In this document: piece by piece, positions 1-39,332 of the stretch | How the letters are laid out: the number at the start of each line of letters is the position of its first letter | How positions within the stretch are numbered: the stretch's first letter is position 1 | Source: Bacteroidota bacterium | Lineage (GTDB): Bacteria > Bacteroidota > Bacteroidia > Bacteroidales > WCHB1-69 | Assembly (NCBI GenBank): GCA_019135895.1 | Contig: JAGVVH010000380.1 | Coordinates: 1 to 39,332, forward strand | DNA: 39,332 nt | Direction: 5' to 3' | Translations under genes and position numbers: made by a program | Notes under the pieces: generated by a model | What the model saw: the letters and a program-made list of their open reading frames with translations, nothing else | Database searches by the model: none | What the model was told of the DNA's origin: nothing

Positions 1-22
1 AAACCATTCTCATTTACAGTAC

Positions 23-191
23 TTTTGAGGGGATAGATTAATAATTTAGAGGGGGGGTGGGGGGAAAATAAAGTATCTCGATTTTATTTGAGGGGAACAC
101 TGACATAATTTTTATAATTTTTAAAAACAGACGTATTCGCTCTAGGATCAATTATTTTGGGGGGATGGCTATGTTGGTATTACTTGAGGGG
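23..191 (+). repeat. Dispersed TTGAGGGG / G-run repeats
   Basis: TTGAGGGG occurs exactly at 25-32, 88-95 and 184-191. Related G-runs are GAGGGGGGGTGGGGGG at 49-64 and TTTTGGGGGG at 155-164. In a genome this AT-rich, six runs of four or more G on one strand within 170 bases are striking. They could be protein binding sites, a G-quadruplex-forming tract or part of a packaging or replication signal. The sequence shows the repeats; the function is unknown. Confidence 0.6.
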
Positions 192-234
192 TATTAATCG
201 ATTCTAGGGTACTTGCTGTAGGTTTTAGAGGCAT

Positions 235-268
235 TTGACAAATGGTGCTCGGTCGTTATTGTACGACC
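235..268 (+). promoter_or_regulatory. Promoter-like site overlapped by a palindrome
   Basis: A perfect -35 hexamer TTGACA (235-240) is followed after 16 nt by TATTGT (257-262), a 4/6 match to the -10 consensus. TATTGT is exactly the central six bases of the inverted repeat GGTCGT (251-256) / ACGACC (263-268). A palindrome centred on a -10 is the usual geometry of a repressor operator. No gene follows for 300 bases, so it may drive a short untranslated RNA or add to the promoter at 519. Moderate to low confidence. Confidence 0.35.
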
Positions 269-411
269 TGCGCATTTTGATTTTTATTATTATTAATATA
301 TAATATAATATATATATATAATATAATAATTATAATATAACTACTCGTATATATATAAAACCTATATATACTTCGTAGTTATAGTAATACTAAATAAAAA
401 TCCAATACTAT

Positions 412-433
412 AAAAGACATAGTATTGTCTTTT
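412..433. terminator. AT-rich hairpin, possible weak terminator
   Basis: AAAAGACA (412-419) and TGTCTTTT (426-433) form a perfect 8-bp inverted repeat with loop TAGTAT. The right arm continues into TTTTATTA. It could terminate a short transcript from the site at 235, or be a binding site, since its right arm is the first of several TGTCTT words. The stem is poor in G/C, so terminator strength would be low. Confidence 0.3.
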
Positions 434-513
434 TATTAAGTATTAATAGAAAACTATAAATCTTTGTCTTAAAAGAATATACATCCTTGTCTTTTTAAAA
501 AATATTTCGTCTT
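426..513 (+). repeat. TGTCTT direct repeats upstream of the late promoter
   Basis: TGTCTT occurs at 426-431, 465-470 and 488-493, with a CGTCTT variant at 508-513, six bases before the -35 box of the strong promoter. Spacings are 39, 23 and 20 bases, close to two helical turns for the last two. They may be activator or operator sites controlling the late promoter. In AT-rich DNA a six-base word can recur by chance, so confidence is low. Confidence 0.3.
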
Positions 514-518
514 TCTTC

Positions 519-547
519 TTGACAAATATTTTTTATTATGATATAAT
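519..547 (+). promoter_or_regulatory. Perfect consensus sigma70 promoter with extended -10
   Basis: TTGACA (519-524), a 17-nt spacer, and TATAAT (542-547) match the bacterial sigma70 consensus at 12 of 12 positions with ideal spacing. TG at 539-540 gives an extended -10 (TGATATAAT), and the upstream DNA is A/T-rich like an UP element. Initiation is expected near 554, about 30 nt before the GTG start of the first rightward gene. This is probably the main promoter of the structural block and implies use of host RNA polymerase. Confidence 0.85.
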
Positions 548-583
548 ATTATTATACAGTGTAAATTTATTTAGGAGATTAAA

Positions 584-1135
584 GTGTACAAATATAAAAA
601 ACTAAAGAAGACAAAGGCTCATCAACCCGGCTGGTGGCCGGAGAAGATTAAGATGGAAGCCGTTACTCTTTGGTGTTCTACTGGATCACCTACTACTGTG
701 TCTGAGACACTAGGTATCCCTTTGTGCACTATTGAAACATGGAAAACCTTGGATTGGTGGAAGAATGCCGTTGAGGTTCTCCGCAATCAGGACAATGAAA
801 AATTAGATTCAAAATTAACCAAAGCTCTTGATAAAGCTTTGGATAAAGTATTAGATTTGATAGATAATGGCGAATTTATCTACGATCAAAAAACGGGCAA
901 GGTTAAGAGAATGCCTGCGAAACTCAGAGATGTTAATCATGCTTTTAACAGTCTTGTTGATAAACGTCAGTTGATTAGAAAGTTACCAACCAAGATAGTT
1001 GAGTCTAGTCAAACAGAACAAAAACTAAAACAACTCGCAGTGCAATTCGCGGAGTTCGTAAATAAAAATAAAAAAGAACCTCCAGCGATAACTCTGGAAC
1101 AAGATGATGAGGGTACATATGCCGTTCACAACTAA
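584..1135 (+). CDS. Putative terminase small subunit (TerS-like)
   Basis: First gene of the rightward block, 183 aa. Start GTG at 584 is preceded by AGGAG at 573-577. The N-terminal half (about residues 18-60) has the look of a helix-turn-helix DNA-binding domain: a Trp-rich segment, then STGSPTTVSETLGIPLCTIETWK, where the recognition helix pattern fits HTH domains of phage small terminases. The middle is a charged helical region and the C-terminus is acidic. The large terminase lies 2.2 kb downstream in the same transcript. Small terminases bind the packaging site and recruit the large subunit; the assignment here rests on the HTH, size and position rather than a diagnostic motif. Confidence 0.55.
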   Translation: MYKYKKLKKTKAHQPGWWPEKIKMEAVTLWCSTGSPTTVSETLGIPLCTIETWKTLDWWKNAVEVLRNQDNEKLDSKLTKALDKALDKVLDLIDNGEFIYDQKTGKVKRMPAKLRDVNHAFNSLVDKRQLIRKLPTKIVESSQTEQKLKQLAVQFAEFVNKNKKEPPAITLEQDDEGTYAVHN

Positions 1136-1235
1136 TGGAAGAGTTAATAAAATGCGACAAGCTCTAACAGACGAAGAGCTACGTCATTGGTGCAAATTGA
1201 TCGTTGAAGGAGGGCCGGAATCGTGCCTTTTATGA
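1119..1235 (+). CDS. Small 38-aa protein, unknown
   Basis: ATG at 1119 is preceded by GAGG (1109-1112 region) with about 6-nt spacing, and overlaps the end of the TerS-like gene by 17 nt. The product starts MPFTTNGRVNKMRQALTDEE and contains one short amphipathic helix (LTDEELRHWCKLIVE). Its first residues resemble those of the next gene (MPFMTNGKRDY), suggesting the start region was duplicated. No family recognised. Overlap at both ends suggests translational coupling. Confidence 0.5.
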   Translation: MPFTTNGRVNKMRQALTDEELRHWCKLIVEGGPESCLL

Positions 1236-1536
1236 CTAATGGAAAGCGCGATTATTGAATCGCAAAGAATTAAACTGGGAACATACCAAGAAAAAATCAC
1301 GAGTTAAAGATCGCGCACAACGCAATTCTGCGAGGGCTAAAGTGGCAAAGAAAAAAGGTGTAAAACCGACAAGTCTTTCTGGTGATGTTGGGCATAAACG
1401 CGCAGTTAGTAAAGGCGGACAAAATGGATTAGCAAATTTGTTTGTTCAAGATCCTGGTCAGAATCGTTCATTCTCTAGAAATAAGGATGGTTCTATGAAA
1501 TCAGAAACTTCTAAACGAGAAAGAAAACGTAAATGA
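1223..1536 (+). CDS. Small HNH-like nuclease protein with an apparent frame break near its start
   Basis: The main open frame (1255-1536) encodes a basic protein with VKDRAQRNSARAKV, then GDVGHKRAVSKGGQNGLANL and NRSFSRNKDGSMK. This resembles small phage HNH-type proteins, whose core reads D-H-x-x-P-x-S-x-G-G-x-N-x-x-x-N-L; the usual Asp before the His is Gly here. The open frame itself begins only at a poor TTG with no ribosome site. A GTG at 1223 with AAGGAGG (1207-1213) opens a second frame, MPFMTNGKRDY, ending in TGA at 1256-1258, one base out of phase. Relatives as I know them start MTNGKRDY and run on without a break, so one T seems lost in TATTG (or a -1 shift occurs). Product and function tentative. 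Confidence 0.55.
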
Positions 1537-3290
1537 CAGCAATTTCAAACATTGAATTTTCCCCAGGAACTACAATAACAAGTGCTTGGTTGAATGGTGT
1601 TAATGATGCACTAAACAATGTAGTATCTGACATAACAAGTTCAACTGCTAGAACATTAACAAATAAGGCATTAGATCTAGTTTCCATCAAAGATTATGGT
1701 GTTATTGGAGATGGGTCTACTGATGATACCTCTGCAATTAACACTGCATTATCATTGTTTGCAAATACTAATAAATATTTATTTATGCCAGCAGGTACTT
1801 ATAAAGTATCTTCTACCATTACAATACCAAATAAAACAGGTCTTATAGCTAATGGAGATGCAATACTTTATGCAACCTCTGCTGGATTTTCAAATACAGT
1901 ACCAACAACTCATTATACTAGTACATCTCTAGTAGTAAATATGAGTGGTCTAACATCCGCTCCATATACACCATATTATAATCAAAAATTAATTGGTATT
2001 AAAATTGAATATCAATTCTTAGAGGGAAGAGTAGTAGATGCTATTGCTAATAGAAATTGTTATAATTCAGAAATAGATCACTGCGAAATCTATAACTTCC
2101 CTCTATGTACTGCAATAGATGCTAGTAGTTTGTTACATGGTTGTAAGATTACTAATAATTATATTCATGATATAAGTACAAATACTAATTTTGGTGGTTC
2201 ATACACATCCGCAGATACTAATTTATATGGTATTGATTTAGATGATAATCGTGTAAATTCTGTTGAAAGTGTCGGAGTTTTAATATCAGGAAATTTCATT
2301 GAAAACTTAAACCATGGAGCTACTTCTATAGCTGCTTATGGTGATCAAGCTGATGGTATCTCTACACAAAAAGGAAAGGGCCATGTTGTTACAAATAATG
2401 TTGTAATTAATGTAAACGAAGGCATAGATACTTATGCAAAATTACAAACCATAAGCAATAATTATTTAAAAAGTAATGATGGATGGGGAATTAAACTAAT
2501 TCATGGCGCTTCCTATAATACTGTTTCAAATAATGTTGTAGAAGATGCTGGCATTGGTGGTATTACATTAGACGGTGGTATTGTTGATCACACACAATAT
2601 AACCTTATTCGTGGAAATATTGTTTATAACGTAGATCCAAATAATACTAACAATGCTTCTTTTGCTACTGGTTGTATAAAGATCGATAATCAAGGTACAT
2701 TTTTTGCAAAAAATAATATATTCTCTGAAAATATACTATATCCAGGAACAAATGGAAATTATAATGTTATTTTAGATAAACCAACACAAGATACTAATAA
2801 TACATTTAAGAATAATTACTTTGCGTCTTCTGGTACAGATGGTACTTGGAATACAGACATTGCTTATCAAGATAATGAACAGGCATTCAGAACTGCTGTG
2901 AAAGTCACTAGAAGTACTACACAATCTATAAATTCTGGTGCATATACTAAAATTCAATTTGATAGTGAATTATTTGATACTAATAGTGAGTTTGATTCTA
3001 CTACTAACTATAGATGGACCTGTGTTACTCCTGGGTACTATAGAGTTTCTGCAAATGTTAGAATGGCTTCTGTAACTGGTTTAATATTAAAACTACAAAA
3101 AAATGGAACTACTGATCTAGTAATCGCCGCCGCACCTTCTGCAACAGCAGATCAAACAGCAGGATGTGGGGATTTAGTTAAATTTACTACAGGAGATTAT
3201 ATAGAAGCTTATGTATTTCATTCAACTGGAGCAGCACGTAACGTTACTGCTGGGCAAGAATGGACACATCTAACTGTTAACGCCATATAA
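1533..3290 (+). CDS. Tailspike, right-handed beta-helix (pectate-lyase-like) depolymerase
   Basis: 585 aa. Residues 1-45 form a short N-terminal anchor region; from about residue 50 the signature SIKDYGVIGDGSTDDTSAIN followed by MPAGTYKVSS is the classic opening of the Pectate_lyase_3 / GH28-type beta-helix fold of phage tailspikes. Many Asn-rich turns (NNVV, NNYL, NNYF) follow through residue 430, as expected for coils of a beta helix. Residues 455-585 look like a C1q/TNF-like jellyroll trimerisation domain (NSGAYTKIQFDSELFDT, PGYYRVSANVRM, LQKNGT). It likely binds and cleaves a host surface polysaccharide; active-site residues are not assigned. It lies directly before the large terminase (ATAATG overlap), away from the other tail genes. 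Confidence 0.85.
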   Translation: MTAISNIEFSPGTTITSAWLNGVNDALNNVVSDITSSTARTLTNKALDLVSIKDYGVIGDGSTDDTSAINTALSLFANTNKYLFMPAGTYKVSSTITIPNKTGLIANGDAILYATSAGFSNTVPTTHYTSTSLVVNMSGLTSAPYTPYYNQKLIGIKIEYQFLEGRVVDAIANRNCYNSEIDHCEIYNFPLCTAIDASSLLHGCKITNNYIHDISTNTNFGGSYTSADTNLYGIDLDDNRVNSVESVGVLISGNFIENLNHGATSIAAYGDQADGISTQKGKGHVVTNNVVINVNEGIDTYAKLQTISNNYLKSNDGWGIKLIHGASYNTVSNNVVEDAGIGGITLDGGIVDHTQYNLIRGNIVYNVDPNNTNNASFATGCIKIDNQGTFFAKNNIFSENILYPGTNGNYNVILDKPTQDTNNTFKNNYFASSGTDGTWNTDIAYQDNEQAFRTAVKVTRSTTQSINSGAYTKIQFDSELFDTNSEFDSTTNYRWTCVTPGYYRVSANVRMASVTGLILKLQKNGTTDLVIAAAPSATADQTAGCGDLVKFTTGDYIEAYVFHSTGAARNVTAGQEWTHLTVNAI

Positions 3291-3454
3291 TGAATGAAAA
3301 AATTAAACTAACTGCTGATATTATTGAAGGATTTGCCTCATCTTGTCTTGTAAAATTCTTTGATGAGGCTTCTCCATTTGCTGATTTCCATAGAGAATGG
3401 TGGGAATTATGTTGCTCTAACGATAAGTTTGTAGCAGTCTGCGCGCCTCGCGGT
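3290..3454 (+). CDS. Terminase large subunit, exon 1 (N-terminus to Walker A)
   Basis: ATG at 3290 overlaps the tailspike stop (TAATG). The 55 codons run to CAPRG, the first half of a terminase Walker A loop, and unspliced translation stops immediately at TAA (3455-3457). The tail SNDKFVAVCAPRG matches the ATPase N-terminus of large terminases. Joined to 4106-5473 the loop becomes APRGHSKST, matching the APRGHxKST form of phage TerL proteins, and the whole protein is 510 aa, a normal TerL size. The ribosome site is weak; translation is probably coupled to the tailspike. Confidence 0.85.
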
Positions 3455-4105
3455 TAATTGATATTACTGGCGCAATATATAAATAAGTAATTTGAATGGC
3501 CGCGATAAAACCCCTCAAATTCGGAGAACTCCAGAACGGACAACCCCGAGCGAAACCAGATTGTTCTGGGACTGTGTAGAGACTAGACGGGGGGCTTAAT
3601 CCTTAAATGATTGGAGGTGTATATGAGCGTTGCTCATGAGGTAGCTTGGGCTGCCGGATTTTTTGATGGTGAAGGTTATGTTACAATTCAATATGGATAT
3701 ACTAAATCCCCTAATGGGAAACGGTATCATCGACATACATTAAGAATTGGAATTAATCATGTGGCTCCTGGTCCTTTGTATGAAATGCAAAGATTGTTTG
3801 GAGGTTCTATAGAAAAGCAAAAAATAGAATCTGTACATGGTAATAGACATCCCCGACACCGTTGGGTTCTAAACTGTAACAATGCGGCAGAAGCATTAAA
3901 ACGAATGATGCCATACTTTAAAAATAAAACACAAGTAGCAGAGTTGGGGTTAGAATTACAAAGAACAATACAAGAAAATAAACAACAAGTTTCAGAAGAA
4001 ACTTTTTTGTATCGTGCAATGTTAAAAGAAAAAATCACACATCTAAATTCATTGGATTAATGAAGGTATAGTCCGACACCTAGAGGAATCTGGGCAAACG
4101 GTAAG
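3455..4105 (+). mobile_element. Group I intron inside the large terminase gene
   Basis: 651 nt. It starts TAATTG directly after an exon U (CGCGGT), the same junction pattern I know from the T4 td intron, and ends in G (GGTAAG) before CATTC, as group I introns require. Core signals: GAGACTAGACGG near 3579-3590 and GGTATAGTCC near 4065-4074, with GACTA (3581-3585) complementary to TAGTC (4069-4073), fitting P7 strands. GC-rich paired segments (e.g. GGAG/CTCC at about 3523-3533) precede it. An endonuclease gene lies in the loop between the core halves. Splicing restores a perfect terminase Walker A reading frame. Boundaries are inferred from frame and rules. Confidence 0.85.
3623..4060 (+). CDS. 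Intron-encoded LAGLIDADG homing endonuclease
   Basis: 145 aa from ATG at 3623, with GGAGG (3613-3617) 5 nt upstream; a TTG at 3611 is in frame but would lie over that site. WAAGFFDGEGYVTI near residues 10-23 is a LAGLIDADG helix followed by the first beta strand, with the acidic residue of the motif (D/E) placed for metal binding. Only one such motif is seen, so the enzyme would act as a homodimer, typical of about 140-aa single-motif enzymes. RHRWVLNCNNAAEALKRMMPYF resembles the second half of the fold. It would cut intronless terminase alleles at or near the insertion site and spread the intron. Confidence 0.85.
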   Translation: MSVAHEVAWAAGFFDGEGYVTIQYGYTKSPNGKRYHRHTLRIGINHVAPGPLYEMQRLFGGSIEKQKIESVHGNRHPRHRWVLNCNNAAEALKRMMPYFKNKTQVAELGLELQRTIQENKQQVSEETFLYRAMLKEKITHLNSLD

Positions 4106-5473
4106 CATTCAAAATCTACTACAATATCTGTAGTTTATACATTGGCTGCTATGCTATTCAGAGAACGAAGATACGCTCTTATAGTAGCTGATACTGAAAC
4201 TCAGGCAAGTTTATTCTTAGGACAAATAAAACAGATTATTAATGAATCTGAAGAAATTCATCAGTTGTTTGGTTTAAAATTAAATGAAAAAAATGAAGTA
4301 GACTTCAAAAAAGACACAGAAACCGACATAATTGTACCATTTCTAGATGGAAAACAATTTAGAATAATGGCTAAAGGCGCAGAACAGAAGCTTCGCGGTC
4401 TATTATTTGATGGTGGAAGACCAGATTTAATCATTATTGACGATTTAATGAATGAAGAACTGGTTATGAACAAGGATCGGCGTGATAAACTACGTAGATG
4501 GGTATATGGCTCACTAATTCCTTGTCGTTCTGAGCGTGGTATCATTCGTTTTGTGGGTACTCCTATGAATTTGGATGATCCTCTTGAGTCTTTAATGCCT
4601 AAAGAGAATGATAAATATACAATTGTAGAAGATCTTAAGGTATGGTCCACTAAAAAACACGGAATGTGGAGATCTGTTAAGTATCGTGCACATAATTCTG
4701 ACTATTCAAAGCTATTATGGCCGAGTAGAAAGACAAAACAAGATTTTATTCAGCTTAGAGATGACTTTATTTCACAAGGCATTCCAGAAGTTTATGCTTG
4801 TGAATATTTATGTAATCCAGTAGATGATTCTATTAGATATTTTAAGAAATCTGATTTACTTGCTTTAACTAAAGAAGATAAACTCAAGAAAGTTAACTAC
4901 TATATAACAGCAGACTTAGCAATTTCAGAAAAAGAACGTGCTGATTACTCTGCGTTTGTAGTTGGAGGTATGGATGAGAATGGTATTTTACACATCAGAA
5001 ATGTTATCAAAGATAGATTACCTGGAGATGAGATTGTAAATACTTTATTATCATTACAAAGAGTATATACTCCACTTGCAGTTGGTATTGAAGACATGCA
5101 GGTGTCTAAATCAATAGGTCCATTCTTAAATAGGGCTATGATCGAAGAGAATACGTTCTTAAATGTCATTCCATTAAAACCTAATAAAACAGATAAGATC
5201 TCACGATCAAGATCTATTCAAGCTAGAATGAGAGCAGGCGCTGTTAAGTTTGATAAAGAAGCAGATTGGTGGCCTGATTTAGAACATGAACTATTGGTTT
5301 TCCCAAGAGGAAAACATGATGATATGGTAGATGCAATTGCTTATCTTGGATTAATGATTGATAAAATCATCGAGGCTCCTACTAGGGAAGAAGTTGCTGA
5401 ACTTGAATATGAAGATGAATTAGAACAATCTGATTTAAACTTACAGGGTAGGAGTGAAATTTGTGGCTACTGA
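4106..5473 (+). CDS. Terminase large subunit, exon 2 (ATPase and nuclease)
   Basis: 455 codons in frame with exon 1 after splicing. HSKSTTISVVYT completes Walker A; GGRPDLIIIDDLMNEE is Walker B with the catalytic acidic residue; VGTPMN fits the coupling (C) motif. The C-terminal RNase H-like nuclease is marked by YITADLAIS (first Asp), IEDMQVS (second acidic) and KHDDMVDAIAYL (last Asp cluster). The protein pumps DNA into the procapsid through the portal and cuts concatemers. An internal ATG at 4142 would produce a fragment lacking Walker A, so splicing seems needed for function. The end overlaps the portal start by 11 nt. Confidence 0.95.
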   Translation, partial: HSKSTTISVVYTLAAMLFRERRYALIVADTETQASLFLGQIKQIINESEEIHQLFGLKLNEKNEVDFKKDTETDIIVPFLDGKQFRIMAKGAEQKLRGLLFDGGRPDLIIIDDLMNEELVMNKDRRDKLRRWVYGSLIPCRSERGIIRFVGTPMNLDDPLESLMPKENDKYTIVEDLKVWSTKKHGMWRSVKYRAHNSDYSKLLWPSRKTKQDFIQLRDDFISQGIPEVYACEYLCNPVDDSIRYFKKSDLLALTKEDKLKKVNYYITADLAISEKERADYSAFVVGGMDENGILHIRNVIKDRLPGDEIVNTLLSLQRVYTPLAVGIEDMQVSKSIGPFLNRAMIEENTFLNVIPLKPNKTDKISRSRSIQARMRAGAVKFDKEADWWPDLEHELLVFPRGKHDDMVDAIAYLGLMIDKIIEAPTREEVAELEYEDELEQSDLNLQGRSEICGY

Positions 5474-7487
5474 ACAATTAGCAAAGTATATAGAAAGTAT
5501 CAATATTGCAAGAGATCTAGATGAAGACACATTAAAAAAGATTGGTGATGATGTTGTACGTGGATTTGATGTCGATATTCAATCTAGATCTGAATGGGAA
5601 AGAAATGTAGATACTTGGATTGATTTAGCAAAATTAGTATCTGAAAAGAAAACATACCCATGGCCTGGTGCTGCTAATATTAAATATCCATTGTTAGCTA
5701 CAGCCGCAATGCAATTTGCAGCACGAGCATATCCCTCATTAATACCTTCTAATAATAATGTTGTCAAATGCCGTGTAGTTGGTTCTGATCCAGATGGACA
5801 AAAGGCAGATAGAGCAAAACGAATTTCCAAATATATGTCTTACCAAGTCATGGATGAAATGCCTGATTGGGAAGAAGAAATGGATAAACTTCTGATTACT
5901 CTTCCTATTGTTGGAACATGTTTTAAGAAGACATATTGGGATAGTGAAAGATCTGTTAATTGTTCTAAGTTAATTCCCCCAAAACAATTAGTAATTAATT
6001 ATTGGGCAAGATCTGTTGAAGATGCTGAACGAATTACTGAATGGTTTCCATTATCAGAACGTAAATTAAAAGAAAAACAATTAGCAGATTTGTATTTGGA
6101 TATCACATTACAAGAACCTTCTGCTATTTATGAACCTGGGCGACAGATCGGAACTTCAGATCTAAGAGTTCCAGAAGAAGATGAAACAACTCCATATTAT
6201 ATTCTAGAACAGCATACTTATTTAGATTTAGATAAAGATGGATATGCGGAACCTTATATAGTAACTGTAGAATATGGATCTAAAAAGGTTCTTCGTATCG
6301 TAGCTAGATACACAGCAAATGGTATAGTATTAAATGAAGATAATAAACTCTGTAGAATCGAACCTGTTGAGTATTACACAAAATTTCCTTTCATTCCAAA
6401 CCCAGATGGGTCAATTTATGATCTTGGTTTTGGAAGATTACTTTGCCCCATTAATGAATCTGTTAATACACTTCTAAATTTATTAGTAGATTCTGGAGCA
6501 TTAAGTAATTTACAAGCGGGATTCATTGGTAAGGGTCTTAAAATTAAGATGGGAAGTGAAAACTTCAGACCCGGAGAATGGAAGGCAGTTAATGCTATTG
6601 GTGATGATTTAAAGAAACAAATCTTCCCATTACCAGTACGTGAACCTTCAGAAGTTTTATTTAAATTATTAGATCTATTAGTTAAATCTGGTAAGGAATT
6701 AGCCTCTGTTGCAGAGATATTTGTTGGTAAAATGCCAGGACAAAATACCCCAGCAACTACCACAATGGCTACAATTGAACAAGGGATGAAAGTATTCACT
6801 GCTGTTTATAAGCGTGTCTTTAGAGCAATGTCTAAAGAATTCAGAAAGATTTATAAACTAAATAGAGACTATGCAAATCCTGAAGAGTATATTGATGTCA
6901 TTGATGAGCAAATTCAACAAAGTGATTTTGAAGGTCCAGAAAATGACATTATACCTGCTGCAGATCCACAAGCTGCGACTTCTACAGAGAAGCAAGCTAA
7001 GGTAGAAAACCTATTACAACTCATGGGACTTGGAACTCTAGATCCAAATGAAGTTACAAAGAGAGCACTAGAAGCACAAGAACAACCAAATATAGAGGCA
7101 CTTTTTAGAAAAGAACCTCCTGCCCCAGATCCAAAAGTACAAGCAATTCAAATGAAAGCGCAGATGGATCAACAAAAGGGACAGAATGATATTCAAATTG
7201 CTCAAATGAAGGCACAGATGGAACAAGCTTCTAAGGAACAAGAGTTAATTTATAAGCAAAGAATTGAAGAATTAGAACTCAAATTTAAAGCTATGGAAGC
7301 AATGCTAAAGATGAGAACATCACAGGCAGAGGCGCATGCTGCAATGATACAACAAGCACAACAGCATAGTTTGAATATGGCTACACAGCATGAAGCACAC
7401 CAAATGAATGCACAACATACTTCAGAGATGAATTCTATAAAACAGCAACAAGCAAAAGCAAAACCAAAGACTACCCCTAACAAGTAA
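5463..7487 (+). CDS. Portal protein
   Basis: 674 aa from GTG at 5463, with AGGAG (5450-5454) 8 nt upstream; an in-frame GTG at 5454 overlaps that site and is less likely. YPWPGAANIKYPLL, AARAYPSLIPS and LPIVGTCFKKTYWD are characteristic of podovirus portal proteins related to the P22-type family. The last 130 residues are Gln/Met/Ala-rich with heptad-like spacing (KAQMDQQKGQNDIQIAQMKA onward), a helical barrel or coiled coil. It forms the dodecameric ring at the capsid vertex through which DNA enters and leaves, docking the terminase inside and the gp4-like adaptor (15095) outside. Confidence 0.9.
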   Translation: MATEQLAKYIESINIARDLDEDTLKKIGDDVVRGFDVDIQSRSEWERNVDTWIDLAKLVSEKKTYPWPGAANIKYPLLATAAMQFAARAYPSLIPSNNNVVKCRVVGSDPDGQKADRAKRISKYMSYQVMDEMPDWEEEMDKLLITLPIVGTCFKKTYWDSERSVNCSKLIPPKQLVINYWARSVEDAERITEWFPLSERKLKEKQLADLYLDITLQEPSAIYEPGRQIGTSDLRVPEEDETTPYYILEQHTYLDLDKDGYAEPYIVTVEYGSKKVLRIVARYTANGIVLNEDNKLCRIEPVEYYTKFPFIPNPDGSIYDLGFGRLLCPINESVNTLLNLLVDSGALSNLQAGFIGKGLKIKMGSENFRPGEWKAVNAIGDDLKKQIFPLPVREPSEVLFKLLDLLVKSGKELASVAEIFVGKMPGQNTPATTTMATIEQGMKVFTAVYKRVFRAMSKEFRKIYKLNRDYANPEEYIDVIDEQIQQSDFEGPENDIIPAADPQAATSTEKQAKVENLLQLMGLGTLDPNEVTKRALEAQEQPNIEALFRKEPPAPDPKVQAIQMKAQMDQQKGQNDIQIAQMKAQMEQASKEQELIYKQRIEELELKFKAMEAMLKMRTSQAEAHAAMIQQAQQHSLNMATQHEAHQMNAQHTSEMNSIKQQQAKAKPKTTPNK

Positions 7488-7495
7488 GGAGTATT

Positions 7496-7699
7496 ATGAT
7501 TACCAAAAGTGATTTTCAAAGTTGGAAGGATCATCCAGTTACCATCGCATATTTCGATGCATGTAAACTTCGTGTAGAAGATGCTAAAGATATTTTAGCT
7601 AACTCTGCTGGATTATCTTCAGAAGATGATAATTTTTACAGAGGTTTCATTGCCGCATACAGAGAGAAATTCTCTATTGATTCTGAGGAACTTTCATGA
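7496..7699 (+). CDS. Small hypothetical protein
   Basis: 67 aa, ATG at 7496 with AAGGAG at 7486-7491. Mixed helical, soluble and mildly acidic (SWKDHPVTIAYFDACK, SEDDNFYRGFIAAYREKF). It overlaps the next gene by ATGA, implying coupled translation with the GroES-like gene. The placement right after portal is shared by small unknown proteins in many podoviruses. No family recognised. Confidence 0.75.
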   Translation: MITKSDFQSWKDHPVTIAYFDACKLRVEDAKDILANSAGLSSEDDNFYRGFIAAYREKFSIDSEELS

Positions 7700-8022
7700 A
7701 ACTAGTTCCTATATTACATAGAATTCTCGTAAAGCCAAAACAATTGGCAGAGGCAAATGAAACATATCGTAAAATGTCAGAACTAGGATTAGTTATACCA
7801 GATGTTACAGATGTTAAGCGAGAACAACAGGCTGTAGAAATTGGTACTGTCTTAGCAATTGGAGATACTGCATATACTGGAAATTTTGAAACAGAAACAA
7901 AACCAAAGGTTGGTGATGTTGTTTATTTCGCAAAATATTCTGGTAAAGAAGTCTTAATAAATAAAGAAAAACATTTACTTCTAAATGATGAAGATGTTGT
8001 TGCAATAGTAATTGGAGATTAA
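7696..8022 (+). CDS. GroES-like co-chaperonin (Cpn10)
   Basis: 108 aa. KLVPILHRILVKPKQ is the conserved Cpn10 first strand (host GroES: IRPLHDRVIVK). EIGTVLAIGDTAY, KVGDVVYFAKYSGKEVLIN and the end LLLNDEDVVAIV match the Cpn10 core (GxVxAVG, GD-V-F--Y-G-EV, ---E-DILAIV). Residues 20-46 hold the expected mobile loop that contacts the chaperonin. T4 gp31 is a precedent: it replaces GroES so that the host GroEL folds the capsid protein. Its place between portal and scaffold/capsid genes supports a capsid-folding role. It overlaps the upstream gene by 4 nt (ATGA). Confidence 0.9.
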   Translation: MKLVPILHRILVKPKQLAEANETYRKMSELGLVIPDVTDVKREQQAVEIGTVLAIGDTAYTGNFETETKPKVGDVVYFAKYSGKEVLINKEKHLLLNDEDVVAIVIGD

Positions 8023-8023
8023 T

Positions 8024-8812
8024 ATGACTGAAGAAGTTAAAGTTTTAAAATCAGAAAAGCAAGAAGTTGTTCCAACTGAGCCAATCAATAATGAACCTTC
8101 TGACATAGAACAAAGGGCAATGGATTTAGGTTGGAGACCAAAGGAAGATTTTGAAGGTGACGAAGCTACTTTCATAGATGCTGCAGAATTTGTACGCAGA
8201 CAACCCTTATTCGACAAAATTGAATCAATGGGTAGAGAACTCAAAGAGACTAAAAAGGTCTTAAATCTTTTACAAGAACATCACAAGAAAGTAAAAGAAA
8301 CTGAGTTTAAACGTGCATTAGATGAACTTAAAGTAGAGAAGCGTAAAGCCCTAGAGGATGGGGACGCAGATAAACTATTAGCAGTTGATGATGCAATTGC
8401 TGAAATCAGAACTGCACAGATCACTAAACAAAATGAGCCAGAACAACAGACTGTTCATCCAGACTTTGTAGAATGGGTAAATAAAAATAAATGGTATGCT
8501 AAAGATCCAGAAATGCGTGCCTTTGCTGATGCTGTTGGATTACAGTATAAAGACAAGACTGGAGCATCAAATGAAGATGTTCTTAAGTATGTTGTGGAAC
8601 GAGTTAAAACCACATTTAAAGATAAATTTGTGAATCCTAATAGAGCAAAACCTAATGCTGTTGAGAATACAAATAGTGTTGTTGAATCTAAAAGTAAAGT
8701 AGATTCTTTTGAATTATCTGAAGATGAACGTAAGGCAATGAATACCTTTGTTCGGAATGGGGTTATGACTAAAGAAGAGTATATTGCTGAGATTAAGAAA
8801 TTAAGGGGCTAA
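8024..8812 (+). CDS. Scaffolding-like protein
   Basis: 262 aa from ATG at 8024, GGAG at 8014-8017. Highly charged, Glu/Lys-rich and helical (KIESMGRELKETKKVLNLLQ, FKRALDELKVEKRKALEDGD), without Cys-rich or catalytic motifs, ending in a basic helix (MTKEEYIAEIKKLRG) as scaffold proteins often do to bind capsid subunits. DLGWRPKEDFEGDEATFIDA near residue 35 is a segment I know from predicted podovirus scaffold proteins. Position before the capsid genes supports the call. Confidence 0.8.
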   Translation: MTEEVKVLKSEKQEVVPTEPINNEPSDIEQRAMDLGWRPKEDFEGDEATFIDAAEFVRRQPLFDKIESMGRELKETKKVLNLLQEHHKKVKETEFKRALDELKVEKRKALEDGDADKLLAVDDAIAEIRTAQITKQNEPEQQTVHPDFVEWVNKNKWYAKDPEMRAFADAVGLQYKDKTGASNEDVLKYVVERVKTTFKDKFVNPNRAKPNAVENTNSVVESKSKVDSFELSEDERKAMNTFVRNGVMTKEEYIAEIKKLRG

Positions 8813-8814
8813 GA

Positions 8815-9201
8815 ATGGAAAAGAGACTTCCTAGAGAAAAACGAACTCCAATTAATGGTACTCGTAACATATTAACAATTCGTGGGCAAGAGCCTGGATA
8901 TAGATATAGAATTGTAAACGATGATGGTGACAGAATTCCTATGCTACAAGAACAAGGATATGAACTTGTTCAAGATGCCTCTATTACTGTCGGTGATCGT
9001 CGGATTGCAAATCCTACTAAAGAAGGATCTCCTGTTCAGGTTTCTGTTGGTGGTGGACAAAAAGGTTTCGTGATGCGAATTAAAGAAGAATGGTATCAAG
9101 AAGACCAAAAAACCAAACAGAAAGCTGTGGATGATCTCGATGAATCCATGAAGGCTAATGCAAAGAAAATCGCCGATTACGGCTCTTTAAAAATAAGTTA
9201 A
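8815..9201 (+). CDS. Hypothetical structural-module protein
   Basis: 128 aa, ATG at 8815, immediately after the scaffold gene. Soluble; residues 15-75 look beta-rich (NILTIRGQEPGYRYRIVNDD) and the C-terminal third is charged and helical (DQKTKQKAVDDLDESMKAN). Similar proteins sit between scaffold and capsid genes in other podoviruses, but I do not know a proven role. An accessory capsid or assembly factor is plausible. Confidence 0.75.
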   Translation: MEKRLPREKRTPINGTRNILTIRGQEPGYRYRIVNDDGDRIPMLQEQGYELVQDASITVGDRRIANPTKEGSPVQVSVGGGQKGFVMRIKEEWYQEDQKTKQKAVDDLDESMKANAKKIADYGSLKIS

Positions 9202-9243
9202 CTTGCAATATAGCCTTCATTTAAAATTATTTTTGGAGGCTAC

Positions 9244-9873
9244 ATGGCTAACACATCAAAAATTAATGGCTTTCGCCCTGTAAAGCACACTTCCGGTGCG
9301 CCTTATAACGGCCAATGCAATCTTTATCAAGTGCCATCTTCAGATGGTACAGCCCTTTTCGTTGGTGATCCAGTTAAATTGTCTGGTTCTTCTGACGCTA
9401 ATGGTATTGCCACTGTCATTCGTGCCACCGCTGGTGGTCCAGTATTGGGTGTTATTGTTGGAATTGTTCCAGCTAAACTAGATCCAGTTGCTGGTAAGAT
9501 GACTGCTGGTTCAACTGCTCTAGATACTCCTCAGTATCGCGCTGCTTCTACCGATGCTTTTGTTTTAGTATGCGACTCTGACGATGTTATCTATGAGGTA
9601 GAAGCTACAACTTCTGGTGGTGCTTCTTATTCATTTGCTGCTGCCGATGTTGGTTTGAATGCAGATGCTTATTTAGCAACTGGTTCAACTACTACTGGTG
9701 CTTCTGGTTGTGCTTTGAATATGACCGGTGCTGCTACAACTGCTACTTTACAATTTAAAATCTTAGGTACTGTTCAACGTGTTGATAATGAGCCTACTGG
9801 TAATGCTACTAAAGTTCTCGCTAAGATTAACCAAGCCACTTTTGGTGGTGGTACTGGCGCTACTGGCGTTTAA
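9244..9873 (+). CDS. Accessory capsid (decoration-type) structural protein
   Basis: 209 aa, strong ribosome site GGAGG at 9235-9239. Ala/Gly/Thr/Ser-rich and beta-predicted throughout, opening with NTSKINGFRPVKHTSGAPYN, an opening I associate with virion proteins encoded just before phage major capsid genes. The codons are richer in C/G-ending triplets than in neighbouring hypothetical genes, as also seen in the capsid gene, which suggests high expression. It could be a decoration or head-stabilising protein; this is from context and composition. Confidence 0.7.
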   Translation: MANTSKINGFRPVKHTSGAPYNGQCNLYQVPSSDGTALFVGDPVKLSGSSDANGIATVIRATAGGPVLGVIVGIVPAKLDPVAGKMTAGSTALDTPQYRAASTDAFVLVCDSDDVIYEVEATTSGGASYSFAAADVGLNADAYLATGSTTTGASGCALNMTGAATTATLQFKILGTVQRVDNEPTGNATKVLAKINQATFGGGTGATGV

Positions 9874-9892
9874 TAATTAAAGGAGAATAATA

Positions 9893-10819
9893 ATGTCTGT
9901 TATTACTACTGGTTCTTTTGCAAAGGCTTTATGGCCCGGCGTAAATGCTTGGTATGGTAAAGCCTACAATGACTATCCTGTTGAATGGGATAAGTTATTT
10001 GAATCCAACAAATCTACACGCGCTTACGAAGAAGATGTTGGTCTTTCTGGTTTTGGTTTAGCTAATGTTAAATCCGAAGGCGCTCCTATCAGCTATGACT
10101 CTGAGAAGCAAGGTTTCACTTCTAGATACAACCATGTTGTGTATGCTCTTGGTTTTACTATTACTCGTGAAATCTATGAGGATGATCAATATGATGTCGT
10201 AGGTAAACGTAAGGCCCAAGGTCTTGCCCGTTCCATGCGTCAAACTAAGGAAATTGTTGGTGCTAACGTTTATAACCGTGCATTCAATACTTCCTATACT
10301 GGTGGTGATGGTGCTACTCTAGTAGCTTGTGCTGCTGGTGGTTCAGCTTCTCACCCCAATGTTGCTGGTGGTACTTGGACTAATGGTCCATCTGCTGCTG
10401 TCGATCTATCAGAAGCTGCTCTAGAACAAGCTACTATTGATATCGCTGGTTTCCGTGATGATCGTGGTTTACTAATTGCTGCCAAACCTCGTGGTCTAGT
10501 TATTCCTTACCAACTTCAATTTGAAGCTAAGAGAATTCTAGGTGCCGATGGTAGAGTTGGTACTGATCTAAATGATCCCAACGTTATTAAGGATATGGGT
10601 CTTTTCGGTAATGTTATCGTTAATCACTATCTAAATGATCCTGATGCTTGGTTCATTCTAACTGATGTTAAGGATGGTCTAAAGTATTTCGAGCGGCGTG
10701 GTGATGAGTTTGATATGGATAATGATTTTGATACTGAGAATGCTAAGTACAAGGCTTCTGCCCGTTATTCCTTTGGTTGGACTGATCCTCGCGGTATCTA
10801 TGGTTCTCCAGGCGTTTAA
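9893..10819 (+). CDS. Major capsid protein
   Basis: 308 aa with AGGAGA at about 9881-9886. The opening ITTGSFAKALWPGVNAWYGK and the segments VVYALGFTITREIYEDDQYD, LIAAKPRGLVIPYQLQFEA and the end YSFGWTDPRGIYGSPG are typical of HK97-fold major capsid proteins of podoviruses. No N-terminal delta domain is apparent; the separate scaffold (8024) would replace it. Codon choice is the least A/T-biased in the block, and the gene is followed by a terminator-like hairpin, both fitting very high expression. It forms the icosahedral shell. Confidence 0.93.
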   Translation: MSVITTGSFAKALWPGVNAWYGKAYNDYPVEWDKLFESNKSTRAYEEDVGLSGFGLANVKSEGAPISYDSEKQGFTSRYNHVVYALGFTITREIYEDDQYDVVGKRKAQGLARSMRQTKEIVGANVYNRAFNTSYTGGDGATLVACAAGGSASHPNVAGGTWTNGPSAAVDLSEAALEQATIDIAGFRDDRGLLIAAKPRGLVIPYQLQFEAKRILGADGRVGTDLNDPNVIKDMGLFGNVIVNHYLNDPDAWFILTDVKDGLKYFERRGDEFDMDNDFDTENAKYKASARYSFGWTDPRGIYGSPGV

Positions 10820-10830
10820 TAAATAACAAC

Positions 10831-10869
10831 ACCCGCCACGCCTCTACATGTAAGCGCACCCCGGCGGGT
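10831..10869 (+). terminator. Hairpin after the capsid gene, partial terminator or attenuator
   Basis: ACCCGCC (10831-10837) pairs with GGCGGGT (10863-10869) over a 25-nt loop, followed by TATTC. The stem is GC-rich in an AT-rich genome but the U-tract is short, so it may only reduce downstream transcription or protect the capsid mRNA 3' end. Confidence 0.45.
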
Positions 10870-10886
10870 TATTCTAGGAGAATTAT

Positions 10887-11306
10887 ATGGCAAACTTTAC
10901 TGCTGCACAAGTTGGTCTATCCTATCCAAAGGGACGTGATCTAATAACAAAGATCATACCCATTGCTAGAACAGATAGCTCAACTCCTAAATGTGTATTG
11001 CCAAAGGATGCGGTTGTGGTTGGTCTTCATGTATATCAAGCCACCGCTGCCGTTACTGGTGCTGCCACATTTAACTTAGGTTGGTCTGGTGCTACTACTG
11101 GATTAATTAATGCATACTCAATGGCAACTACTTCCACTGGTCTTGCAAATCCAGGTGCACAAACTGGAACTTCTGTATTTACTAAACTAACTGCTGATCA
11201 AGTGGTTCTTTCTACTTACTCAGTAGGTACTTCCACTTCTGGTGGTACTGGTTATGTAGCTATCGAATATTTCATTGCACCCTCTAACGAACAAGTTGAT
11301 GATTAA
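10887..11306 (+). CDS. Putative virion surface or head protein
   Basis: 139 aa, AGGAG at 10876-10880. Beta-rich, with many Ala, Thr, Ser and Gly (YQATAAVTGAATFNLGWSGA, STSGGTGYVAIEYFIAP). It lies between two terminator-like hairpins, so it can be expressed in near-unit dose with the capsid gene. Decoration or head-tail joining role possible; no family recognised. Confidence 0.7.
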   Translation: MANFTAAQVGLSYPKGRDLITKIIPIARTDSSTPKCVLPKDAVVVGLHVYQATAAVTGAATFNLGWSGATTGLINAYSMATTSTGLANPGAQTGTSVFTKLTADQVVLSTYSVGTSTSGGTGYVAIEYFIAPSNEQVDD

Positions 11307-11313
11307 CCCAAAG

Positions 11314-11355
11314 TGGGCTGGTTTCTATTTAATGGAAATCAGCCCATTTTTATTT
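11314..11355 (+). terminator. Strong rho-independent terminator
   Basis: A 12-bp stem TGGGCTGGTTTC (11314-11325) / GAAATCAGCCCA (11335-11346), with one G-U pair and loop TATTTAATG, is followed by TTTTTATTT. It sits in the middle of the late operon, so readthrough must feed the tail genes. Likely sets higher expression of the head genes than of the tail genes. Confidence 0.85.
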
Positions 11356-11365
11356 AAGGAATAGT

Positions 11366-11704
11366 ATGTCTACTAATGTAACTTCTACCCCAACAGTACA
11401 AACAAACATTTTAAAAGCTTTTGTAAATGCTTCCTCATTAGGATCTCATGCTGTCGTTTCTGCTGTTAATGGTAAATCAATTCGCGTTACTGGAGTAGCT
11501 TTAGTTACTACTTTGGCAAACTCCGTTAAATTTTTATCTGCTGCTACTGATATATCAGCAACCTTCCCTCTTGGAGCTAATGGTGGTATTGTATTACCAT
11601 TTAATGAACATGGTTGGTTCCAAACAAATTCAGGTGAAGCATTGAATCTTAATCTATCTGTAGCTACTGCTACAGGTCTTTCTATTACTTATGTGGTGAT
11701 TTAA
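11366..11704 (+). CDS. Small beta-rich structural protein
   Basis: 112 aa, AAGGAA upstream of ATG at 11366. Val/Ala/Thr/Ser-rich (SLGSHAVVSAVNGKSIRVTG, LPFNEHGWFQTNSGEALNLN), compatible with a small beta-sandwich, as seen in phage surface proteins encoded after the capsid gene. Stop and next start overlap (TAATG). Confidence 0.7.
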   Translation: MSTNVTSTPTVQTNILKAFVNASSLGSHAVVSAVNGKSIRVTGVALVTTLANSVKFLSAATDISATFPLGANGGIVLPFNEHGWFQTNSGEALNLNLSVATATGLSITYVVI

Positions 11705-11994
11705 TGGGAATCTTTTCTAAATGGATTAAATACTTTGGGCCTAAAGTACAGCCAAATATTATTAAAAAGAATTGGCGGACTTCTATGTGGGTTATTCACG
11801 AAGGACGTCCTGCAATTTTATTTTCTATAGATTCTCCATGTATTATACATTTGGTAGATACTGAAACTGGAGAAACTATTGAAGCAACTAGTGTTCAATT
11901 ATCTGAATTACGTCAGGCAACATACGATGAAATTCCTCAAATTCGTAGAGGCATTTCAAGAGAAGTAGCAAAGGAACTTGGATATGGCTCTTAA
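11704..11994 (+). CDS. Hypothetical protein
   Basis: 96 aa starting on the previous stop (TAATG at 11702-11706). Basic N-terminus (MGIFSKWIKYFGPKVQPNII) then a compact alpha/beta segment (SMWVIHEGRPAILFSIDSP, HLVDTETGETIEATSVQLSE). No signal peptide or membrane segment. Not recognised; position suggests a head or tail accessory role. Confidence 0.65.
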   Translation: MGIFSKWIKYFGPKVQPNIIKKNWRTSMWVIHEGRPAILFSIDSPCIIHLVDTETGETIEATSVQLSELRQATYDEIPQIRRGISREVAKELGYGS

Positions 11995-12382
11995 TTTTCC
12001 TGATACAGGTGAAAATCTATCACTTGAAATGATAGTAAATAAAACTGCTGCCCAAAATTTAGTATTAAAGTTATACAAAAATAATATAACTCCAAGCGAT
12101 ACTGATACTGCAGGAACTTATACAGAAGCGACATTCCCAGGATATAGTTCTGCAACTTTAACTGGAGCATCTTGGGGCGCGGCATCTGGTGGTACTATAA
12201 CATATGGATCACAACAAACTTTTACATGTTCTGGTTCATCTACTGATGATATATATGGATATTTTGTAGTTCAAAGTTCTTCAGGAACATTACTATATAG
12301 CGAACGTGATGGTGCTGCTCCATTTGCTATTCGTGTTTCTGGTGATGCTGTAAAGATTACTCCATCAATCTCTGCTAACTAA
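11984..12382 (+). CDS. Putative tail or capsid-fibre structural protein
   Basis: 132 aa from ATG at 11984, with AAGGA 8 nt upstream; a TTG at 11978 is in frame but has no good ribosome site. Opening ALNFPDTGENLSLEMIVNKT then LVLKLYKNNITPSDTDTAGT, a beta-rich pattern I have seen in phage virion proteins between capsid and tail genes. Ser/Thr/Gly-rich with aromatic residues; precise role unknown. Confidence 0.65.
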   Translation: MALNFPDTGENLSLEMIVNKTAAQNLVLKLYKNNITPSDTDTAGTYTEATFPGYSSATLTGASWGAASGGTITYGSQQTFTCSGSSTDDIYGYFVVQSSSGTLLYSERDGAAPFAIRVSGDAVKITPSISAN

Positions 12383-12392
12383 TAGGTTATAT

Positions 12393-12923
12393 ATGTTTAC
12401 ACGATCTCAATTAAATTCATTAAAAAATGCAATTTTGGCAGATTCAAATCTAACTACTCAAGTTAATAATGGTGAAACTGGTTATATTGCTTCTTATTTA
12501 AATCAACCTTCTAGTACTGTTGTTTGGTCAACAGTTGTTAAAGTACAAGATATTTATGATGCAATTGTGTGGGCTAATTTTACTCCAGCCGCCGCAATTG
12601 ACTCTACTCAAATATGGGCAAATCGCGCTCTTGCTTGTCAAGGAAAACAATTTAATCTACAAACCATGTTAACTGGTAGAGATGTTATTAATGGTTCTAA
12701 ATCTAATATTAGAGCCGGTTTACAAGATGCATTGACTGGAATTCCAAGTAAAGCAGATGGTACTAATCAAAATGCAGGATGGACTAGTGTACAATTAGTT
12801 TTACAAAGATTTGCTACACTTGGTGAAAAAGTATTTGTTACTGGTGGAAGTCCTGGTACTTTAGGTTGGGAAGGTGAAATTACTAACGATGATGTAGTAG
12901 CTGCATTTAATGGAGGTTACTAA
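12393..12923 (+). CDS. Hypothetical phage structural-module protein
   Basis: 176 aa. N-terminal helices (MFTRSQLNSLKNAILADSNL) then a conserved-looking core ALACQGKQFNLQTMLTGRD, SKSNIRAGLQDALTGIPSKA and GWTSVQLVLQRFATLGEKVF, ending in a beta strand with LGWEGEITNDDVVAAFN. Proteins with this core recur in structural blocks of phages, usually next to the following gene type. I know no demonstrated function. Confidence 0.7.
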   Translation: MFTRSQLNSLKNAILADSNLTTQVNNGETGYIASYLNQPSSTVVWSTVVKVQDIYDAIVWANFTPAAAIDSTQIWANRALACQGKQFNLQTMLTGRDVINGSKSNIRAGLQDALTGIPSKADGTNQNAGWTSVQLVLQRFATLGEKVFVTGGSPGTLGWEGEITNDDVVAAFNGGY

Positions 12924-13375
12924 TGGCTACATATACAGAACCAGCAGGTTCTAGAACATCTTTAACTACTACTGCATTAAACTCTTTAGCTAGCAATACA
13001 TATGTAAGTGCTGGAACAATTGATGTTAGTTCTACTGATCCAATTGATGTTATTATAGAAGTGGAGGCAACTCCTGGTACTATAACTGCTCCAAGCTTTT
13101 TAAATGTTTTTGCCCAGTCTAGTTTTGACAATTCAAATTTTAGCACTGGCCCAACATCTGGTTCTACTGCAACAGATGAACCTGTATTACATTTCATTGG
13201 TTCCTTACCATTACCAACGAACTCTACATTACAAAGAAAATCATTCTCTGTTAAGGCAGCATTAGGTTTTGTTCCTCCATATTTTAAAGTTATTTGTAGA
13301 AATGTAACTGGTGCTGCATTAGCAGCTTCAGGACATGCAGTTAATTATACAACTTATATTGGTTCTATTGCATAA
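12923..13375 (+). CDS. Hypothetical structural-module protein, beta-rich
   Basis: 150 aa, starting on the preceding stop (TAATG). Sequence is Ser/Thr/Ala/Val-rich with alternating polarity (PIDVIIEVEATPGTITAPS, FKVICRNVTGAALAASGHAV), consistent with a beta-sandwich virion protein. The pairing with the preceding gene, the overlap and the context suggest that both act in the same particle substructure. Confidence 0.7.
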   Translation: MATYTEPAGSRTSLTTTALNSLASNTYVSAGTIDVSSTDPIDVIIEVEATPGTITAPSFLNVFAQSSFDNSNFSTGPTSGSTATDEPVLHFIGSLPLPTNSTLQRKSFSVKAALGFVPPYFKVICRNVTGAALAASGHAVNYTTYIGSIA

Positions 13376-14538
13376 TGAAATCATTTATTCTACCTAAAAT
13401 TGCCGGACCTGCCTGTGAATCTGGGATCTTAGGCAGAAAGTTATCTAATATTTATGTTTCTGGTGAACAACATGGTATTACTACAGATATACAAGCGAAT
13501 TATAATTTAACTTGGTCTGGAACTCCGTCAAATTCTGTTAATTTTGGATATAGAAATATAAGTTCAACTTCAACATCTAATAAAAGTTCTGGTAAAGCAA
13601 AGGCCGTAGCAAACTATCCAATTGTTTTTGTTGCTGTTGGATACATGAATAGTGCAGCGGCAGCGAATCAAATAATAGACTTTACACCTGCATCTCCAAA
13701 TGGATATCTTGGTTCTATTTCAATAGCAACAAGTTCCACGTTGAAGTATACATTTAGAATTAATTATGGAACTACTATTTCTGTAACAAGTCCGAGTCTT
13801 GGAACTGCAACTAATAAAGTTGTAGCATGTATTGGACAATCTCTATCTGCAACAGATCATAGATTTTATTGTAATGGGTTGTCGGCATCATCTTCAACAT
13901 CTGCCGGAGCATTTTCTGCAGCATTTAATACAATTTCTTTGCCAGGAAGAACTGCAAATGACAGTGGTACAATACTAGCTGGTGTTGGCTCAATCCCATT
14001 CACAGATGCAGAAGCTATTTTACTAACTTCTCATCCTGAATTGATGATTGCTGAAATTATAAATTCTAGAAATATTGTACATTTAAATAGTGGAAGTGGA
14101 ACTACTTTTAATATTACTCCTTCTGGATCAATAGTATTTTCTGGAAGTGTAACTCAAAACCATGAACACATCCAATCTACTAGTGGTAGTATTATCTTTT
14201 CTGGAACTAATAATCAAGTTCATGAAAAAAATATAGTTCCTACTGGTAGTGTTGTTTTCTCTGGTGGTTCCTCTATTATATATACGCCAAGTGGTGGGAC
14301 TACATATACAATTACACCAAATGGAACTATTACATTTAATGGAACTGTATTACAAAACCATGAGCATATATTAAATACATCTGGAAATATAGTATTTTCT
14401 GGTAGTATAGATACAATAAAAACAAAGGTTGTTACTCCAACTGGTAATATTATATTTTCAGGAACAGCACCAATAACAATTCCAGGTTCTGGACCAGAGC
14501 CAACTACTAAACTACCATTAACAGGAATAGGTGTATAA
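13375..14538 (+). CDS. Surface-type virion protein with six C-terminal beta repeats
   Basis: 387 aa. Residues 1-235 look like a beta-sandwich with features of LamG/concanavalin-type domains (YPIVFVAVGYMNSA, DHRFYCNGLSASSS). From residue 247 to 364 a roughly 20-aa unit, T-P-S/T-G-S-I-V-F-S-G-S, occurs six times (starting near 247, 268, 288, 313, 333 and 353), two of them linked by the near-identical QNHEHI. Such strand-turn repeats resemble Ig-like or adhesion linkers on phage surfaces. Likely exposed fibre, decoration or adsorption aid. Start ATG overlaps the previous stop (TAATG). Confidence 0.65.
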   Translation: MKSFILPKIAGPACESGILGRKLSNIYVSGEQHGITTDIQANYNLTWSGTPSNSVNFGYRNISSTSTSNKSSGKAKAVANYPIVFVAVGYMNSAAAANQIIDFTPASPNGYLGSISIATSSTLKYTFRINYGTTISVTSPSLGTATNKVVACIGQSLSATDHRFYCNGLSASSSTSAGAFSAAFNTISLPGRTANDSGTILAGVGSIPFTDAEAILLTSHPELMIAEIINSRNIVHLNSGSGTTFNITPSGSIVFSGSVTQNHEHIQSTSGSIIFSGTNNQVHEKNIVPTGSVVFSGGSSIIYTPSGGTTYTITPNGTITFNGTVLQNHEHILNTSGNIVFSGSIDTIKTKVVTPTGNIIFSGTAPITIPGSGPEPTTKLPLTGIGV

Positions 14539-14867
14539 TGTTAAAAACATATTATAAATCTGGAGATTGGAATCTAATATGTGATGTTTGTTCCTCTAAG
14601 ATAAAAGCTAGTAAATCAAAACACAGATGGGATGGATTTATTGTCTGTCCATCTTGTTATGAAACTAGACATCCACAAGATTTCCTAAGATCCAAAGCAG
14701 ATAAACAATCCGTTCCATATTCAAGGCCAAGACCTGCGGATGTATATGTTCATTCATGTTCAATTCAAACTCAATCTGATTATGCGGATATGGGAACGGC
14801 AGATTGTTGTAGGGCTGATATGAATTTTGGATATACATATGCAGAATTAGTTGCGGGAAGAATATAA
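14538..14867 (+). CDS. Zinc-ribbon phage structural-module protein
   Basis: 109 aa. ICDVCSSKIKASKSKHRWDG followed by FIVCPSCYETRHPQDFLRSK gives two CxxC pairs 22 residues apart, a zinc ribbon. The sequence R-W-D-G-x-x-V-C followed by R-H-P-Q-D-F-L-R is a recurring pattern of small proteins in phage virion gene blocks. Three further Cys near the C-terminus (HSCS, DCC) could bind a second metal. Role unproven. Starts on the preceding stop. Confidence 0.75.
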   Translation: MLKTYYKSGDWNLICDVCSSKIKASKSKHRWDGFIVCPSCYETRHPQDFLRSKADKQSVPYSRPRPADVYVHSCSIQTQSDYADMGTADCCRADMNFGYTYAELVAGRI

Positions 14868-15094
14868 TGGAAGATGATATGTTTATGAAACATGCCATAG
14901 AAGAAGAAAAGCGTTTAGCTTCTATAGAGAATGATATAAAACAAATACAAGAAACTGTTTCTGAATTAAAAATCGCTGTTGATGGATTAGTTACAGCATG
15001 GAATGCTGCTGGGTTTTTAATTGCAACTATTAAATATGCTGCTGGATTTGTAACAGCTATTGGAATTTTGTATGCTTATTTTAAAGGAAGTTAA
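14867..15094 (+). CDS. Small coiled-coil membrane protein, possible holin
   Basis: 75 aa. Residues 8-42 form a charged heptad-like helix (EEEKRLASIENDIKQIQETV), followed by a hydrophobic stretch of about 30 residues (AWNAAGFLIATIKYAAGFVT) and a short basic tail (YFKGS). This layout is found in small phage holins and other membrane accessory proteins. It lies in the late transcript, as expected for lysis timing, but is 11 kb from the endolysin. Alternative: a membrane anchor acting in ejection. Confidence 0.5.
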   Translation: MEDDMFMKHAIEEEKRLASIENDIKQIQETVSELKIAVDGLVTAWNAAGFLIATIKYAAGFVTAIGILYAYFKGS

Positions 15095-15808
15095 ATGGCA
15101 ACATCTGGATCAACTAACTTCTCTATAAATAGAGATGATATAATTAAAAGAGCATTGCGTTTGATTGGTGTATTACCACAAGGGGAATCTCCTTCTACTG
15201 ACCAAGTAACAGAAGCTAGTCTAGCTTTAAATGGATTAGTTAAAGCATGGCAAGCTGATGGGATGCCTTTGTGGGCAATTAGAACTAGTTCTTTTACACT
15301 AACTGCAACCAGTTCATATACTGTTGGTATTGGACAAACTATTAATATTTCTAAACCACTTAAGGTACTACAAGCATGGAATAGAAATACTACAAGTAAT
15401 GTAGATGTTCCAATGAGAATATTAACCAAGGATGAATATAATAGACTTGGTAATAAAACATCCACAGGAAATCCAATACAACTATATTATGATCCAGGTA
15501 TTGATACTGGAACTATTTATTTGTTTCCAGTTCCAGATACTACTAGTATTGCAAACCAAACAATTTACTTTACACACCAAAGAACTTTTGAAGACTTCGA
15601 TTCTTCTACTGATACTCCTGATTTTCCACAAGAATGGTATGATGCAGTAGTATATGGACTTGCTTGTAGATTAGCTCCTGAATATGGAGTTGCCCCTACA
15701 GATAGAAAATTACTCTGGCAAGAGATGACTATTATAAAAAATGAAGCAATGTCTTTTGGAACAGAAGAAGGTTCATTATTCTTTGGTGTAGATTTTAGAG
15801 AATACTAA
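15095..15808 (+). CDS. P22 gp4-like head completion / portal adaptor protein
   Basis: 237 aa. RDDIIKRALRLIGVLPQGES, then ASLALNGLVKAWQADGMPLW, matches the helical N-terminus of P22 gp4-type tail accessory factors. The middle is beta-rich (IQLYYDPGIDTGTIYLFPVP) and the C-terminal helix DAVVYGLACRLAPEYG is also typical. In P22 twelve gp4 copies bind the portal after packaging, hold the DNA in and form the platform for gp10 and the tailspike. The neighbour at 17492 is gp10-like, supporting the assignment. Confidence 0.85.
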   Translation: MATSGSTNFSINRDDIIKRALRLIGVLPQGESPSTDQVTEASLALNGLVKAWQADGMPLWAIRTSSFTLTATSSYTVGIGQTINISKPLKVLQAWNRNTTSNVDVPMRILTKDEYNRLGNKTSTGNPIQLYYDPGIDTGTIYLFPVPDTTSIANQTIYFTHQRTFEDFDSSTDTPDFPQEWYDAVVYGLACRLAPEYGVAPTDRKLLWQEMTIIKNEAMSFGTEEGSLFFGVDFREY

Positions 15809-17535
15809 TGGATTCCTTAACTCAAACATCTCAAGCAAATGTACCAAATCTTAGTCAAGATCAAATCTATGATATAGTATCTAGGAATAAAATATCAGAT
15901 CGTAGAAAACGTAATGAGATGTTTAGGTCTGGTATTCAAGATCCAAATGCCTTTGCTTTACAAAACTCAGATCAGATTAGCCAAGCTGCACAGCCACAAG
16001 AGTATTGGCCGGCTGGCGGACATCCATTAAATAGTACAACTAATGATCCGATACTTAGTTCTTTATTTAATATAAAAACTAGACCAGAAGATGGACAACA
16101 ATATTATTGGGGAGATATTAATCCTAATGATGTTACTGTTGGTACTGGTGATCATCGTACTGAAGATCTTGGTTTAGGTAAATATAATATCTATGGACAA
16201 GATAATTCATTACTTGGAACTGGATATAAAAGTGTTAGAGATACTATAGCAGATTATTCAATCCAGAATACAATTAATAGGATTCAAGAGAATAAACCAA
16301 CAGGTTTATTAGCTTCTATGTTTCCATCTACATATTCTATTGGTCCATTATCACAATCTTCAGAACCATCATTTGATGATAATGGATTTAGAGCATTACA
16401 ACCTGGAGAATATTCTACTAGACAAGAAGCAGAACAGGCAATTAGAAATAGTGTTCTATCTGAATTACATAATGTAGATTATGGTGGTCCATTGGGTGAT
16501 TGGGAAGCACTTGGTCAATTATTAAATAATACACAACCTGGAATATATAACCTTTCTGGACTCAATGGATACTTACCTCCAAATAGTGGAGAACATTTGG
16601 GTGGTTTTCCTGCTAATAAACAGATAGAAAATATTTCTGGATTAAATACATTATATGGATCTACACCAATTTTCCAAGGAGATAAATTACTAGGATACTA
16701 TTCTGATTTTAGTCCTGGAGAAAATTCTGGATATAAAGGAAATAATAATTGGGATTTCTCTTCTCCTATGGGAGCTAGTTTAGGAGATGATAAAGGCAAG
16801 GAACGTTATGTAAATAGTGTTTGGAGAGAACTAAATCCTGGAGATTGGTCTGGAGTAAAAAGATTACAAGATGATAATGTATTCATAACTCCAGAGAATG
16901 CTTCTAGTGTTCCTGGTTGGACTAATAAAGATCAATATAATTACGTTGATGCATCTGGTTCACTCCCAAGTTGGTTTGGTCCTGTTGGAACTGTTCTGTC
17001 TTTTATACCAGGAATGCAACCAATTGGCGCATTTATGAATGCTATGTCTTCAATGGATAGTGGTAATACTTTTGGAGCATTAGCTAATCTATTTGGAATG
17101 ACTGGTGGATTTGATACAATTGCTGGTCAATTGGGAGATTTTGCAAATTTATCTCCAGAAGTAGCTAAAGCTGTTGTTAAGGGTGGTACTAACTTTGCAG
17201 GCAATCTTGCAAGTGGAAAAGATTTTAAAGATTCACTATTAGGTGGAGTAATAGGAGGTTTAGGAAACTATGCTAATTCTACTGCTACAGCATTTGGTAA
17301 TGACATGGATCTTGGTGATTTATCTAAGGTCTTTGGGGGTGCTGCCGATCTTGGGTTGAACTCACTGTTTGCTAAGAACCAAGCAGTTAAAGGATCATTA
17401 TATGGTGATAAATCTGGTGGATTATGGGGATATTTAAACTCCAATCAACCACAACAAGAAGAACCAATTACACATAGAATAAGGAATGAAAATGGCTCGG
17501 AAACAAGAAACAACCGGACTTCAGCCAGTAGCTAG
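15808..17535 (+). CDS. Putative virion or tail-associated protein
   Basis: 575 aa between the two neck proteins. Low complexity: Asn/Gly/Ser/Tyr-rich through residue 380 (NNWDFSSPMGASLGDDKGKE, GENSGYKGNN), then a hydrophobic, Gly/Ala-rich helical region from about 385 (GTVLSFIPGMQPIGAFMNAM, GNLASGKDFKDSLLGGVIGG). The latter is like membrane-interacting parts of ejected proteins. It overlaps the gp10-like gene by 44 nt. Not recognised; it could be ejected or sit in the tail. Confidence 0.6.
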   Translation: MDSLTQTSQANVPNLSQDQIYDIVSRNKISDRRKRNEMFRSGIQDPNAFALQNSDQISQAAQPQEYWPAGGHPLNSTTNDPILSSLFNIKTRPEDGQQYYWGDINPNDVTVGTGDHRTEDLGLGKYNIYGQDNSLLGTGYKSVRDTIADYSIQNTINRIQENKPTGLLASMFPSTYSIGPLSQSSEPSFDDNGFRALQPGEYSTRQEAEQAIRNSVLSELHNVDYGGPLGDWEALGQLLNNTQPGIYNLSGLNGYLPPNSGEHLGGFPANKQIENISGLNTLYGSTPIFQGDKLLGYYSDFSPGENSGYKGNNNWDFSSPMGASLGDDKGKERYVNSVWRELNPGDWSGVKRLQDDNVFITPENASSVPGWTNKDQYNYVDASGSLPSWFGPVGTVLSFIPGMQPIGAFMNAMSSMDSGNTFGALANLFGMTGGFDTIAGQLGDFANLSPEVAKAVVKGGTNFAGNLASGKDFKDSLLGGVIGGLGNYANSTATAFGNDMDLGDLSKVFGGAADLGLNSLFAKNQAVKGSLYGDKSGGLWGYLNSNQPQQEEPITHRIRNENGSETRNNRTSASS

Positions 17536-19162
17536 ACTACCATTAGTAGGTGCTTTTTCTAATAGAGATTCTGCAACTGGACATGACCAAAGGTTTGTTA
17601 ATATTTTTCCAGAAGCTAGAAAAGTAGAGCAAATAGATAATACTAAATTGTCTATGCACAAAAGAGCAGGACTCTCATTATATCGTGATTATGGTACAGG
17701 TGAAGGTAGAGGATGTATTTACTTTAATAATAAGTTCTATGTTGCTGTAGGTAATACAGTATATGAAGATGCTGTTAGTCCTGTATCCAAAATAACATTA
17801 ACTGGTTCTACTGGTCCAGTTGGAATGGTATTAGGTAATTCTACTACTGTTGGAGATTATCTTTTTGTGTGTGATGGAACTAATGCTTGGTATATTGATA
17901 CTTCAGGAACAGTTACTCAGATTAGTACTAGTGGATTAAGAACTATTATATTAACTGCCGGAGGAACTGGATACACTAATGGTTCTTATTCCTGTGGATT
18001 CTCTGGAGGAGGTGGTAGTGGGGCTGCGGCAACATATACTGTAACTGGTGGTGTTGTTACTTCTGTTGTAGTAACTAATAGAGGTACAGGATACACTTCT
18101 GCTCCATCAGTAACCTTTCCATCTGGTGGTGGATCAGGTGCAGCAGCAACTGCATATTTAAATGCATTCCCTACTCCACATGTTCCAACTCCTATATTTA
18201 TTGATGGTTATATATTATTAGCAAAGAACAGTGATATTTATAATTGTGTTTTAGATACACCAGCAGAATGGGATTCTTCTAATTATATTACTGCTGAAAT
18301 GTTCCCTGATGCAATTGTTTCATTAACAAGACAGAATAACCAAGTAACTGCATTAGGATCAAATTCAATTGAGTTCTTCTATGATGCAGCCAATGCTACT
18401 GGTTCTCCATTATCTAGAAATGATTCATCTACAATTCAGATGGGATGTGCTGCTCCATATTCAGTAATAGGGACTGAAAAGTACTTTGCTTATATATCTC
18501 AATCTGGATCTGGTGGTAGAGGTTTCTGGATTGTTGAAGGATTCTCTCCTAAGAAAGTATCTGATGATGCAATTGAAAGAATCTTAGATTCTGATACAGA
18601 TCTTTCTACTGCTAGGGGCTTTGCTGTTAGAAGTAAGGGTCATTTCTTTTATGTTCTTAATTTAAAGAATGCTAATAGAACTTTAATATATGATACAGAA
18701 GAAAAACTATGGCATGAGTGGTCCTCTAATAACTCTGGTTCCCATACTATTTTTGCTTGTGATTATGTAACTGACAATGAATCCGGGATTCCATATTTAT
18801 TACATACTTCTAATGGATGTTTATATAAACTAGATCCTAGTATTTATCAAGATGATGGTGTTGCAATTTTAGTGGATTTAACAACTAACAAGTATGACTT
18901 TGATACATATAAACGAAAGTTTATGCATAGTTTTAAAGTAGTTGCCGATAGATATTCTACTGGTAATAGTGTTAATTTTAAATGGACAGATGATGATTAT
19001 CAAACATGGTCTAATACAAAAACAATAACATTAACAGATGATTTTCCAGCCTTCTTAAGATTAGGTTCTTTTAGACGTAGGGCTTTTAATATAACTCATG
19101 CTTTAAATTATCCATTAAGAATTGAAAGTGTAGAAGTAGAATATAGTTTAGGAGTATCATAA
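17492..19162 (+). CDS. P22 gp10-like tail hub / DNA stabilisation protein
   Basis: 556 aa from ATG at 17492 (AAGGA at 17481-17485, 6 nt spacing); the ATG at 17486 touches that site. LPLVGAFSNRDSATGHDQRF and VNIFPEARKV are hallmarks of the P22 gp10-type packaged-DNA stabilisation family, followed by beta-propeller-like repeats (YFNNKFYVAVGNTVYEDAV, GDYLFVCDGTNAWYIDTSG, IGTEKYFAYISQSGSGGRG). An extra Gly-rich module of about 75 residues (17937-18160) interrupts this pattern. In P22, six copies attach below gp4 and carry the tailspikes and needle. Confidence 0.85.
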   Translation: MARKQETTGLQPVARLPLVGAFSNRDSATGHDQRFVNIFPEARKVEQIDNTKLSMHKRAGLSLYRDYGTGEGRGCIYFNNKFYVAVGNTVYEDAVSPVSKITLTGSTGPVGMVLGNSTTVGDYLFVCDGTNAWYIDTSGTVTQISTSGLRTIILTAGGTGYTNGSYSCGFSGGGGSGAAATYTVTGGVVTSVVVTNRGTGYTSAPSVTFPSGGGSGAAATAYLNAFPTPHVPTPIFIDGYILLAKNSDIYNCVLDTPAEWDSSNYITAEMFPDAIVSLTRQNNQVTALGSNSIEFFYDAANATGSPLSRNDSSTIQMGCAAPYSVIGTEKYFAYISQSGSGGRGFWIVEGFSPKKVSDDAIERILDSDTDLSTARGFAVRSKGHFFYVLNLKNANRTLIYDTEEKLWHEWSSNNSGSHTIFACDYVTDNESGIPYLLHTSNGCLYKLDPSIYQDDGVAILVDLTTNKYDFDTYKRKFMHSFKVVADRYSTGNSVNFKWTDDDYQTWSNTKTITLTDDFPAFLRLGSFRRRAFNITHALNYPLRIESVEVEYSLGVS

Positions 19163-20067
19163 TGGCTGGATTACCTCCACCCCCAATTAATGAAAAGCCT
19201 GGATCATTTGTCTGGTTAGAGTGGTACAGGCAATTAAGAAACTATGTATCTACTTCAGGTTCTGTTCCTTGGTACATTATTAATTTCTCTGGTTCTAATA
19301 TAACTGACATTGCAAATAGAAGTCATAACCAATTACAAGATTTGCAAGGTGGTATTAGTGGAGAGATGTATCATTTACAATCTTCAGATTATACTAACTT
19401 AACTGGTGGTAATCCAAAGTTTGATACATTAACAATAGATAAAACTTCTGGTAATGGAATTAAAGTAGATAAAACAACTCCAACATTTCCATGGCAAGAC
19501 CAACTTGGTAAAGTAGCAATTAGAACTGCGGGAGCTAATGATCCTACTTGGGCGGTATATAGAAGTACTATAAGACAATTTCAATTCTCTAATGCAATAA
19601 TGAATGAGGTATGGAATGAGTTTCATATTCCTCATGATTATGTCCCAGGTACTGATTTATATATTCATGTTCACTGGTCACAAACCACTGTAGATACCGG
19701 AGGTGCTGGCGCAACTCCTGGAAATGTAAAATGGTATTTTGATATAACTTACGCTAAAGGACATGGTACTCCAGGAGCCGCTGCTAATGGAGCATTTAGT
19801 GCATCAAAAACTACCAGTGTTGTACAGCAAGGATCTACTACTCAATATGGACATCAGATAGCAGAAACTGTTATAACGGATGATGGCACTTCTCTAATTG
19901 ATAGATCTTTAGTCGAACCAGATGGATTATTTTTAATTAGAACATATCGTGATCCAGCAGATGCTGCTGACACATTAAATCAGAATCCCTGGGTACATGA
20001 GATTGATATTCATTATCAAAGTACTAATATTGGTACTAAGAATAAATCTCCTAACTTCTATTCTTAA
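19162..20067 (+). CDS. Tail protein, possible fibre or needle component
   Basis: 301 aa, starts on the previous stop (TAATG). A Pro-rich N-terminus (MAGLPPPPINEKPG) is followed by HNQLQDLQGGISGEMYHLQS, a motif common in phage tail fibres and baseplate-linked proteins, and SSDYTNLTGG. Residues 140-300 form a compact beta domain with HIPHDYVPGTDLYIHVHWSQ, rich in His and aromatic residues, found in structural proteins of several phages. Probably attached to the gp10-like hub. Receptor-binding role possible but unproven. Confidence 0.65.
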   Translation: MAGLPPPPINEKPGSFVWLEWYRQLRNYVSTSGSVPWYIINFSGSNITDIANRSHNQLQDLQGGISGEMYHLQSSDYTNLTGGNPKFDTLTIDKTSGNGIKVDKTTPTFPWQDQLGKVAIRTAGANDPTWAVYRSTIRQFQFSNAIMNEVWNEFHIPHDYVPGTDLYIHVHWSQTTVDTGGAGATPGNVKWYFDITYAKGHGTPGAAANGAFSASKTTSVVQQGSTTQYGHQIAETVITDDGTSLIDRSLVEPDGLFLIRTYRDPADAADTLNQNPWVHEIDIHYQSTNIGTKNKSPNFYS

Positions 20068-20076
20068 GGAAATATA

Positions 20077-20916
20077 ATGGCTAATGAATGGCAAACTATC
20101 GGTGGTGATAGTGATTTAAACTCTTACACAGATTCTTTTGATAATTATGATTCTTTCTCACAACCAGAATGGTCAAATGATTATAATTTTTCAGGTGCTG
20201 GTGGAAGTGATTATAACTGGAATAACTTAAATGTAAATCAAGGGCAACCAGAGTGGAGTAATCTATATTCTCCAGAATCTTCTGGCAACTGGGGTAGTTC
20301 ATTACCATCTATTGGTAATGGATCTACTACATTTGGTGGTCCTCAAGAATTTGGTACTGGTGTTCAAGATTATTTAAAAAATATATTTAATAATCCACAG
20401 TTTATGACTAAGGGTATTGGTGCATTATTTGAAGGATTACAAAATAGAAGTTCTTCAAGAAACTTAAATAAAATTGCTGGTAATTTACAACGTGCTGGAG
20501 ATCCATTTGCATCTCAACGTGGTCAATATCAAAGATTACTTAGTGATACATATACTAATCCAAATATAGCTCTTGGCAGACCTGAAATACGTGCACAGTT
20601 GCAGGGATTGGAAAATCAAATGAATGCTAGAGATGCTGCTGCTGGTAGGCGATCACAATATGGTGATAGAGCAAATCAATTAGCAATCGCTTCTTCTGGT
20701 TTATTAGATAGATATCGCCACCAGCTTGCACAGCTTGCTGGTGGTGGTTTAAGTCCTAATTTTAGTGGTTTGAGTAATCTATATCAAGAAGCTAATAGAC
20801 AAGGTACTAATGGATTTCTATCTCCAATTATGTCTGCAGTTGGTATGGGTACTCAACAACAAAGACAGCAGGATTTTATAAACCAATTAAGTTCTTTATT
20901 TGAAAGGAATAGATAA
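20077..20916 (+). CDS. Putative internal virion / ejection protein
   Basis: 279 aa with AGGAAATATA ahead of ATG 20077. The first 90 residues are Asn/Ser/Trp/Gly-rich and disordered-looking, with the repeat QPEWSN twice (PEWSNDYNFS, PEWSNLYSPE). The rest is helical and Gln/Arg-rich (RPEIRAQLQGLENQMNARDA, SSGLLDRYRHQLAQLAGGGL). In P22-type phages the genes after the neck encode proteins ejected into the host with the DNA; this gene, the next and the 1490-aa gene form such a trio. Assignment by order and composition. Confidence 0.55.
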   Translation: MANEWQTIGGDSDLNSYTDSFDNYDSFSQPEWSNDYNFSGAGGSDYNWNNLNVNQGQPEWSNLYSPESSGNWGSSLPSIGNGSTTFGGPQEFGTGVQDYLKNIFNNPQFMTKGIGALFEGLQNRSSSRNLNKIAGNLQRAGDPFASQRGQYQRLLSDTYTNPNIALGRPEIRAQLQGLENQMNARDAAAGRRSQYGDRANQLAIASSGLLDRYRHQLAQLAGGGLSPNFSGLSNLYQEANRQGTNGFLSPIMSAVGMGTQQQRQQDFINQLSSLFERNR

Positions 20917-21827
20917 TGCCAATTCCAATGATAGAAACTGGTTATAAACCAGAGTTCGCTCTTGGTGCTTTATATCAAGGAATGAATGCTGCCAATGCAG
21001 ATGAAATGGCACAACAAGAAATCATTGATAAAGTATTGTCTAACTTTAAAAGACAACAAGATGCTCCTTTGGATTATACAATTAAACAAGCTGATGCAGT
21101 TGATGCTCAAACTAGAATGCTTCCTTCTTATCAAAATGCAAAATTGCGTGGATATATTGGTCAGAATGATTCACAAGAAGCTAGTGGTAAAATAGCACAA
21201 GCACTAGCTCCATTTAGAATTTCTGCTGAAAAGGCTAAGTCTAGATTATCTGAATCTAATGATACTAGAGATTTTAATTTAGCTTCATTCCAAAAATTAT
21301 TAACTGAGGGTGTGGATTCTGATGGTAATCCTCTTGATCCAGAAGTTAAAAAACAACTATTTAAGAAGTATATAGAAGATGCAACTATCGCATATCAAAC
21401 TCCAGAGTTCCTCGGTAAACAACAATTAAAAGAGGATGAATGGGATGCTAGATTAAAAATAGCTCAGGAGAATGCTACTAAAGCTGCACGTAGTCCTTTC
21501 TTAGATATGCATAAGACCTATTCTAAAGATATTCTAGGACTGAGACAGAACATTCAGAAATTAGAAAAAGAAATTACTGAAGATCAAATGATGAAACCTA
21601 TTTATGATAAATTAAATAAGGGTGTATCAATTGATAATGAAAATCCTAATGCTGTAAATAAGATAAGAACTTTACAATACTTACGAAAAGAACTTGCAAA
21701 TAGACAAGCAACTGTTAACCATCTTGCAGAGAGACTAGGTTTGCCTCCAGAACTTACAGGTTCTGAAAATGAACCAACTACTTATAAAACACCTGATGGT
21801 AGAACAGTAATTAAACTAAGGAATTAA
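20916..21827 (+). CDS. Putative internal virion / ejection protein, helical
   Basis: 303 aa, TAATG overlap with the previous gene. Almost entirely charged helix (QEIIDKVLSNFKRQQDAPLD, LRQNIQKLEKEITEDQMMKP), with Gln/Lys/Glu repeats and coiled-coil character; no membrane or catalytic motif. Placed immediately before the giant protein at 21829, with which it may assemble in the head. No family recognised. Confidence 0.55.
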   Translation: MPIPMIETGYKPEFALGALYQGMNAANADEMAQQEIIDKVLSNFKRQQDAPLDYTIKQADAVDAQTRMLPSYQNAKLRGYIGQNDSQEASGKIAQALAPFRISAEKAKSRLSESNDTRDFNLASFQKLLTEGVDSDGNPLDPEVKKQLFKKYIEDATIAYQTPEFLGKQQLKEDEWDARLKIAQENATKAARSPFLDMHKTYSKDILGLRQNIQKLEKEITEDQMMKPIYDKLNKGVSIDNENPNAVNKIRTLQYLRKELANRQATVNHLAERLGLPPELTGSENEPTTYKTPDGRTVIKLRN

Positions 21828-21828
21828 T

Positions 21829-24800
21829 ATGCCACTATATGATTACGAAGGAAACTTATACGATTTAGAAGAGACTGATGCTTCTAAGGCGCTCGCTCGT
21901 ATTGAAGAACACCTTGGTAAACAAAAGAAACCAGTTGTTACACAACCTGAAGTTTCTACATGGGATGAACTTCCTCAAGCTGCATTACAAGGTTTTCAAA
22001 AAGCTGTTGCTTCTGTGGGAAGAGTTGGGGCTGATATTTCAAATCGAATCTCCCCACTAGATGATCTTGAAGGATATAAAAAAGATGTTAATACAAATCT
22101 TGGTTTGGATGAACATAAACAAATGCAAACCTTTGGTGGTAAGCTAACAGAGACTGCTGCTAATGTATTACCATTTGCTCTTAATATTCCAGGTGCTGCT
22201 ATTGGATTATCCACAGTTTATAATGACACTGTAGATAAACTAATAAAAGAGGGTGTTCCATTAGACCAAGCTAGAAATGCTGCAGAGGCCAATGTTGGTA
22301 TGATGATTGTAGCAGGCGGCGGGGCTGGTAAGGTTGTTGGTTCTATGCTTGGTAAGACTGTTGGTGGTATGGCAGGATTTGGTGTTGGTGCTGAGGCTGG
22401 TAGATTGGCAGAGAATGAAATTCTTTATAATCAACCAAATGCTCAGACTAAATTTGATCCTGAACAAGCAATCATTAATTCATTAGTTGGTGGTGTTGGG
22501 GCACATATTGTTCCTGATAAATACACTGGACAAGACAAACTAAAACCTAAAGGTGAACAATCTCAACCAGAAATAAATCCAGAGTATAAAGAAGCTGGTA
22601 TTAATGATGCACAAATTCGTGTTGATACATTAGGTAATGAAATAACTAATAAGCAAACCTTAATTAAAAGACTACAAGAAAATATAGAAGAATTAGAATC
22701 AAAAGTAACTGATGATCCAAATAAATCTCCTGAACAAAATTTAGAAGCCTATCTAAAAAAACAACAAAAAATAAAGGAAATGACAGATACAATTGAAATT
22801 GTATCTGAAGAGATTTCACAAGCATCTATTGCAAAAAGAAAATTAGAAACTTACATTGATCAAAGATTGCAAGACCTATCTATGATGGAAGTTGGTAAGG
22901 AATCTACTGATCCTAAGACTGATAATGCAGTCATGGCAAACATTATGGCAGACAATCCAAAGAGGGCATTAGAGGCAATTGCAGAACATTCTAATGATTC
23001 TCACCTTCGTCAATTAGCAAGACGTGTTTTAGATAATCCAATATTTTCTGCATTTATTAAAACTGCAATTCAAAGAGTAAAAGAAGGTTCTGCCTGGTAT
23101 GATAGAGTAAAGAATGAAATTGGATTTAATGGATTTAGAAATGCAACTGCTATTAATTTAATCCATGAAGTTCTTCATCAAGCAACTAGTGCAACATTAC
23201 ATGCAATACAAAATGGTGGTAAGGTAGGATTTAATCTAATTAAACCAGGAAAAGAAATAATATCTTTATATGATAAACTATATCAACAAAAAGAAGCTAT
23301 CCGTTCTAAAGTATCAGAGGAAATCAAACCTCTTATAGACCATATGTTTAAGAATGCAACTGAGTTTGTTTCATATGGACTAACTGTTCCTGAAATTAGA
23401 AAAGCATTAGATTCTGTCCCTGCTCCTGGTCAATTTTGGAAACTGACTGCCAACTTCTTTAGCAAATTAATAGGTAAAAAACCCTATGAAGTTGAAAGTA
23501 TGTTAGAGTCTTTACATAGAAATACTAATACATTAATTGATGAAACTCAAGGTCTTGGTAAAAAAGATTACGGTATTATTGATCCAGGTAAGATAGATTC
23601 AAATGTAGATCTAGCTAGAAATCCAAAAACAAGTGATATTGGATGGAAAAATACTGGTCAATCTCTATCGGATTTTATTAAGAATCTTCCAGCTAATATT
23701 ACTAAACATGCATTTACTCAAACTATTCCACAAATTTGGAGAGATAATCCAGTTATCCAAAGAACAAATCAAGTTATTTCTGATGCTAATCGTAGGGCTG
23801 CTGCTAATTTCCATAAGGTATTTGGTGGAACTCCAACAAACCCATTGAAAGTGGGAACTAAATTTTTCTTTAGATTGAAGAAAATTCAAGAGGCAGATGG
23901 TCTTGGCGCGGCACTTCTTAAAGTTCCATATACAGATCTTGTTGATGTCTATGATGTATTAAGGATGGGATATAGGGATCGTATAGCAGATGTTAATGAT
24001 TTAATTGCAAGACATGGTAATCATTTATCTGATTCTTCAAAGAATGTATTAAGGGCCATACAAAAAGCTTCTGATAAAATGTATGATATTGCAAATAGTT
24101 CTTTAATGAGTCGTGGCCTTAAAGGTATTGGAAAAGCAATTGGTTATTTTCCAGTACATCGTATTGGAAATCACTTTGCAACTGTTAAAATAAATGGTGT
24201 CAGTGTAAGATATGAGGGATTCATTTCTAGAAAAGAAGCTGAAAATTTTAAGAGTCTTTATGAAAGAACTAATCGCGGTTCTGTAGTTGATATTATAACC
24301 AAAGGTGAGAACACTTCGTTTGATTCTATTATTGATGCATTAGAACATGTTCGTGATGAACTACAAAAGAATCCATCACTATCAAAAACTAATATAAGTA
24401 CAGTATTTAATAATACTATTGAACGATTAAATAACAATACTAATAATATTGGTGGACACGCACAACAACGTTCAGGTTTAGAGGGATATGTTGGTAGTGA
24501 AATTGGAATGTCTAAGAATGAGAAGGGTAAACGAATTGCAAAAGCACTTGAGGCTTGGGTAAGAGAATATACTGATGCTATTAGACGTAGAGAAATTGAA
24601 CATGATATTCTTGATAGTCGATATAGTGGTGGTTATGATGCATGGAAGAGTATGCCAAATGCCACGGCTATTGCAGAACATATGATTAATTCCCAAACTA
24701 ATAAAATTCATACATTGGGAAATGATGGAACTAAACCTTCATATGTACATGAGGCATTTAACAATGCATATACAACCATGTTCCCTAATTCTAGGCTAAG

Positions 24801-26301
24801 TACTCCTGTTCTTAGTAAAATTAATGGTAAATTAACTCACCTATTTTATGTGTTTAGACTTACTGGTAGATTAAATATTATAGCTTCTCAATATTTCTCT
24901 GCATTAAACTCAATGCGTAGTTTGTTTAGAGTGGATGGTACTTCTTCATTACAAGCATATGCTTCTATTGGTGAAACATTTGCTAAACTATTTACAGGAC
25001 AATTAACAAAAGATCCAGAATTTGTTAAAGCAATCAATTGGACTAGAGAAAACAGTAATGATCTATTTCCACAATTAACAAATGAATTGACTGATTTATC
25101 TATTCATAGAAATCCTGATCATATTGTTAACACTTTAATTAAGACTCTTACTGGTGAAGTATTTACTGCTGCAGGAGATTCTTCTTCTAGATTTATTACA
25201 TATGCTATGGCTTTTACTCATCTGAAAAAGGCAGGTCTAACAGGAACAGAATTATATAAAGCTGCTGGCGATATAGCTAATAACAATCAATTCCAATATG
25301 GTAAGTCTTACCAACCAACCATGTATAAAAAACTTGGAGTAGTTGGTGAAATGATGACTCCACTAAAGACATTCGCTCATGGGCAAGTTGGTAATATTGT
25401 TTCTGATATTAAGTATTTAATTCAAGCTGGTAATGTTAATAGGGCAAAAGCACTTAATGCCGTGGCTCTATCCGGATTAATGTTCCTAATACAAGGTGGC
25501 GTTATCTCTGCACCTTTCCTTGCTGAATATGAGATCTTACGTAGGTTTGGTCTTAGTAGAGGATGGTGGGGAGATGAATGGCCTTCATTAACTGAATGGG
25601 CATTAAAACAACCAGAGTATGTTTCTCATGGCGTATTATCAGCAGCAACTGGTGTTGATATGGGTGCTTCTATGCGTTATACTTCCTTACTACAAGGATT
25701 TACAGATGCAGAATTAGGAGTACTAAACTTATTCCCAACACTGAAATTTGCTTCTGATTATGCTGGTGCTGCTGCATCTAAGGTATCAGGATTAATTACT
25801 AATAAAACTACTCCAGAAGAAAAGTATGAAAATGCAAAAGCATTAACTCCATCTGGATGGTTATGGGGTGTTGTTGATCAATTTGGTTATAATTCAACAA
25901 CAAGACCATTTACTACAAATAGTAAGGGTGATGCAATAGTACCACAAACTGGTACTGAAGTAGCTGCTTCTTATATGGGTGGTCAATCTGTAAAAGAGTC
26001 CAAAGAAAAAGCCATTAAACGTGAAATGAAATCTATGGAAGATGTTCGTACTCGTAATATTAATAGAGGACGAGATCTAATCATGTCTGATGATGATTCT
26101 AAGGTAGAACTTGGTGTACAAATGTTAATCAAAGAGGGTGTTCCACCCAAAGAGATTAAACAAATGTTACTAACAAAAGTAGATAGAATGTATAGACCTT
26201 CTCTAGATAGAACTTATTCTGGTAGAAAGGGTGATATTAAATTTTATAACCAAGCAAGAAAGCTAAATGAAATCTATGATATGTTGGAGAATAATAGATG
26301 A
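21829..26301 (+). CDS. Giant internal virion protein with a zincin-type peptidase motif
   Basis: 1490 aa, the largest gene. Residues 110-200 are Gly/Ala-rich hydrophobic (VGMMIVAGGGAGKVVGSMLG), 260-345 coiled coil, and 440-520 contain INLIHEVLHQATSATLHAIQ with HExxH at 446-450, plus NATEFVSYGLTVPEIRKALD, where Glu512 could be the third zinc ligand. This His-Glu-...-E layout is seen in peptidase-like domains of large phage polyvalent proteins. A further hydrophobic segment lies near the C-terminal third (ALNAVALSGLMFLIQGGVIS). By size and position it is probably ejected with DNA to cross the envelope; a peptidoglycan-cutting domain was not seen. It ends with ATGA overlap on the endolysin. Confidence 0.7.
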   Translation: MPLYDYEGNLYDLEETDASKALARIEEHLGKQKKPVVTQPEVSTWDELPQAALQGFQKAVASVGRVGADISNRISPLDDLEGYKKDVNTNLGLDEHKQMQTFGGKLTETAANVLPFALNIPGAAIGLSTVYNDTVDKLIKEGVPLDQARNAAEANVGMMIVAGGGAGKVVGSMLGKTVGGMAGFGVGAEAGRLAENEILYNQPNAQTKFDPEQAIINSLVGGVGAHIVPDKYTGQDKLKPKGEQSQPEINPEYKEAGINDAQIRVDTLGNEITNKQTLIKRLQENIEELESKVTDDPNKSPEQNLEAYLKKQQKIKEMTDTIEIVSEEISQASIAKRKLETYIDQRLQDLSMMEVGKESTDPKTDNAVMANIMADNPKRALEAIAEHSNDSHLRQLARRVLDNPIFSAFIKTAIQRVKEGSAWYDRVKNEIGFNGFRNATAINLIHEVLHQATSATLHAIQNGGKVGFNLIKPGKEIISLYDKLYQQKEAIRSKVSEEIKPLIDHMFKNATEFVSYGLTVPEIRKALDSVPAPGQFWKLTANFFSKLIGKKPYEVESMLESLHRNTNTLIDETQGLGKKDYGIIDPGKIDSNVDLARNPKTSDIGWKNTGQSLSDFIKNLPANITKHAFTQTIPQIWRDNPVIQRTNQVISDANRRAAANFHKVFGGTPTNPLKVGTKFFFRLKKIQEADGLGAALLKVPYTDLVDVYDVLRMGYRDRIADVNDLIARHGNHLSDSSKNVLRAIQKASDKMYDIANSSLMSRGLKGIGKAIGYFPVHRIGNHFATVKINGVSVRYEGFISRKEAENFKSLYERTNRGSVVDIITKGENTSFDSIIDALEHVRDELQKNPSLSKTNISTVFNNTIERLNNNTNNIGGHAQQRSGLEGYVGSEIGMSKNEKGKRIAKALEAWVREYTDAIRRREIEHDILDSRYSGGYDAWKSMPNATAIAEHMINSQTNKIHTLGNDGTKPSYVHEAFNNAYTTMFPNSRLSTPVLSKINGKLTHLFYVFRLTGRLNIIASQYFSALNSMRSLFRVDGTSSLQAYASIGETFAKLFTGQLTKDPEFVKAINWTRENSNDLFPQLTNELTDLSIHRNPDHIVNTLIKTLTGEVFTAAGDSSSRFITYAMAFTHLKKAGLTGTELYKAAGDIANNNQFQYGKSYQPTMYKKLGVVGEMMTPLKTFAHGQVGNIVSDIKYLIQAGNVNRAKALNAVALSGLMFLIQGGVISAPFLAEYEILRRFGLSRGWWGDEWPSLTEWALKQPEYVSHGVLSAATGVDMGASMRYTSLLQGFTDAELGVLNLFPTLKFASDYAGAAASKVSGLITNKTTPEEKYENAKALTPSGWLWGVVDQFGYNSTTRPFTTNSKGDAIVPQTGTEVAASYMGGQSVKESKEKAIKREMKSMEDVRTRNINRGRDLIMSDDDSKVELGVQMLIKEGVPPKEIKQMLLTKVDRMYRPSLDRTYSGRKGDIKFYNQARKLNEIYDMLENNR

Positions 26302-26714
26302 ATGGTAGAGAGATAATTAAACACTTTGAAGGTTGTAAACTTGAGGCTTATAGGTGCCCAGCCGGTGTATTAACCATTGGCTGGGGCCATACTAAAGATG
26401 TTAAGAGTGGAGATAAGATCACTCAAAGTATGGCAGATTTTCTATTTGAACAGGACTACAAAGAAGCTGAAAGACAAGTTCAAGAAGTTGTTACTGCACT
26501 ATTAACCGAACAACAATTAGGTGCGCTTACAAGTTTTGTATTTAATTTAGGTATCGGACAACTCAAGGTATCAACCCTACTAAAAAAATTGAACCAGAAC
26601 GATTACAAGGGTGCTGCTGAGGAATTTAGAAAGTGGATCTATTCTAAAGGAAAGATACTTCCTGGTTTAGTTAAACGTAGAGAAATGGAAAGGATGGTGT
26701 TTTTAGATGCCTAA
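26298..26714 (+). CDS. Endolysin, GH24 T4-type lysozyme
   Basis: 138 aa. HFEGCKLEAYRCPAGVLTIG followed by WGHT is the GH24 active-site region: Glu11 catalytic acid, Thr26, and Cys20 where T4 lysozyme has Asp20. Cys at this position is common in phage lysozymes. LTEQQLGALTSFVFNLGIGQ and the end GLVKRREMERMVFL are family-typical. There is no signal peptide or N-terminal SAR helix, so it needs a holin for access to peptidoglycan. It is translationally coupled to the giant protein gene by ATGA. Confidence 0.93.
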   Translation: MNGREIIKHFEGCKLEAYRCPAGVLTIGWGHTKDVKSGDKITQSMADFLFEQDYKEAERQVQEVVTALLTEQQLGALTSFVFNLGIGQLKVSTLLKKLNQNDYKGAAEEFRKWIYSKGKILPGLVKRREMERMVFLDA

Positions 26715-27729
26715 TCTACAAGCAAGTCCTAGAAATGAGATATTAGGATATCTAGCTGATTTATTACAATCTGGAAAATCAACAGCAAACCAATATGAAG
26801 TATTACCACAAGTGCCATTGATTGGTGGTACTGGTTTAGGTGATTTATTTATGGGTAAAGCACCTGAATTATTTGATGATATGTCCTATTATGGATTACA
26901 AGCAGCAATGCGTGGAAGCGGAATTAATACATTGGGTGCTAAACCTGCTGTAGCTGATGCTATACTACTTGGTATGGATTTAGTAGGATTAGGTAAAGGA
27001 TTAGGAAGTCTTAGTAAAAAATCTGCTACTGCTGTATATGATAAACTAATTAATGGTACTACATCTTTATCAAGAAGAGAGGCACTTAAAAAGATTGGTG
27101 GTATATCCGGAGGTGCTGCTGTTACCGGTGGAGGTGTAGGATTACTTCGTAAATTTGCTGATAAAGCGGCTGTAAATACTGCTCCTAAAGTTGCAAATAA
27201 TGTTATATCACATAAGAATTATAGATTTAATACTTTAGCAGATTATTTAGATAATGTTAAGATGAAAGCACAAGATGAAGCATTTATAGAACATGCAGAA
27301 AACGGTGGTCTTTGGGGTGAGGACGTTCAAGAACAGTCTATACGAAAATGGATAAATCACTTTTTAAAAAATGATGAAGCTAATTATACTAATGCTAAGG
27401 ATTTTGCGTCTGGATCACTAGAAAATCTACCTCCACCTCCAATGGAAGTTAAATATAATCCAGTTTCAAATCAATTTGAAAATATTGAGTATTTAGACGC
27501 ATTTTCTCCACAAGCTAAACAGGAAATGAACGAATTTAAATCTCAATTACGTCAAATAGATCGTGAAAGATTTCTTGGTGAGGAATCTATGATGAATCAT
27601 CCAGATGATATGACAGAGATTGCACATGGATTTGATACATATCAAAAACAACATTCTGCATTTGATACACAAAATCTTGATCCAATGGATTTTTATTTAA
27701 GTATTACAAGTAAGGATCTTCCATTTTAA
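26707..27729 (+). CDS. Hypothetical late protein
   Basis: 340 aa, overlapping the endolysin by 8 nt. Residues 5-65 hold hydrophobic Gly/Leu-rich helices (GYLADLLQSG, LIGGTGLGDLFMG), residues 85-105 another (ADAILLGMDLVGLGKGLGSL), followed by SRREALKKIGGISGGAAVTG and a charged, Asn/Asp/Glu-rich C-terminus. The composition is like internal virion or ejection proteins with membrane-active segments. The SRRxxxKK stretch resembles a twin-arginine signal but lies near residue 118, so export is unlikely. Not recognised. Confidence 0.65.
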   Translation: MPNLQASPRNEILGYLADLLQSGKSTANQYEVLPQVPLIGGTGLGDLFMGKAPELFDDMSYYGLQAAMRGSGINTLGAKPAVADAILLGMDLVGLGKGLGSLSKKSATAVYDKLINGTTSLSRREALKKIGGISGGAAVTGGGVGLLRKFADKAAVNTAPKVANNVISHKNYRFNTLADYLDNVKMKAQDEAFIEHAENGGLWGEDVQEQSIRKWINHFLKNDEANYTNAKDFASGSLENLPPPPMEVKYNPVSNQFENIEYLDAFSPQAKQEMNEFKSQLRQIDRERFLGEESMMNHPDDMTEIAHGFDTYQKQHSAFDTQNLDPMDFYLSITSKDLPF

Positions 27730-27737
27730 AGGAGAAA

Positions 27738-27782
27738 ATGATGGGTTGTGGTAAAAAAGGTAAAGGTAAAAAGAAGAAATAA
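27738..27782 (+). CDS. 14-residue Lys/Gly peptide
   Basis: AAAGGAG (27728-27734) precedes ATG at 27738; the frame encodes MMGCGKKGKGKKKK and stops at TAA 27780-27782, just before the terminator stem. A second ATG at 27741 gives the same peptide less one residue. Very basic peptides with a single Cys near the start occur near the ends of late operons in other podoviruses as far as I recall. A strong ribosome site and exact fit before the terminator favour translation. Function unknown: DNA neutralisation or membrane action are guesses. Confidence 0.5.
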   Translation: MMGCGKKGKGKKKK

Positions 27783-27819
27783 AAAAAGCCCGGTCTGGTT
27801 TGTTCCAGCCGGGCTTTTT
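27783..27819. terminator. Bidirectional rho-independent terminator between convergent operons
   Basis: AAAAAGCCCGG (27783-27793) pairs perfectly with CCGGGCTTTTT (27809-27819), extended by CTGG/CCAG around loop TTTGTT with one bulged T. The A-run on one side and T-run on the other give a U-tract for either direction. It ends both the rightward late transcript and the leftward transcript. Confidence 0.95.
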
Positions 27820-27825
27820 GTTTTA

Positions 27826-27945
27826 TTAAGTTATATTATTTAGTAAAAATACTTCCCAATCAATTTGCTGATTTAGGAATTCTTGAAATGCAATTTCCAT
27901 TTTTAGTTCATTATCAATCTCTTGAATTAAAAACTGTTCAAACAT
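27826..27945 (-). CDS. Small 39-aa hypothetical protein
   Basis: ATG at 27945 follows AAGGAG in the end of the preceding small gene; the frame encodes a protein starting MFEQFLIQEIDNELKMEIAF and ending in NNIT, stopping 6 nt before the terminator stem. It looks like one amphipathic acidic helix. The ribosome site, the one-base gap from the upstream gene and the exact fit against the terminator support a real last gene of the leftward operon. No family recognised. Confidence 0.6.
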   Translation of the reverse strand: MFEQFLIQEIDNELKMEIAFQEFLNQQIDWEVFLLNNIT

Positions 27946-27946
27946 A

Positions 27947-28105
27947 TTAACTCTCCTTCTTAGGATTTTCTATTGTTAATGAAAATGTATAGGATGGCAT
28001 ATCCGGATAATCCCATACAAATGCAACTGGTAGTTTTAGTTGTTCCAGTTCCAACTTTTCTACGATTTGTTCTAGCATTGTTTTTAATTGTGCTGCTTCA
28101 CTCAT
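27947..28105 (-). CDS. Small 52-aa hypothetical protein
   Basis: ATG at 28105-28103 overlaps the TGA stop of the ribonucleotide reductase gene (ATGA). The product begins MSEAAQLKTMLEQIVEKLEL, a helix, then a short beta segment (PVAFVWDYPDMPSYTFSLTI). Coupling to the reductase suggests co-production; a role in that enzyme's function is speculation. Too short for most gene callers. Confidence 0.6.
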   Translation of the reverse strand: MSEAAQLKTMLEQIVEKLELEQLKLPVAFVWDYPDMPSYTFSLTIENPKKES

Positions 28106-29784
28106 AATCCACATACTCCAGATGTACAGGCTCTATCTACATTCTCTTCATAGATAATACCCGAATGTTTAATTGCTTCATGATATGGAACTTCTGTTAA
28201 TGGCTGACCTCCTCTACTTCCATCTGGATAACATGTAAATCCTCTGAGCCTCGGAGCATATTTAGAAAGAACTTGTGCAAACGTACTAATCTGTCCCTCA
28301 TTGTTATCTTTTGATCCCCAAGTTGGGAGATTAATGGTAGAGGAGATTGACATGTCAACGTAATCTTGAATGTCCGCTTGGAATTTGATTCGTTTTTCAT
28401 AGTCATTTGCTAATCCATAAGCTGTTTCAATTTTTGTAGGATCAAGTCCATATTCTTTAATAAGTTGGTCCGCTGTCGAATCGACAACGTATTCGTACTT
28501 CCATTTAGTTCCATCAGTAAGGTAGCGTCGTTTATAAGCGACCGCAAATAGTGGCTCGATTCCAGTTGTGGTCCCCGCAAGGATGCCAATGCTTCCTGTA
28601 GGCGCAATCGCCCTGTAGGCCACTGGTTTTGAGATGTATAATCTTTCACAGTGTTCATTAGCGGATCTTTCAGATTCATCTTTATATACCTTTAACCATT
28701 GGTGGAGTTCTGGTGTAACTTCATAGCCATATCCTCGTTGTAGAAGCCAGGCATGGATTCCCATGAGTCCGAGACCCAAACGACGATTTTTTTCTCGTAT
28801 CTTATAGACTTTATTGTATGGAAGGTCCGCTCTGAGCGTTCCACATACGAGGAATTTACTGGCAAGATTGACAACTGCCGTGAACTCTTCCAAACTTTTG
28901 ATATTAGAGATATTGATTGAGCCAAGATTACATACGTCAGAGTCATCTTCAGATGTAACTTCCGTACAAGCATTTCTAAGTGTTTCATTTTGTTTATCAC
29001 CAAAATTAAAACTAAATCCAGGTTCTCCAGTCATCATTGCTTGTTTGCAATTGGCTAAGAAAGTTGGATCATTAGCTCTACTAATTATATTACTTTCTGA
29101 TGGAGTAACACCACTAATTTTATAATCTAAATTTAACCAATTATCATCATAGTTGATTGAAATATTAGTCATGTCTAGTGGCGCAGGGAAATTAAAGTCC
29201 TTTGACTTCAACTCCCTGATCTCTGAGGACCAGTTTTTCGCCGTAAGAAAAGCAGGAATATCCTCGTGTTGCCAATTGAGACTTGCGTAAATCGCGGATC
29301 GCCTGCTCCCACCTTGCATCACTCCTCGACCAACTTCGTTTATCATCTGCATCAGAGGAATTGGACCGCTGGACAATCCACCAGTACGACTCAGCGGCTT
29401 CCCTGATGGACGTAGAATAGAATAGTCTATCCCAATTCCACCCCCAGTCATTAGACAACTCACTGCTCTTTGTGTTAGATCTGCCCATTCTTCTCTAGTA
29501 TCATGTTCTGCTCTTAATAAAAAGCAATTGTTAAAATAACTATTTTTCTTACCTGCATACCATAAGTACCTTCCACCAGGAATAAACTTCATTTCCTTAA
29601 TATATTGTGTTAGTTGATCAATATCTTCTTTTGACATTATACGATGTGCTTTACCACCTCGTGTGCCACAAACATCATCAACTAATCTCTCAGCAAGAGC
29701 ATCCCATGTATCAGTAGGACCCTGAGCATATTTAAATTTAAATATATTCTCACTAAATGTATTTTTAAATCTATTTACTTGCAT
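28102..29784 (-). CDS. nrdJ: Class II (adenosylcobalamin-dependent) ribonucleotide reductase
   Basis: 560 aa. YFNNCFLLRAEHDTREEW holds redox Cys87; CLMTGGGIGIDYSILRPSGK and GLSSGPIPLMQMINEVGRGV are family hallmarks; NACTE at 271-275 matches the catalytic N-x-C-x-E triad (Asn271, Cys273, Glu275); CNLGSINI follows; APTGSIGILAGTTTGIEPLF is the phosphate-binding loop region; CTSGVC at the C-terminus (553, 558) supplies the electron-relay cysteines. These features, with no class I radical subunit or class III glycyl-radical motif nearby, indicate class II, which reduces ribonucleotides using B12 and a thioredoxin-like donor. Dependence on B12 means the host must make or import it. Confidence 0.9.
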   Translation of the reverse strand: MQVNRFKNTFSENIFKFKYAQGPTDTWDALAERLVDDVCGTRGGKAHRIMSKEDIDQLTQYIKEMKFIPGGRYLWYAGKKNSYFNNCFLLRAEHDTREEWADLTQRAVSCLMTGGGIGIDYSILRPSGKPLSRTGGLSSGPIPLMQMINEVGRGVMQGGSRRSAIYASLNWQHEDIPAFLTAKNWSSEIRELKSKDFNFPAPLDMTNISINYDDNWLNLDYKISGVTPSESNIISRANDPTFLANCKQAMMTGEPGFSFNFGDKQNETLRNACTEVTSEDDSDVCNLGSINISNIKSLEEFTAVVNLASKFLVCGTLRADLPYNKVYKIREKNRRLGLGLMGIHAWLLQRGYGYEVTPELHQWLKVYKDESERSANEHCERLYISKPVAYRAIAPTGSIGILAGTTTGIEPLFAVAYKRRYLTDGTKWKYEYVVDSTADQLIKEYGLDPTKIETAYGLANDYEKRIKFQADIQDYVDMSISSTINLPTWGSKDNNEGQISTFAQVLSKYAPRLRGFTCYPDGSRGGQPLTEVPYHEAIKHSGIIYEENVDRACTSGVCGL

Positions 29785-29929
29785 TATATTCTCTTATTTG
29801 TATATCGAAGTCTTTTTCTTTTATTTCATATAGTCGAATTTTTTTACACTTTCGATTTTTATGAGCTTCTTTTTTCTTATCATTTGGTAAATTATCAGAT
29901 TTACCTGTCCAAGGTCTCGATATTTTCAT
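29771..29929 (-). CDS. Small basic hypothetical protein
   Basis: 52 aa from ATG at 29929; the frame is open further upstream (another ATG at 29974), but that start lies deep inside the upstream gene. Begins MKISRPWTGKSDNLPNDKKK, strongly Lys-rich (EAHKNRKCKKIRLYEIKEKD). It overlaps the upstream gene by 29 nt and the reductase start by 14 nt. Possibly nucleic-acid binding by charge; no family recognised. Confidence 0.5.
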   Translation of the reverse strand: MKISRPWTGKSDNLPNDKKKEAHKNRKCKKIRLYEIKEKDFDIQIREYNASK

Positions 29930-30089
29930 CGTCTTCAAATAATTGTGATCTAATATACTCTTGTCGAAGTTCAATTATATCTTCAAATCTTTCGACAATT
30001 TCTTCAGAATGAATATCAAGAAGTTCTAATAGAAATGTTTCTTCACATTTAGATAGATTTTCTAGAATTTCAGAAAATGTAATAGACAT
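29901..30089 (-). CDS. Small acidic hypothetical protein
   Basis: 62 aa, starting MSITFSEILENLSKCEETFL; nearly all helix and very acidic (LLDIHSEEIVERFEDIIELR, LFEDDENIETLD). It directly follows the holin candidate (4-nt gap). Small acidic helical proteins of phages often bind and inhibit host proteins, but nothing here identifies a target. Confidence 0.55.
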   Translation of the reverse strand: MSITFSEILENLSKCEETFLLELLDIHSEEIVERFEDIIELRQEYIRSQLFEDDENIETLDR

Positions 30090-30092
30090 GTT

Positions 30093-30467
30093 TTACTTCT
30101 TAGCATTAACAAGAATTCTTTGACCAAATAGAAAACCAAAGGCGCAGTTTGCAGCTTCTAGTCCAACAGCTACTACTTTGGAATCCAACCCTGGAATATA
30201 AATAGCTGCAACTCCACCAAGAATGACCATACCAGCAGCCACGTAACGAGCAGAGGCGCGCAGATCAATAACCCACTGAGAAGGTGTTCCACCAGGAGTG
30301 TCCAGTTTTGCGATTGCTTCCAGTCTTTTAATTTCTTGATCATCAAGTTTAATTTGTTCATCTACTGTAGTGGCTTGTACGCCAGTCTTAGAAACTATTA
30401 ATTGTTTAACACCCTCAATCCCAACAGGGATTAAGGATGATAGTAATGTAGTTAGTAATACACTCAT
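30093..30467 (-). CDS. Putative holin (3-TM family)
   Basis: 124 aa. Hydrophobic segments lie near residues 2-20 (VLLTTLLSSLIPVGIEGV), 74-92 (RYVAAGMVILGGVAAIYI) and 96-117 (VAVGLEAANCAFGFLFGQRI), with a charged helix in the middle (LDDQEIKRLEAIAKL). WVIDLRASAR before the second segment resembles the 3TM holin family known from gene transfer agents. It would permeabilise the inner membrane to release the GH24 endolysin. It is in the leftward rather than the late rightward operon, so its timing must be set separately. Confidence 0.65.
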   Translation of the reverse strand: MSVLLTTLLSSLIPVGIEGVKQLIVSKTGVQATTVDEQIKLDDQEIKRLEAIAKLDTPGGTPSQWVIDLRASARYVAAGMVILGGVAAIYIPGLDSKVVAVGLEAANCAFGFLFGQRILVNAKK

Positions 30468-30469
30468 TA

Positions 30470-30643
30470 TTAACTTTCCTCTTTAACTTCTGTTTTTGGA
30501 AATCCCATATTTTGTGAATTTAGATTTCCATCATATTGTATAGGATTATTTAGACCATAAAAATAATTAAAAGGCCGTCCACAACATGGACAGTAATTTC
30601 CAAAATAATTAGGATTTGGATACCAATTTGGATTAATATACAT
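30470..30643 (-). CDS. Small Cys/aromatic-rich protein with CPCCG motif
   Basis: 57 aa from ATG at 30643, one base after the stop of the upstream gene (TAATATG); a longer reading would overlap that gene. Asn/Tyr/Pro-rich start (MYINPNWYPNPNYFG), then NYCPCCGRPFNYFYG, a half zinc-ribbon motif, and a charged tail (KTEVKEES). It could dimerise around zinc. Two bases separate it from the holin candidate. Not recognised. Confidence 0.5.
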   Translation of the reverse strand: MYINPNWYPNPNYFGNYCPCCGRPFNYFYGLNNPIQYDGNLNSQNMGFPKTEVKEES

Positions 30644-30644
30644 A

Positions 30645-30974
30645 TTAACTTTCAGAATGCTCTGATACACAATGTTGGAAGTATGTTTGAGAAGCATACT
30701 CTGCAGTTACATCAGGGTTAAAATAGACAATATCAATAATACGACTAAGTTCTGGAAATTCATCCATATTAAATTTAGAGTTCTTCTTTTCATTAATCAT
30801 TATCTTAACTTGATCTTTTAGTTGTAATCTATCTACATTCGCATTACGATCTTGAGCAACTTGATAAACATATCTTGCGTAGTTACTACAATAGTCAGTA
30901 ACATTATCAGGAGTCATTGCAAAACTGGTTGAAACACATAATGAGGTTAGTAAAGCCATTAAAATCTTTTTCAT
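30645..30974 (-). CDS. Small secreted periplasmic protein
   Basis: 109 aa. MKKILMALLTSLCVSTSFA is a clear Sec signal peptide (basic n-region, hydrophobic core, small residues at -3/-1), cleaved before MTPD. The mature part (about 90 aa) is helical and charged with two cysteines (DYCSNYARYVYQVA; YFQHCVSEHSES) that could form a disulfide. A periplasmic phage product next to a holin candidate could regulate lysis, as T4 RI does, or block superinfection; both are inference. Start ATG immediately follows the ThyX stop. Confidence 0.7.
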   Translation of the reverse strand: MKKILMALLTSLCVSTSFAMTPDNVTDYCSNYARYVYQVAQDRNANVDRLQLKDQVKIMINEKKNSKFNMDEFPELSRIIDIVYFNPDVTAEYASQTYFQHCVSEHSES

Positions 30975-31553
30975 TTATAAAATTTCCTTAAAAATATTTG
31001 GACATTCTTTAGCTAGAATGTTATTAATTTGAGTTGCCACATCGCGGATTTCCCATTGAGCGTGTTTATCTGCTCGTAGTTTAATGAAATCCATCCATGC
31101 TTGTAAATTACCACATACAACTAATTCAGTATGTGTCCCTTCAGTTAGGATAAACCTAGCATCCTCTTTTCGTATACCCTTTTCCATTGCTTTTTTATAT
31201 AAGGATAAAGAACTTTGCAGAAGTGAAATCCACTCTCCTCGAATTTCATCGGGAATTGAATCGGGAATTGTTGTTGTTGTTTCTTTTTCATTACAATACC
31301 TTTGTGATCTTTGTAAAAAATCTAGATGTTTACTCCGTACAAATTGATGGCTACAAACACGACTGATACCACTAACGTGAAAAGTTGCATGTGCAAATCT
31401 AAGAGTTGCTAAATGTCCATCTTGGGCACACTTGGCAGCACGTTTGATACATGCCTCAGTAATGCCTGATGAATTATAACAGATACCTGCCATCCTCCCA
31501 ATGAATTCTTCTGCATTTGGCGTGATGAATTCAAGTTTAATATTAGCGGGCAT
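30975..31553 (-). CDS. thyX: Flavin-dependent thymidylate synthase ThyX
   Basis: 192 aa from ATG at 31553 (AGGA 7 nt upstream); a TTG 9 codons earlier is in frame. HATFHVSGISRVCSHQFVRS, then KHLDFLQRSQRY, is the ThyX region. The usual signature R-H-R-x-x-S-x-x-x-x-S-x-R reads R73-S-K-H-L-D-F-L-Q-R-S-Q-R: the last Ser and both outer Arg are kept, but His, middle Arg and first Ser are changed. GNLQAWMDFIKLRADKHAQW followed by EIR matches the C-terminal substrate-binding Arg region. It methylates dUMP to dTMP with FAD and methylene-folate. Overlaps the MazG-like gene by 11 nt. Confidence 0.9.
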   Translation of the reverse strand: MPANIKLEFITPNAEEFIGRMAGICYNSSGITEACIKRAAKCAQDGHLATLRFAHATFHVSGISRVCSHQFVRSKHLDFLQRSQRYCNEKETTTTIPDSIPDEIRGEWISLLQSSLSLYKKAMEKGIRKEDARFILTEGTHTELVVCGNLQAWMDFIKLRADKHAQWEIRDVATQINNILAKECPNIFKEIL

Positions 31554-31869
31554 CTCCAGATCCTGATATAGTTCCAGCAACTAGTCTTCTTGTTAATTTA
31601 CCATAATTTAAATCTGCTAGATCTTCCATTGTCATTCCTAAAGAATCTGCTAGTCGTGCTATATACCACAGAACATCACTAAGTTCTGACATAATAGCAC
31701 CAGGATCGTATGTACCATCTCTAAGAATCTTTTTTACCTTACCAGCAACCTCTCCGGCCTCGCTAGTAAGACCTAAAGCTAGATAACTTAATTCAAGATT
31801 TGATCCAGTACCTGCTTCTGGATAGATAGCAGTTGATAAAGTCCATTCTTGATAATCATTTATATCCAT
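31543..31869 (-). CDS. MazG-like nucleotide pyrophosphohydrolase
   Basis: 108 aa from ATG at 31869; a TTG at 31896 is in frame but lacks a better site. LELSYLALGLTSEAGEVAGK followed by ELSDVLWYIARLADSLG shows the all-alpha NTP pyrophosphatase metal-binding pattern ExxE...ExxD (SEAGEV; SELSDV). These enzymes hydrolyse (d)NTPs to monophosphates, cleaning the pool or lowering ppGpp-related signals. Together with NrdJ and ThyX it suggests control over dNTP supply, including provision of dUMP-type substrates. Overlaps both neighbours slightly. Confidence 0.85.
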   Translation of the reverse strand: MDINDYQEWTLSTAIYPEAGTGSNLELSYLALGLTSEAGEVAGKVKKILRDGTYDPGAIMSELSDVLWYIARLADSLGMTMEDLADLNYGKLTRRLVAGTISGSGDAR

Positions 31870-32059
31870 TTGATTGTTCCATTTCTTCAAATGCAATTAA
31901 GGCATTTAAATAATCTCTAGCTTTGTAAAGATCATTAATTCCGCCTTTAGCTTTCCACCTTGCTACATATTTGCAAATGTTTCCTTCTGCAAATCCTACA
32001 TTATGACTAATTAAATAATCCATTAATATAGTATCTTTATAGTGAGAAGGACTAATCAT
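31856..32059 (-). CDS. DUF3310-like small protein
   Basis: 67 aa, AAGGA 5 nt before ATG 32059. SPSHYK, then HNVGFAEGNICKYVARWKAK and GGINDLYKARDYLNALI, is the DUF3310 pattern (HYK ... F--GN--KY--R---KGG--DL-KA--YL). The family is widespread in phages next to nucleotide metabolism genes; a nucleotide-related role has been suggested but I know no proven activity. Overlaps the metallophosphoesterase end by 8 nt and the MazG-like start by 14 nt. Confidence 0.85.
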   Translation of the reverse strand: MISPSHYKDTILMDYLISHNVGFAEGNICKYVARWKAKGGINDLYKARDYLNALIAFEEMEQSNGYK

Positions 32060-32810
32060 ATCTTTCCTTTAAATAGTCTAATGAAACAAAGCACTCATCA
32101 AAACAACCATTATTAACTCTATGTGCTAACAAAATACCACGAAAATGATTATTACTTTGATGATCTAGATATGTTTCATTGTGTTCATAACAAGAGCCAG
32201 CAATAATACAAGTAATGGTACTACCATCTGGCCGTTTCCCATACGCAACCTGCTTTCCTTGTTGATGACCTGCGATACAAGACATATGAAGCTTACTAAC
32301 CATAGAGGTAGCAGTAGTAGATGGCCTGCCCATAACGCCGGTTGGGAAATAATGGCAGTAAGCAATACCATCAATGAACACAGGTTTAAGAAAACTATGA
32401 ACTTCCCAATCTTCGTAAGGTAAATCTTCATATTTAATTAATCCTTCCAATTTCGGATCAGAATTGACCGCCCGTTCGATCCGTTCTTCATGATTGCCAA
32501 GACATAAGACGAGTCTAGGCTTATATTGCTTCTCTTTATTTTTCTTAGCACGGATGTTGAATTCACGCATGGGACCAAGCAGTTTATCCATCGCCTCTTT
32601 GGCCGCTGCAATGTCCTTAACATATCTTTTACCCTCGAACGATTTTTTCCCCACATCATAGCTACTTAAACTTTCCATATCTGCAAAGTCACCTAGATGT
32701 ACAACAACATCTGGTTTCTTATCAATTATATATTGTCCTATTCTTCTTAAATATGAGAAATCTAATCCATGTTTTACTTGCGTGTCTGGAATTATTAGGT
32801 GTTTAGTCAT
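32052..32810 (-). CDS. Calcineurin-like metallophosphoesterase
   Basis: 252 aa from ATG at 32810 with TAGGAG upstream; an in-frame TTG at 32837 lies over the preceding gene. Metal-site motifs in order: LIIPDTQ (usual D-x-H, here D-T-Q), VVVHLGDFADM (GD), LVLCLGNHEERIER (GNHE), and CIAGHQQGKQVAYG (GHxQ in place of GHxH). HYFPTG supplies another His. The spacing matches dinuclear phosphoesterases; changes at first and last motifs are seen in phage members. Substrate unknown: phosphodiester DNA ends, cyclic nucleotides or proteins are all possible. The upstream neighbour is a second enzyme of the same superfamily. Confidence 0.85.
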   Translation of the reverse strand: MTKHLIIPDTQVKHGLDFSYLRRIGQYIIDKKPDVVVHLGDFADMESLSSYDVGKKSFEGKRYVKDIAAAKEAMDKLLGPMREFNIRAKKNKEKQYKPRLVLCLGNHEERIERAVNSDPKLEGLIKYEDLPYEDWEVHSFLKPVFIDGIAYCHYFPTGVMGRPSTTATSMVSKLHMSCIAGHQQGKQVAYGKRPDGSTITCIIAGSCYEHNETYLDHQSNNHFRGILLAHRVNNGCFDECFVSLDYLKERYD

Positions 32811-33315
32811 TTTTATATATACTCCTAATATATTCAAAATCTACTGGTGTATAGTTATGTTGTTCTACAGATACACAATAATATCTTTTATCAGGAACAG
32901 ATAATTCATGTAAATGTCCATGAATATTTGCTTTCCATCTACTTAAACTCATATCATGAATTGGAATATGACTTAAAATAAATTTGTCTAATATATGATA
33001 TGCTCTTACATCTTTAAAATATTGTGCATACTGAGACAATTTAAAGTTATCATGATTACCTTTTATCAAAACCTTAATACCATTTAATTGTTCTAAAATT
33101 TTTGATAGAGACGAAAAGTTTCTAAATCCTATATCACCAAGATGATACACTTTATCATTTTTACTAACTACAGAATTCCAATTTTGAATTAAAATTTCAT
33201 CATGATGGTTAATGTTATTAAATCCTTCTCTTAGTAAACCAGTTTTTAAATGGCTTTTAAATGTAAGAATATTTGAATGACCAAAATGAGTATCAGCAAT
33301 TAAAAATGTTTTCAT
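32803..33315 (-). CDS. Second calcineurin-like metallophosphoesterase
   Basis: 170 aa with canonical motifs: FLIADTHFGH (D-x-H), KVYHLGDIGF (GD), VLIKGNHDNF (GNHD), FILSHIPIHD (H) and ANIHGHLHEL (GHxH). This short type, with DTHFGH and HGHLH, is common in bacteria and phages as a predicted phosphoesterase. All metal ligands are present, unlike the variant downstream neighbour, with which it overlaps by 8 nt. The two do not look like recent duplicates: lengths and motif surroundings differ. Substrate unknown. Confidence 0.9.
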   Translation of the reverse strand: MKTFLIADTHFGHSNILTFKSHLKTGLLREGFNNINHHDEILIQNWNSVVSKNDKVYHLGDIGFRNFSSLSKILEQLNGIKVLIKGNHDNFKLSQYAQYFKDVRAYHILDKFILSHIPIHDMSLSRWKANIHGHLHELSVPDKRYYCVSVEQHNYTPVDFEYIRSIYKND

Positions 33316-33316
33316 T

Positions 33317-33502
33317 TTACATAATTCTATCTGGAGATTCCATTAAATTGCAATATGTTTTTGGAGTTAGTCTATAAAAAGGAAACATACTATTATCAAT
33401 TAAATATCGCAAAGCTAATTGTTCTATGAATATTGTATCTTCTTTAGAAGGATTCATATATACTGTATAATTTCCATCTTCAAAATCTAGGTCATGTTTC
33501 AT
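33317..33502 (-). CDS. Small hypothetical protein
   Basis: 61 aa. ATG at 33502 overlaps the TGA of the upstream endonuclease (ATGA). Begins MKHDLDFEDGNYTVYMNPSK; soluble and acidic at the start, followed by a helix (DTIFIEQLALRYLIDN). No recognised family; coupling to the resolvase gene is the only clue. Confidence 0.55.
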   Translation of the reverse strand: MKHDLDFEDGNYTVYMNPSKEDTIFIEQLALRYLIDNSMFPFYRLTPKTYCNLMESPDRIM

Positions 33503-33885
33503 TGTTGTTCTTTTATCCAATTTAAAATTTGATCTTTATCTTTTATAGAACAATATTTAAAATTATATTTCTCTGCCCATTTAGCATGTGTCATTTTTGT
33601 ACCTCCACATAGTTTATTAGGATTATCAAAGACAAATCTAATATCTATTTCAGGATGTTGTTCTTTTAATAACACATATTTCTTTCTTTCTGTATGGTCA
33701 GATAAATATCCTTTTGTTTCTATTAATAAACCATTTCTAATTGTCCAATCAACTATATAATAATGATTAGATTCTGGAACTGTATATGGAATTTTAGTAA
33801 TTTCATATCCATAATCTATATCATATTCTTTTAGTATCTCTTCAAATTTTAACTCCAATTTAGATCTACGTTTTTTTTCACTCAT
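33499..33885 (-). CDS. Endonuclease I-like Holliday junction resolvase
   Basis: 128 aa. KLELKFEEILKEYDIDYGYE, then VDWTIRNGLLIETKGYLSD, matches T7 endonuclease I: early Glu, then Asp (VDW), and E-x-K (ETK) of the PD-(D/E)xK nuclease fold, followed by HTERKKYVLLKEQHPEIDIR. T7 endonuclease I resolves branched DNA and degrades host DNA. Length and the order beside exonuclease and polymerase agree with T7-like replication blocks. ATGA overlap at both ends with neighbours. Confidence 0.88.
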   Translation of the reverse strand: MSEKKRRSKLELKFEEILKEYDIDYGYEITKIPYTVPESNHYYIVDWTIRNGLLIETKGYLSDHTERKKYVLLKEQHPEIDIRFVFDNPNKLCGGTKMTHAKWAEKYNFKYCSIKDKDQILNWIKEQQ

Positions 33886-34085
33886 ACATTAATAAGATCT
33901 AATTTTGATGGTTTATTTGCATACATACCATTTTTACCCCATTGTACTGGATACCAAATATCATTAATATCTTCATGATATGCACCGTTTATGTATCCCA
34001 TAGATACTTCATAGAGTTTAACGCGGCTTCCACCTGCTGTTGCAATGGATTTGGTAAGGTCAAGTCCAGTAGTCTGTGCGCCCAT
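33882..34085 (-). CDS. Small hypothetical protein overlapping the exonuclease gene
   Basis: 67 aa. ATG at 34085 lies inside the exonuclease frame but has GAGG about 7 nt upstream, and its stop forms an ATGA overlap with the endonuclease I-like gene. YINGAYHEDINDIWYPVQWG and KPSKLDLINV look like a compact beta protein, similar to small proteins in podovirus replication blocks. The 97-nt overlap with the exonuclease is long but both frames look protein-like. Function unknown. Confidence 0.5.
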   Translation of the reverse strand: MGAQTTGLDLTKSIATAGGSRVKLYEVSMGYINGAYHEDINDIWYPVQWGKNGMYANKPSKLDLINV

Positions 34086-34732
34086 GTTTCTTCCTCATTT
34101 CTTAATATCCAAAGACAAATTCCATTCATTAAAAATGAATCTTGGATATTATGTTTTGTATATAGATCATAAACAGTATCAAACATTTCTTGTTCTGTAT
34201 TTAATGGTGATATGATTTTATCAGCTTTAACTTTTCCAATACCATTGATACCAATAATATTATCAGAGCTATCCCCAATAAGCATTTGTTTGTAAAAATG
34301 TTTAAGTCCTGTTTGTAAATCCACTGTTTCAAATATTTTCTTATTCCAATTATAATGTTTTCCTGGGATCATTCTAAGATCTTTATCATATGAACATAAT
34401 ATTGTTTCATCTGTTTGATAAATTCCAAGAAGATCATCAGCCTCATATGGGGTTTTTAGAATAGCATTCCATTCATATACTAAATATTCTCTACAAGCCT
34501 CTAAATGTTTAGGTCTTTCTAGATTATCACGGTTTGCTTTATATGATTGGAATAATGTCTTTCTAAAATTATTGGAAGAAAGAAAGATTTTAAACTCAGT
34601 AGCTTGTACTGTATCTAAAATCTCTCTAAGCTTCTCTTCCATTCTATATTTAGCTACATCGAATGGATCATTTTCCTTACATGAAGCAGCACATGGATAA
34701 GTTATTAAATCTCCATCGATTTGTGCTAACAT
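33989..34732 (-). CDS. 5'-3' exonuclease (FEN family, T7 gp6-like)
   Basis: 247 aa. IDGDLITYPCAAS (first Asp), SYKANRDNLERPKHL, YEADDLLGIYQTDE (acidic pair), CSYDKDLRMIPGKHYNW and QMLIGDSSDNIIGINGIGKV, then KADKI, show the PIN-like metal site and helix-hairpin-helix of FEN/5'-nucleases. It removes RNA primers and helps degrade host DNA or make recombinogenic ends. Its start overlaps the SSB-like stop (TAATG), keeping expression linked. Confidence 0.92.
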   Translation of the reverse strand: MLAQIDGDLITYPCAASCKENDPFDVAKYRMEEKLREILDTVQATEFKIFLSSNNFRKTLFQSYKANRDNLERPKHLEACREYLVYEWNAILKTPYEADDLLGIYQTDETILCSYDKDLRMIPGKHYNWNKKIFETVDLQTGLKHFYKQMLIGDSSDNIIGINGIGKVKADKIISPLNTEQEMFDTVYDLYTKHNIQDSFLMNGICLWILRNEEETWAHRLLDLTLPNPLQQQVEAALNSMKYLWDT

Positions 34733-35244
34733 TATAGATCTAAATCATCATTAAACTCAGGCAATTCTGCAAGAGGAACAATGGTATTGGCATTTCCAAA
34801 TACAAAGTTTTCAAAGTCCTTTGCTAATGCTAGAACTTCATCCTTAGATGGAACCTTCTTATCATTTTTTAATAATGAAATAGCAGATGCAATAGAAGAT
34901 TGTCTAATAATATAAACTTGCTTTAATGCTCGTTCCTCTGGTGTTTCATATGTAGATTTATACTGAGTACCACCACTTTCTTTTTTAGGTTGTTCTCCTA
35001 CAGGAGTAGCAACTGCTCCAACAATATTAGTCCATTCCCAATAACCTTTATCATTCTTTTCTGTAGTAACTTCAAAGACATCACCTTGTCTTGAATCCTT
35101 TAGAATGTTATAGACATCTTTATTAGAGAAAGAAACAATATTCTTTGAATCTACTTTATCAGTAGCTAGATTTTTATAAGTAACTTCTACTTGATTCCAC
35201 TTACCTTTATTAACAACTGCTGTAGCAATAACATTAATTTTCAT
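34732..35244 (-). CDS. Putative single-stranded DNA-binding protein
   Basis: 170 aa, AGGAG 5 nt before ATG 35244. The N-terminal 85 residues are beta-rich like an OB fold (MKINVIATAVVNKGKWNQVE, DVFEVTTEKNDKGYWEWTNI); then a linker, helix KQVYIIRQSSIASAISLLKN, and an acidic end EFNDDLDL. An acidic tail after an OB fold is characteristic of SSBs, which use it to bind polymerase and other partners. YIIRQSS-A--AI is a motif shared by phage SSB-like proteins. Location between polymerase and exonuclease agrees. Confidence 0.75.
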   Translation of the reverse strand: MKINVIATAVVNKGKWNQVEVTYKNLATDKVDSKNIVSFSNKDVYNILKDSRQGDVFEVTTEKNDKGYWEWTNIVGAVATPVGEQPKKESGGTQYKSTYETPEERALKQVYIIRQSSIASAISLLKNDKKVPSKDEVLALAKDFENFVFGNANTIVPLAELPEFNDDLDL

Positions 35245-35277
35245 AATATCTCCTAGTTATATAAATATTATCTCATA

Positions 35278-36015
35278 TTACTTGATTTCTGTCAAGTCTT
35301 TTAAGTTTGGTCCTTCAGAAATTTCTCCGCACATTGGTAAATTCCATTTTACACCTAAACATTTTTCTATATTTCTTGGTAATACTTTAAAACTATCTAA
35401 GAATATTTCTTTTACAATCTCCTTTTCCGATTCAATAACGTCGGCTGAAACACTATCATGTATAGTGCTAATAAGTAAGCTATTAAGCTTATACTTAGAA
35501 AAACGGGACTTAACAGTAGCCCTATACACAGCCATAACATCTGCGCCAAGACCTTGATTAGGGTAGTTAGTAATTTCGTATTCTGAATATTCCATACTAC
35601 CTTGTTTATAATACTTTTTAAATTCATATTCTCTACCAAATGGGGAAGTTAAAATTCCTGTTTCTTTTACTGTATTTATATATTGTTTATGGGTATAATA
35701 AATTCCTTTATATTTATTATAATATTGATCAATAATATCTTGCCAAAATTCTACGCTTGAAGACACAGGTTTAAAGTCCGGATCATATGCATATGCAAAT
35801 GCTGGTCCTCTATAAATCCATCTAAACAAAAAGACTTTTGCAATTAATCTACTTGGTAATGAGAATCGTAATTGGTTTGCTGTATGCATATCATTCTTTT
35901 TAGAATCTTCTGCAACAGCATACCATTCTTCAATACCAATAGGATCTTGACTAAGATATAAATATGTTACCCATGCGGCTCTAGGCTTTTTGCGTCGATG
36001 TTCACAATAGCCATT
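35278..36015 (-). CDS. DNA polymerase (PolA family), C-terminal part; start and motif A disrupted
   Basis: The continuous part encodes WVTYLYLSQDPIG, NDMHTANQLRFSLPSRLIAK (motif B Arg and Lys), FRWIYRG, then ISTIHDSVSADV (motif C His-Asp). This is the fingers and palm of a phage PolA. There is no start codon in this frame until 35889, past motif A. Just before it, a different frame beginning at ATG 36014, with AAGGAGG at 36030-36024, encodes MAIVNIDAKSLE (motif A: catalytic Asp, +5 Glu) and stops after PHG. Removing five bases, CCGCA (35974-35978), would give DAKSLEWVTYLYLSQD. Either the sequence has errors, the gene is inactive, or expression is unusual. Coordinates include the open upstream frame. 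Confidence 0.7.
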   Translation of the reverse strand, partial: NGYCEHRRKKPRAAWVTYLYLSQDPIGIEEWYAVAEDSKKNDMHTANQLRFSLPSRLIAKVFLFRWIYRGPAFAYAYDPDFKPVSSSVEFWQDIIDQYYNKYKGIYYTHKQYINTVKETGILTSPFGREYEFKKYYKQGSMEYSEYEITNYPNQGLGADVMAVYRATVKSRFSKYKLNSLLISTIHDSVSADVIESEKEIVKEIFLDSFKVLPRNIEKCLGVKWNLPMCGEISEGPNLKDLTEIK

Positions 36016-36405
36016 AGAACTGCCCTCCTTCTCGGCCAGGAGCTTTTCCGAGTTGCTTAACTGAATATCTATTTCTAGTTCTTTGTTTCATAGTTCGTTC
36101 TTTAATATTTTCTAATTGAGTTCCTAATCTTAAATGATTTGGATTACAACATAAAGCATTATCACAATTATGTAATACTAATAATCCATCTGGAATTTCT
36201 CCTTTATATATAATATAAGAAAGTCTATGTGTTTTTATAGCTTCATTTTGAGATATTTTTAAAGCACCATATTTATTATTTCCAGTAATAGCACCTGTCC
36301 AAATCCAACACCCTGTATTTGGCTCGTACATTAATTTATCTTCAAATCTAGAGCGGATTGTATTTCCATGCCAGCTTTTGGCATCAATATTTATAATCAT
36401 TAGAA
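35968..36405 (-). repeat. Imperfect motif A duplication flanking the HNH gene
   Basis: Copy 1 (about 36405-36366) reads TTCTAATG, then codons for INIDAKS, then GGCATGG. Copy 2 (about 36019-35969) reads TTCTAATG, then codons for IVNIDAKS, CTAGAG and CGCATGG. The protein reading is the same but codons differ (ATT GAT GCC versus ATC GAC GCA), so they are not a recent exact duplication. The HNH gene occupies the 386 nt between equivalent points, which is not a multiple of three. Copy 1 is now the N-terminus of the HNH frame. Confidence 0.7.
36014..36400 (-). CDS. HNH homing endonuclease inserted in the DNA polymerase gene
   Basis: 128 aa, start overlapping the polymerase N-part stop (TAATG). GCWIWTGAITGNNKYGALKI, then THRLSYIIYKGEIPDGLLVL and HNCDNALCCNPNHLRLGTQL, is the HNH_3 homing endonuclease pattern (H-R-x-S, L-H-x-C-D-N, C-x-N-P-x-H-L). 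The first 9-10 residues (MIINIDAKS) do not belong to HNH enzymes but equal polymerase motif A. Its stop again forms TAATG. The insert fills nearly all of the gap between polymerase parts, leaving no room for a separate group I intron core. It probably arose by homing into the motif A codons. Confidence 0.88.
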   Translation of the reverse strand: MIINIDAKSWHGNTIRSRFEDKLMYEPNTGCWIWTGAITGNNKYGALKISQNEAIKTHRLSYIIYKGEIPDGLLVLHNCDNALCCNPNHLRLGTQLENIKERTMKQRTRNRYSVKQLGKAPGREGGQF

Positions 36406-37545
36406 TCTACTTTCACACAATTGTTTTGCTAATGGACTCATATTCTGTCCATTGGGATCTGAACTTGCAATACGTCCAGTTACTGCTACACATTGGTTAT
36501 ATGTAGGATGTAATATAGAACCCCAATTCTTTTGTTCTAATTTTTTAGGAAGACCTTTTAAGTATGTTCCATTAAGCTTCTCAAGTTTTGCTCTTTCTAA
36601 TATTAAAGTAATAATCTTTCGTACTTTAGTATTTGGTTTTAGAGAACGTAATGTTGGTTCATCAACTGACCATACCCCACCTTTTTTATATTCAGTACCA
36701 TTCAATGGTTCAACTTGTCTATTAAATGTATAAACTTGTGTTTCATTTTTATAACGAGTTTGACCTAGTTTTTGTCCAGATTTAAAAGTTCCTATTGGAA
36801 TTTTATAAACTCTTTCTATAGTGCCACCATACAATAAAGCAGATTTTTCATCATTAGAATTCCAGTCTAGTTCAAAGTTTATTAATAGATTTAATTTTGT
36901 TTCTAAATCTTTTATTTCTTTGTCTAAAGAGTTACTTAATTCTAAACTTTTCTTTTTATTATATAATAGACCATTCCATTCCATCTCAAGGAGACAAGGT
37001 AGATCTAACATATGTACTTTAAATAGTTTATATTGTTGTGGATTTTCTTTAAATCTTTCTAATTGTGCCTTATATAATTGATATGTTATCTCAACGTCTT
37101 GTTTATTATATTCTAGTAATTCTTCTAATGGTATCTGATCTGTATCAATTCCATTATTCCAGTATTTTTCCTTAATTACATCAATTTTATGACCCAAACC
37201 ATATTTACTACAAGATGTTTCTAAGTCTGGGTATTTCCAAGTTTGTCTAGAAAATAAAAATTCAGCATATTGGCAATCATAAATATAAGTGGAATGCCTG
37301 GGGATAAACCCAAATTCTCTTCGTAACCAAGCCAAATCGAATTTAATATTAAATCCAATAAGTTGATCACTTTTAAGAAGGAGATCATTTATAAGGCCAA
37401 CGTCCCATGGTCTTGAGAAACTGTATGAATTCTCTGAATTTTCTGAAATAACTTTTATTACAATCGAGCATAGTTTGTTGTCCTCATCATAAACATTACC
37501 TTTGTTTTTAGTAGTCGTCTCTACATCCAAGACTGCTGCAACCAA
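36400..37545 (-). CDS. DNA polymerase (PolA family), N-terminal part: 3'-5' exonuclease and start of palm
   Basis: 381 aa from TTG at 37545, preceded by GAGGAGG with about 6-nt spacing. Proofreading motifs: LDVETT (Exo I, Asp7/Glu9), LIGFNIKFDLAWL (Exo II) and EYNKQDVEITYQLY (Exo III, Tyr/Asp). YGGTIERVYKIPIG onward is the thumb, and VTGRIASSDPNGQN is the conserved T-G-R-x-x-S-x-x-P-N-x-Q-N before motif A. The frame ends at CESRF-stop exactly where the motif A region should continue. So proofreading and DNA binding are here while nucleotidyl transfer motifs B and C are on the other side of the HNH gene. Overlaps the previous small gene by 38 nt. Confidence 0.9.
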   Translation of the reverse strand: MVAAVLDVETTTKNKGNVYDEDNKLCSIVIKVISENSENSYSFSRPWDVGLINDLLLKSDQLIGFNIKFDLAWLRREFGFIPRHSTYIYDCQYAEFLFSRQTWKYPDLETSCSKYGLGHKIDVIKEKYWNNGIDTDQIPLEELLEYNKQDVEITYQLYKAQLERFKENPQQYKLFKVHMLDLPCLLEMEWNGLLYNKKKSLELSNSLDKEIKDLETKLNLLINFELDWNSNDEKSALLYGGTIERVYKIPIGTFKSGQKLGQTRYKNETQVYTFNRQVEPLNGTEYKKGGVWSVDEPTLRSLKPNTKVRKIITLILERAKLEKLNGTYLKGLPKKLEQKNWGSILHPTYNQCVAVTGRIASSDPNGQNMSPLAKQLCESRF

Positions 37546-37708
37546 TGTCTTCCTCCTCAGTAGGAAATTCTAGTAGTCCCCAATCAATTACTTTATAATC
37601 TAATTGAAATTCTTTAGCTGAATCACGTAGAAAATCTAGTACTTGACGTTCTGCTCTTGCTTCATTAGTTGCATCTACTGCAATATTAACTGGAATATCA
37701 AATTTCAT
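37508..37708 (-). CDS. Small hypothetical protein
   Basis: 66 aa. ATG at 37708 overlaps the preceding stop (ATGA). MKFDIPVNIAVDATNEARAE, then helix RQVLDFLRDSAKEFQLDYKV and an acidic strand (FPTEEEDIG). Resembles the small proteins that sit just before polymerase in podovirus blocks; DNA- or nucleotide-related role only by context. Its end contains the polymerase ribosome site (GAGGAGG). Confidence 0.6.
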   Translation of the reverse strand: MKFDIPVNIAVDATNEARAERQVLDFLRDSAKEFQLDYKVIDWGLLEFPTEEEDIGCSSLGCRDDY

Positions 37709-37899
37709 TTATTTTTTACCTCTTTAATATCAAGTTTAACTAAGTATTCTATTTTCTTTTCTAGAAGACTAATGGCAAATGTTTTTGCTGTGAGGAATTG
37801 ACCAAAACATTTGTATCCCTGTATAAATTCATCATCTGTTACATATGGAACTATAGTACCATTATTTAGATCTACTGTATATTTATTCATCGTCGTCAT
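37705..37899 (-). CDS. Small hypothetical protein
   Basis: 64 aa from ATG at 37899; ATG at 37890 is an alternative that shortens the overlap with the previous gene from 17 to 8 nt. Contains NKYTVDLNNGTIVPYVTDDE and a basic C-terminal helix (LLEKKIEYLVKLDIKEVKNK). ATGA overlap with the next gene. No family recognised. Confidence 0.55.
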   Translation of the reverse strand: MTTMNKYTVDLNNGTIVPYVTDDEFIQGYKCFGQFLTAKTFAISLLEKKIEYLVKLDIKEVKNK

Positions 37900-38077
37900 C
37901 CAAATTTAATATCATCACATTATAATACCTACCACAATTATGATGTGGATGAATTGATTTAAAATAATCAGACATTTTTCTAGCTAATTCTGTTTTATGT
38001 TTTTGTTTTATAGGAGTGTTTCTTATTAGTTTAGATATTTCCATCATTTGAGTGGTATTTAAATATTTTAATCCCAT
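37883..38077 (-). CDS. Small hypothetical protein
   Basis: 64 aa, starting one base after the helicase stop. N-terminal basic helix (MGLKYLNTTQMMEISKLIRN, TPIKQKHKTELARKMSDYFK), a His/Cys cluster (HPHHNCGRYY) and an acidic tail (LNLDDDDE). The charge split and acidic tail suggest a nucleic-acid or replisome contact, but nothing specific is recognised. Confidence 0.55.
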   Translation of the reverse strand: MGLKYLNTTQMMEISKLIRNTPIKQKHKTELARKMSDYFKSIHPHHNCGRYYNVMILNLDDDDE

Positions 38078-38078
38078 T

Positions 38079-39332
38079 TTATATATCTATGTATCTAGCA
38101 ATGTCAGGTTTAATGAGTACTTCAATCTTAGCATGTCGTCTTTCTGCATCAGTATCTTCATCTCCGGTTAATTTATTTTTGATGATATTAATGAATCTAT
38201 TATATTCTTTAAATTCATCATGAACTTTGCCGATGCCTATAATCCAATCTGCTTCTGCTTGTTTTGCTGTCTTTGCACCAGCAACATTATCCATAGTTAA
38301 CCATTTTTTCCCCTCTCCGCTTGCATCAGCTTGGCAGACTCCAATAACTGGGCAGTATGTTTTTGCAAGTTCTCTAGCCCAGATATAAATTGACCCAAGT
38401 CGTAGGTCTTCGCGGTCATCATGAAATCCTTTGATCTTATCGAGTTGGTCAAAAATAATAAGGGATGGACACAACTCCTTGCAAAGTTGCTCAACTTGGG
38501 ATCTATGGATTGTAGCTGAGTCAAAGAGTTTAATGAAAGAACAACCGGAATCTCTAAAAGATGCTTGGTATGCATTTATATCTCCTAATAGTTGTGCTAA
38601 GGGTAATCCAAATGTAGATTGATAACAACGAATCATTACTTTAGAACCTTGTTCTTCATTATTAAACCATAAAATTGGTCTATCTACTTGAGTTGCAAAA
38701 TGTGTAATTTCTGAACATAAGAAAGTAGTTTTACCTGTTTCCGGTCTAGCAAATAAGAATCCAAAGTCACCTTTTCTTAATGATCCAAGACTAGTATTTA
38801 ATGAATTTAATCTCCAACGTAATCCTTTTGTTTTTATAGAATCTGAAACTAGTGTATCCAGGTCACTAGAAATAAATTCAATTTTAGAATCTTCATAAGA
38901 AGTCTCGAATTTATTTAGAGTAGATTGAATTGTTTCAATAGAACTGCGGCCTTCTGATACTTCTAAAGACACAATAGCTAGTTCATAAGCTAATTGTTTA
39001 TTCTTTATATCTTTTAGTATATCATTAATTATTTCTTCATTAATTTCATAATTAAATAAATCTTTAAGAAGATCTTGTATAACTTCATAGTTTTTAGAAG
39101 TACTTTTAGAATCTACATAAAGACAATAATCACTTAAAGACACAGTATTATTGTATTTTTCTATTAGTTCTTTTAATGAAGTATATAATAATAATATTTC
39201 TTTATTTTCTTTATTTATATTATTATATATATAATTATAATATTTATTATAATTATTTATATCTAATAGATACTTTAATATATATATATAATTATTATTC
39301 TTTATTTTTGTTGTTTGTGTGTTGTTTTTTTG
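38079..39332 (-). CDS. DnaB-like replicative helicase, 5' end beyond the window
   Basis: Walker A ARPETGKTTFLC, Walker B SLIIFDQLDKI, then VIGVCQADASGEGKKWLTMD and an end with KIEVLIKPDIARYIDI match RecA-fold DnaB-type helicases of T7-like replisomes; no primase domain is visible. A GTG at 39143 has been the apparent start, but the frame stays open through the right edge with no stop, and the extra residues look helical and natural (YILKYLLDINNY, ILLLYTSLKELIEKYNNTVS). So the true start is outside the window. It unwinds DNA ahead of the polymerase and is the first gene of the leftward block seen here. Confidence 0.88.
   Translation of the reverse strand, partial: QKNNTQTTKIKNNNYIYILKYLLDINNYNKYYNYIYNNINKENKEILLLYTSLKELIEKYNNTVSLSDYCLYVDSKSTSKNYEVIQDLLKDLFNYEINEEIINDILKDIKNKQLAYELAIVSLEVSEGRSSIETIQSTLNKFETSYEDSKIEFISSDLDTLVSDSIKTKGLRWRLNSLNTSLGSLRKGDFGFLFARPETGKTTFLCSEITHFATQVDRPILWFNNEEQGSKVMIRCYQSTFGLPLAQLLGDINAYQASFRDSGCSFIKLFDSATIHRSQVEQLCKELCPSLIIFDQLDKIKGFHDDREDLRLGSIYIWARELAKTYCPVIGVCQADASGEGKKWLTMDNVAGAKTAKQAEADWIIGIGKVHDEFKEYNRFINIIKNKLTGDEDTDAERRHAKIEVLIKPDIARYIDI

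Follow-up and report, generated by a model that had tools for sequence, protein, structure and literature searches.

In this study, we found that the Walker A codons of a phage large terminase gene (terL) are very probably split by a mobile group I intron with a LAGLIDADG homing gene, which would splice and home into intron-less terL (about 94% in our estimate). Splicing, DNA cleavage and homing are predicted from sequence. The gene lies in the window, the whole 39,332-nt stretch of DNA analysed here. This contig, C355, comes from a binned metagenome assembly and carries a tailed phage, with terL, portal, PolA, RNR, ThyX and endonuclease I. An uncorrected annotation would call this phage terminase truncated and without its ATPase motif.

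Results

Interruption of terL in the Walker A codons

The features of the locus are listed in Table 1. Exon 1 of terL ends with CGC GGT, which is followed by an in-frame TAA (3449-3457). The first-pass annotation had claimed that unspliced terL stops at a TAA right after CAPRG, and that APRGHSKST and a TerL of 510 aa are restored when 3454 is joined to 4106. The stop was seen at 3455, and a 510-aa protein containing CAPRGHSKST was obtained from 3290-3454 plus 4106-5473. The insertion lies between Gly55 and His56 of TerL, in the Walker A motif as had been proposed. Both the Walker A ATPase (APRGHSKST) and the RNase H-like nuclease are whole in the spliced TerL (PF17289, phrog_38). An intron-less homologue, L081, matched the spliced TerL in one continuous stretch over residues 6-510 with 67% identity. 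The terL genes of L082, L083 and L085 were also continuous at the insertion point, as was that of L084 from residue 50 onward.

Table 1. Features of the interrupted terL gene (window positions).
Feature	Positions	Strand	Description
terL exon 1	3290-3454	+	55 codons, ATG at 3290, ends ...CAPRG, last base U; spliced translation
P1 5' strand (exon)	3448-3454	+	UCGCGGU; splice-site U-G pair
Group I intron	3455-4105	+	651 nt, UAAUUG...GGUAAG, in-frame UAA as first codon; RF00028, P1/P10, core covariation
P10 strand of guide	3491-3498	+	UUUGAAUG; pairs with 3' exon CAUUCAAA (4106-4113)
Internal guide sequence, P1 3' strand	3499-3505	+	GCCGCGA; covaries with exon
P3 5' strand	3511-3514	+	CCCC; 3' strand GGGG within 3586-3592; read from sequence
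P4-P5	3519-3550	+	AUUCGG ... CCCGAG; P4 covariation
P6a hairpin	3556-3569	+	CCAGA-UUGU-UCUGG
P7 5' strand	3581-3585	+	GACUA
P8 5' strand	3596-3602	+	UUAAUCC; partner 4054-4060 at end of endonuclease gene
Shine-Dalgarno-like sequence	3613-3617	+	GGAGG, 5 bases before endonuclease ATG
LAGLIDADG homing endonuclease gene	3623-4060	+	145 aa, in P8 loop; PF00961 27.5 bits, cut-off 23.1
P8 3' strand	4054-4060	+	GGAUUAA; also last codon and stop of endonuclease gene
P7 3' strand	4069-4073	+	UAGUC
P9 hairpin	4079-4094	+	CCUAGA-GGAA-UCUGGG
terL exon 2	4106-5473	+	455 codons and stop, starts HSKST; Terminase_6C nuclease domain, PF17289 and phrog_38

Group I core and splice sites

The covariance search that the first-pass annotation had proposed as a check did find an RF00028 core, although under the gathering score: the match at 3455-3705 scored 35 bits (E 5.9e-7, relaxed setting, 1.2 kb searched), and a scan of the whole window at the gathering threshold (50 bits) found nothing. 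The score is low because the 438-nt endonuclease gene interrupts P8. The alignment was good through the P7 5' strand and then strayed into this gene, which explains the loss. Together with this match, the guide pairing and core helices support the assignment to group I, and the predicted ends were all present: the exon U3454 ahead of the intron, TAATTG at its start and G4105 as its last base.

The first-pass annotation had missed the guide sequence. The P10 and P1 strands of this guide, UUUGAAUG|GCCGCGA (3491-3505), are contiguous and pair with 15 of 15 bases of the ligated exons, eight of these pairs being in P10. The 15-nt antisense of the ligated exons, wobble allowed, occurred once in 78.7 kb (both strands of the window), inside the intron. 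When the first 100 bases of the intron were shuffled 2000 times (mononucleotide shuffling), a guide match of at least 13/15 arose in 4 cases. The 15-base match fixes both splice sites, and the predicted spliced junction is TCGCGGT-CATTCAAA at 3454/4106. An alternative guide, GGCGC (3474-3478), was rejected in favour of 3491-3505 because its P1 contained mismatches.

The core helices P1-P10 were read by hand and their positions were located in the sequence; they include a putative P3 of four G-C pairs (CCCC/GGGG). The P7-like strands named in the first-pass annotation, GACTA and TAGTC, were both present, and P7 is invariant in the family described below. Plain minimum-energy folding of the intron did not recover the pseudoknotted core.

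The same intron family in ten terL genes

We scanned viral contigs with the endonuclease protein and with an alignment. Nine further loci (L001, L002, L003, L094, L095, L101, L103, L105 and L106) were found to carry an intron with the gene at exactly this terL codon, giving ten distinct introns with that of the window; near-copies L096-L099 were grouped with L095, and L102 is the same as L002. The window and its relatives are metagenomic assemblies. TerL identity to the window TerL ranged from 58% down to 29% (L002) and 22% (L106). That the site is a conserved homing target had been a guess; the finding of this intron at one and the same codon of ten distinct TerLs now supports it. RF00028 exceeded its gathering score in the introns of L003 (61 bits), L101 (74) and L103 (52), and at E 0.01 it left those of L102 and L106 unmatched. 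A core-motif scan yielded, among the 80 contigs listed, two terL introns of this family, both previously found.

Each of the ten introns has its own guide matching its exons. In 10/10, the 5' exon ends with the U of GGU, and this U is paired with a guide G in all ten. Intron-less genes have GGG, GCG or GGC at this codon, which for L084 was read from the homologue alignment owing to an offset in the codon listing.

Covariation was examined in a hand-cut alignment (A4) of the exon ends, guide, P4-P7 and P9, covering ten introns and 34 pairs. Standard pairs made up 92.9% of the cells, and two-sided change was found at 19/34 pairs, the covarying helices being P1, P10, P4, P6a and P9. Cells with two-sided change numbered 45, against 14 in shuffles, and none of 500 shuffles reached as high a value. 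When partners were slid, pairing fell to <40%. Paired cells amounted to 84% in P10, 98% in P4, 98% in P6a and 83% in P9, most of the unpaired P9 cells arising because L001 and L103 are one base out of register there. Because the analyst chose the guide positions, P1 and P10 carry a selection for pairing, from which P4, P6a and P9 are free.

Two structural details vary within the family. A pair of hairpins resembling P7.1/P7.2, between P7 5' and P3, was seen by eye in L002, L003, L095, L101 and L105 but was absent from the window (3581-3592), L001, L094 and L103, a possible loss or gain of this subgroup IA hallmark within one family. The terL introns of L001 (1482-2068) and L103 (2864-3458) end in A, whereas G is expected in group I.

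The endonuclease gene inside the intron

The LAGLIDADG gene claimed for the intron scored above the Pfam cut-off for PF00961. The P8 3' strand is made up of the last codon and stop of this gene, and thus the end of the protein and an RNA helix share bases. A profile of the ten endonucleases matched I-MsoI best (2.2e-11), and also I-CvuI and I-CreI, over approximately residues 6-117. The frame is open in all ten introns, at 41-56% identity. The motif reads GF[FI]DGEG, in which DGEG, including the terminal acidic residue, is invariant among the ten. Since each chain has one LAGLIDADG motif, the structures of I-MsoI and I-CreI suggest that the endonuclease most likely acts as a homodimer.

The closest relative in a named phage was 32% identical (Streptomyces phage Anedea), and of ten named-phage records matching the endonuclease, none was annotated as a terL intron. 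A genome-collection search with the endonuclease returned short weak matches only. Relatives at 36-40% identity (L107-L109) had no terL match in their surroundings.

Probable horizontal movement

In the TerL tree, the window grouped with intron-less L081 and L082 (100/100). L002 fell outside L001/L003/L103 in this tree (98/97), its TerL being 29% identical to that of the window, but grouped with them in the endonuclease tree (96/96). As the nearest TerLs have no intron and the two trees conflict, horizontal movement of the intron is the simplest reading. Because their branches are long and their rows few, the trees do not tell which way the intron moved or how many times. We also propose, tentatively and at somewhat under even odds, that one intron/LAGLIDADG family targets the TerL P-loop DNA itself, tolerates wobble bases and jumps between terminases down to 22-29% identity, the guide re-fitting each new exon.

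Discussion

The insertion might instead be a free-standing endonuclease gene, with the terminase left split, in two pieces or dead, and no splicing. In the same phage an endonuclease gene does break the DNA polymerase gene, with no intron core detectable there. However, exon 2 of terL has no start codon ahead of the Walker A codons (the earliest one listed is a TTG at 4142), and without splicing neither the guide and P10 pairings of the ten introns nor the covarying core would be expected. We consider this reading very improbable. Less remote, though still unlikely, is a splicing-competent intron whose endonuclease no longer cuts, so that it is inherited vertically for now or was moved by another nuclease. 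The intron is sparse in the collections searched and the endonuclease activity is predicted, which would suit such an element, but the open frame and whole motif in ten introns of 41-56% identity argue against it, as do the tree conflict and the patchy presence.

Inteins are classically found in the P-loop of TerL (PMC5050341). An intein or other in-frame protein insertion is nevertheless ruled out, since the insert opens with the stop codon TAA; in addition, the inner gene starts independently and no intein family matched. An assembly error joining unrelated pieces might be suspected in a contig of a binned metagenome, but it is likewise ruled out, here by nine other, independent loci that carry a homologous intron at this codon.

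For a group I intron that splices and homes, the following course is predicted. The terL transcript would fold into the group I core. The guide GCCGCGA would hold the 5' exon (P1), exogenous GTP would attack after U3454, and the P10 strand would hold the 3' exon during ligation at C4106, which would restore TerL. On unspliced RNA, UAA as the first intron codon would stop ribosomes, and therefore they would not run through into the intron core. The LAGLIDADG protein would be translated from its own Shine-Dalgarno sequence in the P8 loop. Its homodimer may then cut intron-less terL at the Walker A codons, and repair would copy the intron in.

T4 td-type introns have UAA as the first intron codon and a U before the 5' site, and the td intron carries a GIY-YIG gene in P6a. 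The window intron resembles td in both features and in its core, but its LAGLIDADG gene lies in P8. The I-MsoI and I-CreI introns are found in algal chloroplast rRNA genes. The window endonuclease is, like these enzymes, a single-motif LAGLIDADG protein carried by a group I intron, whereas the predicted target of its family is a phage protein gene.

Group I introns in terL are known from LL-H (Lactobacillus) and Moonbeam (Bacillus) (PMC4299906), KASIA (Shewanella) (PMC8541194) and SIOphi (Bacillus; Bastillevirinae) (PMC11878797), and the terL of ICP1 (Vibrio) is also spliced (PMC10448857). Splicing has been demonstrated in KASIA, SIOphi and ICP1; across the three, the methods were RT-PCR, RNA-seq or an assay in vitro. 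The window intron shares the gene and the predicted self-splicing with these five, but differs in its endonuclease from three of them: KASIA carries an HNH gene, Bastillevirinae introns carry a VSR-type gene, and in ICP1 the endonuclease is outside the terL intron rather than inside. In LL-H, the one known terL intron for which the site was compared with Walker A, terL is interrupted after DIIAVWF and Walker A (GGRGSFKS) is whole in exon 1, whereas the window intron lies inside Walker A. The mycobacteriophage inteins TerL1-a and TerL1-b are likewise selfish elements with a homing nuclease in the Walker A codons of TerL, but they splice as protein and the window element is predicted to splice as RNA (PMC5050341). 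TerL1-a lies between Lys and Thr, a few codons from the window intron site (PMC5050341). Our search of open-licence literature found no description of this Walker A terL intron family. While terL group I introns and TerL P-loop inteins are known, this P-loop intron family is apparently undescribed. It adds a well-resolved terL family, in which guide and exon change together across ten loci, to a short list, and makes it possible to test directly how homing nucleases can recognise a site fixed only at the protein level.

Other candidate mobile elements in the phage and assembly

DNA polymerase A of the window phage is encoded as two genes (35278-37545, minus strand). An HNH gene (36014-36400) is inserted into the second of these at the codons of motif A, DAKS|LEW, and no intron core was detectable at this insertion. 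The HNH gene is followed by a recoded second copy, MAIVNIDAKSLE, and by five extra bases, which shift this copy out of frame. A near-identical phage, L178, is without this cassette; L181 and L182 have it with four extra bases.

The assembly (G000) holds further candidate elements. In L087 (contig C457, ~1550-1830), another group I intron, scoring 93.8 bits, seems to lie within the helicase Walker A codons, ARPGLG|KTVLS; if so, the assembly has two P-loops interrupted by an intron. The ribonucleotide reductase gene of L088 (contig C358) seems to carry two elements, one intein-like and the other a group I intron. In L086 (contig C23, 2252-3938, minus strand), two or three group I intron matches were found within 1.7 kb, adjoining an uncharacterised gene.
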